A stretch of 64,000 nucleotides of DNA, taken from Bernardetiaceae bacterium. Its GTDB lineage: Bacteria > Bacteroidota > Bacteroidia > Cytophagales > Thermoflexibacteraceae. Positions 1 through 64,000 of the stretch are shown in pieces (the first letter of the stretch is position 1; the number at the start of each line of letters is the position of its first letter). A program made the position numbers and the translations under genes. The notes below the pieces were generated by a model, which did not search any database, was not told where the DNA came from, and saw only the letters and a list, made by a program, of their open reading frames with translations. Where the stretch lies: NCBI GenBank assembly GCA_025057115.1, contig JANWWZ010000010.1, positions 1-64,000 of the forward strand, given 5' to 3'.

Positions 1-3000
1 GAAGAGGCTGCGAATAGTTTGGTTGACGCCCGCATTGTAGCGCACGTAAGTATCAGCTTCCATTTGAATGTTGGCATTGACAAAGCCATTGGTGCCCGAG
101 AAAGTGGGGAACTGGGTAGCGGTGGTAGCGTTGCCCAGCGTTAGGGCAGAGGCTCCGTCGACAGCAGCGGCAGGCGGGCCGCTTGCCCCATATAAGGTAC
201 TATTAGGACCGTAGCAAATGGATTCAAACACAGCGTTAGCCACGTAACTGGCAGGCAGCGAAGGCAGCCCATGAGCGGCTGGGGTGTTCATGTAACTGGC
301 CATGTTGGCTACACTGGCAAACATGCGAAAATCCTGAGCCGCACTGCCTGTGCCTGCAATCTGAATGCCGTTATCTACCAAGTTAGCTTGCGGACCGATG
401 AGCAGCGAACCTCTGATGCGGTTTTGGGTAAAGCTGCCCGTAAGAGTTTTGTGGACTACTTCGTTAGGGCGATTGGCTAACGATTGCGGGCAAGTAAGCC
501 AAAGATTGGCGTAGGTGGCGGTGGGCGTGTTGTCTCCCAGTGCTTGTACGTTTTGATTGGCGGGACTTGATACCGTACTGGTATTGCTGCCGAAGTTGTA
601 GGCTACGGTAGTACCTTCTTCTAAGTAGAGATGAGTGCTATTGAAAGCGGCAAAAGCGGGGAAGGAGGTATTTCCACCATCGCGAGTGCCGATAGTAAAG
701 ATCGCTGGTCCATTGACTGCCCCTGCTCCACCGACGTTTTGGTCGTTGTGAGGAATGGCAATGGGTCCAGTGGCAGTGGCTACGTTGGAAAACATGTGTA
801 AGCGGGGAACACTATTGGCAACAGCAACAACATGGGGAGTTAAAGTATGTCCACCAATTAATCGCAGGTTGTTGTTAGGGTTAATGGTAACGGTACCGCG
901 AACGCGGAAAGAGCCTGCGGAGCTTTTTGGAACAGGTCCGTTGGGAGTGCTGCTTGGATTAGTCAAGGTAAGATTAGCATAGGTGCGCACTCCACCGCCT
1001 GTAGTGCTGTTGAGTTCGCGAATAACTTGTCCTCTTCCACTGTTGTACACTACATTCCCGTATAAGCCGTTAGCAGGAGAGATTTCAAAGTTGATTTCTT
1101 CATCGTCATTTCCTCCGTAATTCACGGGGAATAAGGTAGAAATATTAGCAGTGCCTAGCATGATACGACTTACTCCATCATCGCCAGTGATATTACCACC
1201 ATCTGCTAAGCTGTTGCGACAGTACGTAGGTTTAATGTTATCAGCAGTGGTTTTTAACACTGGCATGCGGAAAAACTTCGCTGATTCATTAAAGGTAGCT
1301 ACTTGATAGCCATTGTCCACAAAGCTATTATTTGGTCCAATGATTAGGTCATCTCTTAAGTGGAATAAATAAAGAGCACTACCTACAGAGGTAGGAGCAG
1401 GGCTATTTGCCCCAGAGCCTGGTTGGTTGATAGCCGTTTTATTAACGGGCGCTGTAGCAGAAGAATTGGGGTTGACTAGCACCAAGTTAGCATATATCCG
1501 CGTTGAATCGTAATGGGTAAAGGTGCGAATGTCTTGTGGCACGCCTGCATTATAAACAATGGTAGTGCGAGATTGTATGAAAGTGCTGTCATTTTTAACG
1601 GTAGTAGGGAATTTTGTAGCTATAGTGGCAGTACCTATAGTGAAGCGACTTTCGCTGTTGGTTATGGTATGGTGCCCAGAGGTGTGATTGGTGGTAGGAT
1701 TGCCCATCCCTACATTTACGCTCATTACTCTGAGGTCGTAGAGATCGCGCCATCCGTTGAGCCTTGCTATAGCAGTGTCGCCGTTGTAACGCGCCGGTAG
1801 TACGCGATACATGTGGAAGCGACTACCAGGAGTCATGGTAATTTGATGACCGTTGTCAATTAAATGTGCATTGGGGTAAATGCGCAACTGTCCACGAATA
1901 GTAGTAGGTCCGTCTAGCTCTTTTTTTACCAATGCTGGAAGAGGATTGGTAGAGCGGTCTCGGTTGGCAATGAGCAAATGTCCGTAACTTTCATTTCCTG
2001 GTCCATTGAGTCCCTTAATGGTTTGGTTGTCTCCCGCATTGTAATTGACAACGCTGTTTGGGGAAAAGTTAATGTTGAAATTGCCGGTGGGAAAACTAGT
2101 AGCTACGTTTTGCAGCTCAAAAACTCGACCAATAGCATCGATTGCTCCCGGCCATACGTCTTTTCCTGAGCCCAATGTTAATATGCCCCAATCTTGTATT
2201 GAAAGTATTTTGTTGGTACCTACCATAGCAATTTGATTGCCATGGTCAAAAAACTCAATACCATTACCTACAATTAGATCGCCCTTAACAGTTAACGTGC
2301 CTCCATAGCTAGGAACATACACTGGCACAGAAGCACTACTAGGACTATGGTCAGCAGGTCCATATTGTACGTTACCTGTAATTTCTTCTCGAATGAGATG
2401 GCGCTTGCACAGCCGAAGCCATTTTGTACTAAAGTCAGTGGGTCCGTGATATGTCTTTAACCATAAGTTGCCATAGTCCGGCACGATGGAAACATTTTGA
2501 TGACCATACTGCTGATAAACTACCGTGCTGGTGGCATTTAAGGTAATATCATTTTTATTGTAACCCAATGGAAAGGTAGTGGGGTAGCCGTTTCTATTGT
2601 TGGGAAAGTCCGTTCCCCAGTTAATTCCACCAACCTTATTTTGATCTATAGTTGCAGGACGGGTAGGATTACCCAGGTAAAGAAACGTGCCCGCATCCAT
2701 TTTCATCGTGCCGCTGCCGCTTAACTTGCCTTTGATTTGCATGGGAATTTCATTCTCTTCAGCACCGTAATCGGCTAATGTACCACGTTGGATATGCAAG
2801 TGGCGATAAATGGATACAGGAGAGTAATACACCATTACCCAATGATTATTGGTAGGTTTATAGATTCTCAAATCATAGAATCGGCGGTTCTTGGGATCGT
2901 AATTTCCATTGGGATCGCCGGAAGATTGGAGAACAGGTTGGGTAGGAGCCGGTACATCAATATTTTCGCTCATGATAATTCTAGTATTGTATGCTGTAGA

Positions 3001-6000
3001 AACTTGAAGCCTACCATCGAGCACTACTTCAGAAGTATCAGCATAGAAATGAGCGGATTTTTGTGTGCGACTAATGACCCAGTCTCCTTCCAAACTAATT
3101 CGTTTAGGTTGATTAGTCTTGTAATTGGGATGGTCCATTCTTAGCGCCCCTCGATGGATGTAGATACTTGCCCGGCTCCAGGGGGTAGGAGTTGTAGAAG
3201 CGGTGTTTGAAGGAAGAGCAACGGGATATTGAGTGGCATGTTGGTGTCCATCCAAGTTAAGTGTATCCAATGGATACCATGAGCTATATCGGTTGTCAAA
3301 CCATACTTCTCCTGCAAAGCGCTGTCCATTGCTTTCAATGGTGTGGATAGTGGGGGAGTTTTGCTTGCCTTCCCCTACGAAGGAGAAGCGCGAAATGTAG
3401 TCGTTGCGTAGAATAGTCTCGTAAGAGGTATTATTAGGATCTGAGACAGCACTAGGACTTAAAGGACCTCCTGGAGGAGCCCAGCGTAAATCGCCCGCAA
3501 TTTGAATTTCAGCGCTTTGCAAAGAGGGTTGTTGCTCGTTGGTAAAAATAGCAGGTCCTTGTGCAGGCGTACCCGTTACAAAGCTACCCGCAGTGGTAAC
3601 TTTTCCCGGCAGGTTCATGTTAGCAGGGGTGGTTAAAAACCACATGAAGTTGCGCGCTTGTGCTTGTGGAATATCCACAATTACCCTGCGGCGATGTTTG
3701 GTGAAATCAGTATGTTGAATGCCTCCTTGGAAAGAATCGTCTAAGAAATACACGTTGTCCATGATGGTGGGAATGCACTGATTATTTTGCATGATCATGG
3801 CTTCGGTTAGATCGCCGTTGTTTAGTACGGGGTTTGTGCCAGGCTCTACATACCAGTTGGCTGGATTGCTCCACATGACGTTATCGCCATCATCATCAGG
3901 TATTCCATCGAAATTAGTATCGGCAGCCTTGCGGTGTGGATTGAGAAGTTTGTTTTTGTTAGTGCCACCCACCCAGTAGAAGTTTCGTCCTGTATTAGGA
4001 AGGGGATTGAAAACGACATTAGTATTGTTACCTGCATCTTGTCCTTGATTGACTTGCAAAGCAGGTGTGCTAATAATATTAATGTCTTTCACTAAAAGGC
4101 TGCTTACAGCATTAGAACCTGTATGCGGATTGTCCAGCTTTACTAAGGCTTGCCGCTCATCCAAAATGCTCTTGATGGTTGCCCACGCCGAGCATGGCGA
4201 AGAAAAATCAGTAGTCATATACTCCCTTATGGTAGTGTTGAAAGTAGGAGTATTTGAAAACAGGTCAGTATCGAACTCTACTACTGAAAATTCGCTTAGC
4301 TTGAGATTGGCTATTGTGTTAGTTACTCCGTTAGGGTTGCTACTACCGTTGAGCACTAATTTTGATTTTTTCTGGAGGTGAATATCTTGCCAGTAGCCAG
4401 GATTATAGGAATGTAACATAATGGGATAACTTACTGAAGAGGGAACATAGCCTGCATACACAGTGGAGCCCTCTCCAGCTAAGAGTTTTTTTCCTGGATT
4501 AGGCCAGTGTACATATCCCCTAAAATGAGCCGTTACAGCGGGTCCTAATATGACGTCATCCTTAAACTGGAAAGCAGTGTTGCCTAATCCTATTTGGCTA
4601 AACCAAATAGTGGAACTACCCCCTACTGTAACACTCTTTTCAAATACATAGCTTCCTAAGAAAGGAACTTGGCAGTTGGTGCCGACAATCACTTCTTTTT
4701 CAAAGCGATTAAATTGGCTCCAATTTGGATTAACACTGCTGGCAATCTCTACTCTATGAGCACCGCCTATGTAGGTTTGATAAAAATTGTAGTGCAAGTT
4801 GCAAAGTCCGTTAATAGCGATGCTGTTTTGGTTAATCTCTGGAACACACGGGCTAACCCTAGTGTGATTACCTAAATCGACGATGCCTTTAAAAATGTGT
4901 TGGGCACCATCGGGTAGATGGTAAATTTTTAACGTTCCTCCCCCTAGCAAGGAAATAGAAAAGGGCCATCCAGGAATATCATTCCCGTCGCTAGGATTGG
5001 GATAAGGATTAGGGTGGAGTTGAAATTGCCTTGGAATAACTATGGGATTTGTGACTAATTTGAGCTCTCTAAAATAGAATGGATGTGTTTTAATAGTGTC
5101 AGTGCGCACACTTATTAGATGGGCGTGTTTTCCAAATCCCATGCTAGGCACCTCGCGGACTCCTGGTTTTGAGCGACTCAATATCACGTAAATGACGCCA
5201 CCTTCTGTAGAAGCACTACTGTCTTGAGTAGCCCCTGAAAAATACCAATAAGAAGTAGGGTCAGGGGTATGAAAAACGAAGTCGTCTCCTCGCAAGTCCA
5301 ATACAATAGGGTCAGACACGGAATTTGAAGAAAGACCATCCGATCTGCCCTGAAAGGTCCAGTGAGAGGAACCTTCTATGTACAGCTCGCGCTTGGTAGT
5401 AAACTTATTTTTATTGTGCTGATAAGCATTGAATCTTCCAATCAGGAGTTTTTTTCCATTAGTGTTAAGCACACCCCGCTTTAGATATACTGCACCATTA
5501 TTAATGGGATTAGTACCACCATCTATTTTCGCACTAAAGTTGTCAACTAATCGCCAGCGCGTATTGTCATTATTGCCTTCGAAGATGACTTCGCGCGGGA
5601 AGTTTACTCCACCACTGCGAATGTCGTTCCAGCCATTGACAGGATCGCGCACCGCTCCCGTAAAGACAAAGTTGAGCCAGGCAGTAGCGGTTTGGTTTTG
5701 AAATTGAACTTCTCCTGAACTGCGATAACAGTCAAATGCACCTCCAATAGTAAGAGTACGAGTAAGGTTACCGACATTACGCATAATGGGCATTGGAGGA
5801 GTATTATCAATGTTCGACCAGCGCATGCCACCGACTTTATAGTCGCCATCGACATCTACTGTAGAATGAGTATTGGAAAAAGAAATATCGTGGTGCCCAA
5901 ATACCACAGAGTCCTTTTCATCCGGCAGGCAGTTGGGAGGCAAGGGAATGTATTGATCAGGAGCATACGACCAGTTAGCTAAATTGCTCCAAAGCGTATT

Positions 6001-7641
6001 GGTTCCACTATGAGAGCCTCCTGCTACCCAATAGATAACCTTTGAATTGAGCGAACCAGCAAAGGATACATTGCTATTATTTCCATCGTCTTGGGAACCA
6101 TTAGCAGTGATAGTGTTACTTGCATTGATATTTCCTATCTTAACTCCAATCCAAGTTAAACTAGAGGTGAGTTGCAAATTGGCTTGTGTATTATTGTGGC
6201 TATTAATAGTGATTGAATTATTGCAAGCGGCTCTAACATGAAAACTGTTATTGATGTGAGCAGTTTTTCCGCCAGCAAACAAGTAAGTAATGCTATTAGC
6301 TGAACCATAGTTGGTGGTGAGGGTTACAGTGCTATGGTAGTGAGTGTCACCGTTATTACTGAACTTTACATTAAGTAAGCCATTAATAGTTGCATCAACT
6401 TGTCCGTCAAACGTTACTTCGCCACCGTTGTTGTATTCAAAACTGCTTCCGTTGCCAATATATGTAAGATTGCCATCGATGGTGATATCGCCGGTATTTT
6501 CATATTTGACATGGCAGGCTGCAGCACCACTGCAGGTTACATCCCCTGAATGTGTAACATGGGTAACATTGTTGCTAACGTTTAGAGTCAAATTACCCGA
6601 GGCTGCACTAAGAGTTGTGTTGCCATTGAAATTGAGCGTACCACTGTGGTTAAAGTTAATAGTACTGTTGCCTGCTGCTGAGAAGTTGTTAAAATCAAGT
6701 GAACCGTTGTGACTGAATTGAATATTGTTAGAACCTGCTGCTGAGAAATTGCCAAAAGTAAGGTTGGCAGTTCCTGCTGGGCGAGTAAGATCATTATTAA
6801 GCCCTAAAGTGAAATCTCCTACTGTATGAGTATTATCTCCCTGCAGGGTAATATTGCGCGCACTAGTAGTGGCTGCAAAAACGAAGTTGCCAAAGGTTCG
6901 CCCTACGGCGCTGCCTAAGTCCACTGTAATAGCGGCAGTAGTGTTGGTGAAATTAAACGTAGCGTTATTACTGGTGAGAACAGCAGCCGCAGTGGCAGTA
7001 GCCAAAAAACTCGTTCCTGAAAGGTTTACCATGCTGGTGCCCAAATTGACGTTGCGGGCATTGCCGCCTGTTAAGCTAAAATTAGCTGCTGAAATGCTGT
7101 GGTTGTTGCTGTCGAAATCGCCTTGTGTGAAAATCAAATCGCCTGAGGTGGCAAAGGCATCGGCAAGGGAAGCAGTGGTACCTACATCTTTGTTGAAAAT
7201 GACATTTCCACCGAAACTTTTGCCTGCCATGGTGATGGTTTGCGTATTGCCGCCGGCGAAGGTAACCGTTCCTGTTCCACTAACAGCCATGCCAGTGATA
7301 AAGGTAAGGTTGCCGTGAATAGTAAGCGGGTTGTTAATGGCAAAAGTAGGGTTGTTGGTGGCTCCTGTCCAAGTAATATTAGCGCAAGTAGCTGCTACAT
7401 TTACTACTACGATTTGCCCTGCGGCACTAAAAGAATTGGCATCGAAAATGACGTTGTCAGAAGCCGTTGGCAGGGTAGTATGTGCCGTAAGACCTCCCGA
7501 AGTAGTGCGCCAGTTAGCAGGATCAGACCAGTTAGCAGAGCCTGAACCGGAAGGATGAACCCAGTAGTAATCGGCTGCTACTATAGAATTGGCTAGTAGT
7601 AAGCCAACCACGAGCGCTTTTAATGCGGTAATTGTATTCAT
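1..7641 (-). CDS. Giant repeat-containing secreted surface protein (N-terminal part, runs off the left edge)
   Basis: The frame opens at ATG 7641 and stays open for 2547 codons to the window edge, so the C-terminus is missing. Residues 1-22 are a signal peptide ending near VAA-DYYW. Three copies of a YWV..(G)...W.....NW module, typical of giant Bacteroidota surface proteins, start near residues 26, 537 (YWVAGG) and 1222 (YWVGG); the last is followed by a D-rich stretch resembling Ca-binding linkers. The rest is low-complexity beta-solenoid-like sequence rich in N, G, T and S. From about residue 1700 an imperfect unit recurs, marked by Y(N)xGxxQxI: its Tyr lies at 1709, 1867, 2030, 2199, 2348 and 2535, about 150-190 residues apart, and the Y-x-NL-x-L motif follows. 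I infer a surface adhesin or matrix protein exported by Sec and probably the type IX system. The C-terminal sorting domain that would prove this lies outside the window. Plus-strand frames here are shadows. Confidence 0.85.
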   Translation of the reverse strand, partial: MNTITALKALVVGLLLANSIVAADYYWVHPSGSGSANWSDPANWRTTSGGLTAHTTLPTASDNVIFDANSFSAAGQIVVVNVAATCANITWTGATNNPTFAINNPLTIHGNLTFITGMAVSGTGTVTFAGGNTQTITMAGKSFGGNVIFNKDVGTTASLADAFATSGDLIFTQGDFDSNNHSISAANFSLTGGNARNVNLGTSMVNLSGTSFLATATAAAVLTSNNATFNFTNTTAAITVDLGSAVGRTFGNFVFAATTSARNITLQGDNTHTVGDFTLGLNNDLTRPAGTANLTFGNFSAAGSNNIQFSHNGSLDFNNFSAAGNSTINFNHSGTLNFNGNTTLSAASGNLTLNVSNNVTHVTHSGDVTCSGAAACHVKYENTGDITIDGNLTYIGNGSSFEYNNGGEVTFDGQVDATINGLLNVKFSNNGDTHYHSTVTLTTNYGSANSITYLFAGGKTAHINNSFHVRAACNNSITINSHNNTQANLQLTSSLTWIGVKIGNINASNTITANGSQDDGNNSNVSFAGSLNSKVIYWVAGGSHSGTNTLWSNLANWSYAPDQYIPLPPNCLPDEKDSVVFGHHDISFSNTHSTVDVDGDYKVGGMRWSNIDNTPPMPIMRNVGNLTRTLTIGGAFDCYRSSGEVQFQNQTATAWLNFVFTGAVRDPVNGWNDIRSGGVNFPREVIFEGNNDNTRWRLVDNFSAKIDGGTNPINNGAVYLKRGVLNTNGKKLLIGRFNAYQHNKNKFTTKRELYIEGSSHWTFQGRSDGLSSNSVSDPIVLDLRGDDFVFHTPDPTSYWYFSGATQDSSASTEGGVIYVILSRSKPGVREVPSMGFGKHAHLISVRTDTIKTHPFYFRELKLVTNPIVIPRQFQLHPNPYPNPSDGNDIPGWPFSISLLGGGTLKIYHLPDGAQHIFKGIVDLGNHTRVSPCVPEINQNSIAINGLCNLHYNFYQTYIGGAHRVEIASSVNPNWSQFNRFEKEVIVGTNCQVPFLGSYVFEKSVTVGGSSTIWFSQIGLGNTAFQFKDDVILGPAVTAHFRGYVHWPNPGKKLLAGEGSTVYAGYVPSSVSYPIMLHSYNPGYWQDIHLQKKSKLVLNGSSNPNGVTNTIANLKLSEFSVVEFDTDLFSNTPTFNTTIREYMTTDFSSPCSAWATIKSILDERQALVKLDNPHTGSNAVSSLLVKDINIISTPALQVNQGQDAGNNTNVVFNPLPNTGRNFYWVGGTNKNKLLNPHRKAADTNFDGIPDDDGDNVMWSNPANWYVEPGTNPVLNNGDLTEAMIMQNNQCIPTIMDNVYFLDDSFQGGIQHTDFTKHRRRVIVDIPQAQARNFMWFLTTPANMNLPGKVTTAGSFVTGTPAQGPAIFTNEQQPSLQSAEIQIAGDLRWAPPGGPLSPSAVSDPNNTSYETILRNDYISRFSFVGEGKQNSPTIHTIESNGQRFAGEVWFDNRYSSWYPLDTLNLDGHQHATQYPVALPSNTASTTPTPWSRASIYIHRGALRMDHPNYKTNQPKRISLEGDWVISRTQKSAHFYADTSEVVLDGRLQVSTAYNTRIIMSENIDVPAPTQPVLQSSGDPNGNYDPKNRRFYDLRIYKPTNNHWVMVYYSPVSIYRHLHIQRGTLADYGAEENEIPMQIKGKLSGSGTMKMDAGTFLYLGNPTRPATIDQNKVGGINWGTDFPNNRNGYPTTFPLGYNKNDITLNATSTVVYQQYGHQNVSIVPDYGNLWLKTYHGPTDFSTKWLRLCKRHLIREEITGNVQYGPADHSPSSASVPVYVPSYGGTLTVKGDLIVGNGIEFFDHGNQIAMVGTNKILSIQDWGILTLGSGKDVWPGAIDAIGRVFELQNVATSFPTGNFNINFSPNSVVNYNAGDNQTIKGLNGPGNESYGHLLIANRDRSTNPLPALVKKELDGPTTIRGQLRIYPNAHLIDNGHQITMTPGSRFHMYRVLPARYNGDTAIARLNGWRDLYDLRVMSVNVGMGNPTTNHTSGHHTITNSESRFTIGTATIATKFPTTVKNDSTFIQSRTTIVYNAGVPQDIRTFTHYDSTRIYANLVLVNPNSSATAPVNKTAINQPGSGANSPAPTSVGSALYLFHLRDDLIIGPNNSFVDNGYQVATFNESAKFFRMPVLKTTADNIKPTYCRNSLADGGNITGDDGVSRIMLGTANISTLFPVNYGGNDDEEINFEISPANGLYGNVVYNSGRGQVIRELNSTTGGGVRTYANLTLTNPSSTPNGPVPKSSAGSFRVRGTVTINPNNNLRLIGGHTLTPHVVAVANSVPRLHMFSNVATATGPIAIPHNDQNVGGAGAVNGPAIFTIGTRDGGNTSFPAFAAFNSTHLYLEEGTTVAYNFGSNTSTVSSPANQNVQALGDNTPTATYANLWLTCPQSLANRPNEVVHKTLTGSFTQNRIRGSLLIGPQANLVDNGIQIAGTGSAAQDFRMFASVANMASYMNTPAAHGLPSLPASYVANAVFESICYGPNSTLYGASGPPAAAVDGASALTLGNATTATQFPTFSGTNGFVNANIQMEADTYVRYNAGVNQTIRSLF

Positions 7642-7944
7642 ATTTTTTCTAGCTTTTTGTAAAACGTTTATGTGCAGTTTTGTTTTCTGCAATACCCTTA
7701 TTATGACTTTAACGGATGCTAGTTTTACTGGTTGAAAAAATGGTGCTTTATATACATAATTTAGCTCGCCTATCAAGTGCCGGCGACGTAGGAAAATTTT
7801 TTACAAAAAGAAGCGGTCGTGTTTTGTTAGAATTCTATACCATAACTTTTTAGCTTGAATTTCTTTGAATTGGACGTTTGTACGGGCGTTTGTTTGTCTA
7901 AAAAATTATTTTTACACATCAGTTCATTTCAATATTGCTGAAAT
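7642..7944. other. Divergent intergenic region between surface protein and DPP-IV genes
   Basis: About 300 AT-rich bases separate the two divergent start codons and must hold both promoters. I see no open frame, tRNA or strong hairpin. No clear TTTG-N19-TAnnTTTG pair could be placed for either gene. Confidence 0.5.
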
Positions 7945-10128
7945 ATGAAACAACCGCTTCGCTTAACGCTATCTTTTCTTATAATTTATCCATTATTATT
8001 ACAAGTTTGCGCGCAAAAAAAGCTCACTATTAGCGATCTTTACTACAATGCTACTTTGCGACCGCGTTCTGTAGAAAATGTCAATTGGATGAAGGATGGC
8101 AGGTACTACACTGCTCAAAAAGAAAATACTATCGTTCAATATGATGTTGTCACTGGGCAGGGAGTCAGAACTCTCTTTGATGGGGAGCTATTTAACCTTT
8201 ACTTTAACAATTACGCTTTTAGCAACGATGGACAGAAAATTCTACTCACTACGGGATTTGAGCCCATTTATCGCCATTCCTACAAAGCTGAGTTTTACAT
8301 ATATGACTTTGCTGTTGATTTTGTTTTTCCCCTTTCTAGACAAGGGAAACAATCCTATGCTACCTTTTCTCCCGATGGCAAAAAGGTAGCTTTTACGCGA
8401 GACAATAATTTGTACATCAAAGATTTAGCAACGGAAGTAGAAACTGCTGTCACCACTACAGGCAAGCTCAACGAACTCATTCACGGCAGTGCGGATTGGG
8501 TGTATGAAGAAGAATTCAGCATGGCTAAAGCCTTTGAGTGGTCGCCCGATGGGACGAAGATTGCCTTCATTAGCTTTGATGAGCGCCAAGTACCAGAATA
8601 CAACATGCAACTATGGCCCTCCAACAAGCTCTATCCCCAAGACTATCGCTACAAATACCCCAAAGCAGGTGAGAAAAATTCCATCGTTAGCGTGTCTGTG
8701 TATGACCTTGCTTCAAAGCGCACTGTATCGGTGGACCTAGGCAGTCAAAGCGATATATACATACCGCGCATCCGCTGGACCCCGCTTCCCAACACGCTGG
8801 CTATTTTGCGCCTTAATCGCTTGCAAAATCAAATGCAACTGCTTTATGCCGATGCCAACACAGGACAAACCCGAGTAGTGATAGAAGAAACTAGCTCCAC
8901 CTATCTGGAAGCTGAAAATTTCGACCTAATGACCTACGTGAAAAATGGCAAACAGTTTCTTTGGGCAAGTGAGCGCAGTGGTTATAAACATCTCTACCTT
9001 TATGACATAGAAGGCAAATTAGTGGGTCCTGTTACGCAGGGTAACTGGGAAGTAGATAAAATAGTGGGCATTGACGAAAGTGGCAAAACCCCAATTGTCT
9101 ACTATACCTCTACGGAAGTTTCTCCTTTAGAGCGTCATTTATATGCCATTGGACTGGATGGCAAAAACAAGCGCAAACTCACTACTTCCCCTGGAATGAA
9201 CCGCATTCACATGAGCAAGGATTGCAAGTACTATTTTTGCTATCATGCCAGTGTCCAACAACCTTTGAGTGTCAAATTGTATCAATTGCCCAGCAATCAA
9301 CTTGTTAGAACGTTGGAAGAAAATCAAACTTTTCAGCAAGCTGCAGCCCAATATCGCCTCTCGCAAAGAGAATTTTTCACCTTTAAAACTACTGATGGCA
9401 CAGAACTTAATGGTTATTTAATGAAACCACCAGATTTTGATCCTACTAAGCGCTATCCGCTACTGATGCACGTATACGGCGGACCAGGTTCGCAGCAAGT
9501 GCTTAATACTTATACTAGCGGAGTAAATGACCTGTGGCATAATTTATTGGCTCAACAAGGTTACTTAATTGCTTGCGTGGATAACCGCGGCACAGGAGGC
9601 AGGGGGGAAGCATTTAAAAAAATTACTTATGCCAATTTGGGCAAGTATGAAGTAGAAGACCAAATTCAAGCTGCTAAGTATTTAAGCTCCTTGCCTTTTG
9701 TGGATAAAGAGCGCATCGGCATTTGGGGGTGGAGCTATGGGGGATATATGAGCTTACTTTGCCTGCTGCTGGGAAATGATGTATTTAAACTTGCCATCGC
9801 TGTAGCGCCAGTCACCAATTGGCGCTTTTATGATACCATTTACACAGAGCGCTATTTGAAACTCCCTCAGGAAAATTCTGCTGGTTACGACAATTACTCG
9901 CCCATCACCCATGCGGAAAAGCTCAAAGGCAAGTTGTTACTCATCCACGGCACAGGGGATGATAATGTCCATTTTCAAAATGCAATTGCTTTGCAAAATG
10001 CACTCATTGCTGCTGGCAAGCAATTTGACTCTTTCTATTATCCTGACCGCAACCATGGCCTTTACGGTGGCAATACGCGCCTCCACCTCTACGAAATGAT
10101 GACTAATTTTATATTGAAGAATCTTTAA
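7945..10128 (+). CDS. Secreted dipeptidyl peptidase IV (family S9B)
   Basis: A 727-residue serine exopeptidase that should remove X-Pro or X-Ala dipeptides from peptide N-termini in the periplasm or at the cell surface. Residues 1-23 form a signal peptide ending ...VCAQ. An eight-bladed beta-propeller (about 60-470) carries the Glu-Glu motif E188-E189 in VYEEEF, which binds the substrate amino group and marks true DPP-IV rather than other S9 enzymes. The alpha/beta-hydrolase domain (about 500-727) shows S597 in GWSYGG, D672 in HGTGDDN and H704 in RNHG. The length matches bacterial DPP-IV. It stands alone, divergent from the giant surface protein and convergent with skp, with a shared terminator downstream. 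An amino-acid or peptide-scavenging role is inferred. Confidence 0.93.
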   Translation: MKQPLRLTLSFLIIYPLLLQVCAQKKLTISDLYYNATLRPRSVENVNWMKDGRYYTAQKENTIVQYDVVTGQGVRTLFDGELFNLYFNNYAFSNDGQKILLTTGFEPIYRHSYKAEFYIYDFAVDFVFPLSRQGKQSYATFSPDGKKVAFTRDNNLYIKDLATEVETAVTTTGKLNELIHGSADWVYEEEFSMAKAFEWSPDGTKIAFISFDERQVPEYNMQLWPSNKLYPQDYRYKYPKAGEKNSIVSVSVYDLASKRTVSVDLGSQSDIYIPRIRWTPLPNTLAILRLNRLQNQMQLLYADANTGQTRVVIEETSSTYLEAENFDLMTYVKNGKQFLWASERSGYKHLYLYDIEGKLVGPVTQGNWEVDKIVGIDESGKTPIVYYTSTEVSPLERHLYAIGLDGKNKRKLTTSPGMNRIHMSKDCKYYFCYHASVQQPLSVKLYQLPSNQLVRTLEENQTFQQAAAQYRLSQREFFTFKTTDGTELNGYLMKPPDFDPTKRYPLLMHVYGGPGSQQVLNTYTSGVNDLWHNLLAQQGYLIACVDNRGTGGRGEAFKKITYANLGKYEVEDQIQAAKYLSSLPFVDKERIGIWGWSYGGYMSLLCLLLGNDVFKLAIAVAPVTNWRFYDTIYTERYLKLPQENSAGYDNYSPITHAEKLKGKLLLIHGTGDDNVHFQNAIALQNALIAAGKQFDSFYYPDRNHGLYGGNTRLHLYEMMTNFILKNL

Positions 10129-10166
10129 TAGAACGTGTAGCCAACTAAGCTACCTGAGGCAAAATG

Positions 10167-10207
10167 CAATCCCTGACAAATCTTCAAGCTGAATTTGTCA
10201 GGGATTG
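10167..10207. terminator. Bidirectional stem-loop terminator between DPP-IV and skp
   Basis: A perfect 15-bp inverted repeat (10167-10181 and 10193-10207) encloses an 11-base loop in the gap between convergent genes. The stem begins CAATCCCTGAC. The flanking T-tract is weak (GGTTTAATTT). Confidence 0.7.
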
Positions 10208-10225
10208 GGTTTAATTTATGGTGGG

Positions 10226-10768
10226 TTACTTTTTGGTGTCTTCCTTTTTAATTGGCGTGCCGCCTAACTTAGCAATGATTTTGTTTGTAATGTCGTACTC
10301 TTCTTTTGCAAATAAGATGATAGGCATTTGCCCTGCATCGGAAACGAAAATATAGTCAAAATTCTCAGCTTTGGCAAGTTCGTCGATGGCTTTTTGAATT
10401 TTTTCATAAACAGGTTGCAAAAGCTGAGCTTGCTTCATTTGCATATCTGCCTGTGCCTTTTCTTGGAAATCTTGCAAGGCTTGGCTAAGGTTTTGTAGTT
10501 CGCGCTCGCGGCTCTCCCGAATGGCAGGGGCAAGGTCATTGACATTCTTTTGATATGCCTCGAGTTTAGTTTGAAACTCTTTTTGCTTGTTTTGAAGTTC
10601 GTTAGCAAGTTGATTTTGGTAAGTTTTCAACTCGGCTTCAATGGTTTTAGCCTCTGGCAAAGCTGACAAAATAGCATCGGGATTGGTAAAACCAATTTTG
10701 ATTTGAGCTTTGGAATGAGCTGCCCATAGCAATATGCTCAAAAGAATAGCAAACGCATTAATTTTCAT
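10226..10768 (-). CDS. OmpH/Skp-family periplasmic chaperone (second copy)
   Basis: A 180-residue protein with a signal peptide (1-21, ending SKA-QIKIGF). The family start IGFTNPDAILSALPE is followed by a long charged coiled coil (about 40-125) and the conserved C-terminal strand region YIFVSDAG. Skp trimers hold unfolded outer-membrane proteins between the Sec translocon and the BAM complex. It lies last in the cluster uppS-bamA-skp-skp, about 100 bases downstream of the first skp, so it may also have its own promoter. The extended KK-rich C-terminus (about 170-180) is not part of the core fold. Confidence 0.88.
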   Translation of the reverse strand: MKINAFAILLSILLWAAHSKAQIKIGFTNPDAILSALPEAKTIEAELKTYQNQLANELQNKQKEFQTKLEAYQKNVNDLAPAIRESRERELQNLSQALQDFQEKAQADMQMKQAQLLQPVYEKIQKAIDELAKAENFDYIFVSDAGQMPIILFAKEEYDITNKIIAKLGGTPIKKEDTKK

Positions 10769-10868
10769 GTCAAACCAGTGTTTTAGTGATAATTCAGCAT
10801 GCTACAAATGGCATTGCAATTTGTGCACCAAATAGACCTTAGCGCAAATATAAACTACATTATGGTTT

Positions 10869-11426
10869 TTAGTGGGTTCCTTTTTTGTTGCCGTCGTTGC
10901 TTTGGGGTGAGCGCCCTTCTTCTGCTATGCCCAATTCTTCCATAACGATGTCAGTATAATTGTGAATGGGATCGGCAAAAATCATTACTAAATCACCAGC
11001 TTTATCAAAAATAAAGGAAAGCCGACGCTTTCGGGCAACTTTTTCAACAGCAGCGTAAATTTTATCCTGGATGGGTTTCATCAGCTCAAGTCGTTTCTGA
11101 TAAATTTGGCCTTCGATGCCAAAAAATTTGTTTTGCAGGTCCATCACTTCTTTTTCCTTAGCATCGATGGCGGCTAGTCGTTGCTGGCGAAGCTCTTCAG
11201 GTAACAGTACTTTTTCGGCTTCAAAGTCCAAGCGCATTTTTTGCACTGCTAGCTGTTTTTCTTCTACCTCGCGGCGCCAAATTTCTGCCTGTTTTTCTAG
11301 CTCTGCCTGTACTTGGGCGTATTCAGGCATTTTTTCTAAAATTACTTGTGTATCCACATACCCGAACCGCTGAGCCAAGGCTTGATGAAGCAGTAAGAAC
11401 AAAAGTAAACTCCACTGTAAGCGCAT
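10869..11426 (-). CDS. OmpH/Skp-family periplasmic chaperone (first copy)
   Basis: I place the start at ATG 11426 (185 residues), because this gives a signal peptide (MRLQWSLL...HQALAQ) directly before the family motif RFGYVDTQVILEKMPEY. The frame is open further upstream, but that extension would bury the signal sequence and overlap bamA. A coiled coil runs from about 35 to 115, followed by the C-terminal motif LSFIFDKAGDLVMIFAD. The start lies 13 bases past the bamA stop, so the two are almost certainly co-transcribed. The role is chaperoning outer-membrane proteins to BamA. Confidence 0.88.
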   Translation of the reverse strand: MRLQWSLLLFLLLHQALAQRFGYVDTQVILEKMPEYAQVQAELEKQAEIWRREVEEKQLAVQKMRLDFEAEKVLLPEELRQQRLAAIDAKEKEVMDLQNKFFGIEGQIYQKRLELMKPIQDKIYAAVEKVARKRRLSFIFDKAGDLVMIFADPIHNYTDIVMEELGIAEEGRSPQSNDGNKKGTH

Positions 11427-11439
11427 GGTAGTAGTGCAA

Positions 11440-13998
11440 TTATCTAAGCAATTGACCAATAGTAAAATGGAATTGGCTACCATTGATATTAGGCGCTCCA
11501 GGAATGGTATCAAATCCATATGCCCAATCGATGCCTAATAAGCCAAAGGCGGGCATAAAGATGCGGGCTCCTACGCCCATGGAGCGCTTTAGGTCAAAGG
11601 GGTTAAATTCTTGAAAACTGCCCCAGTTATTTCCTCCTTCAGCAAAAGCCAGTACGAAAATAGTAGCCGATGGGTTGAGCGAAACAGGATAGCGCAACTC
11701 AAGGACGTATTTGTTATACACCACTCCCCCTGCACCGTTTCGGTTGTAGCGCAAGCCACCGTTGCCATCGGGCTCTAAAGGGCGAATGGTGTTGTCTTGA
11801 TAGCCGCGCAGTCCGATAATTTCCGTTCCCAGAAGAAAGTTATTGATGGTCAAACCGCTGCCACCTAGTACGAAGCGTTCAAAAGGACTTGTGTCAAGGC
11901 GTGGATTGAAGCGCCCCATAAAACCCATATGCGCGCGTGCGTTGAGCACTAGTTTGCCGTTGTTGGTCAATTTCATGAACCATGAATTGTCAAACATCCA
12001 TCGATGGTACTCAATCCATTGGGTGGTGCCATTTACCAAAGGTTCAGAACGACCCGTGAGCAGAGAGTAAGGCGGTGTTAGGGTTACTGAAAGAGAAACG
12101 TTGGCTCCTTCGCGTGGATAAGTAGGGTTATCGATGCTGTTGCGGGAAATAGTGGTATTAAAAGTAAAATTGTTAAAACGCCCATTGTTAATTGCTCCGA
12201 AGCCGAAGAAATTGTTCAAGTTATAGTACTGATAGCTTAAGGCATTGGTCATTACAAACCAGTCGTCGGGAAACTTGAGCTGCCTGCCCAAACTCACTGT
12301 GATGCCAGAGACTTGCAGCGAACCTGTTTGACGCAGCATAGCAAAGTCAGCAAAAATGCGGTTGACGGAATGGTTGAAGCCAATGGTAAAAGCATTGCGC
12401 TTTCTCCCTCCCAGCCATGGCTCACTAAAAGTGAGGGAATAGTTTTGAAAACGCCTTCCATTGGCTTGTAAACGCAACTGCAAACGCTGCCCATCTCCTT
12501 GAGGCAAAGGGCGCCAAGAGCTCAAGTCTGTAATTTTGCGAGCAGAAAAATTGTTGAATACCAGTCCCACAGTACCCACAAAGCCGAATGCGCCTCCCCA
12601 GCCACCAGAGAGTTCTATTTGATCGCTGGGGCGTTCTTCAAGGTTATAGTTGATATCTACCGTTCCGGCAACAAGGTTGGGCACGGGATTAATGCCAATT
12701 TTTTCAGGGTCAAAGTAGCCCAAAGCAGCTAGTTCGCGCTGAGTGCGGATAATATCAGCGCGGCTAAACTTATTGCCTGGCAAAGTGCGCAGCTCGCGAA
12801 TAATGACGTGATCGCTAGTGCGGGTATTGCCATTGATGTTAATTTTGTTGATATCTGCTTGCTCGCCTTCGTAAATGCGCAGTTCGATGTCTACAGAGTC
12901 CTCACCTACTTGTACCTCAACGGGTTCTATGCTAAAGAATAAGTAGCCGTTGTCCATGTACAGCGAGGTAATATCTTGCTGTGTAGGGCTGAAATTGAGC
13001 CGCTTGCTTAACTCATCGGGGTTATATACATCGCCTTTTTTAATGCCTAGCACTTTATTGAGCACTGTATCAGAGTAAATATAATTGCCTACCCAGCGAA
13101 TGTTGCGGTAGTAAAACTTTTTTCCTTCGTGGATTTTTAACTTAATTCCTACCAACCCCTCAGCAATATCATACACGGAATCGTACTCAATAGCCGCATT
13201 TCGGTAGCCATTTTTATTGTAGAACTCTATGATGTGCTTTTTGTCTTTTTCGAACTCTTCCTTGATGAACTTAGAAGGAGTAAAGATTTTAGCCAAGTTG
13301 AAACCCTTAGCACGGGTTTTTTTCATTTTGTTGAGTACTTTTTGAACTTTAAAGTCATTTACTCCTTCTACTTCTATGTGGGCAATGCGCACCTTAGGAC
13401 CTTTGTTAATTTTGATGAGCAAGTAGGCATAGTTGGCATTAGGACCATAGATTGTATCCTTTCGCTGAGTAATTTGGATTTTGACATTTCGGTAACCTTT
13501 CTCTTGGTAATACTTTCGAATTTTGTTTTCTGTACTTTTCACTAAAGCATCGTTAATAATGCGACCTTTGGTGAGCTTGACTTTTTCTTGCAAGGTTTCG
13601 CGTTGCCCCTTGCCAATACCTTCAAAGACAAACCGCGATAGGCGCGCTCTTTCTTTGATGGCAATTTCCAAATAGGCTTTATTGTTTTCTACGCGGCTAA
13701 GCAAAATAGCTACGTCGCTCACGATGCCTGATTTGTAGAGTTTTTTAATAGAATTGCTAATTTCTTCACCTGGGATTTTGATTTTATCGCCAGCTCTAAG
13801 CCCCGACATAGAAATAAGGGCGTCGCGGTCTAGGTGTTCAGCGCCACTAACTGTAACTCCACCGATGATATACTCCCGTTGGGTGGAATAGTCCACTGCT
13901 TCTTGCTGTTTATAGCGATTGCGCAAACCTAGTCCGATTTGAGCACTGGCAAGAATGGCATTGAATATGAGCAAAGACAGGAAAATGACCCTTTTCAT
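11440..13998 (-). CDS. bamA: Outer-membrane protein assembly factor BamA
   Basis: This is the core of the BAM insertase, which folds beta-barrel proteins into the outer membrane. ATG 13998 gives an 852-residue protein with a clean signal peptide (MKRVIFLSLLIFNAILASAQ); an upstream in-frame GTG at 14016 is less likely. Five POTRA repeats occupy roughly residues 40-460 (for example VTVSGAEHL, FVFEGIGKG, IEVEGVNDF, IRWVGNYIY, ININGNTRT). The barrel follows, with the loop-6 motif LRGYQD, a variant of VRGF, near residue 750. The last residues are TIGQLLR, so the terminal residue is Arg rather than the usual aromatic. It sits between uppS (44 bases upstream) and skp (13 bases downstream), the usual Bacteroidota order. 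Confidence 0.95.
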   Translation of the reverse strand: MKRVIFLSLLIFNAILASAQIGLGLRNRYKQQEAVDYSTQREYIIGGVTVSGAEHLDRDALISMSGLRAGDKIKIPGEEISNSIKKLYKSGIVSDVAILLSRVENNKAYLEIAIKERARLSRFVFEGIGKGQRETLQEKVKLTKGRIINDALVKSTENKIRKYYQEKGYRNVKIQITQRKDTIYGPNANYAYLLIKINKGPKVRIAHIEVEGVNDFKVQKVLNKMKKTRAKGFNLAKIFTPSKFIKEEFEKDKKHIIEFYNKNGYRNAAIEYDSVYDIAEGLVGIKLKIHEGKKFYYRNIRWVGNYIYSDTVLNKVLGIKKGDVYNPDELSKRLNFSPTQQDITSLYMDNGYLFFSIEPVEVQVGEDSVDIELRIYEGEQADINKININGNTRTSDHVIIRELRTLPGNKFSRADIIRTQRELAALGYFDPEKIGINPVPNLVAGTVDINYNLEERPSDQIELSGGWGGAFGFVGTVGLVFNNFSARKITDLSSWRPLPQGDGQRLQLRLQANGRRFQNYSLTFSEPWLGGRKRNAFTIGFNHSVNRIFADFAMLRQTGSLQVSGITVSLGRQLKFPDDWFVMTNALSYQYYNLNNFFGFGAINNGRFNNFTFNTTISRNSIDNPTYPREGANVSLSVTLTPPYSLLTGRSEPLVNGTTQWIEYHRWMFDNSWFMKLTNNGKLVLNARAHMGFMGRFNPRLDTSPFERFVLGGSGLTINNFLLGTEIIGLRGYQDNTIRPLEPDGNGGLRYNRNGAGGVVYNKYVLELRYPVSLNPSATIFVLAFAEGGNNWGSFQEFNPFDLKRSMGVGARIFMPAFGLLGIDWAYGFDTIPGAPNINGSQFHFTIGQLLR

Positions 13999-14042
13999 GT
14001 GGCACATGCAAAGCACGGCTTAATACACAATAGGCTACAGAT

Positions 14043-14783
14043 TTAAGATTGCGCAAGTTGCTCGCTAATTTTGCCAAAGCGGCGCTCGCGCTGTTGGTAG
14101 GAAAGAACTGCTTCGTAAAGATGTTCTCTGCGAAAGTCAGGCCAGAGAATATCCGTGAAGAACAATTCAGAGTAAGCCAGTTGCCAAAGTAGGAAATTGC
14201 TGATGCGCATTTCGCCACTGGTGCGGATAATTAACTCAGGGTCGGGAATGTTGTGCGTGTTTAAATAGCATGTAAAGCGTTGGGCGTCTATTTGGTCGCT
14301 AGTGAGGCGCTTAGCTTCGATATCTGCTGCCATGGCCTTGATGGCATTGAGAATTTCCCATCGTCCACTGTAGCTAAGGGCTAGAATTACTGTCATGCCT
14401 GTGTTGTTGGCTGTAGCGGCAATGCCTTTTTTGAGAGCAGCAACGCATTCAGCAGGTAGGCGTTTTAAATCGCCAATTGTCATTAGTTTGATGTTGTTTT
14501 TTTGCAGGTTGGGAATCTCCTGCTCAATAGTAGTTACTAGTAAGTGCATTAGCGCATCTACTTCTTCCTGAGGACGGTTCCAGTTTTCAGTGGAAAAAGC
14601 GTAGAGAGTCAAGTACTTTACGCCTAACTCTGCAGAGGCTTCGGAAATTTCCTGTACCGCTTTGATAGCATTGCGATGCCCAAAAATTCTAGCAGCACCT
14701 CTTTTTTTTGCCCACCGTCCATTGCCATCCATAATAACGGCAATATGTTGCGGGACGCGCGACAAATCTATTTTTTCTTTCAT
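14043..14783 (-). CDS. uppS: Undecaprenyl diphosphate synthase
   Basis: A 246-residue cis-prenyltransferase that adds isopentenyl units to farnesyl diphosphate, making the C55 lipid carrier for peptidoglycan and surface polysaccharides. The active-site loop IMDGNGRWAKKRG places the catalytic Asp at D19. The motifs YAFSTENWNRP and RTSGEMRISNFLLWQ are all present. It is cytoplasmic and membrane-associated. It heads the bamA-skp-skp cluster, a linkage that groups envelope-building functions and is common in this phylum. The 134 bases upstream, before the slyD-like gene, could hold the operon promoter, but I found no consensus match. Confidence 0.95.
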   Translation of the reverse strand: MKEKIDLSRVPQHIAVIMDGNGRWAKKRGAARIFGHRNAIKAVQEISEASAELGVKYLTLYAFSTENWNRPQEEVDALMHLLVTTIEQEIPNLQKNNIKLMTIGDLKRLPAECVAALKKGIAATANNTGMTVILALSYSGRWEILNAIKAMAADIEAKRLTSDQIDAQRFTCYLNTHNIPDPELIIRTSGEMRISNFLLWQLAYSELFFTDILWPDFRREHLYEAVLSYQQRERRFGKISEQLAQS

Positions 14784-14917
14784 TGGCTTGATGCCTAGAT
14801 AACTTAGCTTTTATGACGCAAATTTCGCAACAATCCCCAAAAAACGATAAAAGTCAAAGGCTTATCGCAACTCTCTTTGTCTGCTGCTTGCAAGAGATTT
14901 GCCGATGCAGTTGCAGG

Positions 14918-15433
14918 TTAATAGGTCATTTCGCCTGAATGGTGGATTTGTCCCTGTTCAATTTCTAAGCCAGTAGCCTGGCGTACGTGAATCACCTGTC
15001 CAGTAAAATGCATCGTTTTGCCAGCTAAGGGATGGTTAAAATCCAACCACACCCCTTCTTCAGTAACTCTCTCTACGCGAGCTTTGAATATTTCTCCTTC
15101 TTGGTTAGTAAGAGGCAACACATTTCCCACTTGCAAGAACTCTTTTTCTACGGGTTGACCATCCACTTCAAATGCTTTAAGGGGAAAAAATTCTATTGCT
15201 TCCGGATCGTACTCGCCATAGCCCTCTTGAGGGGAAATACTAAATTCAAACGTATCTCCCGCTTGCTTGCCCATAAGCATGGCTTCAAACTTTTCAGGAA
15301 GTCCGCTTTCTCCCACCAAAAATGTCATGGGGTCTTCTTCAGTAACTATCTCCACTAGCACTTGTTCTTGGTCTTGGTCGCTAATGTGCAACTGGTAAAC
15401 GATGGTAGCTACAGTATGGGGTTGGATTTTCAT
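14918..15433 (-). CDS. SlyD-like FKBP-type peptidyl-prolyl isomerase
   Basis: A 171-residue cytoplasmic isomerase and chaperone. The FKBP core is split by an insert-in-flap domain, as in SlyD: N-terminal strand VATIVYQLHI, glycine turn VGESGLPEKFEAMLMGKQAGD, then EGYGEYDPE, an inserted domain (about 75-125), and the FKBP ending FNHPLAGKTMHFTGQVIHV. There is no His-rich nickel-binding tail of the E. coli type; only HHS appears at the end. Its ATG overlaps the TGA of the malic enzyme gene (ATGA), so translation is probably coupled. Why an isomerase should be coupled to malic enzyme is unknown. Confidence 0.9.
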   Translation of the reverse strand: MKIQPHTVATIVYQLHISDQDQEQVLVEIVTEEDPMTFLVGESGLPEKFEAMLMGKQAGDTFEFSISPQEGYGEYDPEAIEFFPLKAFEVDGQPVEKEFLQVGNVLPLTNQEGEIFKARVERVTEEGVWLDFNHPLAGKTMHFTGQVIHVRQATGLEIEQGQIHHSGEMTY

Positions 15434-17712
15434 TGTTGACAGCGTTTTTTATTTTGAGCATCTACTACAGCAATAGTAGTCATATTGACTATCTCGCGCA
15501 CTGAGCTACCTAGCTGCAATACGTGTACGGCTTTTCTCATGCCTAAAATGATAGGTCCTACCGCCTCCGCACCGCCGATAGCTTGCATGAGCTTATATGC
15601 AATATTGCCTGCTGCTAAGTTAGGAAAAATTAGAATATTAGGTGCCCCAGCAACTAGCTCTGAAAAGGGATAATTTTCCTGCAAAATTTCCTTACTAAAA
15701 GCTACGTTGGCTTGAATTTCTCCATCTACGCATAGGTGAGGATGTTGCTTTTTGAGTATTTCCACTGCCTTGCGCACTTTGGTAGGCTCGGGGTCGTTGG
15801 AAGAGCCGAAATTAGAATAAGACAGCATGGCGATACGCGGCTCTATGTCAAATTGGCGGACTGCTTCGGCAGCAAATAAGGCAATATCTACTAGCTCCTC
15901 CGTTGTAGGGTTTTGAATGACAGTAGTATCCGCCATGAAAATAGGACCCTGCCGAGTGAGTATCATGTACATACCTGAGACCTTTTTGCCCACCTCTGTA
16001 GGTCCGATAATTTCTAGGGCAGGGCGCAAGACAGACTCATATTTGCGCGTTAAGCCAGAAATGAGCGCATCTGCTTCCCCTTCGTGAAGCATCAACATGC
16101 CAAAATAATTCCGCTCTCTTACCTTGCGATGGGCTTCGTTGTAATTATAGCCGCGCCTTTTGCGCTTGTCAAAAAAAATATCCCCGTAGCGGCGGCATTG
16201 CTCTGCTGCTTCTGGCGAGAGGGGATCTATGATAGGCACATTGCTCAAGTCCAGACCATTTTCGGCGATGATTTGGGCAATTTTGTTTCTCTCGCCTAAA
16301 AGAATGGGTTTGGCAATGCCCTCATCAAGGACAATTTGAGCAGCTTTGAGCACGCTGTAATTATCTGCTTCAGCAAAAATAACGCGCTGGGGGTCTTGTT
16401 TAGCTTTGCTAACCAGTACGCGCATAATGTTGTCATCGCTGCCCATGCGGCGGCGCAACTGGTTTTCATACTCTTCCCAATCAGTAATATGAAGGCGGGC
16501 TACGCCGCTTTCCATGGCCGCTTTTGCCACTGCAGGGGCTACAGTAGTGAGCAAACGTGGATCTAAAGGTTTGGGAATGAAATAATTGGGACCAAAGGTA
16601 ATATTGGGCTGATTGTAGGCAATATTGACAATTTCAGGAACGGGTTTGCGAGCCAAGTTGGCAATGGCATACACAGCGGCTAATTTCATGGCATCGTTAA
16701 TTTCTGTTGCTCGCACATCAAGAGCGCCGCGAAAAATGAAAGGAAATCCTAACACATTATTGACTTGGTTGGGGTAATCGGACCTGCCCGTAGCCATAAT
16801 GATATCGCTGCGCGTAGCTATTGCCACATCATAAGCAATTTCAGGGTCAGGGTTGGCTAAGGCAAATACAATGGGCTTTTTTGCCATGGTGAGCAACCAT
16901 GCTGGCTCGACCACGTTTGCCTTGCTGAGCCCTACCAACACGTCAGCTCCTACTAGCGCCTCCTGTAAGGTATGGACTTTGCGCGTGGTAGCAAACTCGC
17001 GCTTGTATTTGTCCAAGTCTGTGCGGTCTGCATGTACTACGCCTTTGCTATCGCATAGGATAATATTTTGGCGCTGCGCTCCGATTTTAAGAAATAACCT
17101 TGCACAAGAGATAGCAGAAGCCCCTGCCCCAGAGAAAACAATATTCATCTGAGGAATTTTCTTGCCTGCCAGTTCAGCAGCGTTGATAAGGGCAGCTGCT
17201 GTGATGATAGCCGTACCATGTTGGTCATCGTGCATCACGGGGATGCGCATTTCTTTCTTAAGGCGCTCTTCTATCTCAAAACAGTCCGGGGCTTTGATAT
17301 CTTCCAGGTTAATGCCTCCGAAAGTAGGTTCTAGCGCTTTTACTACTTTCACAAATTCCTCTACACTACGGCAGTTGAGTTCAAGGTCAAATACATCTAT
17401 GCCAGCAAAAACTTTAAATAAGATGCCTTTGCCTTCCATAACGGGCTTGGAAGCCTCCGGACCTATGTCGCCCAGTCCGAGCACTGCTGTGCCGTTGGAA
17501 ATAACCGCCACTAAATTGCCTTTGGTGGTGTATTTATACACCTCTTCAGGATTTCGAGCAATTTCAAGACAAGGCTCTGCTACTCCAGGAGAGTAAGCTA
17601 GGGCTAAATCCCGCTGCGACTTAGTAGCTTTGGTAGGAACGACTTCTATTTTTCCAGGACGCTCTAAGGCGTGATAGTCTAACGCATCTTGCTTCCTGAT
17701 TTTGGCAGCCAT
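15430..17712 (-). CDS. maeB: Malic enzyme with C-terminal phosphotransacetylase-like domain
   Basis: A 760-residue cytoplasmic enzyme that decarboxylates malate to pyruvate with reduction of NAD(P), linking the TCA cycle to gluconeogenesis and NADPH supply. The malic N-domain (about 18-155) contains [13 protein letters not shown] and [17 protein letters not shown]. The NAD-binding domain (about 165-400) contains [10 protein letters not shown] and the Rossmann motif [16 protein letters not shown] phosphotransacetylase-like domain (about 425-755) follows; in the MaeB family it is regulatory and binds acetyl-CoA rather than being catalytic. The length matches MaeB. Its stop overlaps the start of the SlyD-like gene. 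Confidence 0.94.
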
Positions 17713-17799
17713 GCAAAAAATAAGTTAAATTAGCTACAAAGCTAATGGAGAATGACAAGAAAAATGTGCTCTGAGTTGAGTTTGCAAGACAAGGGACCT

Positions 17800-18681
17800 T
17801 TATTCGGTTTCAAAGTAGATAATATCGCAGTTTTGCAAATCGGAGTGGAGCACTACTTTTTTGTCTTTTTTGCCATCGGAAATAACAATGGCAGTGGTGA
17901 CGGGAGGCTGCTTGCCCATTTGATTGGCGTAGCAAACCAGAAAGTTGTATAATCTGTGCGGCTCTAGTTGCACTTTGATTACCCTCGGCTGGTTGCGCAA
18001 TTTGTAGTTTTTCAAAATCCATTGGTTGTTGTAAAGCAAAGAAATGACATCGCCATCTTCCTTGCCATCGTCAAAAACTCGGAGGGTTAAAAAATTGCTT
18101 TGAACAAAGACTTTATGCCCTGCTTTAACAGGTCGGTCATGAGCTTTTGCGATTTTGCCATTTTGGATGACAGTGAGGGTATCAATCTCCTCTGGGCGAG
18201 CTTGGTAGCGCTTTAGTACAATAGGTCCAGGAAAGCAAGGCAAACCACTTTGGGGGTCTATTCCTTCCCACGTACCGCTAAAGTATCCCTTTTCTTTTTC
18301 ATCCTCTTGGTAAGTCCAACGCAGCCAACCGCGTTTATAGCAATAATGCGAGTGTGCGCTATTGTCGGTGTTGTTAAAATAATCGATATAGTTGGTTTCT
18401 TTGAAATATAGCGTATCGTGGCTTGTACATGCTTCCAGTTGTAAACGAAGGAGATATCTTTTTCCACCCTTGTACTTAGCGAAAGAAAACGAATTGCCTT
18501 GCCATTTGCCGATGGTATCGCTTTTTTCGAGGTTTATTTCGAAGTAATATACTAATTTTTCCTTGTCGGTTACTTGTGTGATTGAACCTACCCATTTGCC
18601 GGATAGATCTTCGGGCATTTGTGCGCCAAGCAAGCTAGTGAACAAATTACATAGCAATCCTACTACTGCTTTTTTTCTCAT
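17800..18681 (-). CDS. Secreted hypothetical protein
   Basis: A 293-residue protein of unknown function. The N-terminus MRKKAVVGLLCNLFTSLLGAQ is a signal peptide. Residues 22-155 (LSGKWVGSI...GYFSGTWEG) resemble a lipocalin-like beta-barrel that opens with a G-x-W motif. Residues about 195-293 match a C-terminal beta domain I know from many secreted Bacteroidota hypotheticals, with the pattern LRVFDDGKEDGDVISLLYN, then a central N-L-V-YA-N-G-PP-T, then a terminal SDLQNCDII. Its ATG is one base downstream of the stop of the methyltransferase-fold gene, so the two are co-translated in the dnaB transcript. The call rests on pattern only. Confidence 0.75.
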   Translation of the reverse strand: MRKKAVVGLLCNLFTSLLGAQMPEDLSGKWVGSITQVTDKEKLVYYFEINLEKSDTIGKWQGNSFSFAKYKGGKRYLLRLQLEACTSHDTLYFKETNYIDYFNNTDNSAHSHYCYKRGWLRWTYQEDEKEKGYFSGTWEGIDPQSGLPCFPGPIVLKRYQARPEEIDTLTVIQNGKIAKAHDRPVKAGHKVFVQSNFLTLRVFDDGKEDGDVISLLYNNQWILKNYKLRNQPRVIKVQLEPHRLYNFLVCYANQMGKQPPVTTAIVISDGKKDKKVVLHSDLQNCDIIYFETE

Positions 18682-18682
18682 T

Positions 18683-19348
18683 TTACTGCACTTTTTTCGC
18701 CAAAATCAAATTGTTAGTATGGGATACTTGCCACAAAATGCGAGTAGCCAGTCCGCTGTCTGCAAGCGATGAGGCCATTTCCTTTAGCTGGTTAGCAGAT
18801 AGAGTTTCTAACATCGTGTTGAAAATAATTTGTCCCTTTGCACTGGTAATTCTGGCGAGATGTTGCAAAAATGGCGATTTTGTAAAAGAGTCTGGTATGC
18901 ATTTGCCGATAAAAATATCTACGATGATCCAGTCAAAGGAGCGGTTTGAGTTAGTTACATAAACAGCGGCGTCTTGGCAAAGAATTTCCAAAGGAGCAAA
19001 GCGCTCTATTTGAAACTCTTCTTTAGCAAGAGAGATGATCAAGGGGTCGATGTCTATGCAGGTAATGGGTCCCATGTAACCAAAGTTTTTTCGCAAGGTT
19101 TCTACTACCGAGCCGCCGCCTAGCCCTAGCAGCAAAACACTTTGGACTTCTCTTGGGCAAAAGTGTGCTTGTTGCAGGGCGTAATGTAAAATTTTTTGCA
19201 AGTTTCCGTAAGAGTAGTTACTTACGGCAGTATCCAGTACGCGCTTGCCGTCTTGCCAATTGATCTCTAATTGCCCATTGATGTGGGAAAAATAGGTTTT
19301 CTCGCGTTGAGGTATCCAATAGCTTAGCCATTTTTTAAATGTATTCAT
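18683..19348 (-). CDS. Spermidine synthase-like protein (methyltransferase fold)
   Basis: A 221-residue protein. The Rossmann-type motif VLLLGLGGGSVVETLRK (about 70-86), the acidic ITCIDIDP loop binding the adenosyl moiety, and FDWIIVDIF at motif II are those of the SpeE family. The protein is shorter than true spermidine synthases (about 280 residues). Its N-terminal beta domain is reduced to about 40 residues, and I do not see the polyamine-binding acidic cluster clearly. Aminopropyl or methyl transfer are both possible. It begins 11 bases after dnaB and ends one base before the next gene. The substrate is unknown. Confidence 0.75.
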   Translation of the reverse strand: MNTFKKWLSYWIPQREKTYFSHINGQLEINWQDGKRVLDTAVSNYSYGNLQKILHYALQQAHFCPREVQSVLLLGLGGGSVVETLRKNFGYMGPITCIDIDPLIISLAKEEFQIERFAPLEILCQDAAVYVTNSNRSFDWIIVDIFIGKCIPDSFTKSPFLQHLARITSAKGQIIFNTMLETLSANQLKEMASSLADSGLATRILWQVSHTNNLILAKKVQ

Positions 19349-19359
19349 GTAAGGTAAAG

Positions 19360-20922
19360 TTAGAAAGGTGCATCTTCTGGTGGGGGCATATCATTTAGTT
19401 TGCTACTGAGGGTAGTGCTCGTCGGGGAGGCATTGAAATCAGAAGGGTAGAAGTTAGCCATTGCTTTGCCGTAAGTGCTGTTGGTAGCATACTGCAAGTT
19501 GCTCTCGTACTGGCTATCCCACTCCACAAACTTAGTATATCGCCCTATAAATTTTAACCAAATGCTTTCTAGGGCGCCATTGCGGTTTTTGGCAATGATA
19601 ACCTCTCCCATGTCTTTGGTGGGTTTGCCTTCTGCATCTTCGGTAATGCCGTAGTACTCAGGGCGATATAGGAAGATTACCATGTCAGCGTCTTGTTCAA
19701 TAGCTCCTGACTCTCGCAGGTCAGAGAGTTGGGGGCGCTTATCGCCGCCGCGAGTTTCCACTGCTCGGCTCAGTTGGGAGAGAGCAATCAAAGGAATATC
19801 GAGCTCTTTAGCAAGTTGTTTTAATGATCGAGAAATAGCTGCAATTTCCTGCTCGCGATTGCCATTAGCGTTTTTGCCCCCTTCACTGCTCATCAGTTGC
19901 AAGTAATCCACTACAATTAGCTGAATATTGTGCTGTGCCTTAAGACGACGAGCTTTGGCGCGCAGTTCTAGCACTGTCAGGGCTGGTGTGTCGTCTATGA
20001 AAATGGGGGCAGTGCTTAGTCGCTCTGTCTTGCGCACTAGCTGTTCCCATTCGTAGTCGGCTAGCTTACCTGTTTTGATCTTTTGACTTTCCAGCTCTGC
20101 TTCTGCGGAAATGAGGCGATTAACTAGCTGAATGGCAGACATTTCCAGAGAAAAAATGGCAACGGGCTTGCCAAAGTCCACGGCTGCATTTCGCAAAGCG
20201 GAAAGGACAAAAGCAGTTTTTCCCATGCCTGGACGAGCAGCTAAAATAATCAGGTCTGATTTTTGCCAACCCGAAGTGATTCGATCCAAAGCAGTAAAGC
20301 CACTGGGCACACCCGTGAGACTTCCTCTGTTTACTTTTTTGTTTTCTAGCTCGCGCAAAGCATTGAACATTAAACTGCGCATGTCTTGGTAGTTGCGCCG
20401 AATGTTGATTTCTGCCAGCTTAAAAATGTCATTTTCAGTTCTATCCATCAGCTCAAATACGTCGGTAGTATCTTCGTAAGCCTCTTGCAAGACTCGAGTA
20501 GCGATACTAATCATTTCGCGTTTCATGTACTGCTCTGCAATAATGCGAGCGTGATAGACAATATTGGCTGCCGAGTTTACTTTAGTAGTTAGCATGGTGA
20601 CGTAAGAGGCTCCCCCGACCAGCTCTAATTCCCCTTGGCTGCGCAGTTGGTTGACCACAGTGAGCAGGTCTACTGGCTCGGATTTATTAAAAAGGGCAAG
20701 GATAGCGCGGTAAATAGCTTGGTGAGCTTCCTTGTAAAAAGCCTCTGGTTGTAATATCTCTGCTATTTCTGTGAGGGCATTGCGTTCCAGCATGAGCGCC
20801 CCTAGCACTGCTTCTTCGAGTTCAATGGCTTGGGGAGGCACCCTTCCAGTGCTAATGGTTTGAAAATCAATGCTTTGGCTAGTTCGCCGCCCTCTTCGGC
20901 TGTAAGTCTTATCTTTTTCCAT
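19360..20922 (-). CDS. dnaB: Replicative DNA helicase DnaB
   Basis: A 520-residue hexameric 5'-3' helicase that unwinds the replication fork. The N-terminal domain (about 28-130, PPQAIELEEAVLGALML) contacts primase. After a linker, the RecA-like domain (about 205-475) has Walker A ARPGMGKTA with K235, Walker B LIVVDYLQLM, the motif LSQLSR, and the arginine-finger region DLRESGAIEQDADMV. No intein or insertion interrupts it. The C-terminal 50 residues (NLQYATNSTYG...PPPEDAPF) are a disordered tail. It leads a three-gene unit with the spermidine-synthase-like and secreted hypothetical genes and is divergent from mpl. Confidence 0.96.
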   Translation of the reverse strand: MEKDKTYSRRGRRTSQSIDFQTISTGRVPPQAIELEEAVLGALMLERNALTEIAEILQPEAFYKEAHQAIYRAILALFNKSEPVDLLTVVNQLRSQGELELVGGASYVTMLTTKVNSAANIVYHARIIAEQYMKREMISIATRVLQEAYEDTTDVFELMDRTENDIFKLAEINIRRNYQDMRSLMFNALRELENKKVNRGSLTGVPSGFTALDRITSGWQKSDLIILAARPGMGKTAFVLSALRNAAVDFGKPVAIFSLEMSAIQLVNRLISAEAELESQKIKTGKLADYEWEQLVRKTERLSTAPIFIDDTPALTVLELRAKARRLKAQHNIQLIVVDYLQLMSSEGGKNANGNREQEIAAISRSLKQLAKELDIPLIALSQLSRAVETRGGDKRPQLSDLRESGAIEQDADMVIFLYRPEYYGITEDAEGKPTKDMGEVIIAKNRNGALESIWLKFIGRYTKFVEWDSQYESNLQYATNSTYGKAMANFYPSDFNASPTSTTLSSKLNDMPPPEDAPF

Positions 20923-20984
20923 AACGTAAATTTACACCAACATGCTACTAAAAACGCTAAATTTGCTCGTTTGAGTGTCAATTC

Positions 20985-22361
20985 ATGAGAATACACTTTA
21001 CGGCTATCGGCGGTACTGTAATGCACAACTTAGCTATTGCCCTTCAATTGAAGGGCTACCAAGTAAGTGGTTCTGATGATGAAATTTATGAACCTTCGCG
21101 CAGCAGACTGGCAGCCCATGGCATCTTACCTCCTGCAGAAGGTTGGTTCCCCGAAAAAATTACCCCTGACTTAGAAGCCGTCATTCTGGGCATGCACGCC
21201 CGCAAAGACAATCCCGAATTGCATAGAGCTTTAGAGCTAGGCATCAAAGTTTATTCCTATCCCGCTTATATTTATCAAAACGCTCGCCACAAGGAACGAG
21301 TAGTTATCGCAGGCAGCCATGGCAAAACTACTACTACTGCCATGGTAATGCACGTGCTTAACTTTTATGGCAAAAAATTTGACTACATGGTAGGGGCTAC
21401 CCTAGAAGGGTTTGAAAGTACCGTTCGGCTGAGTGAAGACGCGCCCGTAATTATCATCGAAGGAGATGAATATTTTTCCTCCCCCATTGATCCTACTCCT
21501 AAATTTTTGCACTACAAACACCATATCGGGCTTATTACTGGCATTGCTTGGGACCACGTCAATATCTATCCGGTTTTTGATGACTACGTGCGGCAGTTTG
21601 AAAACTTTGCCGTGCAAACTCCCAAAGCTGGCACGCTGATTTATTGCGAAGAGGATGACTTGGCTACCATTGTCAGTACTTCCAACCAAATGCGCAATGA
21701 TGTAACTTTAATTTCTTATAGCACCCATCCCTACGAAATTATCGACGGAAAAACTTTCCTTAAGACCTCCTACGGCAAAGTACCCTTGCAAATTTTTGGC
21801 AAGCACAACATGCAAAATATTAGCGGCGCCAAAGTCATTTGCAATCGGTTGGGTATTAGTGACAAAAAATTTTACCAAGCTATCCAAACCTTTCGCGGTG
21901 CTTCCAAAAGGTTGGAACTTTTAGGGCAAAACAATCATACGGCTATTTTCCGCGATTTTGCCCATGCGCCTTCTAAAATTGAGGCAACCATTAATGCTGT
22001 AAAAGAGCAATTCCCTCACCGTAAACTCATCGCTTGTGCCGAGTTGCATACCTACAGCAGTTTGAGCCGACATTTTTTGCCCCAGTATAAAAATACAATG
22101 CGCCTTGCTGACCAAGCTATTGTATGCTATAGCCCTAAAGCGCTGGAAATCAAACGCATGGAGCCTATAGATGCCGCCGCTATCCAGTGTGCATTTAACC
22201 ATCCTAACCTACGGGTATTTACCAACGGCAGCGACCTGCGCGACTATCTTCTTTCCCAAAACTGGGAAAATACCAACTTATTGCTTATGAGCTCTGGCAC
22301 TTTCGACCAAATGAACCTTGAGGACTTAACCACTCAAGTAATGAAAGCCACTAAACCCTAG
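20985..22361 (+). CDS. mpl: UDP-N-acetylmuramate:L-alanyl-gamma-D-glutamyl-meso-DAP ligase (murein recycling)
   Basis: A 458-residue Mur ligase. It joins the recycled tripeptide L-Ala-gamma-D-Glu-meso-DAP to UDP-MurNAc, returning cell-wall fragments to peptidoglycan synthesis. The N-terminal nucleotide-binding motif IHFTAIGGTVMHNLA, together with SDDEIYEPS, is characteristic of Mpl rather than MurC. The ATP loop is AGSHGKTTTT (about 110), followed by the central-domain EGDEYFSSPIDPTPKF and the C-terminal DFAHAPSKIEATINAVKE. The length matches E. coli Mpl. The gene is divergent from dnaB across a 62-base gap. A short stem-loop follows the stop. Confidence 0.9.
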   Translation: MRIHFTAIGGTVMHNLAIALQLKGYQVSGSDDEIYEPSRSRLAAHGILPPAEGWFPEKITPDLEAVILGMHARKDNPELHRALELGIKVYSYPAYIYQNARHKERVVIAGSHGKTTTTAMVMHVLNFYGKKFDYMVGATLEGFESTVRLSEDAPVIIIEGDEYFSSPIDPTPKFLHYKHHIGLITGIAWDHVNIYPVFDDYVRQFENFAVQTPKAGTLIYCEEDDLATIVSTSNQMRNDVTLISYSTHPYEIIDGKTFLKTSYGKVPLQIFGKHNMQNISGAKVICNRLGISDKKFYQAIQTFRGASKRLELLGQNNHTAIFRDFAHAPSKIEATINAVKEQFPHRKLIACAELHTYSSLSRHFLPQYKNTMRLADQAIVCYSPKALEIKRMEPIDAAAIQCAFNHPNLRVFTNGSDLRDYLLSQNWENTNLLLMSSGTFDQMNLEDLTTQVMKATKP

Positions 22362-22363
22362 CT

Positions 22364-22381
22364 CTTTTCCAAGAGGAAAAG
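22364..22381 (+). terminator. Small stem-loop just after mpl
   Basis: CTTTTCC (22364-22370) and GGAAAAG (22375-22381) pair around an AAGA loop three bases after the mpl stop. The stem is short and no T-run follows, so termination is only possible. Confidence 0.35.
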
Positions 22382-22451
22382 CAATTTGCTTGCTTGGCGC
22401 GAAAAGTTCTTTGGCTACCTGCTGCAGATAGAGCTTGTTGGAAACATTAGT

Positions 22452-22482
22452 TTTGCCCAGGCAGTTTTTCGTTGCATTTTTG
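22452..22482 (+). promoter_or_regulatory. Candidate Bacteroidota-type promoter for tpiA
   Basis: TTTG (22452-22455) lies exactly 19 bases before CATTTTTG (22475-22482), which matches the TAnnTTTG -7 box at seven of eight positions. Transcription would start close to 22489, leaving a very short leader before ATG 22499. Confidence 0.35.
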
Positions 22483-22498
22483 TGTAAAATTTTGCTCA

Positions 22499-23284
22499 AT
22501 GAGGCAACTAATAGTAGCCGCAAACTGGAAAATGAACCTTACGCGGCAAGAAGGAATAGCGCTCATTTCTGAAGTAGTGCCTATGGTGCGCGACCAAGTG
22601 CATACAAAGGTAAAGGTTGTGCTATGCGTTCCGTTTCCTTTTATTGGATTTGCAAAGAGATTCTTCCAATCGCAAAAAAATATAGCCTTAGGGGCTCAGA
22701 ATTGTTACTACAAACCAGCAGGCGCCTATACAGGAGAAATTTCCGCTCCTATGCTCAAATCTTTTGACGTAGATTATGTCATCATTGGGCACAGTGAAAG
22801 AAGGCAATATTTTGGAGAAACTGAAGAAGTGCTTGCTGAAAAAGTCCGCCAAGTGATAGCCAATCAAATGCATCCTATTTTTTGTTGCGGGGAATCCTTA
22901 CAAACGCGGCAGAGTGGCTACCATATTAATTTTGTCAGACAACAACTTTCTCAATCGCTCTTTCACCTTTCGGCAGAAGACTTTGCCAAAGTAGTCATTG
23001 CCTATGAACCTATATGGGCTATCGGCACAGGGCACAACGCCACTGCCCAGCAAGCCCAAGAGATGCATTTTGCCCTTCGCCAACACATTGCCAGTGTCTA
23101 TGGACAAGAGATTGCCCAACAAACTACTATTCTCTACGGGGGCAGTTGCAACGCTAACAATGCTCCAGAAATTTTTGCTTGCCCCGATGTGGATGGTGGA
23201 CTCATCGGAGGAGCCTCGCTTAAATCAAGTGAGTTTACCAATATTTGCAAGAGTTTTCCGTTATACAAGTTGATCGCCGATTGA
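22499..23284 (+). CDS. tpiA: Triose-phosphate isomerase
   Basis: A 261-residue TIM barrel that interconverts dihydroxyacetone phosphate and glyceraldehyde 3-phosphate in glycolysis and gluconeogenesis. ATG 22499 is chosen because it puts RQLIVAANWKMN at the N-terminus, as in all family members; an upstream in-frame ATG at 22472 would add nine unconserved residues. The catalytic residues are visible: K11 in NWKMN, H98 in IIGHSERR and E170 in AYEPIWAIGTG, whose following loop closes over the substrate. The phosphate-binding YGGS and GGLIGGASL motifs are present near the end. It is cytoplasmic, with no obvious operon partner. Confidence 0.96.
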   Translation: MRQLIVAANWKMNLTRQEGIALISEVVPMVRDQVHTKVKVVLCVPFPFIGFAKRFFQSQKNIALGAQNCYYKPAGAYTGEISAPMLKSFDVDYVIIGHSERRQYFGETEEVLAEKVRQVIANQMHPIFCCGESLQTRQSGYHINFVRQQLSQSLFHLSAEDFAKVVIAYEPIWAIGTGHNATAQQAQEMHFALRQHIASVYGQEIAQQTTILYGGSCNANNAPEIFACPDVDGGLIGGASLKSSEFTNICKSFPLYKLIAD

Positions 23285-23491
23285 CAGTTATCAAAGTGAA
23301 GAAAAATTAAAAACCGCTAAGCAACCATTTCGCACCCAATGGTGTTTAAAGAAATAAGTTTGAAGAGATGCAACTACAGTTAGTCAATCGCCAAAAGTAA
23401 AGATTAACTGGTGCGCCGTCTCTTTAAATGAGCTACAACTTTATGCTTGACAAATAAAACAGCGCAAAAATTTACCTAAGCACATACAACT

Positions 23492-23839
23492 ATGTTTTTG
23501 CTGATTTTGTGGCTTAGTCTTTTGAGTAATTTCGCCTCTGAAAAAACAGTGCAGTCGCGCCCTACTCCTTGTAAGGTTTTTGGGCAAATTTACGTAGAGA
23601 AAGATCCTTACTTGGCTACCTTCCGAGTTTTTGTAGAGAAAGAAAATGAATTCAATGCCGATGTAATTGTATTTCGGGAAAGCAATCCGCTTTTTGCAGA
23701 CCGGCCTGGCTTTTGGCATTTCACCGACAAGCGCGGTTTTGCTAATTTTACCATTGCCTACGTGGAAGACCGCAACTTGGCTGATTTTGTAGTGTATTTC
23801 ACTGATCGGGAGCTGTATGCAGGCTGCAATAAAAATTAA
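23492..23839 (+). CDS. Small secreted DUF6150-type protein
   Basis: A 115-residue protein with an N-terminal hydrophobic signal (MFLLILWLSLLSNFAS). Its body, CKVFGQIYVEKDPYLATFRV to YFTDRELYAGC, consists of repeated short strands with the recurring (A/T)DF.V pattern. This matches my memory of the Bacteroidota-specific family DUF6150, whose function is unknown. Cysteines near the two ends of the domain could form a disulfide after export. It stands alone between tpiA and the convergent nadD. The 207 bases upstream contain no other gene. Confidence 0.75.
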   Translation: MFLLILWLSLLSNFASEKTVQSRPTPCKVFGQIYVEKDPYLATFRVFVEKENEFNADVIVFRESNPLFADRPGFWHFTDKRGFANFTIAYVEDRNLADFVVYFTDRELYAGCNKN

Positions 23840-23881
23840 CCCTCTTGATTCTATCTGGGCAATCAGTAAACTCTTGAAAAG

Positions 23882-24454
23882 CTATAGGTATAGCTTCTTT
23901 CCCATGATGTAGTGCATCACTTCATCAGGTACTAAATAACGGATGCTGCGCCCTTTCTTGATGCATTCGCGAATAAAAGTAGCGGAGATATCTATCAAGG
24001 GCGCATCTACTACACTTACGTGGGGATGCTCCATAAGGGGAGAGTAGGTAGCTCCATAACGTGGGTAGACGATTAGCCCATAGTACTCTAGTATTTTTCG
24101 ATAGTTCTTCCAGCGGATAAAATTGCTTAAGTTGTCTTGTCCGATAATGACGCGAAACTCATGCTGAGGATATTTTTCGCTCAAGTGAGTTAGAGTGTCA
24201 ATAGTGTAGTTAGGGCGTGGCAGGCGAAATTCAACATCAGTGGCATTGAGTTTATAATTGTCTGCAATGGCGATGCGCACCATTTCCATGCGGTCCTGCT
24301 CATGCAGGAGAGAACTGGTTTGCTTGAAGGGATTATGAGGAGAAACTACAAACCAAACCTGTGAAAAATCTGAACTTTCTGCAATGGTGTTGGCAATAAT
24401 CAAATGCCCAATATGGATAGGATTAAAGGACCCGAAGAACAAACCAATTTTCAT
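23882..24454 (-). CDS. nadD: Nicotinate-nucleotide adenylyltransferase
   Basis: A 190-residue nucleotidyltransferase that makes deamido-NAD from nicotinate mononucleotide and ATP. The motif GLFFGSFNPIHIGHL, with H14 and H17 binding ATP phosphates, and the late ISATFIRECIKKG match the family GSFDPxHxGH and ISSTxIR signatures. VVSPHNPFK and IIGQDNLSNFIRWKNY are NadD-specific. Its ATG overlaps the stop of the MFS gene by one base (TAATG), so it is the last gene of leuS-MFS-nadD. Confidence 0.94.
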   Translation of the reverse strand: MKIGLFFGSFNPIHIGHLIIANTIAESSDFSQVWFVVSPHNPFKQTSSLLHEQDRMEMVRIAIADNYKLNATDVEFRLPRPNYTIDTLTHLSEKYPQHEFRVIIGQDNLSNFIRWKNYRKILEYYGLIVYPRYGATYSPLMEHPHVSVVDAPLIDISATFIRECIKKGRSIRYLVPDEVMHYIMGKKLYL

Positions 24455-25647
24455 TATCCTACAAATTTAAGGCGAGGAGCAATCAACAAGCCAGCAAAGC
24501 TAATGGTAAGAGATGCAATACCTACTAAGTAGAACCCTTCTAAAAGACCTCCATTGCTGCCTTCGTGCACGATCAGACCTGATAAAAATGCTGCCACTGC
24601 CGAAGCAATTTGCATAGCACTTGAGTTAAAGCTCATGAAGCTACCTCGGTTTTCCCGACTTGCTACGCCAGAAATCATCGTGTGAGCGGGCACCATGCGG
24701 CTGTTGATAAAAATAAAAAACGCCGTAGTGGCTATTAAGGCTACATGTACTGGCACGGGAGGCAGGTTAGTGATGGTAATGATAGGTATGTAGGAGAGCA
24801 ATACGCCAGTGGTAAATACCTTGCGCACGCCGATTTTATCAGTCAGTCTGCCAACGACTTGAGCGGAAAAGATAGTAGCTATGCCACCGAAAAAGTAAAT
24901 CAGCGGAATTTGCGATTGGCTTAGCCCTACATTGCGAATCATATAGGGAGTGATGAAAGGAATCATAATCATTTGGCTTAGGATGAGGGAAAAAGAAAGC
25001 GCCAGCCCTAACACCTGATTGCGATCGCTAAAAATTTTTTGGATTACTTCCAACGGACTAAAATGAGCTTTCCTTGTGTTCAAGTGGGCTTTCATAGGAG
25101 GTAATACATTCCACAGGACAGCCATCAAAGCCGCTCCTAAAGCACTTAAAAACAAAAAAGGAGCAGGCCAGCTTAGCTGATCTGCCATGAACAATCCAAA
25201 GGGTACCCCAAAAACGGAAGCCACAGAAAAAGAAGCAGAAAGCAAACCCATCGCCCTGCCGCGCTGTTCCCATGGATAAAGATCACTAACTATAGCCATG
25301 ACAAGAGAGCCAATCACTCCTCCAAATGCTCCTGTTAATGCGCGAGCCAATAGCATTTGCAAATAACTCGCTGCCAACCCGCAAGCCAGCGTTCCCACCA
25401 AGAAACCACTATAAAGCAGCAGCAAAAATTTTTTGCGGTCGAAGTAATCGATGATAAAGGCTCCTAAAAAGCCAGCTATACCCGCTGCTAAGGTATAAGC
25501 TGATACTATCATCGAAAATTGCTGGGGTTGGATGCGAAAATAGCGCATCAAAATATCCCCCAGCGGCATGATGATCATAAAATCCATGATGTGAGTAAAA
25601 TTGACCGTTGCTAGCAAAAAAACGGTCAAGCGAGGCACTTTATGCAT
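24454..25647 (-). CDS. MFS transporter (DHA1-like, 12 TM)
   Basis: A 397-residue inner-membrane permease with about 12 hydrophobic helices. The opening NFTHIMDFMIIMPLGDILM and the loop after TM2 (DYFDRKKFLLL) are typical of the AraJ/DHA1 branch of the major facilitator superfamily; the second half repeats the loop as GRLTDKIGVRKVF. Members export sugars, arabinose-like compounds or drugs by proton antiport; the substrate here cannot be read from sequence. The ATG lies three bases after the leuS stop and its stop overlaps the nadD start, so it is tightly embedded in a housekeeping operon. Confidence 0.87.
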   Translation of the reverse strand: MHKVPRLTVFLLATVNFTHIMDFMIIMPLGDILMRYFRIQPQQFSMIVSAYTLAAGIAGFLGAFIIDYFDRKKFLLLLYSGFLVGTLACGLAASYLQMLLARALTGAFGGVIGSLVMAIVSDLYPWEQRGRAMGLLSASFSVASVFGVPFGLFMADQLSWPAPFLFLSALGAALMAVLWNVLPPMKAHLNTRKAHFSPLEVIQKIFSDRNQVLGLALSFSLILSQMIMIPFITPYMIRNVGLSQSQIPLIYFFGGIATIFSAQVVGRLTDKIGVRKVFTTGVLLSYIPIITITNLPPVPVHVALIATTAFFIFINSRMVPAHTMISGVASRENRGSFMSFNSSAMQIASAVAAFLSGLIVHEGSNGGLLEGFYLVGIASLTISFAGLLIAPRLKFVG

Positions 25648-25650
25648 CGG

Positions 25651-28461
25651 TCAAACTACGACATTGACAATTTTCTTAGGTACAACAATGACCTTCTTAG
25701 GTTGTTTGCCTTCGGTGTATTTTTTGACGATTTCCGATGCAAGTACTTCTTTTTCAATTTCTTGTGGAGTTAGATGAGTGCTGAGCTGCATTTGCCCGCG
25801 CACTTTGCCATTGATGGAAATGGGATACTCTATCACAGCATCCACTAAATAGGCGGGGTTCCATTGCGGATATTGTGCCAGTACAATGCTTTGGGTGTGT
25901 CCCATAGCAGCCCAGAGTTCTTCAGCAAGGTGAGGCGCATACGGAGAAAGAGCAATGAGTAAATCCCGCAGTACATCAAACTTGTGGCACTTGAGCGCTG
26001 ATAATTCATTGACGCAAATCATCAATTGGCTTACTGTGGTGTTGAAGGAGTAGTTTTCTATGTCCTCTTCTACTTTCTTAAGGGTTTTGTGCAGTATTTT
26101 GAGTTCTTCCACCGTAGGAGGCTCTTTGGTAATCAAGTAATTGCCTTTTTCATCAAAAAACAATCGCCAGAGTTTACGCAAGAATTTATACACTCCTTCA
26201 ATGCCGTGCGTACTCCAGGGCTTATCGGCTTCTATGGGACCGAGAAACATTTCATAGAGCCGCAGGGTGTCAGCGCCGTATTTTTCCACTATGTCATCGG
26301 GATTGACTACATTGTATTTGGATTTAGACATTTTTTCTATGAGCTCGTCGCAGAAAAATTTGCCTTCCTCAGTTACAAATTCGGCATTGGCGTACTCAGG
26401 TCGGAATTTTTTGTAAGCCTGAATGTCCAGTACGTCATTTTCTACCATTTCAATAGGAACGTGCAGGGCAATAAGCTCGTTGAATTGGTTTTTGAGACCT
26501 TTGGAGATGAATTTGTTTTCGCTTTTGAGTTTGTAAATAATGCTTGAGCGCCCTTGAATTTTGCCCTGATTGAGCAGTTTTTTATAAGGTTCAGGATAGC
26601 CTACGTAGCCGCGGTCATAGAGGAATTTGTGCCAGAAGCGGGAGTAAAGCAAATGTCCTACAGCATGTTCGGTGCCTCCTACGTAAAGGTCCACTTGGTT
26701 CCAGTAGTCAATTGCTTGGCGGCTTGCAAATTCTCGGTCATTATGAGGATCCATGTAGCGCAAAAAGTACCAGCTACTGCCAGCCCAGCCAGGCATTGTG
26801 TTGAGTTCATAGCGATATTCTTTGCCATTTTTGCGATACTTCCAATCTTTAGCCCGAGCTAAAGGAGGCTCTCCAGTAGGAGTAGGTTTATATTCATCGA
26901 TTTCGGGCAATACTAATGGCAGTTCACTTTCTTGGATAAGTCGAGGAATGTTGTGTTCATCAAAATAAATTGGGACGGGCTCGCCCCAGTAGCGCTGCCG
27001 ACTAAATACTGCATCGCGCATGCGGTAGTTAATTTTTGCCCTGCCAATTCCTTTTTCCTGCAAGTAAGCTAGCAGTTTGGGCATAGCTTCTTGGTAGGTC
27101 AGTCCGTTGATGATGCCAGAATTAATGTAACGCCCTTCTTTGGTGGGGTCTGCTTGTTTATCGAGGTCTTTTTGAGCGTCTAAAATTGGTATGATAGGTA
27201 AGCCGAAGTGTTTTGCAAATAGCCAGTCGCGTTGGTCGCCGCTGGGCACTGCCATTACTGCCCCAGTTCCGTAGCCAGCAAGTACGTAGTCGGCTAGCCA
27301 AATGGGCACTTTTTCCCCGTTGAAAGGATTGATGCAGTAGCTACCTGTAAAGACTCCAGAAATTGTTTTGGTATCGGCTAAGCGGTCGCGCTCAGAGCGG
27401 TTTTTAGCTTTTTCCACATAGGTCGTTACTTCTTGATAGTGTTCGGCAGTGGTCAGTTGTTGCACTAGGTCGTGTTCTGGAGCCAGCACCATGAAAGTAA
27501 CTCCGTAGATAGTATCCAGCCTAGTTGTATAAACTTTGATAGACAATTGAGGTTGGTCGGCTACGGGAAAAACAACCTCTGCGCCAGTGGACTTGCCGAT
27601 CCAGTTGCGCTGCATTTCCTTGAGCGACTCTGAAAAATCCACTTGGTCAAGGTCGCGGAGGAGCCTTTCGGCGTAGGCTGTAATGCGCATCATCCATTGG
27701 CGCATTTTTTTGCGCTCTACGGGATAGCCTCCGCGTTCGCTTACTCCGTCTTTTACCTCGTCGTTGGAAAGTACACTGCCTAGTGCTGGACACCAATTGA
27801 CCCATTCCTCAGCAGGGTAAGTAAGCCGATAATTGAGCAATATGCGTTGCTGCTCAGGTTCGCTCATGGCATTCCATTCAGACGCAGTAAAGGAAGGAGT
27901 ATGTTCATTGCAAGCAGCTTGCAAACCGATATTGCCTTGTTTTTCAAAAATGGCAATGAGTTCTTCTATGGGTTTTGCCTTGCCAAGGCCATCATTGGCA
28001 GGGTCGGAGAAATCGTACCACGAGTTAAAAATTTGCATGAAAATCCACTGGGTCCAGCGATAGAAGTCGGGGGAGGAGGTTTGTACCTCTCTGTCCCAAT
28101 CATATGAAAAGCCGATTTTTTCTAACTGCCGTTTAAAAGTGGCGATATTTTGAGCAGTGGTAACAGCAGGGTGTTGTCCAGTTTCTATGGCATATTGTTC
28201 TGCAGGCAGTCCGAAAGAATCAAACCCCATGGGATGAAGTACATTAAAACCTTTTAGCCGTTTAAAGCGCGCCACGATATCAGAGGCGATGTAACCCAGT
28301 GGATGGCCTACGTGTAACCCCGCCCCAGAGGGATAGGGAAACATGTCCAGCACGTAATATTTGGGCTTAGTAGAATCATTATCAATTTTATAGATATTAT
28401 TTTCGCGCCAGTACTGTTGCCATTTGGGTTCTATTGCACGAGGATTGTATTCCGATGCCAT
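25651..28461 (-). CDS. leuS: Leucyl-tRNA synthetase
   Basis: A 936-residue class I synthetase charging tRNA-Leu. ATG 28461 is preferred over the GTG six bases upstream. The HIGH signature appears as HVGH at 50-53. The editing (CP1) domain is around 230-430 and includes the TTRLDTIYG region. The KMSKS loop is at 710-714. The leucine-specific insert precedes KMSKS (about 640-700), and an anticodon-binding helical domain and a C-terminal beta domain ending VVPKKIVNVVV follow. The length fits Bacteroidota LeuS. Downstream, MFS and nadD are tightly coupled. Upstream lies a hairpin-repeat locus, so the leuS promoter must lie within or near that repeat. Confidence 0.96.
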   Translation of the reverse strand: MASEYNPRAIEPKWQQYWRENNIYKIDNDSTKPKYYVLDMFPYPSGAGLHVGHPLGYIASDIVARFKRLKGFNVLHPMGFDSFGLPAEQYAIETGQHPAVTTAQNIATFKRQLEKIGFSYDWDREVQTSSPDFYRWTQWIFMQIFNSWYDFSDPANDGLGKAKPIEELIAIFEKQGNIGLQAACNEHTPSFTASEWNAMSEPEQQRILLNYRLTYPAEEWVNWCPALGSVLSNDEVKDGVSERGGYPVERKKMRQWMMRITAYAERLLRDLDQVDFSESLKEMQRNWIGKSTGAEVVFPVADQPQLSIKVYTTRLDTIYGVTFMVLAPEHDLVQQLTTAEHYQEVTTYVEKAKNRSERDRLADTKTISGVFTGSYCINPFNGEKVPIWLADYVLAGYGTGAVMAVPSGDQRDWLFAKHFGLPIIPILDAQKDLDKQADPTKEGRYINSGIINGLTYQEAMPKLLAYLQEKGIGRAKINYRMRDAVFSRQRYWGEPVPIYFDEHNIPRLIQESELPLVLPEIDEYKPTPTGEPPLARAKDWKYRKNGKEYRYELNTMPGWAGSSWYFLRYMDPHNDREFASRQAIDYWNQVDLYVGGTEHAVGHLLYSRFWHKFLYDRGYVGYPEPYKKLLNQGKIQGRSSIIYKLKSENKFISKGLKNQFNELIALHVPIEMVENDVLDIQAYKKFRPEYANAEFVTEEGKFFCDELIEKMSKSKYNVVNPDDIVEKYGADTLRLYEMFLGPIEADKPWSTHGIEGVYKFLRKLWRLFFDEKGNYLITKEPPTVEELKILHKTLKKVEEDIENYSFNTTVSQLMICVNELSALKCHKFDVLRDLLIALSPYAPHLAEELWAAMGHTQSIVLAQYPQWNPAYLVDAVIEYPISINGKVRGQMQLSTHLTPQEIEKEVLASEIVKKYTEGKQPKKVIVVPKKIVNVVV

Positions 28462-28526
28462 AGCCACTTTGCTAATTAGTCTGCAAAGATAGCCAGTAAA
28501 CCCGTTCTACTGATGAAATTCTCTTG

Positions 28527-28539
28527 CTTGTAACTTATC
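28527..28539 (+). repeat. 13-bp direct repeat flanking the hairpin locus (left copy)
   Basis: CTTGTAACTTATC at 28527-28539 is repeated exactly at 29111-29123; the surrounding 10 or so bases are also similar. The pair brackets the whole repeat locus and could be a duplicated target site or the trace of an unequal exchange. Confidence 0.6.
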
Positions 28540-28544
28540 TCTTC

Positions 28545-28900
28545 CTGCCGTTGTTCGTGTTCCCTTGTTGTTGTTCGCGTCCCCTGCCGTTGTTTGTGTC
28601 CCCACAAACAACCCCTCTGCCGTTGTTCGTGTTCCCTTGTTGTTGTTCGCGTCCCCTGCCGTTGTTTGTGTCCTCACGAACAACCCCTCTGCCGTTGTTC
28701 GTGTTCCCTTGTTGTTGTTTGCGTCCTCTGCCGTTGTTTGTGTCCTCACAAACAACCCCTCTGCCGTTGTTCGTGTCCCCACGAACAACCTCTGTCCCCT
28801 TTCCGTTGTTCGTGTTCCCTTGTTGTTGTTCGCGTCCTCTGCCGTTGTTTGTGTCCTCACAAACAACCCCTCTGCCGTTGTTCGTGTCTCCACGAACAAC
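28545..28900 (-). repeat. Tandem hairpin array 'A', 72-bp period
   Basis: Three consecutive 72-bp units start at 28545, 28617 and 28689. A 33-bp half-unit begins near 28761, another 72-bp-type unit follows, and a final half-unit ends at 28900. Each unit contains one near-perfect hairpin with 10-bp arms (GTTGTTYGTG, four-base loop, CACRAACAAC) and one pair of the same half-site in non-hairpin arrangement. Hairpins lie at 28589-28612, 28661-28684, 28733-28756, 28766-28789, 28844-28867 and 28877-28900. Because 72 is a multiple of three, several frames stay open on both strands; I regard those frames as artefacts. The orientation is set by matching the locus at 57 kb. Confidence 0.9.
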
Positions 28901-28947
28901 TTCTTTGTAAACGCAAAAAGCAGGGATAATCCGAATGTACACTTTTC

Positions 28948-29032
28948 AAAGAAAATACTCGCTGCCGTGCTGTTGGGTTGTTTTTCGAGACAAGAACAAA
29001 ACACATTGTTCGTGAAGACACGAACAATGGCA
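28948..29032 (-). repeat. 'B' element of the composite hairpin repeat (inverted copy)
   Basis: Read on the minus strand, this 84-base stretch runs from TGCCATTGTTCGTG to GCGAGTATTTTCTTT and matches the two direct copies at 57024-57190 at most positions. It contains a hairpin at 29005-29028 with 10-bp arms (ATTGTTCGTG / CACGAACAAT). Between it and the A array is a linker that also resembles the 57-kb locus: both contain TGCTTTTTGCG on the repeat's own strand. Confidence 0.85.
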
Positions 29033-29110
29033 AAAATGACTTTATACAAAATCTAAGCAACTACTTAACCTACAAGGGCAGGCGGTAATTCTTACTGACA
29101 AAACTCTTCA

Positions 29111-29123
29111 CTTGTAACTTATC
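29111..29123 (+). repeat. 13-bp direct repeat flanking the hairpin locus (right copy)
   Basis: This is an exact second copy of the 13-mer at 28527-28539, 15 bases before the end of the DUF2157 gene on the facing side. See the left copy. Confidence 0.6.
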
Positions 29124-29137
29124 CCTCTCTAAGAAGT

Positions 29138-30448
29138 CTAGCGCTGATGATAATTTTCTAGCTTTTTATCCCATTCACGGCTAAGGTAGTAAATCAGTCC
29201 ACCGAAAAGAATAAAGATAATTGCCGCTACGAGGTAATTTTCTGGCGATGCGGCAAGGTAACGCCCTAGCACCCACAACATCAAGTAAAAAACCCCAGCC
29301 ATAAAAGCTCCTTTTTGCTTTGTGCGAGCAATTGCTATTATAACGAGCATAGCAGCAAACAGCACAAAACCGAGATTCATGAAGATGAAGTAAAAACTAG
29401 TTGGCAGTTGAATACCCGTCAATGGAATTAAACAAGGAACCACAAGCCAAAGGAAAGCTATTCCATAGGGCAGTAACTTCCATTGCTTGCCGATGATCAG
29501 GCGTAGGGCTATTCCTGTAAGGCTTATTGCTAAAAAAATGGCGAAGTAGCTTATTGGTTCTTTTTCTAAAAGCTCCCGCAATGGTTCTTCAAAGATTAAT
29601 GTAAAAAAGAGCAAAGCTATTAGCATCATGGCTAAGGATTCTAGCAGCCAGTTGGCTTTTTCGCTGTATTTTGGTTTCATTTTTTGAAATGCGAACAAGA
29701 AAAGAAGCGGATAGCTGCTTAGGAAAATAGTCATGTGCCACGTTTGACCCCAGGTAGTGTTTTGCAAGTGGCGCATTTCCCATGCATGTACTCCTAAAAG
29801 CAGGAGAAATCCCGCCAAAAGGCAACCTGTCAGCGTCCAAACATTGGGAGTGCGGTATTCTATGTAGAACAACACCCCTATAATAGGAAAAGCCCACCAA
29901 GAAAATTGCTGGTGTGTTAATTCAACAATCATCCACACTGAGGTTAGAAGGGTAAGGATTAAGTGCATTAGTTTGTTTTCGAACCGCCAAATGAAAGGGA
30001 GCGCTCCTATGATCCACCACAGGAGCCCATCTGGGTAATAAGCAGAAATGTGAAAAATTTGTGCTTGTACCCAAATATTCATTCCCAGCAAAAGCGTAGC
30101 AAAGAACATGGCAAGTTCTGCAAGGCGCACATGACGGCGTAGGTTGGCATACAATGCCACTGCGTAACTTGCCAGTAAAGGCAAAAGTGCAATGATAGCT
30201 TTCCATACAGTCGAGAAATCTTTCCAGTGATGGGCAATCAACATTAGCATTCCCGTAGCTATGACGAGCAAACCAACACCGCGCAATAGCCACCCCGATT
30301 GCATGTACCATGGAGCGGGGGTATCTAACTCATAGCGCTGAATAAGTTGTTCAGCTTGTTGAGAAGAAATAATGCCTTCTTCTACCCAAGTTTGAATTTC
30401 TTCTCTGAAACGCGGCATGCGCTGAAGCCTCTCCCAACGGCGATTCAT
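29138..30448 (-). CDS. DUF2157-type polytopic membrane protein
   Basis: A 436-residue protein. The short cytoplasmic N-terminus (about 1-45) has the family pattern W.EEGIISSQQAEQLIQRYEL. It is followed by about 12 hydrophobic segments starting with LLRGVGLLVIATGMLMLIAHHW, a stretch characteristic of DUF2157. The C-terminus is short and basic. The function of the family is unknown. The gene ends only 14 bases from the flanking direct repeat of the hairpin locus and is divergent from the DUF1838-like gene. Confidence 0.82.
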   Translation of the reverse strand: MNRRWERLQRMPRFREEIQTWVEEGIISSQQAEQLIQRYELDTPAPWYMQSGWLLRGVGLLVIATGMLMLIAHHWKDFSTVWKAIIALLPLLASYAVALYANLRRHVRLAELAMFFATLLLGMNIWVQAQIFHISAYYPDGLLWWIIGALPFIWRFENKLMHLILTLLTSVWMIVELTHQQFSWWAFPIIGVLFYIEYRTPNVWTLTGCLLAGFLLLLGVHAWEMRHLQNTTWGQTWHMTIFLSSYPLLFLFAFQKMKPKYSEKANWLLESLAMMLIALLFFTLIFEEPLRELLEKEPISYFAIFLAISLTGIALRLIIGKQWKLLPYGIAFLWLVVPCLIPLTGIQLPTSFYFIFMNLGFVLFAAMLVIIAIARTKQKGAFMAGVFYLMLWVLGRYLAASPENYLVAAIIFILFGGLIYYLSREWDKKLENYHQR

Positions 30449-30671
30449 GTTCTCGACTATTTCTACATGAAGGTATGAAATTCAACCCATTTGTCAGAAG
30501 AAAAAATGAAGCGGCAGATGAGTAAAACGGACTCCAGAGGCTTTTTCAGGTGCGGTTTGGAGTTACATGGAGCTGGCAAATGGTTTATTTTTTTCTTAAC
30601 GCACCCATTTTTATGCTCGTACATGGTTTTCACTTGTTGGCGGATTAATTTTAGGAAAAACTCCAAGCAAC

Positions 30672-31610
30672 ATGAAAACTATCGCATGGCTAGGTTTGAT
30701 TACTGTAGGTTTTACCTTGCTGAATGTGGAGGTAGCGGCGCAAAAAAATAAATCAGCTGTCGCCTCGATTCGGTTAGATCCTTCCAAACCCGAAGATGCT
30801 GTTAAAATTATGCGCAAATTGCAAAGCAGTCTTAAGGATGATGAAGATGTTATTTACTGGTGGGAAGGTAATGTATACAGCCGCGTGCCAGGAGAAAAAG
30901 ACCGATTGCTATTCACCTATCAAGCAATGAACATACGCCGCAGTGCTACCCTCAACGACCCTGAAAAGGGATACGGCTATCGCATGGTTTCGCGGGAATT
31001 GCTCTTTTACCTAGACCCCCAAACCAAAGAGATCCTTCGCACTTGGAAAAATCCGTGGACAGGAAAAGAAGTAGAAGTAATTCACGTTGCTAACGACCCT
31101 GTTAATTCCCGACCTATCTTTGCTTACTCTAACAGTCCTACTCCTTATAAATTGCCCGGTACTTTTAAGGACGATATGTATTTGACTACTTTTGAAGTGC
31201 CTCTATTTTATACCAATCCTCTTGCTGGGGACTATCAAGAATATGTAGGAGGCACTTACCAAGCAATCGAAATTTTTAACTTTGCCTGCCCCGCAGACGA
31301 CTTGCTGGATGGTAGCAAAAATACAGCAGAAAAAGCCGTTGTAGCATGGAACCGCGTTTCCAAGTGGTTGCCTTGGATGGAAATGGGCGACCGCGTAGGT
31401 CAATTAATTTTCAGCGGATTGGGCAAAAAACTTAAAAAATGGGACGATTTGCCCGAGATTATCAAAAACGAAATTAAAGCCAATTATCCCCACTACGTAA
31501 CAGCACCCCCTACCAATGACGACCGACCTAATGAAACCAGTTGGACGGTCTTTAAAAAATACATCGATGCTAAACGGCAAAAGAAATCAACTCATGGACC
31601 CAACGAATAA
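30672..31610 (+). CDS. Secreted DUF1838-like protein
   Basis: A 312-residue protein with a signal peptide (MKTIAWLGLITVGFTLLNVEVAAQ). Features recalled from DUF1838 are present: RLDPSKPEDAVKIMRKL, a central DVIYWWEGNVYSRVPGEKDRLLF, then LLFYLDPQTKEILRTWKNPWTGKEVEVIHVANDPVN. No catalytic residues are known for the family. The stop codon is overlapped by the start of the Nudix gene, giving a two-gene unit. The DUF assignment is from memory of the W.NP-tG pattern and needs a profile search. Confidence 0.75.
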   Translation: MKTIAWLGLITVGFTLLNVEVAAQKNKSAVASIRLDPSKPEDAVKIMRKLQSSLKDDEDVIYWWEGNVYSRVPGEKDRLLFTYQAMNIRRSATLNDPEKGYGYRMVSRELLFYLDPQTKEILRTWKNPWTGKEVEVIHVANDPVNSRPIFAYSNSPTPYKLPGTFKDDMYLTTFEVPLFYTNPLAGDYQEYVGGTYQAIEIFNFACPADDLLDGSKNTAEKAVVAWNRVSKWLPWMEMGDRVGQLIFSGLGKKLKKWDDLPEIIKNEIKANYPHYVTAPPTNDDRPNETSWTVFKKYIDAKRQKKSTHGPNE

Positions 31611-32160
31611 CCCATGGCAAACTCTCTCTTCTAGGGTAGTGTACGAAAACCGATGGATTTCCGTGCGGGAGGACCAGGTAATTAACCCCGCTGGAAATCC
31701 AGGAATTTACGGTGTGGTAAGTTTTAAAAATATAGCTATCGGCATCATTCCCATTGATGAAGAAGGTTACACTTGGTTGGTAGGGCAATACCGCTATGCC
31801 TTGCACGAGTATTCTTGGGAAATTCCCATGGGAGGCGGACCTAAGGGACAGGATATTCTTCTCTCAGCCCAACGCGAATTAAAAGAAGAAACTGGATTTA
31901 CTGCCCGCCGATGGACCTGTTTGATGAAACTACATACTTCTAACTCAGTTACCGATGAGGTGGGTTATGTATTCTTGGCAGAAGAGCTACAAGCTGGTGA
32001 AACTGCCTTTGAAGAAACCGAACAACTTTCCCTTTGGCGGCTTCCTTTTGAACAAGCCGTGCAAATGGTCATGGACGGACAAATTACTGACGCCATTAGC
32101 GTAGCAGGTTTGTTAAAAGCTGCTGCCCTCCGAGCTACCAATCGCAACCATGCAAGTTAG
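31594..32160 (+). CDS. Nudix hydrolase (ADP-ribose pyrophosphatase-like)
   Basis: A 188-residue enzyme that should hydrolyse a nucleoside diphosphate linked to a sugar or similar group. I choose ATG 31594 (MDPTNNPWQTLSSR), which overlaps the previous gene by 17 bases; a longer frame from 31516 would read through the body of that gene. The Nudix box is GGPKGQDILLSAQRELKEETGF (about residues 76-97). The metal-binding REXXEE core is intact, but the first Glu of the canonical G-x5-E is Gln. EIPMGG before the box resembles the EIPAG of NudF-type ADP-sugar hydrolases. The 3' end overlaps the convergent protease-like gene by 26 bases. Confidence 0.88.
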   Translation: MDPTNNPWQTLSSRVVYENRWISVREDQVINPAGNPGIYGVVSFKNIAIGIIPIDEEGYTWLVGQYRYALHEYSWEIPMGGGPKGQDILLSAQRELKEETGFTARRWTCLMKLHTSNSVTDEVGYVFLAEELQAGETAFEETEQLSLWRLPFEQAVQMVMDGQITDAISVAGLLKAAALRATNRNHAS

Positions 32161-33046
32161 AGCCATGAAGCCACATCTTGCGCTTTTTCCAGTCAAGGGT
32201 AATGTTTTGCCGTTGGAGCAATGCCAACCCTAGTAAGCCATACTTGCTTTGCGAAAGTCCTACAGGAAGGCGGTCATACCGAATGGAACCTTCGATGCAT
32301 ATGGAATCGGTGAGGCGACCCCGTAGGGCTTTGGCTTGGTGAAGTCCTTTTTGCCAATGCAAGCCTTGCAAAGGATATTCGTACATAAAAGAAGTGTAGT
32401 TGCCGCTAAATTCTTCATCCAATAGGACGCCTCCTGCAAATCCTGTACTAATATAACCCACCAGCTGATAAGGAAAGCGATTAAACTTCACTTGGCACTT
32501 AGGTACGCGGTGAATAGTGCGATTAAAGGAAATAGCTACCGAACTGGGCTGCTTCTCAAACTGATCCGTAGAAGGAGCGATAATCACTATGCGACGTTTC
32601 CAGTCAAAATGCCATGTGCTGTGTTGCATTAAGTTTGCTCCTAAAATGCCCTGAACTCCTATGGAATCCATCATGCGGTTTGCTGAAGCAGAAGGCAAAC
32701 CAGCGGTCAAGTCAGTGATAACGCGCTTGCCTACTATAAGGGGAGCTTGTACCTGACCAAAAGAGTTAGCCAGGGTATCTCCTTCAGCGTTCATTAGCGG
32801 CAGGTGAACCTGAGGCTTTACTGCTGGTGATAAACAAGGGAGTCCAGTATCTATTAGCCATTTTTGCCGCTGCTTTCCATGTTGAAGGGTTACGATGGGC
32901 AGAATGGAATCCACCAAATAGAGCGTATCACAAAGGTGATTATTTTCAACTTTGCCTTTGCGCATTAGTTGATAAAGTTGCTCATGGTCGGTAGAGCAAC
33001 CAAATAGAAAAAATAAAGCGGCGAGAAATCCTTTAGGCGCTCCCAT
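32135..33046 (-). CDS. Aspartyl protease-like lipoprotein (retropepsin/clan AA fold)
   Basis: A 303-residue protein. The N-terminus ends in LFGC, a good lipobox with lipidated C17, so the protein should be membrane-anchored in the periplasm. The motif WLIDTGLP (D66) and the later GILGANLMQHSTWHFDWKRRIVII (about 135-158) follow the clan AA pattern: a catalytic DTG, then a psi-loop ILG plus strand. A second half (about 175-300) repeats a similar strand layout with LLDEEFSGN and YGLLGLALLQRQNITLDWKKRKMW, so the chain looks like a two-lobed protease in which the second DTG has been lost. Its ATG overlaps the cas6 stop (TAATG). Confidence 0.75.
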   Translation of the reverse strand: MGAPKGFLAALFFLFGCSTDHEQLYQLMRKGKVENNHLCDTLYLVDSILPIVTLQHGKQRQKWLIDTGLPCLSPAVKPQVHLPLMNAEGDTLANSFGQVQAPLIVGKRVITDLTAGLPSASANRMMDSIGVQGILGANLMQHSTWHFDWKRRIVIIAPSTDQFEKQPSSVAISFNRTIHRVPKCQVKFNRFPYQLVGYISTGFAGGVLLDEEFSGNYTSFMYEYPLQGLHWQKGLHQAKALRGRLTDSICIEGSIRYDRLPVGLSQSKYGLLGLALLQRQNITLDWKKRKMWLHGSNLHGCDW

Positions 33047-33879
33047 TACCGATAAGAAGGCACTACTTTAGGAGGTAGTGTTTGTTGGAGCTCGTAAGGC
33101 ATGCTGCGCAGAGTAGGGTCGCTGTTAGCAATGTCTACCATGCCGTAGCCTGCTGTAGTAGCCTCGCCCAGTCCGCAGAAAAATACAAACCGTTGCACTT
33201 CAGGATGCGCATACAAGACAAAAGGCATTGTATAACCCCTTACTTCTATCTTGCCATCCTGAGAAGACAAAGAATAGATTCGCGCAAATTTTTTAGACTC
33301 CTTGGAAAGTTTAGAAAGATAGTATTGGTCAGGCACTATTTGAAAGCGGTAAAAACTTGCTATTTCTTCGGGAGAAAAAAGTCCTGAGCGTTCTAGGCGG
33401 TTCATGGTAGATTCGTAGAGCAGGTCAGAAAATTGGTCTGTATCGGGCATTATGAAATCTTTGGGGTTGAACTGCTTACTGGACTGGAGGGTACAAATCA
33501 AAGGCGATAAGCAGACGTATTTCATTTGTTCGCTGAACTCGGGGGATTCTTCTCGCTCTACAAACTCGGGAGAGAGAATCAGTCCACCTAATTCGACAAA
33601 CTGATTGCGGAATAACTGTTGCAAAAAGTAGTCTGTAAAATGTTGCTCCAGACAAGTAAACACTAATGTTACGCGGTTAGAGAAATACTGCAAGCCATGG
33701 CGAGTTACCTTGGTTTGCCCTTTAATACCTGAAAAGTTATAAAACTGACATTTTTGACCTCCTTTATCAGCAATGTCTGAGGTTAGGTCGCTCACCATCG
33801 ATGCCAGCAGATGTTGGTGGTGAAACGGGAGGATTCCGCCTTTATTCCGTAGTTTAAAAATAATTCTTACTCTCAACAC
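33046..33879 (-). CDS. cas6: CRISPR-associated endoribonuclease Cas6 (isolated)
   Basis: A 277-residue protein with the Bacteroidota Cas6 layout. It has an N-terminal RRM-type domain (RVRIIFKLRNKG.LPFHHQHLLASMV; candidate catalytic His among H20, H21, H23), then FYNFSGIKG, LQYFSNRVTLVFT, LILSPEFVEREESPEF, LSPLICT, FSDLLYES and FQIVPDQYYLSK. The KKFARIYSL and EVRGYTMPFVLYAHPEVQRFVF stretch leads to the C-terminal glycine-rich loop FCGLGEATTAGYGMVD. Cas6 cuts CRISPR precursor RNA within each repeat. The start must be non-ATG (GTG 33879 or TTG 33876). No CRISPR array and no other cas gene occur in the window. It is translationally coupled to the protease-like lipoprotein gene. Confidence 0.88.
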   Translation of the reverse strand: MLRVRIIFKLRNKGGILPFHHQHLLASMVSDLTSDIADKGGQKCQFYNFSGIKGQTKVTRHGLQYFSNRVTLVFTCLEQHFTDYFLQQLFRNQFVELGGLILSPEFVEREESPEFSEQMKYVCLSPLICTLQSSKQFNPKDFIMPDTDQFSDLLYESTMNRLERSGLFSPEEIASFYRFQIVPDQYYLSKLSKESKKFARIYSLSSQDGKIEVRGYTMPFVLYAHPEVQRFVFFCGLGEATTAGYGMVDIANSDPTLRSMPYELQQTLPPKVVPSYR

Positions 33880-33913
33880 GATTCACCCTATTTAAATGTT
33901 TTCTCAAAAAGTA

Positions 33914-33940
33914 GCTCGCTTTTAAAACTGACCAGCGAGC
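33914..33940 (-). promoter_or_regulatory. Inverted repeat upstream of cas6
   Basis: GCTCGCT (33914-33920) and AGCGAGC (33934-33940) form 7-bp arms with a 13-base spacer, ending 35 bases before the cas6 start. It could be an operator or a leader hairpin; function is inferred from position only. Confidence 0.4.
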
Positions 33941-33952
33941 AAATTGTTTGCT

Positions 33953-33980
33953 AAAATAGCCTTCTAAAATGAGCTATTTT
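33953..33980. terminator. Stem-loop between yidD and cas6
   Basis: AAAATAGC (33953-33960) and GCTATTTT (33973-33980) pair across a 12-base loop, with A/T-rich flanks on both sides. It lies 72 bases past the yidD stop and probably ends that transcript, separating it from cas6. Confidence 0.5.
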
Positions 33981-34051
33981 TCTAATTTTAAGCTAGTTTA
34001 ACTTACAAAAGCCTTTTTAATTGAAGGCAAAAGGCAAAATATCAGAAATTT

Positions 34052-34264
34052 TTAAGGTACTGGGTCGTAGCCGCTGCCTCCCCAAGGATGACACCGACTC
34101 AGCCGCTTCAGTCCTAACCAACTGCCTTTGAGAAGACCGTACTTGGTAACTGCTTGTATCATGTAAGTGGAGCAGGTAGGCACAAAGCGGCACGAAGAAG
34201 GATAGAGCGGGCTGATAGCTGCTTGGTAAACCTTCAGTAAACAGACAAAGGCACGTTTTATCAT
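34052..34264 (-). CDS. yidD: Membrane protein insertion efficiency factor YidD
   Basis: A 70-residue protein with the YidD pattern from end to end: [24 protein letters not shown], then a short amphipathic helix, then [24 protein letters not shown]. The CRF.PTCS and RC.P..G.G.DPVP motifs are diagnostic. It assists the YidC/Sec insertion of inner-membrane proteins. Here it stands apart from rnpA and yidC, divergent from sucD across a 73-base gap. Confidence 0.93.
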
Positions 34265-34337
34265 GGTTTTATCTTAATGCGAAAAGGTACAGGAATGCAA
34301 ATAGAAAACTCTATTTTTGCCACAAACTTAGTCGATA

Positions 34338-35228
34338 ATGAGCGTATTGGTTAATCAGTTTTCCCGTATCATTGTTCAGGGTTTTACTGGCTCGGAGGGC
34401 ACCTTTCACGCCTGTCAAATGATTGAATACGGCAAAGAGCACAACGGTGCACAAGTAGTAGGAGGAGTTCGTCCAGGAAAAGGAGGGACGCTGCATATAG
34501 GTTTACCTGTGTTCGATACAGTTAAAGAAGCCATTGCCGCTACAGGAGCTAATGTATCTATCATTTTCGTACCTCCTGCCAATGCTGCTAATGCGATTTT
34601 GGAAGCCGCCGATGCGGGCATTGAACTGGTAGTATGCATCACAGAGGGAATCCCAGTAAAAGACATGATGAAGGTGAAACACATCCTGCAAGGTAGCAAA
34701 ACGCGCTTGATAGGTCCTAACTGTCCAGGAGTGATTAGTGCAGGTCAAGCCAAAGTAGGCATCATGCCGGGGTTTGTTTTTCAACCTGGGCGAGTCGGTA
34801 TTGTTTCTAAATCGGGAACCCTTACTTACGAGGCTGCCGACCAAATTGTAAAAGCAGGGTTGGGCATTTCTACTGCCATTGGCATCGGCGGCGACCCTAT
34901 CATTGGCACCACTACCAAAGAAGCCGTGGAATTGCTCATGAACGACCCTGAAACAGATGCCATTGTAATGATAGGCGAAATAGGCGGCCAGTTAGAAGCT
35001 GAAGCAGCCCGATGGATTAAAGCCAATGGCAACGGCAAACCCGTAGTAGGTTTTATTGCTGGGCAGACAGCTCCTAAAGGGCGCCGCATGGGACATGCAG
35101 GAGCTATCATAGGGGGAGAAGAAGACACTGCCGCTGCAAAAATGCGCATCATGCGTGAAAATGGCATTGTAGTAGTGGACTCACCTGCTCTCATCGGCGA
35201 AACAGTAGCCCAAGTGCTGAAAAAATAG
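34338..35228 (+). CDS. sucD: Succinyl-CoA synthetase alpha subunit
   Basis: A 296-residue subunit that binds CoA and carries the phosphohistidine intermediate in the reversible conversion of succinyl-CoA to succinate with ATP or GTP formation (TCA cycle). The CoA-binding domain starts [17 protein letters not shown] and continues [29 protein letters not shown] and the ligase domain follow, with the phosphorylated H253 in [10 protein letters not shown]. pyrR follows 28 bases later. The beta subunit gene is not adjacent; it lies at 55-56 kb on the other strand. Confidence 0.95.
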
Positions 35229-35256
35229 TCTTAAGGAAAAGGTTGGTTAAAAAACA

Positions 35257-35796
35257 ATGGAAAGAATCCGCCTGTTAGACGGAGCCCTCCTAGACCTTAC
35301 CCTGCAGCGGCTTTGCCACCAACTGGTTGAAAATCACGAAAATTTTGAGGCTACAGTATTGGTAGGCATGCAACCGCGCGGTCGCTATTTTGCCGACCGG
35401 ATCAAACGCCGACTCGACCAAATTCTAAATCAACCCGTTCCACTTGGGTACCTAGACATTACTTTTTACCGCGACGACTTCCGCCGCCGCAGCAAACCCT
35501 TACAGCCAAGCCAAACTTATATGCCTTTTGACATAGAAGGCAAAAAAGTTGTCTTAATGGATGATGTGCTTTTTACAGGTAGAACCATCCGCGCCGCCTT
35601 GAGTGCGCTAGGTGAATATGGCCGGCCTGCCTGTGTAGAACTGATGATATTAATAGACCGCCTCTATAGCAGGCAGTTACCTATCCAGCCTCACTACGTA
35701 GGGCGAGCAGTGAATAGTATTCTCTCTCAACGCGTTGTAGTGGAGTGGGTAGAACAAGGTCACTCAGAGGATGTTATCTGGCTGGTTACCAACTAG
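35257..35796 (+). CDS. pyrR: Bifunctional pyrimidine operon regulator / uracil phosphoribosyltransferase PyrR
   Basis: A 179-residue type I phosphoribosyltransferase. The PRPP loop VVLMDDVLFTGRT covers 98-110. VGMQPRGRYFADRI and LGYLDITFYRDDFRRR match PyrR specifically rather than Upp or Apt. In Gram-positive bacteria PyrR also binds pyr mRNA to control attenuation. No pyrimidine gene or attenuator is visible here, so a purely enzymatic salvage role is possible. It is probably co-transcribed with sucD. Confidence 0.92.
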   Translation: MERIRLLDGALLDLTLQRLCHQLVENHENFEATVLVGMQPRGRYFADRIKRRLDQILNQPVPLGYLDITFYRDDFRRRSKPLQPSQTYMPFDIEGKKVVLMDDVLFTGRTIRAALSALGEYGRPACVELMILIDRLYSRQLPIQPHYVGRAVNSILSQRVVVEWVEQGHSEDVIWLVTN

Positions 35797-35843
35797 GGGA
35801 GTCACTCACCCAGTAAAGGCAAAAATATTCCCACCTCAAGAAA

Positions 35844-38231
35844 TTATTTAGCTGTAAGTTGATTGAGACCACCAGAGAGCAAGTAATTTTTACCATTCCA
35901 AACGAAGGTGCCTTCTAAGGAAGAAGGCAAAAAAATCACTGCTTTAATAGCATTTCGCGGCAGACGCTGTAACCAAAGGCGAATGGTTCCTTCGGGATGA
36001 GGCATTACTGCTTCTACGCGATTGAGCAAGCCTAATGCAGGTGCAATGCGCACTTTTTCAAAGCCAGCACCCTCAGGAGTAATGCCGCAGATAGTGGCTA
36101 AAAATTCATAGTTAGGGCTTGCTGACCAACCATAACAATCTGAACGCGTAGGGTCTTCTTTTTGGGCAAAGGTAGTGAGTCCTTTTGCTAGCATCTCCCG
36201 CCAAGGCTGCAAACTGGCATAGTAAAAATCTGCTATCCCTGCTTTGACCATGGCTCTTGTCAAATAAAAGTGGTAGTAAATGCTCACGGGAGTAACGGTA
36301 GGGTCGGCTAAAGCGCGTTCAATGAGGCTTGCTTGCTGCAACAGGGGAGCTCCTCCGCTTAAGACCGCCATAATTTGTGCATGCTGGCTGAAGCTATTTT
36401 TTTCAGGGGTATCAGCTACTAGCCCGCGTTTGATATCATAACACGCGTTGTAAGCTGATTTTGCCAACAACTCGGCTTGTTGCAAATAAAGGGCTGCTTG
36501 TTCTTTTCGTTGGTAATATTCAAATAATTCAGCTGCCTGGCGCAGGGCATACGCATACTGAAAAGTGAGAATGGAAGAATACCCCTTCTCTACTCCTTCG
36601 GGAACGCCACCGATGTTTGTTTCATTGATATATTGCCATTGCTGCGTCCAATCGACGAAATTCCACCAGGGCAGGGGTCCTAACATATTTTCGCTGCGGT
36701 CCACGTTATCGGCAAACCATTGAAGTACTTCTTCTATGCCAGGCAACATTTGGCGGATAAAATCATCATCGCGCCGATGTTGCCAGTAGTCATACACCAT
36801 TCCAATCCAATAGAGAGAAAAAGGAGGAATAATTTGCGGTATTCTGCTTGGATAGCGGGACTGGGTAAGTCCTTCAGGAAGGCGAGAATAGTTAAAATCC
36901 AAAATCGCCTTGCGCATGAGCCTATCATCGCCACTGACGTAAAGAGAAACAAGGGCTAGTATGCGTGCTTCAGCCACTGATTGCACCTGTTCGTAATAAG
37001 GAGAATTGATGTAAGTTTCGTGTGCACAAAGCCGTGCAGTTCGCCAGCTCACTTGCCAGATTTTTTTTAGTTCAGGGTCGTCACTGTTGAACTGAGCTTT
37101 TTCTTCTAAAGGATAAGCCGTAAATTGATAACTGAAATCTATCAGCCCCAGCGGATCGCTTTCTGTTTGAATGTCTAGCTGCACATAGCGGAAGGTGCGC
37201 CACCACAGAGGACGAAACAAGCGCTTGGGACCTCCATCAGGCAACAAGCGGTCTTTGTAACCTATGATTTCTAAGCCTTCTATGCGGTTGCGATGATGTT
37301 TTTGCAAATTATGGTCCACTAAAGACTCCACATATGTAATTTCCACTAAGGCATTTTTGCCGCCCTGAACAGTAAGTTCGGGATAAGCAGTGGTAAGAAC
37401 TTGGTTATCTATTAAGATAGACACTCGTGAGTAGGCAGGAATGGTAAGGACTTGTTTGCCTTGTAGCCATGCTTGGGGAACGTTGGAAATGCCGCTAAAG
37501 TACCGCACTTGTGCAAACCGCTCGGAATGTTCTTGCCATAGGGGAATGGGTCGAGGCATGAGGTAGTACGCCGAGCTAGTTCCTTTATTGCGCGGCATGC
37601 CTTTGTAAAGTGGAAGAGCAGGCAACCAGTGGCTATCATCGTAATGAATGGTTTGCCAATGCCAGGGATAATTTGCAGCCTCTAGGGATTCTCCTGGACC
37701 TACGGCAATAGTAGGATCGTTAGCAAACTTGGCATTCACAATGGGGGTAATGGCTGGGTTGTGCATTACTTTCCATGAAGTATCAGTATTTACTACCGAC
37801 TCAGCAGTGGTATTGCCTTGCATAATAAAACCAGTTTGAAAGCTCATTTGCGCCCAAGGAGCGTATTCGGCAAAGTTCCACACAACAGCTGCCACTACGT
37901 TGGTGCCTTTTTGAAGATAGGGAGCAATGTCTATGCTTTCAAAATACCAGTGAAAAAGGTCGCCTCGCGCAGGACCCTGCGCAACAGGGGTTCCATTGAC
38001 AAACAACCGATAGCGATTATCTGCCGAAACGTGCACGATAAACTTTCGCGGTTGGCTTTCTAATAAAAATCGCTTGCGAAAATGATACACTCCAAAAGCC
38101 CTCAAGGAAGTGTTTGGACAAGCAATCCAGTAAGCCTCCCACTCGCGGTTCAGGATACGCGGATGAATGTCTACATTTTGTCCTGCCAGTATGAGAGGTA
38201 AAAAAAGCCAAAAGGTAAGTGCAATTCTCAT
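35844..38231 (-). CDS. Secreted alpha-L-rhamnosidase (GH78-like)
   Basis: A 795-residue exported glycoside hydrolase that should release terminal rhamnose from polysaccharides or glycosides. The signal peptide is MRIALTFWLFLPLILAGQ. An N-terminal beta-sandwich (about 25-180) contains the EAYWIACP and HVSADNRYRLFVNGTPVAQGPARGD pattern typical of rhamnosidases. The catalytic (alpha/alpha)6 barrel (about 360-690) includes WRTARLCAHETYINSPYYEQ, a stretch similar to the GH78 DCPQREER region, and GPLPWWNFVDWTQQW. A C-terminal beta domain ends the protein. No sugar operon or SusCD pair lies nearby. Specificity is inferred. Confidence 0.85.
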   Translation of the reverse strand: MRIALTFWLFLPLILAGQNVDIHPRILNREWEAYWIACPNTSLRAFGVYHFRKRFLLESQPRKFIVHVSADNRYRLFVNGTPVAQGPARGDLFHWYFESIDIAPYLQKGTNVVAAVVWNFAEYAPWAQMSFQTGFIMQGNTTAESVVNTDTSWKVMHNPAITPIVNAKFANDPTIAVGPGESLEAANYPWHWQTIHYDDSHWLPALPLYKGMPRNKGTSSAYYLMPRPIPLWQEHSERFAQVRYFSGISNVPQAWLQGKQVLTIPAYSRVSILIDNQVLTTAYPELTVQGGKNALVEITYVESLVDHNLQKHHRNRIEGLEIIGYKDRLLPDGGPKRLFRPLWWRTFRYVQLDIQTESDPLGLIDFSYQFTAYPLEEKAQFNSDDPELKKIWQVSWRTARLCAHETYINSPYYEQVQSVAEARILALVSLYVSGDDRLMRKAILDFNYSRLPEGLTQSRYPSRIPQIIPPFSLYWIGMVYDYWQHRRDDDFIRQMLPGIEEVLQWFADNVDRSENMLGPLPWWNFVDWTQQWQYINETNIGGVPEGVEKGYSSILTFQYAYALRQAAELFEYYQRKEQAALYLQQAELLAKSAYNACYDIKRGLVADTPEKNSFSQHAQIMAVLSGGAPLLQQASLIERALADPTVTPVSIYYHFYLTRAMVKAGIADFYYASLQPWREMLAKGLTTFAQKEDPTRSDCYGWSASPNYEFLATICGITPEGAGFEKVRIAPALGLLNRVEAVMPHPEGTIRLWLQRLPRNAIKAVIFLPSSLEGTFVWNGKNYLLSGGLNQLTAK

Positions 38232-38650
38232 CCTCCAGTCAAAATTGGGCTAGCTGGGTTGTGCCACCAGCAGCAAAGAAAAAACTTTATGGGATTTTAC
38301 CTGAATCCTTTGCTTAGAGCATGTCTAGGTTTTAGGAAGGCAACAATTATGGATACAATAGTTGGATAAAAAGGGGAATCGGCTAAAGTGGAGCAACCTA
38401 ACAGCGGCATGATGCATTCGGATTGCTACATGCAGTCATGGTTACAGGAGCCAAAGCAGAGTGGGAGCCACTTGAATAGATTGCCCTTGATTATGCAGGA
38501 GCGTTTCTTGATTCCATCAAAATGCATGGAAGGGAAGGAGAAATAGGACAAAAATCTGAGTCTTTCCAAGACTTTATTTCTCGAAAAGGACCGTTTCAGG
38601 TTGAGGGAAGATTAAGGTAGAGCCGAGCTCCGCTTGGCTTAACTTACACC
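38232..38650. pseudogene. Intergenic gap with a possible decayed reading frame (38408-38620, plus strand)
   Basis: The 419 bases between the rhamnosidase and UbiA genes hold no intact gene. On the plus strand a frame from 38408 to the TAG at 38618-38620 reads like protein (HDAFGLLHAVMVTGAKAEW..., then DYAGAFLDSIKMHGREGE...), with one internal TAG at 38477-38479 and no good start. I do not recognise the family. It may be a gene remnant or chance. Confidence 0.3.
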
Positions 38651-39526
38651 TTAGATTTGAGCATTTGCCCACCATAGAGCCCCGTAGAAAGCATTCAAAC
38701 AGAGAGAAGAAATTAGGTTGAGGCGCATCGCATTTCGGAAATTGGCTTGCTCAGGGCTAGCAAAAGCTTTCCACATCCACCAGAGAAAAAAGCACATCAC
38801 TGGCAAAAGCGCCGCGACGAATCCGATAGCCCATTGGAGAGAAAAGTAAACATAAAAAAATGCAAAAAAACCAGCGGTAGCAACCAAAAAAACTATTAAT
38901 GTATAAACAAATGTGCCGCGTATGCCTAGAAGAAGGCTTATGGTACAGTCGCCGCGAAGGGCATCCTCTTCGTGTTGATAAATTTGCGTCATGGGGTAAG
39001 AGCCGGCAAGCATGAGGGAGGAAAGACCCGCAGCCAATATCCACTTGAAAGTAAAAATTTCCCTCCACGAAAAACCAGTCATAGCCTGCAAGGAAGTAAG
39101 AAATACAAAGGCTCCTTGAAAAAGGCTTACTGTGAGTAAACTAAGAAAGGGGTATCGTTTAAGCCTTATGGCAGGATGGCTATAGGCTTTAGAAACCAAA
39201 CCGTATATAAACAAAGCCAGTGCAAATTGCCCACTTATCCACAAGCCTATTGCAATACCAATAGCATCGAAAATTAGCGAAGTGAAATACAGTTGCCTGC
39301 TGATGGGTGGAGGCTTTTCCAGTCCTCCAATAGCTCCTTTGTCTTTGTCGAAATAAGAATTATAGCCGTTGCTAGCAGGATAAATCAACAGATGCCATGC
39401 AAAAAATGCTATTACCCCTGGCCAGGTTTGGAGATGCTTGGCGCCAGTTGCACAAGCAAACAAAAATACTGGCAGTAGAAAAAACGAGAAAGGAACTCGC
39501 AGGTGCAGCAGCGTATGGCGGTGCAT
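38651..39526 (-). CDS. UbiA-family prenyltransferase
   Basis: A 291-residue integral membrane protein with about eight or nine helices. The first active-site motif is NGYNSYFDKDKGAIGGLEKPP (about 53-73), a Bacteroidota variant of the NDxxDxxxD motif that binds prenyl diphosphate through Mg. The second acidic region is QIYQHEEDALRGDCTISLLLG (about 183-203). Such enzymes prenylate aromatic rings or sugars in quinone, haem or archaeal-type lipid synthesis. There are no quinone genes nearby, so the acceptor is unknown. Confidence 0.85.
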   Translation of the reverse strand: MHRHTLLHLRVPFSFFLLPVFLFACATGAKHLQTWPGVIAFFAWHLLIYPASNGYNSYFDKDKGAIGGLEKPPPISRQLYFTSLIFDAIGIAIGLWISGQFALALFIYGLVSKAYSHPAIRLKRYPFLSLLTVSLFQGAFVFLTSLQAMTGFSWREIFTFKWILAAGLSSLMLAGSYPMTQIYQHEEDALRGDCTISLLLGIRGTFVYTLIVFLVATAGFFAFFYVYFSLQWAIGFVAALLPVMCFFLWWMWKAFASPEQANFRNAMRLNLISSLCLNAFYGALWWANAQI

Positions 39527-39591
39527 GTGATTTACATAGTGATGCGTACCATAGTTAAGAGTTGTGGATGAGGCTGAGAGAAAGAGTGCAG

Positions 39592-41169
39592 TTATTGTAA
39601 AGTACTAGGCAAATATACTCGGAAAGTGGAACCTTCCCCTAATTGGCTTTCTACTTCTATTTTTCCGCCCATAGTTTCCACTTGGTGGAAAGTCAAGAAT
39701 AATCCTATGCCTTTGCCCTCTTTGCTTTGCTCAAGTCGGCTGCCGATTTGAAAGAGTTTATGTTTGTAGCGCTTTAGATCTATTCCTATGCCATTGTCAC
39801 TCACTTCAATTACTACTGAATCGCCTGTGGTGTAAGCTCTGATTTGGATTTGGCAAGGCACGTCGGGACGGGAGTATTTAAGGGCATTGCTAATAAGATT
39901 GTACAAAATGCTGTCCAAATAAGCAGGAATTGCTGGCACGAGAAGATGCGAAGGAACTTCCACCTTAATTTGTGCTTTCTCAGTGCGATAGCTAAAAAAT
40001 GTACTAATGATCGCCTGGACTGCATAATGGAGATTGAGGAGCTTTTTATTAGTAGTAGCGCTTGTAATGTCTGTGTCTAAAAGGGCATTCATCCTACCAA
40101 TGGTATCATAGAGTTTTTGGGCAGTTTCCTGCAGAGCTGCAATCAGTTGGGCGTCGTGGGGAGTAGCAGCCAGTAGATTGCTTAGGGCTAAAATGTTAGA
40201 AGCCGCTCCGTGTAAGTTATGGGAAGTGATGTAAGTGTATTCTTTCATGCGGTCGTGATGCCGTTGCATCAATTCTATTAAAAGTTCCATTTGTTGATTG
40301 CTTTCCATCAACGCCTTTTGGCTGGCTAACTCTTGGGTAATATCCTTGCTAGAAGCGTAAATAATTCCTTTTAAAGAGCGGGCATTCCATCGCAAAGTGC
40401 GGTACTCACCTTTGCTATCGCGATAGCGATTGACAAATCCAGTAATTACATTGCCTTGGTTAAGTGTTTCTATTGCTTGTTTGGTTGAGGCTACATCCTC
40501 TGAGTGAATTAAGGTAAAAATGCTCGTGCCGATGAGAGACTCTATAGGGTAACCTAACACTGACTCCCACGCTGGATTGACGCGCAAAAAAACACCTTGG
40601 CTATCAACTGCACAGAGCATTTCAGGCACAAGCTCAAAGAACTCTTGATAAGCCTCCTTATGAGCGCGGAGTTTAATGAGTTCCATTGTCTGCTCTGCCA
40701 GTAAGCGAAGTATCTCCCGCTGGTAATCTGTCAAACGCCGTGGCTTTTGATCTACGACGCAGAGCGTCCCTAAGGCAAAACCATTTTGATCTATCAGCGG
40801 ATAGCCAGCATAAAACCTCACATAGGGATCCCCTAGTACATAAGGGTTTTTAGAAACTCGGTTATCTTGTAACGCATCGTGGATTTCTAACAGTTTCTTC
40901 TGAGCAATAGCATAGTTGCAAAAAGCATGTTCAATAGGCGTGCCTTCGATGTCTACGCCCACTTTAGATTTAAACCATTGCCTGTCATCGGTTAGAATGG
41001 TAATAAGCGACATGGGGGTGTTGCAAATAAAAGAAGCCAGTTGCGTGATGCGATCAAAAACGGGTTCGCGGTCCGTGTCTAAAATGACGTACTTTTCTAA
41101 TTCTTTAGTGCGATTCTGATAATTATCAGTTTGCGTTCCTTCCATAACGGATGAATTTACGCAGTTCAT
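39592..41169 (-). CDS. GAF-PAS sensor histidine kinase
   Basis: A 525-residue cytoplasmic kinase without membrane segments. The GAF domain spans about 25-165 (LDTDREPVFDRITQLASFIC...FYAGYPLIDQNGFALGTLCVVD), the PAS domain about 175-290 (MLCAVDSQGVFLRVNPAWESVLGY), and a coiled coil leads into the phospho-acceptor helix ITSHNLHGAASNI with H317. The HATPase domain (about 400-520) has NLISNALKYS, VSDNGIGID and GKGIGLFLT. The H-box is a variant of the SHNLRxP type, lacking the proline. No response regulator gene is adjacent. An alternative start at 41145 would remove eight residues. It follows the VOC gene by 11 bases. Confidence 0.92.
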   Translation of the reverse strand: MNCVNSSVMEGTQTDNYQNRTKELEKYVILDTDREPVFDRITQLASFICNTPMSLITILTDDRQWFKSKVGVDIEGTPIEHAFCNYAIAQKKLLEIHDALQDNRVSKNPYVLGDPYVRFYAGYPLIDQNGFALGTLCVVDQKPRRLTDYQREILRLLAEQTMELIKLRAHKEAYQEFFELVPEMLCAVDSQGVFLRVNPAWESVLGYPIESLIGTSIFTLIHSEDVASTKQAIETLNQGNVITGFVNRYRDSKGEYRTLRWNARSLKGIIYASSKDITQELASQKALMESNQQMELLIELMQRHHDRMKEYTYITSHNLHGAASNILALSNLLAATPHDAQLIAALQETAQKLYDTIGRMNALLDTDITSATTNKKLLNLHYAVQAIISTFFSYRTEKAQIKVEVPSHLLVPAIPAYLDSILYNLISNALKYSRPDVPCQIQIRAYTTGDSVVIEVSDNGIGIDLKRYKHKLFQIGSRLEQSKEGKGIGLFLTFHQVETMGGKIEVESQLGEGSTFRVYLPSTLQ

Positions 41170-41180
41170 GTTTATTAGGT

Positions 41181-42146
41181 TTATTGTTTAGCGTTCAAAT
41201 ATTCGGTGCGTGGACCTAAACGCCCATCTTCTTGATACATTTCCATCTGCATGCCATCAGGAGTAGCAGTGATGGCAAAGGTGTAAACAGTGGGTTGGTC
41301 GTAGTATTGCATGCGCGTAGGCTCTAGAGCAAAGTGATAGCCTTTTGCCTTGGCGTACTCAAAGGCAGGGCGAATGTCCTTGTACATAAAACCGAGGTGA
41401 TCAACTCCGTAGCGAAATAAATCAGGATGTCGGCGGACGACTTGGCTGCGCTGACGTCCCATGCCTTCAGGGGTAGATAATACAAACTTGTGCTTGCCCA
41501 CATGCATCACAGCTACTTCACCTTTTCGCCACAGGAGCTTGCCTGCATAAACGTCTTTGAAAAATTGAATATTTGCCTCCAAATTTTCTACCATGTAGTG
41601 AATATGGTCGATGCCATAGGGAGTTATTCCGCTATCTTGCTTTCGCTCTACGATAACGATGCGGTTGTAATCTGGACCCCAGATCATAGCTGCAGGCACA
41701 TCAACCTCAGCAGGGAGTTTAAAATTTTCACTTATAAAAATGACACCATTGGCTTTTAGCTGGCGGATAGCGGCTTGTAAATCTTTGGTGCAAAATGCAA
41801 GCCAGTCCATGCCATACATAGGAGGAAGGTCAGCGGAGGGTTCCACTACAGTGCGGTTCCAGCGCTTAGGGTCGCGCACCCGCATACCTGGAAAGGGACC
41901 GCGCCCAGAAATGTTAATGGTAGATTGTCCTGGACGAATGAGTAGAAAATCAATAAACTGAAGAGGATTAGTGGGCTGTTGTGCCATTGGACGAGCCCCA
42001 AAGTGTTGAATAAAAAAACGATTGGCAGAGTCGCGATTGCTTACATAGTAGTGAATATCATCCAACATAATAGGTTGGCGTCTCTTTTGGGCTACGCCGT
42101 TCAGCACTAAAAGAAGACTCCATGATAAAGCAACGATCCTTTGCAT
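41181..42146 (-). CDS. Secreted two-module VOC (glyoxalase/dioxygenase-fold) protein
   Basis: A 321-residue protein with a signal peptide (MQRIVALSWSLLLVLNGVAQ). Two vicinal-oxygen-chelate modules are visible. The first (about 27-165) begins LDDIHYYVSNRDSANRFFIQHFGA; the second (about 178-310) begins IDHIHYMVENLEANIQFFKDVYAGKLLWR and includes the metal-ligand-like YGVDHLGFMYKD and a late MQMEMYQED Glu. This resembles catechol or hydroxyphenylpyruvate dioxygenase halves, but the substrate is unknown. Export is unusual for this fold. It probably shares a transcript with the downstream histidine kinase. Confidence 0.82.
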   Translation of the reverse strand: MQRIVALSWSLLLVLNGVAQKRRQPIMLDDIHYYVSNRDSANRFFIQHFGARPMAQQPTNPLQFIDFLLIRPGQSTINISGRGPFPGMRVRDPKRWNRTVVEPSADLPPMYGMDWLAFCTKDLQAAIRQLKANGVIFISENFKLPAEVDVPAAMIWGPDYNRIVIVERKQDSGITPYGIDHIHYMVENLEANIQFFKDVYAGKLLWRKGEVAVMHVGKHKFVLSTPEGMGRQRSQVVRRHPDLFRYGVDHLGFMYKDIRPAFEYAKAKGYHFALEPTRMQYYDQPTVYTFAITATPDGMQMEMYQEDGRLGPRTEYLNAKQ

Positions 42147-42355
42147 CGTTTTTAAGTGTTTGTTTATTGGTCAAGATAAGTTAAGAAAAAAGCTAGACTT
42201 TGATGCTTGTGCGTTAAAGGCTGCACGCACTGCAGTTTATCTTAAGCAAATTAATTATCTTGTCGCACACGGGCAAATATTACAAGTCTGAAATGCAAAG
42301 GCGGTCGTTACTAAACTTTTTGCCCTTTAATTTTATGCGATTGTAATTGCTGAAG

Positions 42356-45259
42356 ATGACAACTTTTCCACGCCTTTTTATTGCTTTCTGCTGTTGGGTA
42401 GTTTTTGTGAGCAGTTTGGTGGCTCAAGATATCTTTCCAATGCAGCAAATGCCTTTTTCAGTGCGATGGAAGCAATTGCAGACCAAAGAATTTAGATTGA
42501 TTTTTCCCGCTGATGCAGAAAGCCAAGCCCAGCGAACCGCTAACTTGCTCCATGCAGTCTTGCATCCTGGCAGTGCTCAATTCTTTGGTCCTGTTGCTCA
42601 AACCCTTGGCAAAAAGCCCAGCCGGATTGATATTTTATTGCAGAACAGAACTACTTATGTAAATGGTTTTTTTAACACCGCTCCAAGAAGAGCAGAATTT
42701 TTTACAATGCCTCCGCAAAATAACAACGATTTTGGTACAGCAAATTGGTTAGCTTTACTCGCTGTTCATGAAATGCGCCATGTAGTACAGTACGATCACG
42801 CAAAGCGCGGTTTGACTCGCCTTGCCTTTTGGCTTACTGGCTACAATGGGTTGGCTGCTTTGGCTAACCTTGCCGCTCCATGGTGGTTTTTTGAGGGCGA
42901 TGCAGTATTAATGGAAACTCTTCTATTGCCTGGTGGAAGAGGCAGGCTGCCTTATTTTGACCTACTTTATCGGACGCAACTGCTCAGCCATGGCGGTTGG
43001 GGGTACCACAAAGCTCATCAGCGTTCATTTCGCCATTTAGTTCCTGACCATTATGTGTTAGGTTATCATTTGTCAGCTTTTTTGAGGCGAAAAGCGGGTG
43101 CTTATGCTCTGGCAAATATCAGCCAAAGAGCTTTTGCCGCTTCTTTGGTGCCCTTTGCCTTCAGCCGCGCCGTTAAAAAAGAGACGGGCATTTCACTTGT
43201 GGCCGCTTATCGACAAATGAATCAGCAATTAGATAGCCTCTGGAAAAAACAACAAAAAGCACTTTTCTTTCCCCAACCTGTTGAAACACTACCCTTGAAA
43301 CTCCATCGCCACTACGGCACCCCTACTTATACCGATGTGTTATATCCCCAACCCGTTTCTGAAGAATATGTGTTAGCGCTTCGGCAAGGGCTAAGCCATA
43401 TTCCGCAAATTGTTCGCTTGCCAGTAACAGCCCATGCAGCTAAAGCAGAAGTAATTTTTACCCCTGGTTTGATAGTGAGCAATGGCATGTTATCTGTTGA
43501 AGCAAATAAAGTGGCATGGGTGGAGTATGAATTTGATCCGCGCTGGCAGATGCGCAACTACCAAGTAATTAAAATACTCGATCTTGCCACTGGCAAAGTG
43601 CAAACCCTTGTGCCAAAGACGCGCTACGTAGCCGCTGCCCTTTCTCCTCAGGGAGACAAGGTGGCTACGGTGGAAGTAGCGCCAAATGGTTTTCAGCAAG
43701 TTGTAGTTTTAGATCTCCAGAATGGAAAGATACTGCAATCTTTGCCCAATCCCGATAGCTTGCAATACAGCATGCTTCGTTATGACACCGACGGAGCATC
43801 TTTACTTTGTTTGCGCCAGCGAAAGGATGGCAGCACTGCCCTTTCTCGTATCCATTTGCCCACTGGGGAAGTAGAAGACTTGTTGCCTTTCGGGTATGAA
43901 AACATTGGCGCTCCTGCCGCTGACAAGGAATGGATATTTTTTCACTCTTCTTACAACGGCATTGATAATATCTATGCCTTACACAAGGCAACAGGTAAGC
44001 GCTGGCAGGTAACAGCAAGACCCTTTGGCGCGTATCATCCCAGGCCTTCTCCTGATGGAAAATGGCTGTATTTCAACGATTTTCAGCTATATGGAATGCA
44101 AGTTTCGCGCCTTCCTATCGATACAGCTTTGTGGATTCCATTTCAGCAAGTGCCTGTTTTCAGAACGGATTATTTTTATCCCCTCCTAGAGCAAGAACCT
44201 CACCTTGCCTATACTTTGCAAACGTTGAAAAACCCTCCTCAACGAACTTACCCTGTTCGACCTTATGGTAGGTTTAGCCAACTTGTCAATATCTATAGCT
44301 GGTCGCCGTTTATCAATCCTAATAACTTGGAGCAGTTAGAGTTGGCTATTTATTCGCGCAATTTGCTCAGCACTGCCAGTGCTACAGTGGGATATCGCTT
44401 CAACACCAATGAACAAAGAGGTGGTTGGTTTGCTCAATTGAGTTATCAAGGTTTTTACCCCATAATAGACCTTAACCTAAGTACACAGCAGCGGCAAACT
44501 ACTGTGCGGATTAATAACCAAAATAGTCCTTTGCAATATAGCGAACACGCTGCTACGATGGGGCTTCGCCTGCCATGGGTGCTTACTAATTCAAAATTTT
44601 TGCGCAGCGCTAGCCTAAGCCTGGCTCTTTCTTATCGGCAAACAGACAACTTTAAAGGTCCATTTGCTGATCGCTTTCGAACAGGGAGACTTTGGAGCGG
44701 AGGAATTGGTTTTAGCTATGCAGCCACTTTGCGCCGCGCTGAACGCGATATTGTAAGCCGATTAGGTTTGACGTATGCAGTTTTTGCCCGCCAAACTCTC
44801 CGCGGCGACTTTCAAGGAGGTCAGCTAGCTATGCAAGGTCAAATTTTCTTACCTGGAGCGTTGTTACACCACGCCATCGTGCTACGCGGTGCCATGCAAT
44901 ACGAACAGCAGACTAATTACCGCTTTGCTAGCCCCATTCTCTTTGCACGTGGATTTGCCTACCGCAGTCATGAATGGTACTACGGAAGTGCTATAGAATA
45001 TCGCTTGCCGCTGTGGTATCCCGATATTTCTTTAGGACCTATTGCCAACTTGCAGCGCATCAAAGCCATGCTATTTTACGATCGCGCTTTTGGGGACCGC
45101 ACCACCCAGTACCAAACCTTAGGCATCGACCTAACAGCAGATTTTAATTTAGGAAGAATTGCCCAACTGCTTTTTGATGCTGGCATTAGATGGATGTACT
45201 TCCCTCAAACTGGCTCTACGGCAGTGGAAATAGTAGTTGGCAGAGTCGGCATTCGCTGA
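42356..45259 (+). CDS. HExxH peptidase-like / TolB-like propeller / outer-membrane beta-barrel protein
   Basis: A 967-residue envelope protein. ATG 42356 (MTTFPRLFIAFCCWVVFVSSLVAQ) gives the signal peptide; the frame's upstream TTG is less likely. Residues about 30-290 hold HEMRH (H138, E139, H142) and, 41 residues after E139, E180 in FFEGDAV. That is the gluzincin zinc-peptidase layout (peptidase MA-like). A TolB-like WD propeller follows (about 310-600: YVAAALSPQGDKVATVEVAPNGFQ, GAYHPRPSPDGKWLYFND). The last 330 residues alternate as amphipathic strands ending VEIVVGRVGIR, an outer-membrane barrel of the surface-antigen type. I infer an outer-membrane protein with a periplasm-facing peptidase and propeller. 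Whether the peptidase is active is untested. Confidence 0.8.
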   Translation: MTTFPRLFIAFCCWVVFVSSLVAQDIFPMQQMPFSVRWKQLQTKEFRLIFPADAESQAQRTANLLHAVLHPGSAQFFGPVAQTLGKKPSRIDILLQNRTTYVNGFFNTAPRRAEFFTMPPQNNNDFGTANWLALLAVHEMRHVVQYDHAKRGLTRLAFWLTGYNGLAALANLAAPWWFFEGDAVLMETLLLPGGRGRLPYFDLLYRTQLLSHGGWGYHKAHQRSFRHLVPDHYVLGYHLSAFLRRKAGAYALANISQRAFAASLVPFAFSRAVKKETGISLVAAYRQMNQQLDSLWKKQQKALFFPQPVETLPLKLHRHYGTPTYTDVLYPQPVSEEYVLALRQGLSHIPQIVRLPVTAHAAKAEVIFTPGLIVSNGMLSVEANKVAWVEYEFDPRWQMRNYQVIKILDLATGKVQTLVPKTRYVAAALSPQGDKVATVEVAPNGFQQVVVLDLQNGKILQSLPNPDSLQYSMLRYDTDGASLLCLRQRKDGSTALSRIHLPTGEVEDLLPFGYENIGAPAADKEWIFFHSSYNGIDNIYALHKATGKRWQVTARPFGAYHPRPSPDGKWLYFNDFQLYGMQVSRLPIDTALWIPFQQVPVFRTDYFYPLLEQEPHLAYTLQTLKNPPQRTYPVRPYGRFSQLVNIYSWSPFINPNNLEQLELAIYSRNLLSTASATVGYRFNTNEQRGGWFAQLSYQGFYPIIDLNLSTQQRQTTVRINNQNSPLQYSEHAATMGLRLPWVLTNSKFLRSASLSLALSYRQTDNFKGPFADRFRTGRLWSGGIGFSYAATLRRAERDIVSRLGLTYAVFARQTLRGDFQGGQLAMQGQIFLPGALLHHAIVLRGAMQYEQQTNYRFASPILFARGFAYRSHEWYYGSAIEYRLPLWYPDISLGPIANLQRIKAMLFYDRAFGDRTTQYQTLGIDLTADFNLGRIAQLLFDAGIRWMYFPQTGSTAVEIVVGRVGIR

Positions 45260-45336
45260 AGAAAGATGATTTTTATCATTTTTTTTTGCTCAAATAGCTT
45301 CTATCTTTCCAGCATTCGGTACAAAATGAAAAAACG

Positions 45337-45780
45337 ATGGCAACTGTATTTCCACGCCGCCACAATCCTTTTTATCGCTTTGGCGAAAGATATGGTCATT
45401 TCATCGGAGAAGGAGAATTTTTAGGTCGTTCTGCCCTGGGTGAAAATATTTCTATTGCTCCTCATTCTGCCACTAACATTAGCAAAAATGAGGAGTTTTA
45501 TGAAATAGAAGTCATTGCGCCTGGCTTTGACAAAGACGACATAGAAATTAGCCTTCATCAAGGAATTCTTACTGTTAAAGCGGATAAGAAAGTAAAGCGC
45601 AAGTCATCGGGGAAAACCTATTTACTGCAAGAGTACAACCACGAAATGCTGGAGCGCTCCTATGAACTTCCTGACAATGTAGATACCGAAAAAATTTCAG
45701 CTCGCTACGAAAACGGCATTTTGTACCTAACCCTACCTTGTAAAAAAATCGAATCGCCTAAACAAGTAACAATTCAGTAG
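45337..45780 (+). CDS. Small heat shock protein (Hsp20/alpha-crystallin)
   Basis: A 147-residue cytoplasmic chaperone that binds unfolding proteins without ATP. The alpha-crystallin domain spans about 42-135: SKNEEFYEIEVIAPGFDKDDIEISLHQGILTV through ARYENGILYLTLP. The A-x-x-x-NG-I-L signature is intact. The C-terminal tail is short and ends QVTIQ, where an IxI-like oligomerisation motif would lie. The gene has its own 77-base upstream gap; no CIRCE-like or other heat-shock operator is seen. Confidence 0.93.
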   Translation: MATVFPRRHNPFYRFGERYGHFIGEGEFLGRSALGENISIAPHSATNISKNEEFYEIEVIAPGFDKDDIEISLHQGILTVKADKKVKRKSSGKTYLLQEYNHEMLERSYELPDNVDTEKISARYENGILYLTLPCKKIESPKQVTIQ

Positions 45781-45854
45781 ACTGGAGGAATTTGCGCACT
45801 ACGTAGCTTTGTTTTTGGCAATAAGGTGTAACTTCAGCGGCAAATTTGTAATAT

Positions 45855-47102
45855 ATGAAAGAAGTGTTTGCTGAAGTAATCACTATTGGTGATGAAATTC
45901 TCTACGGGCAAATAGTAGATACTAATTCGCAGTGGATTAGCGCTGAACTAGACAAAATCGGCATTCGCACTGCACGCCAGACTTCCGTAGGGGATTCGCG
46001 CCAAGCCATTTTCAGTGCCTTGCAAGCCGCCGAAGCCCTTGCCCAAGTTATTATTATTACCGGTGGGCTAGGACCTACCAAAGACGACATCACAAAACAT
46101 ACCTTAGCAGAGTACTTCGGCAGCGAACTCGTGTTTGACCCCACCGTGCTGGAAAACATCGAACGCCTATTTAAACCACGTGGCAGGGAAGTAACCGAAA
46201 CCAATCGACAACAAGCCTATGTGCTGGCAGGTTGTAAGGTACTGCAAAACAGTATCGGTACTGCTCCTGGCATGTGGCTGGAACGCAATGGCAAGGTATT
46301 TATTTCTCTTCCTGGGGTTCCCCACGAGATGAAAAAACTCATGAGTGAGCAAGTACTGCCCGCACTTCAAACGCATTTCCAAACCCCGCATGTCATTCAT
46401 TACTTCATCAAAACTATTAACATTCCTGAGTCCACCCTATCCGACTTAATCCAGCAGTGGGAACTTGCTTTGCCCGCTCACTTGAAACTTGCCTACCTCC
46501 CTCGTCCAGGGCAAGTTCGCTTGAGGCTTACTGGCATAGGAGCAGACAAGGAAGCATTGCAAGCAGAAATGAATCAACAAGTAGAACAGCTACTATCTAT
46601 CATTGGCAAGTACGTGTATGGATACGGAGAAGAAGAAATAGAAACGAAAGTCGGCGCGTTGCTCCTGCAGCAAGGCAAAACGATTGCCGTAGCAGAAAGC
46701 TGTACAGGAGGGTATATTGCTCATCAGTTTACTCAGCATGCTGGCGCGAGCCGTTATTTTCTAGGAGGGATTGTGGCTTACAGCAACCAGGTCAAGATTG
46801 CTCAACTGGGGGTGTCGGCTGAAACTTTAGCCCAATACGGAGCTGTTAGCGAGCCTGTAGCCCGCCAAATGGCTGAAAATGTACGCCTACGCTATGAGGC
46901 TAGCATTGGCATATCTACCACTGGCATCGCTGGACCAGATGGAGGCACTCCAGAAAAACCCGTCGGAACGGTGTGGATAGCTTACGCCGATGGCAACCAA
47001 ACCATCGCCAAAAAACTTACCCTTACCCAAGAACGCATGCTCAATATCATGCTTACTACAAATGCACTTCTTGATTTGGTAAGACAGCAACTTTGTTCAT
47101 AA
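45855..47102 (+). CDS. cinA: CinA-family protein (MoaB-like domain plus NMN amidohydrolase domain)
   Basis: A 415-residue cytoplasmic protein. The N-terminal molybdopterin-binding-like domain (about 4-170) has EVITIGDEILYGQIVDTNSQWI, ITGGLGPTKDDITKH and SLPGVPHEMKKLM; in CinA this acts as an ADP-ribose pyrophosphatase. The C-terminal PncC-type domain (about 260-412) has VAESCTGGYIAHQFT, GGIVAYSNQVK and GIAGPDGGTPEKPVGTVWIA and deamidates NMN to nicotinate mononucleotide. Together they recycle pyridine nucleotides. The length is the family norm. The next gene follows after 76 bases. Confidence 0.93.
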   Translation: MKEVFAEVITIGDEILYGQIVDTNSQWISAELDKIGIRTARQTSVGDSRQAIFSALQAAEALAQVIIITGGLGPTKDDITKHTLAEYFGSELVFDPTVLENIERLFKPRGREVTETNRQQAYVLAGCKVLQNSIGTAPGMWLERNGKVFISLPGVPHEMKKLMSEQVLPALQTHFQTPHVIHYFIKTINIPESTLSDLIQQWELALPAHLKLAYLPRPGQVRLRLTGIGADKEALQAEMNQQVEQLLSIIGKYVYGYGEEEIETKVGALLLQQGKTIAVAESCTGGYIAHQFTQHAGASRYFLGGIVAYSNQVKIAQLGVSAETLAQYGAVSEPVARQMAENVRLRYEASIGISTTGIAGPDGGTPEKPVGTVWIAYADGNQTIAKKLTLTQERMLNIMLTTNALLDLVRQQLCS

Positions 47103-47178
47103 CTCAACCTTTACAGTAGCTCAAAATACTGGTAATGTACTGCCAGTAGTTTTGCAGGCAGTGTATTTACCAAAATTT

Positions 47179-48699
47179 ATGAAGCGCTTTTTTACCATTT
47201 CCTGCATAGCTGCTGTCAGTTTACTGGCGAGTAACTGTAGCAAGCGGCAAGCCGATCCCATTCAGGAGGATGTGGCTACGTTTAAAGAAATTGGAAGAAT
47301 TGATTTGGGCAGTACGGGCGCTGCAGAAATTGCCGCCTACGACCCTAAAACAAAACGACTTTTCATAGTTAATGTCGATGGCGGTTCTCGGATTGATGTA
47401 ATTGACCTTCGCAATCCCACTGCGCCAGTGAAAATACAATCCATCGATATTAATGCAATAGGAGGCGGGGGAGTAAATAGTGTAGCAGTGAGTAATGGTC
47501 TGCTGGCTGCTGCTGTAGAAGCTCCCAACAAGACCGATAACGGTAGAGTTATTGTATTCAACACTGAAACGCTCAACATAGTGCGCCAAATTACAGTGGG
47601 AGCTCTCCCGGATATGATCACCTTTAGCCCTGATGGCAATTTCATTCTCACTGCCAACGAAGGCGAGCCTAATGAAGCCTATACTATCGACCCTGTAGGT
47701 TCAGTATCCATCATTGCAGTCAATCAAAATTATGCTGTAACAACACTGGATTTTTCCCAATTTGCTAGCAATCGCTCGGCATTAGAGCAACGGGGATTGC
47801 GCATCTATGGCAGGAATGCTTCCTTTGCTCAGGACATGGAACCAGAATACATTGCCGTTTCCGACGACTCTAAAACTGCTTGGGTTACCCTACAAGAAAA
47901 CAATGCCATTGCCCGCATTGACCTGACTACTCGCACTTTTACAGGTCTTTTTCCTTTGGGCACTAAAGACCATAATGCAGGAGAAAACAACAAGATAGAC
48001 GCTAGCGATCGGGATAACATAGTAGGCAATTTCCGCAATTGGCCTGTGCAAGGTTACTACCAGCCAGATGCCATCGCTTTCTTTACCATTGGCGGCATGC
48101 CCTACCTAATTACAGCCAATGAAGGAGATGCGCGAGCATACGAAGGCTACAACGAAGAGCGCCGAGCAGGAGATAGCAACTATCGACTAGACCCGACGCG
48201 CTTCCCCAATGCAGCAGAATTGCGGCAGCCTGCAAATATTGGTCGATTGCGCACCACTGCCGCCAATGGCGATATTGACGGCGATGGAGACTACGATATT
48301 ATCTACACCTATGGAACTCGTTCTTTTAGCATCTGGAACGCCAACACTTTAACTCTTGTAAGCGATGTAGGGAAAGACATGGAAGAGCGCACCATTGTTG
48401 CAGGTCTTTATGACGATACGCGCAGTGATGACAAAGGCGTTGAGCCCGAAGCAGTTACTATAGCGGACTTCAATGGGCGCAAGATTGCTTTCATCGGTTT
48501 AGAGCGCGCCGATGCCGTGCTGGTGTATGATGTTACCAATCCTACGGCTGCCCAGTTTATTAAGTTATTGCCTACTGGCGATGCTCCTGAAGGAGTGCTG
48601 TACATCAGCCCAAAAGATAGCCCCAATGGCCGCAGTCTTTTAATTGCCACTTGCGAAGGTGATGGGCTAGTGAACATTTATCAACCAGAAACGAAGTAA
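47179..48699 (+). CDS. Choice-of-anchor I-like exported beta-propeller protein
   Basis: A 506-residue protein from ATG 47179 (MKRFFTISCIAAVSLLASNC). That N-terminus is a signal sequence with a Cys that may be lipidated, although Asn at -1 is unusual for a lipobox. The body is a YVTN/PhoX-like propeller: ITFSPDGNFILTANEGEPNEAYTIDPVGS, EYIAVSDDSKTAWVTLQENNAIARID, ITANEGDARAY..., and GVEPEAVTIADFNGRKIAFIGLERADAVLVYD. These are the conserved stretches of the choice-of-anchor I family, often next to alkaline phosphatase domains; none is present here. The substrate is unknown. An upstream in-frame ATG (47152) would add nine residues before the signal. A strong terminator follows the stop. Confidence 0.85.
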   Translation: MKRFFTISCIAAVSLLASNCSKRQADPIQEDVATFKEIGRIDLGSTGAAEIAAYDPKTKRLFIVNVDGGSRIDVIDLRNPTAPVKIQSIDINAIGGGGVNSVAVSNGLLAAAVEAPNKTDNGRVIVFNTETLNIVRQITVGALPDMITFSPDGNFILTANEGEPNEAYTIDPVGSVSIIAVNQNYAVTTLDFSQFASNRSALEQRGLRIYGRNASFAQDMEPEYIAVSDDSKTAWVTLQENNAIARIDLTTRTFTGLFPLGTKDHNAGENNKIDASDRDNIVGNFRNWPVQGYYQPDAIAFFTIGGMPYLITANEGDARAYEGYNEERRAGDSNYRLDPTRFPNAAELRQPANIGRLRTTAANGDIDGDGDYDIIYTYGTRSFSIWNANTLTLVSDVGKDMEERTIVAGLYDDTRSDDKGVEPEAVTIADFNGRKIAFIGLERADAVLVYDVTNPTAAQFIKLLPTGDAPEGVLYISPKDSPNGRSLLIATCEGDGLVNIYQPETK

Positions 48700-48700
48700 A

Positions 48701-48735
48701 AAAAGCTACCCCTGCTACTGGCAAGGGTAGCTTTT
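48701..48735. terminator. Bidirectional terminator
   Basis: AAAAGCTACCC (48701-48711) and GGGTAGCTTTT (48725-48735) form a perfect 11-bp stem with a 13-base loop, with A-rich and T-rich ends on both strands. It sits between two convergent genes and serves both. Confidence 0.85.
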
Positions 48736-48744
48736 CAAAACTAA

Positions 48745-50727
48745 TTAGCAGTAAACCATGCTTTTTAAAGACTTAGCAGCATAGTTGGTTGGTTGTATGA
48801 GTCCATCGGCTCCTACCTTAAAGCCGATGAGCATCATATCATCAATTTGTTTTTGGATAGTTTGGTAGCCTTCCATCCAATTTTTGAGAATATTTTCAAT
48901 AGCGATATGTTGCTCTTGGGCGGGCTTGTCTGAAATAGCTACTAATTGATTGCGCAGGTTGCGAAGCATAAATTTTTTGCCCTCCGGTCCTCCAAATTGG
49001 TCTTGAATGCCATCAGAGAACATGTATATGGTGGTAAGCTGATTGATGTTGATTTCGTGCAAAGAGTAGTTGCGCGGTTCGGTAGCTACTCCCCCTACCG
49101 AGAGTTTATCGCCTTTTATTTCGTAGAGTTCCTCATTTTGGATATAAATGACGGGATTTTTGGCGCTAGCAATTTGTATTTTTTCCTCTTGGGGTAGGAT
49201 GACGCAGATGGAAATATCCATGCCGTCGTTATTTCGGGTTTCGTTTTGGCGCAGCGATTTGTTAATGCCTTGGTGGAGCTCGTTGAGTATTTGGTCAGGA
49301 GAGTAAATATTTTTCATGTAAACGATTTCGTCGAGGAGTTTATTTCCTATCATGCTCATAAATCCGCCTGGAACGCCGTGCCCGGTGCAATCTGCTGCAG
49401 CGATGATAATTTTTCTGTCGGAACCTTCTTCTATATCAGCAAACCAGTAAAAATCGCCGCTAACCACATCGCGCGGCTTGTAGAAGACGAAAAACTCTGG
49501 CAACGTTTGCCGAATTCGCTCCACAGAAGGCAACATGTAGGATTGGATGCGGCTGGCGTAGTTCAAACTTGCTAAAATTTGTTGATTTTTAGCATGAATT
49601 TTATCGCGCTGCTCTTCTATCTTGGCATTTTGCAGCATGATATTGTGATTTTGCATCATGATTTCTTCTTTTTGCCGTTCAATTTCGGCATTTTTAAGAG
49701 TGAGCTCCGCGTTGAGCCGCTTTTGAGCGCGATAGTTTTGGAAAATGAGCAATCCGATAATGCCTGCGGCAATCAGTCCAACTAGTGCAATGTAAGTAAT
49801 CCATTGTTGGCGCTTTTTTTCCTGCTCAAGCATCATGTTGCGATTTTTTTGCTCTAGGGCTTTGAGTTCTTGTTCTTGCAAGCGAAGTTTGTGCAACATG
49901 AGCATTTCTGTAGTCATTTTAAGACTAGCAGCTATTTGAGTAAGGCTATCCATAGTGGTTTTAAGGCTGTCAGAGGAGCGCCGCAAGCTATCGGCAAGTT
50001 TAGCAGTGAGCCGAGTGAGTTGAACTTGTTCTTTAGTTTTGGTAGTAAGTTGTTTAGTTTTAATTTGCAGTTCGGCTTCTTTTTGCCTGAGTTCTTCTTC
50101 CTTTTTTTGCAGTTCTGTTTTGCTACTTTCCAAAATTTTTTTGGCAGAGTCTAGTTTAGAATCTCTCTTTTTTATTTCCTGCTCGCGCAAGAGGGCAATT
50201 TCAGCCAATACAGGTGTAAACTCGGTTTGCAAAGTTTTATAAGATTTTACTGCTCTTCTTTCCCTTCGCGACAGTTCCTCGTCAGTTTTATTGGCAATGA
50301 GTTGATAAGCAGGCATGATCTTTTTGGTTATGAAGTCATATAGGACTTCTTTGCTCACCTTTCCTTCTTTGTAAAGTTCGTAGTATAATTGGTAAGATTC
50401 TTTGAAGTAATCTGCTGCATCATCGTGCTTTTGTTGATAGAAGGCATTTAAAGTGCCTAGAACTTCAAAGGCTTTAGCCTGTCCTTGAATATAACCAATT
50501 TGCCGAGATAGTTTTTCTGCTTGTTTGGCGTAGTACAAGGCTTCTTCTATTTTTTTAGGGGCATACAGTTCAGCCAGTTCGTTCATAGCATCTACTTGGC
50601 GAGCATCTTTTTTATCTTGGCTGACGATGCGCAAAAGCTGGTCGATTCGATCATCAGCTAATGCATTAGTTGTAAAAGTCAATAGCAATGAGCCCGCAAA
50701 TAGGTAATACCTGAGCATGGGTTTCAT
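48745..50727 (-). CDS. TPR / SpoIIE-type protein serine phosphatase, membrane-anchored
   Basis: A 660-residue signalling protein. After a signal peptide (about 1-24), TPR-like helices (about 25-150) and a long charged coiled coil (about 185-300) would lie in the periplasm. A single TM helix WITYIALVGLIAAGIIGLLIF is near 310-332, then a second coiled coil rich in NAEIERQKEEI. The SpoIIE/PP2C domain (about 385-650) has RDVVSGDFYWF, AADCTGHGVPGGFMSMIG and MFSDGIQDQFGG, the metal-binding Asp motifs. It is likely a sensor whose cytoplasmic phosphatase acts on an anti-sigma-antagonist-like partner; no partner gene is adjacent. Confidence 0.9.
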   Translation of the reverse strand: MKPMLRYYLFAGSLLLTFTTNALADDRIDQLLRIVSQDKKDARQVDAMNELAELYAPKKIEEALYYAKQAEKLSRQIGYIQGQAKAFEVLGTLNAFYQQKHDDAADYFKESYQLYYELYKEGKVSKEVLYDFITKKIMPAYQLIANKTDEELSRRERRAVKSYKTLQTEFTPVLAEIALLREQEIKKRDSKLDSAKKILESSKTELQKKEEELRQKEAELQIKTKQLTTKTKEQVQLTRLTAKLADSLRRSSDSLKTTMDSLTQIAASLKMTTEMLMLHKLRLQEQELKALEQKNRNMMLEQEKKRQQWITYIALVGLIAAGIIGLLIFQNYRAQKRLNAELTLKNAEIERQKEEIMMQNHNIMLQNAKIEEQRDKIHAKNQQILASLNYASRIQSYMLPSVERIRQTLPEFFVFYKPRDVVSGDFYWFADIEEGSDRKIIIAAADCTGHGVPGGFMSMIGNKLLDEIVYMKNIYSPDQILNELHQGINKSLRQNETRNNDGMDISICVILPQEEKIQIASAKNPVIYIQNEELYEIKGDKLSVGGVATEPRNYSLHEININQLTTIYMFSDGIQDQFGGPEGKKFMLRNLRNQLVAISDKPAQEQHIAIENILKNWMEGYQTIQKQIDDMMLIGFKVGADGLIQPTNYAAKSLKSMVYC

Positions 50728-50941
50728 AAGTGTAATACCTTAATATTATTGCGCGATAACAATTCAGTGAACTAATACTAAGTGGTATAACAATTAATAA
50801 GGGGCTCTATTCTAAAACGACAAAACGACTCTTTTTGATACAAAACTAGCATTAAATAACACATAATTTTTCTATCTTCCGATACAAGTAGTGCTTAGAG
50901 AATTTGTGCGCAAAAAACTTCGATAAACATTTACATATATT

Positions 50942-50949
50942 TATATTTG
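50942..50949 (+). promoter_or_regulatory. Candidate -7 box upstream of the tsdA-like gene
   Basis: TATATTTG is a full match to the Bacteroidota -7 consensus TAnnTTTG, 25 bases before the start codon. I found no TTTG at the expected -33 spacing, so support is partial. Confidence 0.35.
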
Positions 50950-50973
50950 CATGTAATTTAGCCCTGCGAAAAA

Positions 50974-52053
50974 ATGGAAAACAACAACTGGCTTTATCAG
51001 TGGAGTAGAGTTACTTATCAGCTTACTGTTGTAATTATTGCAGCGCTTATCTTACTGCTGGTGCAAGTATGGTATGTAGCAAATCCTCCTGTTGAGCAAC
51101 AAGATTTTTCCAATCATCCGTTTGTTAAAGCTACTCAAGAGGCAACCAAAAGTTTGCAAGCAAGTTTAGCTCCTTCGCCTATCTTGTGGAAAGGACCTGA
51201 TCCGAGCACTATACCTAACAACCCTTCAGGGGATAGCATTCGGTATGGGCGTGAACTCATTGCCAATACAGCTGCCTACTTTGGTCCTAAAGGCTCTATT
51301 GCTCAAACTACCAATGGCATGAATTGCCAGAATTGCCATTTAGAAGCAGGGACCCGTCCATGGGGCAATAATTACGGGGCTGTGTGGAGTACGTATCCCA
51401 AGTTTCGCGCTCGCTCTGGCACTGTGGAAAGCATAGAAAAACGCATTAACGACTGCTTTGAACGCAGTTTGAATGGCAAGCCCTTGCCCGAAGATAGCAA
51501 GGAAATGAAGTCCATCATAGCTTATATGCGCTGGTTAGGGCAAGGAGTAGCCAAAGGACAAGCTCCTGCAGGAAGTGGAATCATGGATTTGCCTTACCTA
51601 GACCGACCTGCTGACCCTGAAGCAGGAAAAGTGCTCTATGAGCAAAAATGTGTGGCATGTCATAAAAAAGATGGGCAAGGTCAGCTAGCGCCAGATGGAA
51701 AAACTTATATCTATCCGCCTCTGTGGGGTGAGCATAGCTATAATGTCAGTGCTGGACTTTATCGCCTTTCGCGCCTTGCTGGTTACCTAAAAGCAAATAT
51801 GCCTCTGGGAGCCACTTGGGAAAAACCGCAACTGACTGACGAAGAAGCCTGGGATATTGCCGCTTATGTCAATTCTATGCCCAGACCCAACAAGCGCTTT
51901 CCCGCTGATTGGCCTGACATTAGTAAAAAGCCCGTAGATCATCCTTTTGGACCCTTTGCTGACCCCTATAGCGAAAAACAACACAAGTACGGACCCTTCC
52001 GACCTATTAAGAAGTGGTACGAACAACAGGCACAAGCAAAAGCAACTAAATAA
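50974..52053 (+). CDS. Dihaem cytochrome c, thiosulfate dehydrogenase (TsdA)-like
   Basis: A 359-residue protein held by an N-terminal membrane helix (LTVVIIAALILLLVQVWYVA, about 16-35). Two haem sites are present: C118-C121-H122 (CQNCH) and C226-C229-H230 (CVACH). The first domain's NCHLEAGTRPWGNNYGAVWSTYPKFRARSG and RINDCFERSLNGKPLP match TsdA. In that family the Cys of this second motif (here C161) is the distal ligand of the catalytic haem that couples thiosulfate to tetrathionate. The second domain has GQGQLAPDG and AWDIAAYVNSMPRP, a typical cytochrome c ending. It opens a unit with two OprD-like porins. Function as thiosulfate oxidase or tetrathionate reductase is inferred. Confidence 0.85.
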   Translation: MENNNWLYQWSRVTYQLTVVIIAALILLLVQVWYVANPPVEQQDFSNHPFVKATQEATKSLQASLAPSPILWKGPDPSTIPNNPSGDSIRYGRELIANTAAYFGPKGSIAQTTNGMNCQNCHLEAGTRPWGNNYGAVWSTYPKFRARSGTVESIEKRINDCFERSLNGKPLPEDSKEMKSIIAYMRWLGQGVAKGQAPAGSGIMDLPYLDRPADPEAGKVLYEQKCVACHKKDGQGQLAPDGKTYIYPPLWGEHSYNVSAGLYRLSRLAGYLKANMPLGATWEKPQLTDEEAWDIAAYVNSMPRPNKRFPADWPDISKKPVDHPFGPFADPYSEKQHKYGPFRPIKKWYEQQAQAKATK

Positions 52054-52076
52054 CAAACAACAATCCTCCAACAATT

Positions 52077-53510
52077 ATGTGCCGCAACCTATTGCTTGCA
52101 GCAGTGGTTTGGTTAATGGTACTGCAGCACTTGATTGCTCAGCACGCTACTTCCGATAGTACAAGTCACTCTGCTGAAGAGGAGCCTATTTTGCACTTTC
52201 CACCACCCAGAAATGAGTTTAGGTTAGAGGTTCGCAACTTTTTTTCTTCCACTATTAATTATAGCTTTCTTCCTGACTACATTGCCAATGGTGTTTCTAT
52301 TGCCTTAGATTATCACTCCCCTTCGTGGCATGGTTTTTCATTCGCCTTTGGAGGAGCCCTTATTGAAAATCCTTTTCACACTAAACACATCTGGGAAAAA
52401 GACTCTTTAACAGGGCAGCACAGCCGCTACGAAAGTGAACTATTTGATCTTACCCAACCCTATCGCCACTCCGACCTTACTTTGATGGAGGAAATGTTTG
52501 TTCGATATACAGGCAAAAAATTTACTACTTCTCTGGGCAATTTATTGCTTAAAACCCCTTTTATAAATCCCCAAGATGGCCGACTTCGCCCTACTATGGT
52601 GCGCGGCTTTTGGACAGAAATGCAACTTGCTAAAAAATTATTTGCCGAAGCAGGGTGGATTACTCACGTAGCGCCCCGCTCTACTACGGAGTGGTTTAAA
52701 ATAGGCGAATCAGTAGGAGTGTACTGGTCGGGTCTAGCTCCTAATGGGCAACTTTCTAACTACCGCCATCATATCAAAACTAAAGGGGTAGGTATGGCTG
52801 CTCTTATTTGGAAAGACAATGAAAGCAAAGTGCAGTTGTGGAATACTTTCTTTGAAAATGTTACCAATACTTTGCTTTTGCAGGCGGATTTTCCATTATT
52901 TCATACTCCTCGCGAAGCAAAGTGCGAGGCAGGAGTTCAACTCATTCGGCAGGACGTAGTAGGGCAAGGTGGTAATGCACAGCCAGGGTTGGCGTATGCA
53001 GAAAAAGGCAAGTATAGTCAGGTACTATCTACTCGAATCATTTATCGCACTGGAAGGCATTACTGTTCATTGGCTTATACTAACATCAATGGCACGACGC
53101 GTTTCTTAATGCCGCGCGAATGGGGAAGAGAACCTTTCTATACCTTTATGGAGCGAGAGCGAAATGAAGGACTGCGCAGTGCTAATGCTTACATGGCAGA
53201 ATGGCAAGCCGAGTGGTTACCTAAGTGTTTTCAAACCTCCATTGCGTTGGGCTACTACAACTTACCTTCAGTGCATAATTCAGCTTACAACAAGTATCAA
53301 ATGCCTTCCTTTGCCCAGTTAAATGTAGAGCTCAACTACCGACCTAAATTTTTGAAAGGAGTGAGCTTGCAGGCGCTTTATGTTTACAAACGCGCAATGG
53401 AAATGGAAGAAATCCCTATAGAAGTACTGCACAATCGCGCTAATATGCACTTGATTAATTTGGTATTGCGGTATGTTTTTGTCCAGTATGCTGTTGAAGA
53501 TAAGTTATGA
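52077..53510 (+). CDS. OprD-like outer-membrane porin (first of a pair)
   Basis: A 477-residue protein with a signal peptide (MCRNLLLAAVVWLMVLQHLIAQ) and alternating amphipathic strands to the C-terminus. LKTPFINPQDGRLRPTMVRGFWTEMQ closely follows the OprD pattern (tPf.n.qD.Rm.P....G). The late LMPREWGREPFYTFMERERNEGLRSANAY block is shared with the next gene. OprD porins pass small anionic or amino-acid-like solutes. It starts 24 bases after the cytochrome gene, so the two are probably co-transcribed. A role in sulfur-compound passage is inferred only from that neighbourhood. Confidence 0.8.
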   Translation: MCRNLLLAAVVWLMVLQHLIAQHATSDSTSHSAEEEPILHFPPPRNEFRLEVRNFFSSTINYSFLPDYIANGVSIALDYHSPSWHGFSFAFGGALIENPFHTKHIWEKDSLTGQHSRYESELFDLTQPYRHSDLTLMEEMFVRYTGKKFTTSLGNLLLKTPFINPQDGRLRPTMVRGFWTEMQLAKKLFAEAGWITHVAPRSTTEWFKIGESVGVYWSGLAPNGQLSNYRHHIKTKGVGMAALIWKDNESKVQLWNTFFENVTNTLLLQADFPLFHTPREAKCEAGVQLIRQDVVGQGGNAQPGLAYAEKGKYSQVLSTRIIYRTGRHYCSLAYTNINGTTRFLMPREWGREPFYTFMERERNEGLRSANAYMAEWQAEWLPKCFQTSIALGYYNLPSVHNSAYNKYQMPSFAQLNVELNYRPKFLKGVSLQALYVYKRAMEMEEIPIEVLHNRANMHLINLVLRYVFVQYAVEDKL

Positions 53511-54859
53511 GAATGGCGTTTTTGGTTAGTGCGTCTTTATTGTTTGCTATTTTTTCAAACGCTGCTCCTTGGTCAGATACGCTGCAATCTTTCTTGCGTC
53601 GTGGAAAATATGAATTTCAAAGCCGCACTTTTTTCATGGCAACAATTAATCAAGGCAATTTGGTAGATTATTATGCATTAGGGTCGGGCTTTGGCGCCAG
53701 TTATGAAACTCCTAACTGGAAAGGTTTTCAACTGACCCTTTCAGCGTATGTGTGGGATAACTTGGTTTCCTCTAACCTTGCCCCGCAAGTCAATCTGATC
53801 AATCGGTATGAAATAGGGTTATTCGATATCACTCGCCCTGAATACAAAGGACCTTTAGCGCGTCTGGAGCATTTGCGTCTATCCTATCAGCGCAGTCATT
53901 TGTCGCTGACGGTAGGACGTATGATACTCAAAACGCCTTTTGTAAATCCACAAGATGGAAGGATGCGCCCCAATATGCAAGAAGGGGGCTGGATAGAATG
54001 GCGCCAAAGTAAGAGATGGCATGCACAAGGAGGTATTTTATGGCGAATGTCGCCGCGCTCTACTGAAAAGTGGTACACCATCGCAGAGACCTTTGGCATT
54101 TATCCACAAGCAAGAGCAATTACTGGACGCCCTGCCACCTACAAAGGCAACATCCCTAAACAACCTCTGGTCATTGGAGCGTTAAGTTATCACGTCGGGC
54201 TTAGTACTCAGTTGCAGTATTGGTTTTACTGGATGCCTCAAATGTTTTATACACAATTCTTGCAGCTGGAAGGGAATATTAAAAACGGATACGGTCAAGG
54301 TTTTTGGGGAGTTCAATGGGCATGGCAAACCGACTTAGATGCACGCAGTGAGCTTTCTGCTGAAAAGCGATACATGCCTAAAAATCACCGCGCTTGGGTG
54401 ATGAGTGCAAGGATCGGGCAACGGATCAACTTTCATCATTTCACACTTAACTACACTCATATAGGAGATGCAGGGCAGTGGCTTTTTCCCCGTGAATGGG
54501 GGCGCGACCCTTTCTATACCTTCATTCCCAGAGAGCGCAACGAGGGTTTTGCTAACGTGCATGCCATCACTTTTAACTATCAAACTCGCCTGACTCAAAC
54601 TTTGCAACTGCAGCTATCTGTTGGTAATTATGCCGTTCCTCATCCTACAAATGCTCTAAAAAACAAGTATGCCATGCCCGACTACCAGCAGTTGAACACC
54701 AGTTTGCTATGGCGACCTCAAGGGTTTTGGAAAGGTTTAGAAGTAGAGTTGCTTTACATGATTAAAAACAATGGCGGTTCTGAACCACTTGACGATAATT
54801 TTATCATCAACAAAGTCAATATGCACCATGTTAACTGGATTGTAAATTATCGCTTTTGA
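53507..54859 (+). CDS. OprD-like outer-membrane porin (second of a pair)
   Basis: A 450-residue paralogue of the preceding porin; its ATG overlaps the preceding stop (ATGA), implying coupled translation. Signal peptide: MRMAFLVSASLLFAIFSNAAP. Shared landmarks are LKTPFVNPQDGRMRPNMQEGGWIEWRQ, APRST/SPRSTEKWYTIAETFGIY and LFPREWGRDPFYTFIPRERNEGF. The ending VNMHHVNWIVNYRF has the terminal aromatic expected of a BAM substrate. Tandem duplication followed by divergence is the simplest history. Substrate unknown. Confidence 0.8.
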   Translation: MRMAFLVSASLLFAIFSNAAPWSDTLQSFLRRGKYEFQSRTFFMATINQGNLVDYYALGSGFGASYETPNWKGFQLTLSAYVWDNLVSSNLAPQVNLINRYEIGLFDITRPEYKGPLARLEHLRLSYQRSHLSLTVGRMILKTPFVNPQDGRMRPNMQEGGWIEWRQSKRWHAQGGILWRMSPRSTEKWYTIAETFGIYPQARAITGRPATYKGNIPKQPLVIGALSYHVGLSTQLQYWFYWMPQMFYTQFLQLEGNIKNGYGQGFWGVQWAWQTDLDARSELSAEKRYMPKNHRAWVMSARIGQRINFHHFTLNYTHIGDAGQWLFPREWGRDPFYTFIPRERNEGFANVHAITFNYQTRLTQTLQLQLSVGNYAVPHPTNALKNKYAMPDYQQLNTSLLWRPQGFWKGLEVELLYMIKNNGGSEPLDDNFIINKVNMHHVNWIVNYRF

Positions 54860-54942
54860 ACAACTGTTGAGTAGCCGTGGCAAACTTTTAGGCTGGTACC
54901 TTGGCGGCGCGTTTCTATCATTTGCTACGGGCTAAAAAATAA

Positions 54943-54965
54943 AAGCCGCCCAATGGAAGCGGCTT
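54943..54965 (-). terminator. Rho-independent terminator of sucC
   Basis: On the minus strand AAGCCGC (54965-54959) pairs with GCGGCTT (54949-54943) around a 9-base loop and is followed by TTATTTTTT. It ends the sucC transcript 20 bases past its stop codon. Confidence 0.8.
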
Positions 54966-54985
54966 AGACAAAGTTAAAATATTTT

Positions 54986-56203
54986 TTACAACGATTCTAA
55001 GGCTTTTTGCACTTTCATAGCTGCTTCCTTGAGCGAAATGGCTGAAGTTACCCTTAGTCCAGATTCTTCAATAATACGGGCTGCTTCTTCGGCATTAGTA
55101 CCTTGCAAGCGAACAATAATAGGGACGTGTATATCTCCGATTTTTTTGTAGGCTTCTACTACTCCGTTGGCAACGCGGTCGCAGCGAACAATGCCTCCAA
55201 AAATGTTAATTAGAATAGCTTTTACGTTAGGGTCTTTGAGGATAATTCGGAAGCCCGCTTCAACTGTTTCAGCGCTAGCTCCTCCACCTACGTCCAAAAA
55301 GTTAGCAGGCTCTCCGCCAGAAAGTTTAATCATGTCCATTGTAGCCATTGCCAAACCAGCCCCATTGACCATACAACCCACATTCCCATCAAGTTTGACG
55401 TAGTTCAGTCCAGCGGCGGAGGCTTCTATTTCTAAGGGTTCTTCTTCACTTAAATCGCGAAGAGCAGCTAAGTCAGGGTGGCGAAATAGGGCGTTATCGT
55501 CTAAATTTACTTTGGCATCTACGGCAATAATTTGATTGTCAGAAGTTTTTAGACAAGGATTAATTTCAAACTGCACCGCGTCGATTTCATCGTATGCCTT
55601 GTAAAGAGCATGAATAAACTTGACCATGTTTTCATGGGCAAGACCAGTGAGCCCTAGTTGATCGGCAAGTTGTTGAGCTTGTTGAACTTGTAGCCCTTTG
55701 AGTGGATCTACCCAGATTTTAACAATTTTTTCGGGGTGGTGTTTGGCTACCTCTTCTATTTCCATGCCTCCTTCTGCACTAGCCATGATTACATTACAGG
55801 CTTTAGCGCGGTCTAACAAAATTGCTATGTAAAATTCCTTTGGTTGGCTTTCACCTGGATAGTACACATCTTGGGCAACAAGTACTTTATGAACTTTTTT
55901 TCCTTGCGGTCCAGTTTGTAAAGTTACCAACGTGTTTCCCAGTAAATTTCGGGCTACAGTTTCAACTTTTTCCAGAGAAGTGCAAAACTTTACTCCCTCT
56001 TGATGGGTCTCAATAGTTCTACCTTTTCCGCGTCCACCAGCGTGGATTTGAGCCTTTACTACCCACCCTTGAGTGCCAGTAAGTTCTTGAAGTTTACGGG
56101 CTGCCTCCAGGGCTTGCTGAGGCGTTTCAGCAACAATGCCTTCCTGTATGCCAACGCCGTAGCGCTTGAGTATTTCTTTGGCTTGGTATTCGTGAATATT
56201 CAT
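54986..56203 (-). CDS. sucC: Succinyl-CoA synthetase beta subunit
   Basis: A 405-residue subunit that binds nucleotide and succinate and pairs with SucD in the TCA cycle. The ATP-grasp domain (about 1-245) opens [17 protein letters not shown] and has [21 protein letters not shown] and [16 protein letters not shown]. The ligase domain (about 255-400) has [34 protein letters not shown] and [10 protein letters not shown]. It is about 15 residues longer than the E. coli subunit. It lies 54 bases downstream of the exonuclease gene on the same strand and is far from sucD. Confidence 0.95.
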
Positions 56204-56257
56204 AAGTGCATTGATTGAGTACCAAAGTTATGTAACCCCTATTAATCCGCAAGGCGG

Positions 56258-56890
56258 TTATTCTTCCTCTTCTCCTTCCCAAAATTGCAACTCCTGTTCA
56301 ACAACTTTAAATTTTTGTGCATTTTTCATAATGAGAGCAATACAACGCCCTGTGAGAATAGCGTCTTCCAAAGCGTTATGCGTTTGGGTTTGTCTCTCCA
56401 TTCCAAAATACTCAGCCACGTTTTTTAGACTAAGGGACTTAGGGGTTTTAAGTCCATTACAACGCAAGATATGAAAATAAAAGTTGGAAAGCACAAATAG
56501 ATCTAAGGGACGATAGGAAAACTCCCAACTCATATGACATTTTTTATAAGCAAAGCGCAAAAAATTGATATCAGTCGTTACACTTTGTCCGCAAATGGTA
56601 ATTCGGCGCAACTGGCTGCGGTTTTGCAGGTGCAGTTCTTCTATCAACCAGTCTTCGAAATCTTCTAGCATTTCGTGGATCATGGGTGCATCTTCCAGAT
56701 CTGCTAAAGTGAGGTCGTGCACTTCGGAAGAAGGAATAGCAAAGCGTTCAGGGTGTTCAGGATATACATTAGTCAGATATGTAGCCAGTTGGTTCCATTG
56801 ATTATCGTAAAGCACTGCTCCTATTTGTATTATTTCGTGATAGTCTGGCTCCAGACCTGTAGTTTCTACATCAAACACTAAGTAAGGCAT
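56258..56890 (-). CDS. DEDDh 3'-5' exonuclease (DnaQ/RNase T-like)
   Basis: A 210-residue nuclease. Motif I is FDVETTGLE with D7 and E9, motif II is GQSVTTDINFLRFAY with its Asp, and motif III is THNALEDA with catalytic His and Asp near 171-176. The rest is family-typical (VHDLTLADLEDAP). Such proteins serve as the DNA polymerase III proofreading subunit or as RNA trimmers; no polymerase domain is attached. The C-terminus is very acidic (FWEGEEEE). It is upstream of sucC. Confidence 0.88.
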   Translation of the reverse strand: MPYLVFDVETTGLEPDYHEIIQIGAVLYDNQWNQLATYLTNVYPEHPERFAIPSSEVHDLTLADLEDAPMIHEMLEDFEDWLIEELHLQNRSQLRRITICGQSVTTDINFLRFAYKKCHMSWEFSYRPLDLFVLSNFYFHILRCNGLKTPKSLSLKNVAEYFGMERQTQTHNALEDAILTGRCIALIMKNAQKFKVVEQELQFWEGEEEE

Positions 56891-57023
56891 CTCAGTGGCA
56901 ATTTAACAGCTTTGCAAAATAAATCAATGTTGCTCAATTGCCTTCTAAGAATAACAGTGCAAGTCTCTGAGAGCAAAAGCAATAGGTTTGTCTCTTCAAA
57001 ATTTTTAGGTATGGACTCTTTTT

Positions 57024-57190
57024 TGCCATTGTTCGTGTCTTCACGAACAACATGTTTTGTTCATGCCTTGAAAACAACTCAGCAGCATAGCGGCGAGTAT
57101 TTTCTCTGCCATTGTTCGTGTCTTCACGAACAATACGTTTTGTTCATGCCTTGAAAACAACTCAGCAGCATAGCGGCGAGTATTTTCTTT
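57024..57190 (+). repeat. Two direct copies of the 83-bp 'B' element
   Basis: The unit starting TGCCATTGTTCGTG at 57024 is repeated at 57107, an 83-base offset with near identity, ending GCGAGTATTTTCT in both. Each begins with a hairpin of 10-bp arms (57028-57051 and 57111-57134, loop TCTT). An inverted relative lies at 28948-29032. Confidence 0.9.
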
Positions 57191-57224
57191 GGTTCATTCT
57201 TGCTTTTTGCGCTTTTAATCACAG

Positions 57225-57308
57225 GTTGTTCGTGAGGACACGAACAACGGCGGGGGTCGTTCATGGGGACATGAACAACGGCGGGGTTGTTTGTGGGACG
57301 TGAACAAC
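57225..57308 (+). repeat. Short hairpin array 'A' (three units)
   Basis: Three hairpins, each followed by GGCGGGG or GGCGAG, occupy 57225-57248 (arms GTTGTTCGTG/CACGAACAAC, loop AGGA), 57256-57279 (GTCGTTCATG/CATGAACAAC, loop GGGA) and 57286-57308 (a weaker stem with wobble pairs). They match the 28.5-kb array read on its minus strand. The stretch 56891-57465 otherwise contains no gene; it must hold the promoters of the divergent neighbours. Confidence 0.85.
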
Positions 57309-57465
57309 GGCGAGTTAAAAACTTTGCATGCCGTATTGCTAAAGAGATTGCATGTAAGATCTTTACCAATTACAAATGCGACTTGCCACAAGCTGGGGCG
57401 CAAAGTGCACACTTGCCAACTAAAATTGGTATTTTTTGTAGGCATTTTTTAAATTGCTCCGTAAG

Positions 57466-58479
57466 ATGGCAGTTATTAGTAAGAAAAAAATTGTTTACAA
57501 AATCAGTGAACGGCTGCGCCGCTTTTTGCACAAGTATGGCAAAGAAACAGCTATCCCTTTGCAATACGAAGATTTATGCCGTTTTGTCAGCTTTACTCCT
57601 CTTTACGACAAGCAAGGACGCGATACTCTCTGGATTACTGTTTATTATTCCGAAAGCGACCGCGAGTATATTTTCGACAGTTTGCGGCAAATTTATGCCC
57701 ATTTAAAAATTGCAGGGAATTTGTCTGTTATCAATCATCTTTATATTGACCGCATTGACCTTTGCACCTATGGAAATACAAAGCCATTTCGCGTGCGAAT
57801 TGTCAATAAAGTAAACGATAATTTTGATTATTTTTACGTAAAAATTGCAGACGCTTCGCGCATATATGGGCTTGAATTGGAAGATATTCTTTCGCCAAAC
57901 CGAGTGCGCTATTTGCTGCATAAGGATACACTCATAGAAGAGCACATTTTAGGCATCCCAGCTGACCAATTTATACGTACACATCTAAAAGATGTCAATA
58001 AAATTCGCCTTGCAAAAGAGTTTGTCAAGTTCAATGAGCGTTGTTTTATTCGCTTGTTGGGTGATATGCACTCCAGTAATTTTGTAATAGACACCACTCC
58101 TGACTTTGAAGAAATTCATTACCGCATGCGCGCCATCGATTTTGACCAGCAATGCTATGAAGGACGCAAATCCATTTACTTGCCACAATATTTCAAACAA
58201 AACAATCCTATCATAGAAATAGGCTACGAAGTGCTCACTCCTGAAAGTGTGCGGCAATACCAGTTAGAAGAACGCTTTATGATGGCTAATCGCCTGCGTG
58301 TGTCTCGCTATGTACTTAAAGACCTCATGGAGGTAATGGTGCAAGATACCATAGCTCCTAAAGAAAATACTGACCAGTTAAAAGAGGAACTTGCCCGCCA
58401 TTACAAACACGAGGAGTTCCTCAAGTGCAAGACAATGGGAGAGGTGCTCAAAACCAGCCTTAAACAACTTTTCCGCTAA
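57466..58479 (+). CDS. Unrecognised protein with kinase-fold-like GDxHxxN...DFD motifs
   Basis: A 337-residue cytoplasmic protein from ATG 57466 (MAVISKKKIVYKISERL); a TTG 12 bases earlier is also in frame. I do not recognise the family. Its C-terminal half has FIRLLGDMHSSNFVIDT (about 199-215) and then MRAIDFDQQCYEG (about 225-237). This spacing resembles the catalytic loop (HGDxHxxN) and metal-binding D(F)D of aminoglycoside-phosphotransferase and HipA-like kinases. No clear glycine-rich ATP loop is visible, although FRVRIVNKVNDNFDYFYVKI could supply the strand with the ATP-binding Lys. It is flanked upstream by the hairpin repeats and ends four bases from the convergent S9 peptidase gene. 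Confidence 0.7.
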   Translation: MAVISKKKIVYKISERLRRFLHKYGKETAIPLQYEDLCRFVSFTPLYDKQGRDTLWITVYYSESDREYIFDSLRQIYAHLKIAGNLSVINHLYIDRIDLCTYGNTKPFRVRIVNKVNDNFDYFYVKIADASRIYGLELEDILSPNRVRYLLHKDTLIEEHILGIPADQFIRTHLKDVNKIRLAKEFVKFNERCFIRLLGDMHSSNFVIDTTPDFEEIHYRMRAIDFDQQCYEGRKSIYLPQYFKQNNPIIEIGYEVLTPESVRQYQLEERFMMANRLRVSRYVLKDLMEVMVQDTIAPKENTDQLKEELARHYKHEEFLKCKTMGEVLKTSLKQLFR

Positions 58480-58483
58480 AGAG

Positions 58484-60793
58484 TCAATGTTTCAGCAAAT
58501 GGGTATCAAACAGTTTTAAAATGCGTTTATACTCGTCGGTCCAACTAGCAGGGTGAGTAAATCCATGGTCTTCTACAGGATAAATAGCCACTTCCCAATT
58601 GTCTTTACCCAGTTCGATCAATCGCTGAGCTAGTAGAACCACATCTTGAAAATGCACATTTACATCTACCATGCCATGACAAATAAGCAACGCGCCTTTT
58701 AATCCTTCAGCATGGTAAATAGGTGAACTTCTCACGTAGGCAGCACTATCCAGCACAGGAGTGTTGAGAATATTGCTGGTATAGGGGTGATTGTAGTGAG
58801 CCCAGTGAGTTACTGGACGGAGGGCAGCTCCTGCAGCAAATACTTCGGGAGCGGTAAACATAGCCATCAAAGTAATAAAACCGCCGTAACTGCCGCCGTA
58901 AATGCCTATGCGCTGGGGGTCAATGCCGTGTTTTTCTACTAACCATTTTGCTCCATCTATGTGGTCACTAAGGTCTTTTCCACCCATGTGTCGGTAGATA
59001 GCAGTTCGCCATTGGCGTCCATATCCCGCGCTGCCGCGATAGTCTATATCCAAAACGGTGTAGCCTTTGTCTGCTAGTAGGTTGTGAAACATGTACTCGC
59101 GAAAATAGCTACTCCAGCGCTTATGGGCATTTTGCAAATATCCAGCCCCGTGAACGAATAAGACAGCAGCACCGTTTTTCACTTCTGGCCGAGGAAGATA
59201 CAGTCTAGCATATACCTCCGCTCCATCAGAGGCTTTAAAAGTAATTACTTCAGGATCGCGCCAAGGATAGCGCTTAAATTCTTCGGACAGAGATTGAGTA
59301 ATTTGGCGCGGCGTGGCTCCTGACTTGTTCTCCATGATATAAATCTCCCAAGGGCGATTGCTGTAAGAATGCCTAATGGCGATAAATTTTTCATCAGGTG
59401 AGATGGCAAACTCGTTACCGCCAGTCAAAAAAGTAAGCCGTTGAGCATTGCCACCTCCGAGAGGAATTTTGTACAAGTGTTCTTCCCCAGGATGTACTTG
59501 GCTTGTGGCAATGTAAAAATGCTTTTTATCGCGGCTTAGCTTGGCAAAGCGGACTTCATAAGTGCCTGAGGTAAGAGCTTTTTTGTAGCCAGTGGTAATA
59601 TCAGCTACGTACAAATGCGACCAGCCCGTTTCCTCCGATTGAAACCATATGGTTTGATTATCTATCCAGCCCAAATTAGTGCCAATGCCAGGACCTGCTA
59701 CCCAAGCCTCGTCGTGCTGTCGGTCTATTGTTTTCAAACTAGCAGAAGAAGGCTCTACAACTGCAATCCATAAGTCCTTGTTATCTTGTGCGCGAATTAC
59801 TACAAGGGCAAATGTGCTGTTATCATTCCAAAGCATAGTGAGTGGAGTTACTTCGCGTCTTTTCTTGTGCTTTTCCGCCAAGTAAGTCGGGACCTGATCA
59901 ATACCTGGTAGGTTTAAAGGAGAGATGTAAAAGAGAGTATCGCGGCGGCGGTCGTAGAGTGCTATTTCGTAGCTTGCTTCTGCCTCTCCTACTTTGGGAC
60001 GTGCATTCAGGCTTTCGGTATAGCCAGAAGCGGTAACAAAATCAGGTACGATGGTTTGTTTGCTAGTAGAGGAGCGATTGGCAAGTCGAAAAAGAACGTA
60101 GTTGCCATCGGGGCTAATAGTGAGATTTTCCACCTGCTTCTCCTGGAAGTAATATTCCTTTGGTCGGGTAGGGCTAAGCTGTTTTTCAAGGGCTTGGCGA
60201 TTGGCTTCTTTTTCCTTCCTTTCTCTAAGAACTTGAAAAAGATTGTGTTGATCGGTTTCTAGCCAGGTTGCCTGTTGAGTTTTTTTACTTTCTGTGGGTG
60301 GGTTGCCGCGGCGAAAATTGGTCAGCTGTTCTAGTTTACTTGTATTGAGGTGCAATGCAAAAAGATTAATCCCTTGTTGAAAAAATACGCGATTGCCATC
60401 GGCACTTAAGCGCGGTCTAAGCTCAGGCTCAAGGGTTTGAGTGAGTTGGGTAGTAATGCCGCTGTTTAAGTCCTTGATGAAAATATCTCCATCTTTAGCA
60501 TACACGCGGCGCGTGCGAGCAGGATTGTAATCATCATTGCCAAAAGCAAGGGTGCGTTCTTCTTCAAGGGAGACTTTCCGCCATTTGCCTGTAACAGGGT
60601 CAGCAGCGTGTAGGCTTTTTTCTTGCCCCCAATCGAAATAAAGCGTTTTGCTGTCATCAGCCCAGCGCATATTTTCTGGAAAACTTCCCATCCATGTCGG
60701 ATGGCGCATGATATAGGGCACTGTTAAGGAAGGAGTTTGGCATAAAGCAGCAATAGTTGCCCATGCCATAGGCAAAACCAGCAAGTATTTCAT
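58484..60793 (-). CDS. Secreted S9-family prolyl oligopeptidase-like peptidase
   Basis: A 769-residue exported serine peptidase. The signal peptide is MKYLLVLPMAWATIAALCQ. A beta-propeller (about 30-500) contains TolB-like strands such as LSADGNRVFFQQGINLFALH and ISPDGNYVLFRL. The hydrolase domain (about 520-769) shows S635 in GIYGGSYGGF, D710 in HGMVDVNVHFQD and H743 in EDHGFTHP. The DPP-IV Glu-Glu motif seen in the paralogue at 7945 is absent, so an oligopeptidase or acylaminoacyl-peptidase activity is more likely. The gene is convergent with the kinase-like gene and follows the FMN reductase gene by 56 bases. Confidence 0.9.
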   Translation of the reverse strand: MKYLLVLPMAWATIAALCQTPSLTVPYIMRHPTWMGSFPENMRWADDSKTLYFDWGQEKSLHAADPVTGKWRKVSLEEERTLAFGNDDYNPARTRRVYAKDGDIFIKDLNSGITTQLTQTLEPELRPRLSADGNRVFFQQGINLFALHLNTSKLEQLTNFRRGNPPTESKKTQQATWLETDQHNLFQVLRERKEKEANRQALEKQLSPTRPKEYYFQEKQVENLTISPDGNYVLFRLANRSSTSKQTIVPDFVTASGYTESLNARPKVGEAEASYEIALYDRRRDTLFYISPLNLPGIDQVPTYLAEKHKKRREVTPLTMLWNDNSTFALVVIRAQDNKDLWIAVVEPSSASLKTIDRQHDEAWVAGPGIGTNLGWIDNQTIWFQSEETGWSHLYVADITTGYKKALTSGTYEVRFAKLSRDKKHFYIATSQVHPGEEHLYKIPLGGGNAQRLTFLTGGNEFAISPDEKFIAIRHSYSNRPWEIYIMENKSGATPRQITQSLSEEFKRYPWRDPEVITFKASDGAEVYARLYLPRPEVKNGAAVLFVHGAGYLQNAHKRWSSYFREYMFHNLLADKGYTVLDIDYRGSAGYGRQWRTAIYRHMGGKDLSDHIDGAKWLVEKHGIDPQRIGIYGGSYGGFITLMAMFTAPEVFAAGAALRPVTHWAHYNHPYTSNILNTPVLDSAAYVRSSPIYHAEGLKGALLICHGMVDVNVHFQDVVLLAQRLIELGKDNWEVAIYPVEDHGFTHPASWTDEYKRILKLFDTHLLKH

Positions 60794-60849
60794 GTGTCTT
60801 GGTTAGTTAGAAGGCATAAAAATACAGCATTCTCAGAGGCAATTAACGC

Positions 60850-61374
60850 TCAGAAGGCAAGCAAACTATTAATTTGATTATTTAGCTGGCGGAGATAGTT
60901 TTCATTTTGCAGTTGATTGCCGTTGAGGTTCTTTTCTATAAAAGGCATTTTGACGCGGTGAGCAAGGACATGAATACCTAAGTAATGCAGTACGTCGGTG
61001 AAATGGCTCAGAGCGGGTGCGCCTCCCTGCGGACCAGAGGATAAACCCACTAGCGCTGCTTTGCGATTTCTCCACGGATTAGGGTAGGGCATGCCGTCTA
61101 AAAAAGTTTTCAGCACCCCTGGAAAAGAGCCGTTGTATTCTGGAATAATAAAAACGAGTTTTTCAGCTTCAATGGCTTGCTGATAAAAGGCAACAAAGTT
61201 TGGGTTCTTGCCGCCGTTTTCGTACAGAGCGGAAAAAGCAAAGTCGTGTGGCAGTTGAGCAAGATCTAAAACAATAGTGTTTACCTTTTTTTCTTCCAAC
61301 AGTTTCCGATATAGTTGAGCAATATGACCAGTCAGGGAGCCAGTGCGGTTAGTGCCCGAAATAATAGCAATCAT
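60850..61374 (-). CDS. NADPH-dependent FMN reductase-like flavoprotein
   Basis: A 174-residue cytoplasmic flavodoxin-fold protein. ATG 61374 is used (MIAIISGTNRTGSLTGHIA); a TTG immediately before it is in frame. The FMN phosphate loop SGTNRTGSLT (about 6-15), the PEYNGSFPGVLKTFLD motif (about 77-92) and the late GLSSGPQGG isoalloxazine loop match the FMN_red family. Such enzymes reduce quinones, azo compounds or chromate using NAD(P)H. It lies upstream of the S9 peptidase on the same strand and is divergent from the M16 peptidase. Confidence 0.9.
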   Translation of the reverse strand: MIAIISGTNRTGSLTGHIAQLYRKLLEEKKVNTIVLDLAQLPHDFAFSALYENGGKNPNFVAFYQQAIEAEKLVFIIPEYNGSFPGVLKTFLDGMPYPNPWRNRKAALVGLSSGPQGGAPALSHFTDVLHYLGIHVLAHRVKMPFIEKNLNGNQLQNENYLRQLNNQINSLLAF

Positions 61375-61504
61375 CAATAAATTAACCTGCCAGTGAGAAA
61401 AATGTTTAGCTACTTGTTCTAAGTCAGTTTCACAGAGGGTTGCAAAAACTTTGGCAATACACTAACATTGCCTGGCATGTTTTTAATCTAAATTGTTACA
61501 ACAC

Positions 61505-64000
61505 ATGAAAAAAACGCTGTTTGTGAGTGTCTTAACGTGGCTGCAAATTCTTCCAATAATAGCTCAGCCACAAAGGTATGAATGGAAAACTGGCAAAACG
61601 GGTAAGTATACTTACCGCTACGTTACTAACGATCCCTTTGGAGCTCGCTTTTACAAGTTGGACAATGGCTTAACGGTAGTGCTGAGCATTAACAAGCGCG
61701 AGCCCCGCATTTACACCATGATAACCACGCGCGCAGGGGCTGTAAACGACCCCCGCACTGATACGGGACTGGCACACTACTTAGAACACCTCATGTTCAA
61801 AGGTACTTCTAAATTTGGCACTACAGATTGGAAAAAAGAAAAAGCACTGCTAACAAAGATAGAAGACCTGTATGATCAATACAGCAAAACTACTGATACA
61901 GCCAAGCGCGCTGCCATTTACCGCGAAATAGACCGCGTTTCTAACCAGGCAGCCCAATTTGCTATTGCTAATGAATACGATAAAATCATGTCAGCGATGG
62001 GCTCGCAAGGCACCAATGCTTTTACTGGTTATGAATACACTAGCTATTTAGAAGATATTCCCGCTAATGCTTTGGACCGTTATTTGGCAGTGCAGTCGGA
62101 GCGCTTCCGCGACCCTGTATTTCGCATTTTCCATACCGAGCTAGAAACTGTGTACGAGGAAAAAAACATTTCTTTAGACAACGATAACCGCAAAGCCAAC
62201 GAAGCCCTCTACGCGGCTTTATTTGAAAAGTACCATCTTAACAAGTCCGTTTTGGGCGATCAAGAGCATCTCAAAAATCCCAATCCGCGGCGCATTCGCA
62301 AGTTTTATCAAACCTATTACGTGCCTAACAACATGGCTATTATTCTGGTGGGGGATTTAAATCCCGAAGAAGTAATGCCTAAGGTGGAAAAAGCCTTTGC
62401 ATGGATGAAGCCCCAACCAGTAGAAGACTATAAACCTGAACCAGAGCGCGAAATTACCGCTCCGATAGTGCGAGAAGTATTAGGTCCCACCCCTGAAAAT
62501 GTCGTTTTGGGCTTCCGAATGCCAGGCTTGTTGGACCGCCGCGCTTCTCTGCTCCTTACAGTAGCTGATGAAATCATGTCCAACCGCGGCGCTGGGCTAC
62601 TAGACCTAAACCTCAATAAAAAACAATTAGTGCAAAACAGTTACTCAGGAGTGAGTCAAACTCGGTGGTACAGTGTATGGCAGTTTGGAGGTACGCCTAA
62701 AGCAGGGCAGTCCTTAGAAGAAGTGCGGGACTTAATCTTGCAGCAATTGGAAAAACTCAAAAAAGGAGATTTTGACCAAGAACTCATCACCGCCGTTGCC
62801 AATAATTTCAAACTTAACTACCTACGGCAGTCAGAAAACAATAACAGCCGTGCCTTAGCTATGATGCGATCGTTTAGCTTGGACTATGGCCAATCATGGG
62901 ACGAATTTTTGCGCCAAGCCGATGAAATGGGCAACGTTACCAAGCAAGAGATTGTAGATTTTGTAAACAAATATTGCACAAATAATTATGCAATCGTTTA
63001 CAAGCGCCGAGGCGAGGATAAAAGCATTTTGAAGCTGGCTAAACCGCCCATTACTCCTGTTACTCTCAACCGCGATGCACAATCCGACTTTTTCAAAAAA
63101 GTTAATGCCATTCCCATGGCAGAAACTAAACCCGTTTTTCTCGATTTTGATCGCGATTTGCAGCGCGGAAAAATTGCAGACCGCATAGAATTGCTTTATG
63201 CACCAAATACCGATAATCCACTCTATCGCCTTTCTTTTCGCATAGAAGGTTTAGGAACGTGGAATCACAAATTACTACCTTACGCCGTACAGTACTTGCA
63301 GTTCTTGGGCACGGATCAGTACACTTCCGAGCAAATTAGCAAAACTTTTTATGCCTTAGCTGCCAGTTATAACATCAATCCTGGTCCAGAAACCACTACT
63401 ATCACCGTAAGTGGTTTGCAGGAAAACATGAACCAAACCTTGCAATTGCTACAACACTTGCTGCATCGTTGCCAGCCTGATGAAAAAGCATGGCAAGCCC
63501 TCAAGACGCGCCTCATGAAAAGCCGTGCAGATGCAAAACTCAATAAACAACTTATTATGCAAGGGTTGAGAAGCTATGCTACCTACGGGCAAAAAAATCC
63601 ATTTAATACCGTGTTAAGTGATGCAGAAATTAATGCCATTAAACCTGAGCAGCTTGTAGAGGTATTGCATCAACTGACCGCATATCCGCATACGGTTATC
63701 TACTACGGTCCCAAGTCTGTTGAGGAAATCAGTCAAACACTGGCTCAAATAATGCCTCCTCCAGCGAGTTTTCATTCCCTACCCCCACCAGCCAATTTTG
63801 AAAGGCAACCTACAGAAAAAAACCAAATCCTTTTTGCTCACTACGACATGGTGCAGGTAGAGATATCTTGGATTAGGGTAACAGAGCCGTTTAATCACGC
63901 CTTGACCCCTGTGGTGCAAATGTTCAATGAATACTTTGGCGGCAATATGAGCTCGTTAGTCTTTCAGTCTCTGCGCGAAGCAAAAGCCTTAGCTTATTCT
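61505..64000 (+). CDS. M16-family zinc peptidase (partial, runs off the right edge)
   Basis: The first 832 codons of an exported pitrilysin/insulinase-type peptidase. The signal peptide is MKKTLFVSVLTWLQILPIIAQ. The inverted zinc motif is H91-Y-L-E94-H95 within TGLAHYLEHLMFKGT, followed by the third-ligand region TELETVYEEKNIS about 70 residues later. The second M16 half begins near residue 540 (GKIADRIELLYAPNTDNPLYRLSFRIEG), lacks the zinc motif, as is usual, and ends incomplete at the edge with SLREAKALAYS. The full protein is probably about 950-1000 residues. It should degrade peptides in the periplasm or outside the cell. Confidence 0.93.
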   Translation, partial: MKKTLFVSVLTWLQILPIIAQPQRYEWKTGKTGKYTYRYVTNDPFGARFYKLDNGLTVVLSINKREPRIYTMITTRAGAVNDPRTDTGLAHYLEHLMFKGTSKFGTTDWKKEKALLTKIEDLYDQYSKTTDTAKRAAIYREIDRVSNQAAQFAIANEYDKIMSAMGSQGTNAFTGYEYTSYLEDIPANALDRYLAVQSERFRDPVFRIFHTELETVYEEKNISLDNDNRKANEALYAALFEKYHLNKSVLGDQEHLKNPNPRRIRKFYQTYYVPNNMAIILVGDLNPEEVMPKVEKAFAWMKPQPVEDYKPEPEREITAPIVREVLGPTPENVVLGFRMPGLLDRRASLLLTVADEIMSNRGAGLLDLNLNKKQLVQNSYSGVSQTRWYSVWQFGGTPKAGQSLEEVRDLILQQLEKLKKGDFDQELITAVANNFKLNYLRQSENNNSRALAMMRSFSLDYGQSWDEFLRQADEMGNVTKQEIVDFVNKYCTNNYAIVYKRRGEDKSILKLAKPPITPVTLNRDAQSDFFKKVNAIPMAETKPVFLDFDRDLQRGKIADRIELLYAPNTDNPLYRLSFRIEGLGTWNHKLLPYAVQYLQFLGTDQYTSEQISKTFYALAASYNINPGPETTTITVSGLQENMNQTLQLLQHLLHRCQPDEKAWQALKTRLMKSRADAKLNKQLIMQGLRSYATYGQKNPFNTVLSDAEINAIKPEQLVEVLHQLTAYPHTVIYYGPKSVEEISQTLAQIMPPPASFHSLPPPANFERQPTEKNQILFAHYDMVQVEISWIRVTEPFNHALTPVVQMFNEYFGGNMSSLVFQSLREAKALAYS

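Follow-up and report, generated by a model that had tools for sequence, protein, structure and literature searches.

Cas6 proteins are commonly used as markers of CRISPR systems. The 64,000-nucleotide stretch of Bernardetiaceae DNA analysed here (the window) holds a Cas6-family gene that stands by itself, and it raises the question of what such a gene does in the cell. An earlier note, made from the sequence, had offered three options for it: service to a distant array in trans, decay as a remnant, or processing of some other structured RNA. The main result of our analysis is that the gene belongs to a vertically inherited, order-wide family, which is not visible from a single sequence. We use the label OC6 for this separate clade of Cas6-family proteins; the window member and its neighbouring genes are listed in the table.

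Table. OC6 and adjacent genes, with positions in the window
Feature	Position	Strand	Size	Basis and remarks
Lipoprotein gene with DTG/ILGxxL aspartyl-protease-like pattern	32135..33046	(-)		Pattern seen by eye
OC6, orphan Cas6-family protein	33046..33879	(-)	277 aa	GTG start; ORF call and profile matches
yidD-like gene	34052..34264	(-)	70 aa	172 bp upstream of OC6, same strand
sucD-like gene	34338..35228	(+)		Divergent from OC6; name from sequence; conservation yardstick

By its C-terminal RAMP domain and glycine-rich loop, the window protein is a true Cas6 homologue. It scored 65.2 bits against PF01881 in a Pfam scan (cut-off 23) and matched the PADLOC Cas6b model at 3.7e-29, while its score against NCBIfam TIGR01877 (57.6 bits) fell slightly below the equivalog cut-off of 58.65. 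The earlier note had recognized Cas6 from its conserved blocks and glycine-rich loop and had named a profile search without Cas6 matches as a refutation; the search returned Cas6 families and upheld the assignment. All 28 members of A1, the profile and alignment of 28 OC6 members, likewise matched both PF01881 and TIGR01877 at E 1e-3 or better. The loop of the window protein contains G236, G238, G244, and G246, all four of which are invariant in 48 OC6 sequences. Most family members begin with M-R, so the alternative TTG at 33876 is as good a start as the GTG. A genome search with the window protein revealed no second copy in its own genome, the Cas6b described below being too divergent to show.

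Across the full 64 kb, an array finder detected no CRISPR array. The sole item that it flagged, as three copies near 28.5 kb, was a tandem repeat between leuS and the next gene (28544-28904; 72-base unit, 3.3 copies, 96% match). Because the whole 72-base unit repeats at this level of match, the element is without unique spacers and is not a CRISPR. Querying the full window by tblastn with 32 marker proteins, taken from type I, II, and III cas loci, gave no cas gene, and searches of the genome with RAMP, Cas1, and Cas5 models gave no match on the window's contig. All three approaches agree with the original observation that neither an array nor another cas gene lies in these 64 kb.

The earlier note had also remarked on an overlap with an aspartyl-protease-like lipoprotein gene. 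The overlap itself was confirmed, as the OC6 stop codon TAA and the lipoprotein ATG have one base in common at 33046. The protease likeness, on the other hand, is a motif found by eye. The DTG/ILGxxL pattern fits the label but does not prove it, and scans of the lipoprotein against Pfam and NCBIfam gave no match up to E 10. Conservation of the pair, which the note had proposed to check, held in all four genus members (4/4) but in no other lineage fetched. Such confinement to one genus looks like local history, and the idea of OC6 and the lipoprotein as a functional unit was rejected on this ground. Identity within the genus was 76-77% for OC6, 90-91% for sucD, 78-80% for pyrR, and approximately 50% for the lipoprotein. 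The yidD-like gene, which we take to be yidD from its sequence without a family scan, was also present upstream of OC6 in two further loci (L040 and L043). Succinyl-CoA ligase domains were found in 2 of 95 OC6 neighbour proteins.

Searching the full genome (3.0 Mb, 86 contigs) for arrays and cas partners, as the earlier note had proposed, recovered both on other contigs. Contig C3 carries a type III-A locus composed of cas10, csm2-5, a CARF-PDDEXK gene, and csx20; a gene for a 233-aa Cas6 (PADLOC Cas6 match 5.8e-41, Cas6b) lies ahead of these. The genes cas1 and cas2 are located on contig C55. With the repeat seen in genus relatives as query, 88 CRISPR repeat copies were counted on contigs C24 (66), C77 (1), and C86 (21). 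The repeats of C24 and C86, which are 37 bases long, perhaps belong to one large array broken by assembly. The Cas2 protein of this genome (L007 13969-14655) has an N-terminal extension of about 130 aa, and the best match to a PADLOC Cas2 model is confined to residues 131-228.

The Cas6b of the III-A locus has an H-N-H histidine pair in its sequence, which agrees with M. maripaludis Cas6b, where two histidines are implicated (passages on that enzyme in PMC3652601). Cas6b proteins at 72-75% identity were found in three other genus members, beside cas10 in one and beside RAMP matches in two. As the III-A locus has its own Cas6b, the local system needs no window gene as its sole Cas6. The note had named a complete CRISPR-Cas locus elsewhere, lacking its own cas6, as a finding that would explain the window gene fully, and the III-A locus is not of that kind. 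These results bear directly on the reading that OC6 is a trans-acting crRNA-processing Cas6, a permanent host gene serving any class 1 array that is acquired. A type III-A locus and 88 repeats in the same genome would provide such an enzyme with a target, whereas the separate H-N-H Cas6b, with similar proteins in three genus relatives, argues against a need for it.

One full-length OC6 ortholog was present in 35 of the 59 genomes of the relatives set (own genome included), with identity dropping with kinship; a 36th genome held a divergent Cas6 only. Across the order, the A1 profile matched 181 of 390 genomes; 5 of these matches were weak (E above 1e-20), so 176 genomes count as carriers. OC6 was absent from entire families of the order. 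At the level of the class, 19 of 295 genomes matched at 185 bits or more, including 12 outside the order (185-257 bits). The other 8 matching genomes reached at most 61 bits, revealing a score gap between OC6 and other Cas6. Among 395 genomes searched across the phylum at E 1e-20, 9 fell in the OC6 range, all from the same order, and 16 others scored 74-88 bits. We fetched 15 of these 16 genomes and called 14 Cas6 ORFs (none was obtained for L130). All 14 contained LHxxG, having been chosen by similarity to an LHxxG-bearing Cas6, and 9 of the 15 loci carried cas markers. With this combination of LHxxG and cas markers, the 74-88-bit homologues were taken for CRISPR Cas6, not OC6.

OC6 had no match in phages, and no relatives were found in viral contigs. 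A secondary replicon carried the gene in one case: in Bernardetia sp. Wsw4-3y2, OC6 lies on a 602-kb replicon (L117; NZ_CP147018.1 328852-329664), in the vicinity of purQ and a gene for methylmalonyl-CoA mutase. It is annotated there as 'CRISPR-associated endoribonuclease Cas6'. The gene is thus not always chromosomal, but on the sum of these searches phage or plasmid cargo was rejected.

Phylogenetic analysis separated the 48 OC6 sequences from 14 other Cas6 rows, some of them on very long branches, with a support of 94/100. On this tree, 18 group labels needed 18 changes, the fewest possible being 17 and shuffled labels averaging 45; the family groups f1, f4, f8, and f14 were not single clades (two changes each). 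The tree follows taxonomy, and OC6 is vertically inherited. It is also under purifying selection, with dN/dS of 0.02-0.09 in five close pairs (three with dS under 1 and two with dS above 1.7; four further pairs were saturated). That OC6 is simply what is left of a former CRISPR-Cas locus, the second option of the earlier note, would be consistent with the orphan position without cas partners and with loss of the usual catalytic segment (see below). This option is contradicted by the dN/dS values, by 16 residues that are invariant in 48 sequences, and by retention in 176 of 390 genomes, and we regard it as scarcely credible. A pseudogene was rejected on the same dN/dS values.

Cas markers, type II included, were absent from all 48 OC6 loci but present in 15 of 27 other-Cas6 loci in the same scan, with the qualification that the markers were drawn from loci of this study and remote variants may escape (compare the 12 controls without a match). 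The stretches scanned comprised the full window for the own locus and 7 to 17 kb for the other OC6 loci. L083, an OC6 locus outside the 48 in which the ORF was lost to an overlap during ORF calling, was removed from the control loci, reducing them from 28 to 27. No CRISPR arrays were detected in OC6 loci; of the two repeat matches, one is the window tandem repeat, and the other, in L091, corresponds to a repeat protein, presumably of the WG-repeat type.

Among the 95 direct neighbours of OC6, PADLOC identified no cas family. The only widely recurring partner was ychF, which lies immediately upstream of OC6 in the same orientation in 17 of the 48 loci; these come from eight families within the order and two beyond it. 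Pfam detected a type 9 secretion plug domain in 9 of 95 neighbours, which fits a convergent neighbour of 420-432 aa in 9 loci. A link to RNA repair through an RtcR-like neighbour was considered and dropped. This protein (L070 4229-5611; 1 of 95 neighbours) matches the RtcR profile only from position 98, and it was therefore taken for an NtrC-type regulator.

These neighbourhoods also inform the possibility that OC6 is a non-immune defence component, such as an RNA-sensing or anti-phage RNA-binding protein, and not a housekeeping factor. Eleven defence models had matches among the 95 neighbours, each to one protein only, and none recurred. A vertical tree and a ychF context, both seen for OC6, are not known to be typical of defence genes. 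While its Cas ancestry and its absence from some families would suit a role in defence, on balance we consider such a role quite unlikely.

To relate OC6 to CRISPR systems, the 59 relatives (35 carriers and 24 non-carriers) were scanned with Cas1, RAMP, and Cas5 models. Genomes with a RAMP or Cas5 match, or with Cas1 below 1e-40, were scored as class-1-like, and Cas1 matches of E 1e-19 to 1e-33 as short-type. The 35 carriers comprised 11 without a Cas1, RAMP, or Cas5 match, 12 with short-type Cas1 only (mostly type II), and 12 that were class-1-like. Class 1 matches showed no association with OC6 (12 of 35 carriers vs 7 of 24 non-carriers; p=0.78). A match of any kind was commoner in carriers (24 of 35 vs 7 of 24; p=0.004, shared ancestry ignored), also without genomes under 2 Mb (7 of 18 non-carriers; p=0.046, shared ancestry again ignored).

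The 11 carriers without a match differ in assembly, with G009, G011, and G028 in hundreds of contigs and G015, G032, and G044 in one to four; G015 is assembled in a single contig. In G037 and G058, also among the 11, there is an additional, divergent Cas6. PADLOC gave no match for three neighbours of these divergent genes, and the two genomes may contain systems missed by the models. For the reading of OC6 as a trans-acting crRNA processor, the excess of cas matches in carriers is favourable. However, OC6 is not associated with class 1 systems, and class 1 matches are missing from 23 of 35 carriers (including the two with a second Cas6). Because of these carriers and the separate Cas6b, supply in trans was rejected as the main reading, and we judge it unlikely. 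What stands of the first option in the earlier note is that the genome does contain repeats and a III-A locus; this locus and those of genus relatives have a Cas6b of their own, and OC6 also occurs in genomes where the scan gave no sign of type I or III.

All 12 genomes in which short-type Cas1 was the only match were carriers (12 of 35, vs 0 of 24 non-carriers): G006, G008, G012, G013, G017, G019, G029, G031, G042, G046, G052, and G057. This distribution may reflect shared ancestry. Near cas1, 10 of the 12 loci encode a large protein (1110-1589 aa) that bears what we take to be a RuvC-I-like motif, as expected of Cas9. The large protein of L133 is without this motif, and L134 has no large protein. 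Both the distribution and the Cas9-like proteins favour a link between OC6 and type II systems, in which it could, for instance, be an accessory protein that binds tracrRNA or pre-crRNA. In opposition, 11 of 35 carriers have no Cas1 match at all, including the one-contig G015, and the 48 OC6 loci contain no type II marker. Two non-carriers (G007 and G010) have short-type Cas1 as well, together with RAMPs, and, as the tree follows families, the pattern may stem from common descent. Given the commoner cas matches in carriers, and short-type-only genomes that are all carriers, there is some room for a link to CRISPR, type II included, but we consider the type II role itself very unlikely.

The OC6 profile aligned with PfuCas6, PfuCas6nc, PH0350 (3QJJ/3QJP), which we take to be PhCas6nc, and 5yi6; six solved sequences were matched in all. 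LHxxG was found in none of the 48 OC6 sequences, compared to 23 of 28 other Cas6 (9 of 14 plus 14 of 14, the latter being the phylum ORFs selected by similarity to an LHxxG-bearing protein). The triad of PfuCas6 consists of Tyr31, His46, and Lys52 (passages on catalysis in PMC3652601). At the Tyr31 position, Tyr occurred in 0 of 48 OC6 vs 11 of 14 other Cas6. At the Lys52 position, a basic residue was rare in OC6 (3 Lys and 1 Arg among 48) and frequent in the other Cas6 (7 Lys and 3 Arg among 14). The triad is thus missing from OC6 at 31 and 52. The His46 column contained no His in OC6 (0 of 48), but the other Cas6 had none either (0 of 14); it is therefore uninformative and was withdrawn as evidence, with the LHxxG motif used in its place.

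Conservation in OC6 lies elsewhere. The 16 residues invariant in 48 sequences are H21, S50, K53, P126, D184, Y187, K196, R200, Y216, P219, F220, the four loop glycines, and D249. The loop is shorter in most OC6, and 22 of 48 have some His with no fixed place by eye. An HQ motif considered as a new active site was withdrawn, as it is present in PfuCas6 and 5yi6 too. Judged from sequence, OC6 is without the usual Cas6 catalytic segment. The loss of LHxxG, Tyr31, and Lys52 is a further point against crRNA processing in trans. OC6 is most likely an RNA-binding protein, and cutting by another site is possible. Sulfolobus Cas6 is active without a catalytic histidine (passages on that enzyme in PMC3652601), so a missing histidine is no proof of inactivity.

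Of the three options in the earlier note, action on another structured RNA survived best, although the ligand was not found by hairpin folding or by Rfam near the gene. Upstream regions of OC6 were folded for ten groups, which had no hairpin in common by eye, and Rfam gave no match near OC6 in 9 loci or in 28-40 kb of the window. A structure model from a 3-row alignment reached a pLDDT of 38.5, and the OC6 fold and cleft therefore rest on sequence. No paper on a family like OC6 was found by title and abstract in open-access PMC, and the consulted sections of a CRISPR exaptation review (PMC8730458) contain no such case.

Inheritance, genomic context, and constraint together suggest that OC6 probably acts on some other RNA of the cell. 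We think it fairly likely that OC6 is an old, vertically inherited branch of Cas6 outside CRISPR that was domesticated and acts on cellular RNA. Its capture from a CRISPR-Cas locus probably took place in a lineage ancestral to Cytophagales and to certain other Bacteroidia. The captured gene would then have been kept at a chromosomal site, often immediately downstream of ychF. Its two RAMP domains, together with the intact glycine-rich loop, are predicted to have kept their grip on a specific RNA in the intervening cleft. OC6 might bind and shield a chromosomally encoded RNA, or cut it slowly via other residues, with H21, K53, K196, and R200 as candidates, in the manner of the histidine-independent Sulfolobus Cas6.

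A more specific version has in our estimate slightly better than even chances: early Bacteroidia turned a Cas6 into a housekeeping RNA factor whose ligand is a fixed and conserved RNA of the cell, and the protein is still active in this role in Cytophagales. Its function would perhaps be tied to translation, as the ychF context suggests. If true, a lone Cas6 inherited with the chromosome, even where the scans detected no system that uses Cas6, would be an unusual single Cas protein recruited to cell RNA biology. A CRISPR RAMP protein would have been exapted for core RNA metabolism by itself, with no other Cas component. Cas6 matches of the OC6 kind could then lead to miscounting of CRISPR systems. 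The function of OC6 is directly testable in cultured Cytophagales.

Compared with known systems, OC6 has the C-terminal RAMP domain and the glycine-rich loop in common with CRISPR Cas6 and Cas6b (PF01881, TIGR01877). Unlike these, it has not kept LHxxG, Tyr31, or Lys52, has no cas markers nearby, and is vertically inherited. A short type I-B Cas6 (PADLOC PDLC02101; L075 8462, L099 7382) resembles OC6 in that it is also without LHxxG and has a short loop. In contrast to OC6, it is found in loci with cas1, cas2, cas3, cas5, cas7, and cas8, has His at the Tyr31 position (as in L075, a type I-B locus), and falls outside OC6 in the tree. Two CRISPR loci, L075 (7638 and 8462) and L124 (6583 and 7229), each contain a pair of neighbouring Cas6 genes, of which one has the usual length and the other is short and without LHxxG.

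Sulfolobus Cas6 (Sso1437) uses Lys25, Lys28, Lys51, and Arg231 (passages on that enzyme in PMC3652601). It is a CRISPR enzyme. In OC6, neither the Tyr31 nor the Lys52 position carries a conserved basic residue. Pyrococcus PfuCas6nc (3UFC) and PhCas6nc were both found by the OC6 profile. They are described as inactive Cas6 homologues, and PhCas6nc as one that binds RNA in its interdomain cleft (passages on these proteins in PMC3727216 and PMC3652601); OC6 likewise appears by sequence to be without the catalytic residues. The Pyrococcus Cas6nc proteins, however, are archaeal, while OC6 is a bacterial, order-wide family.
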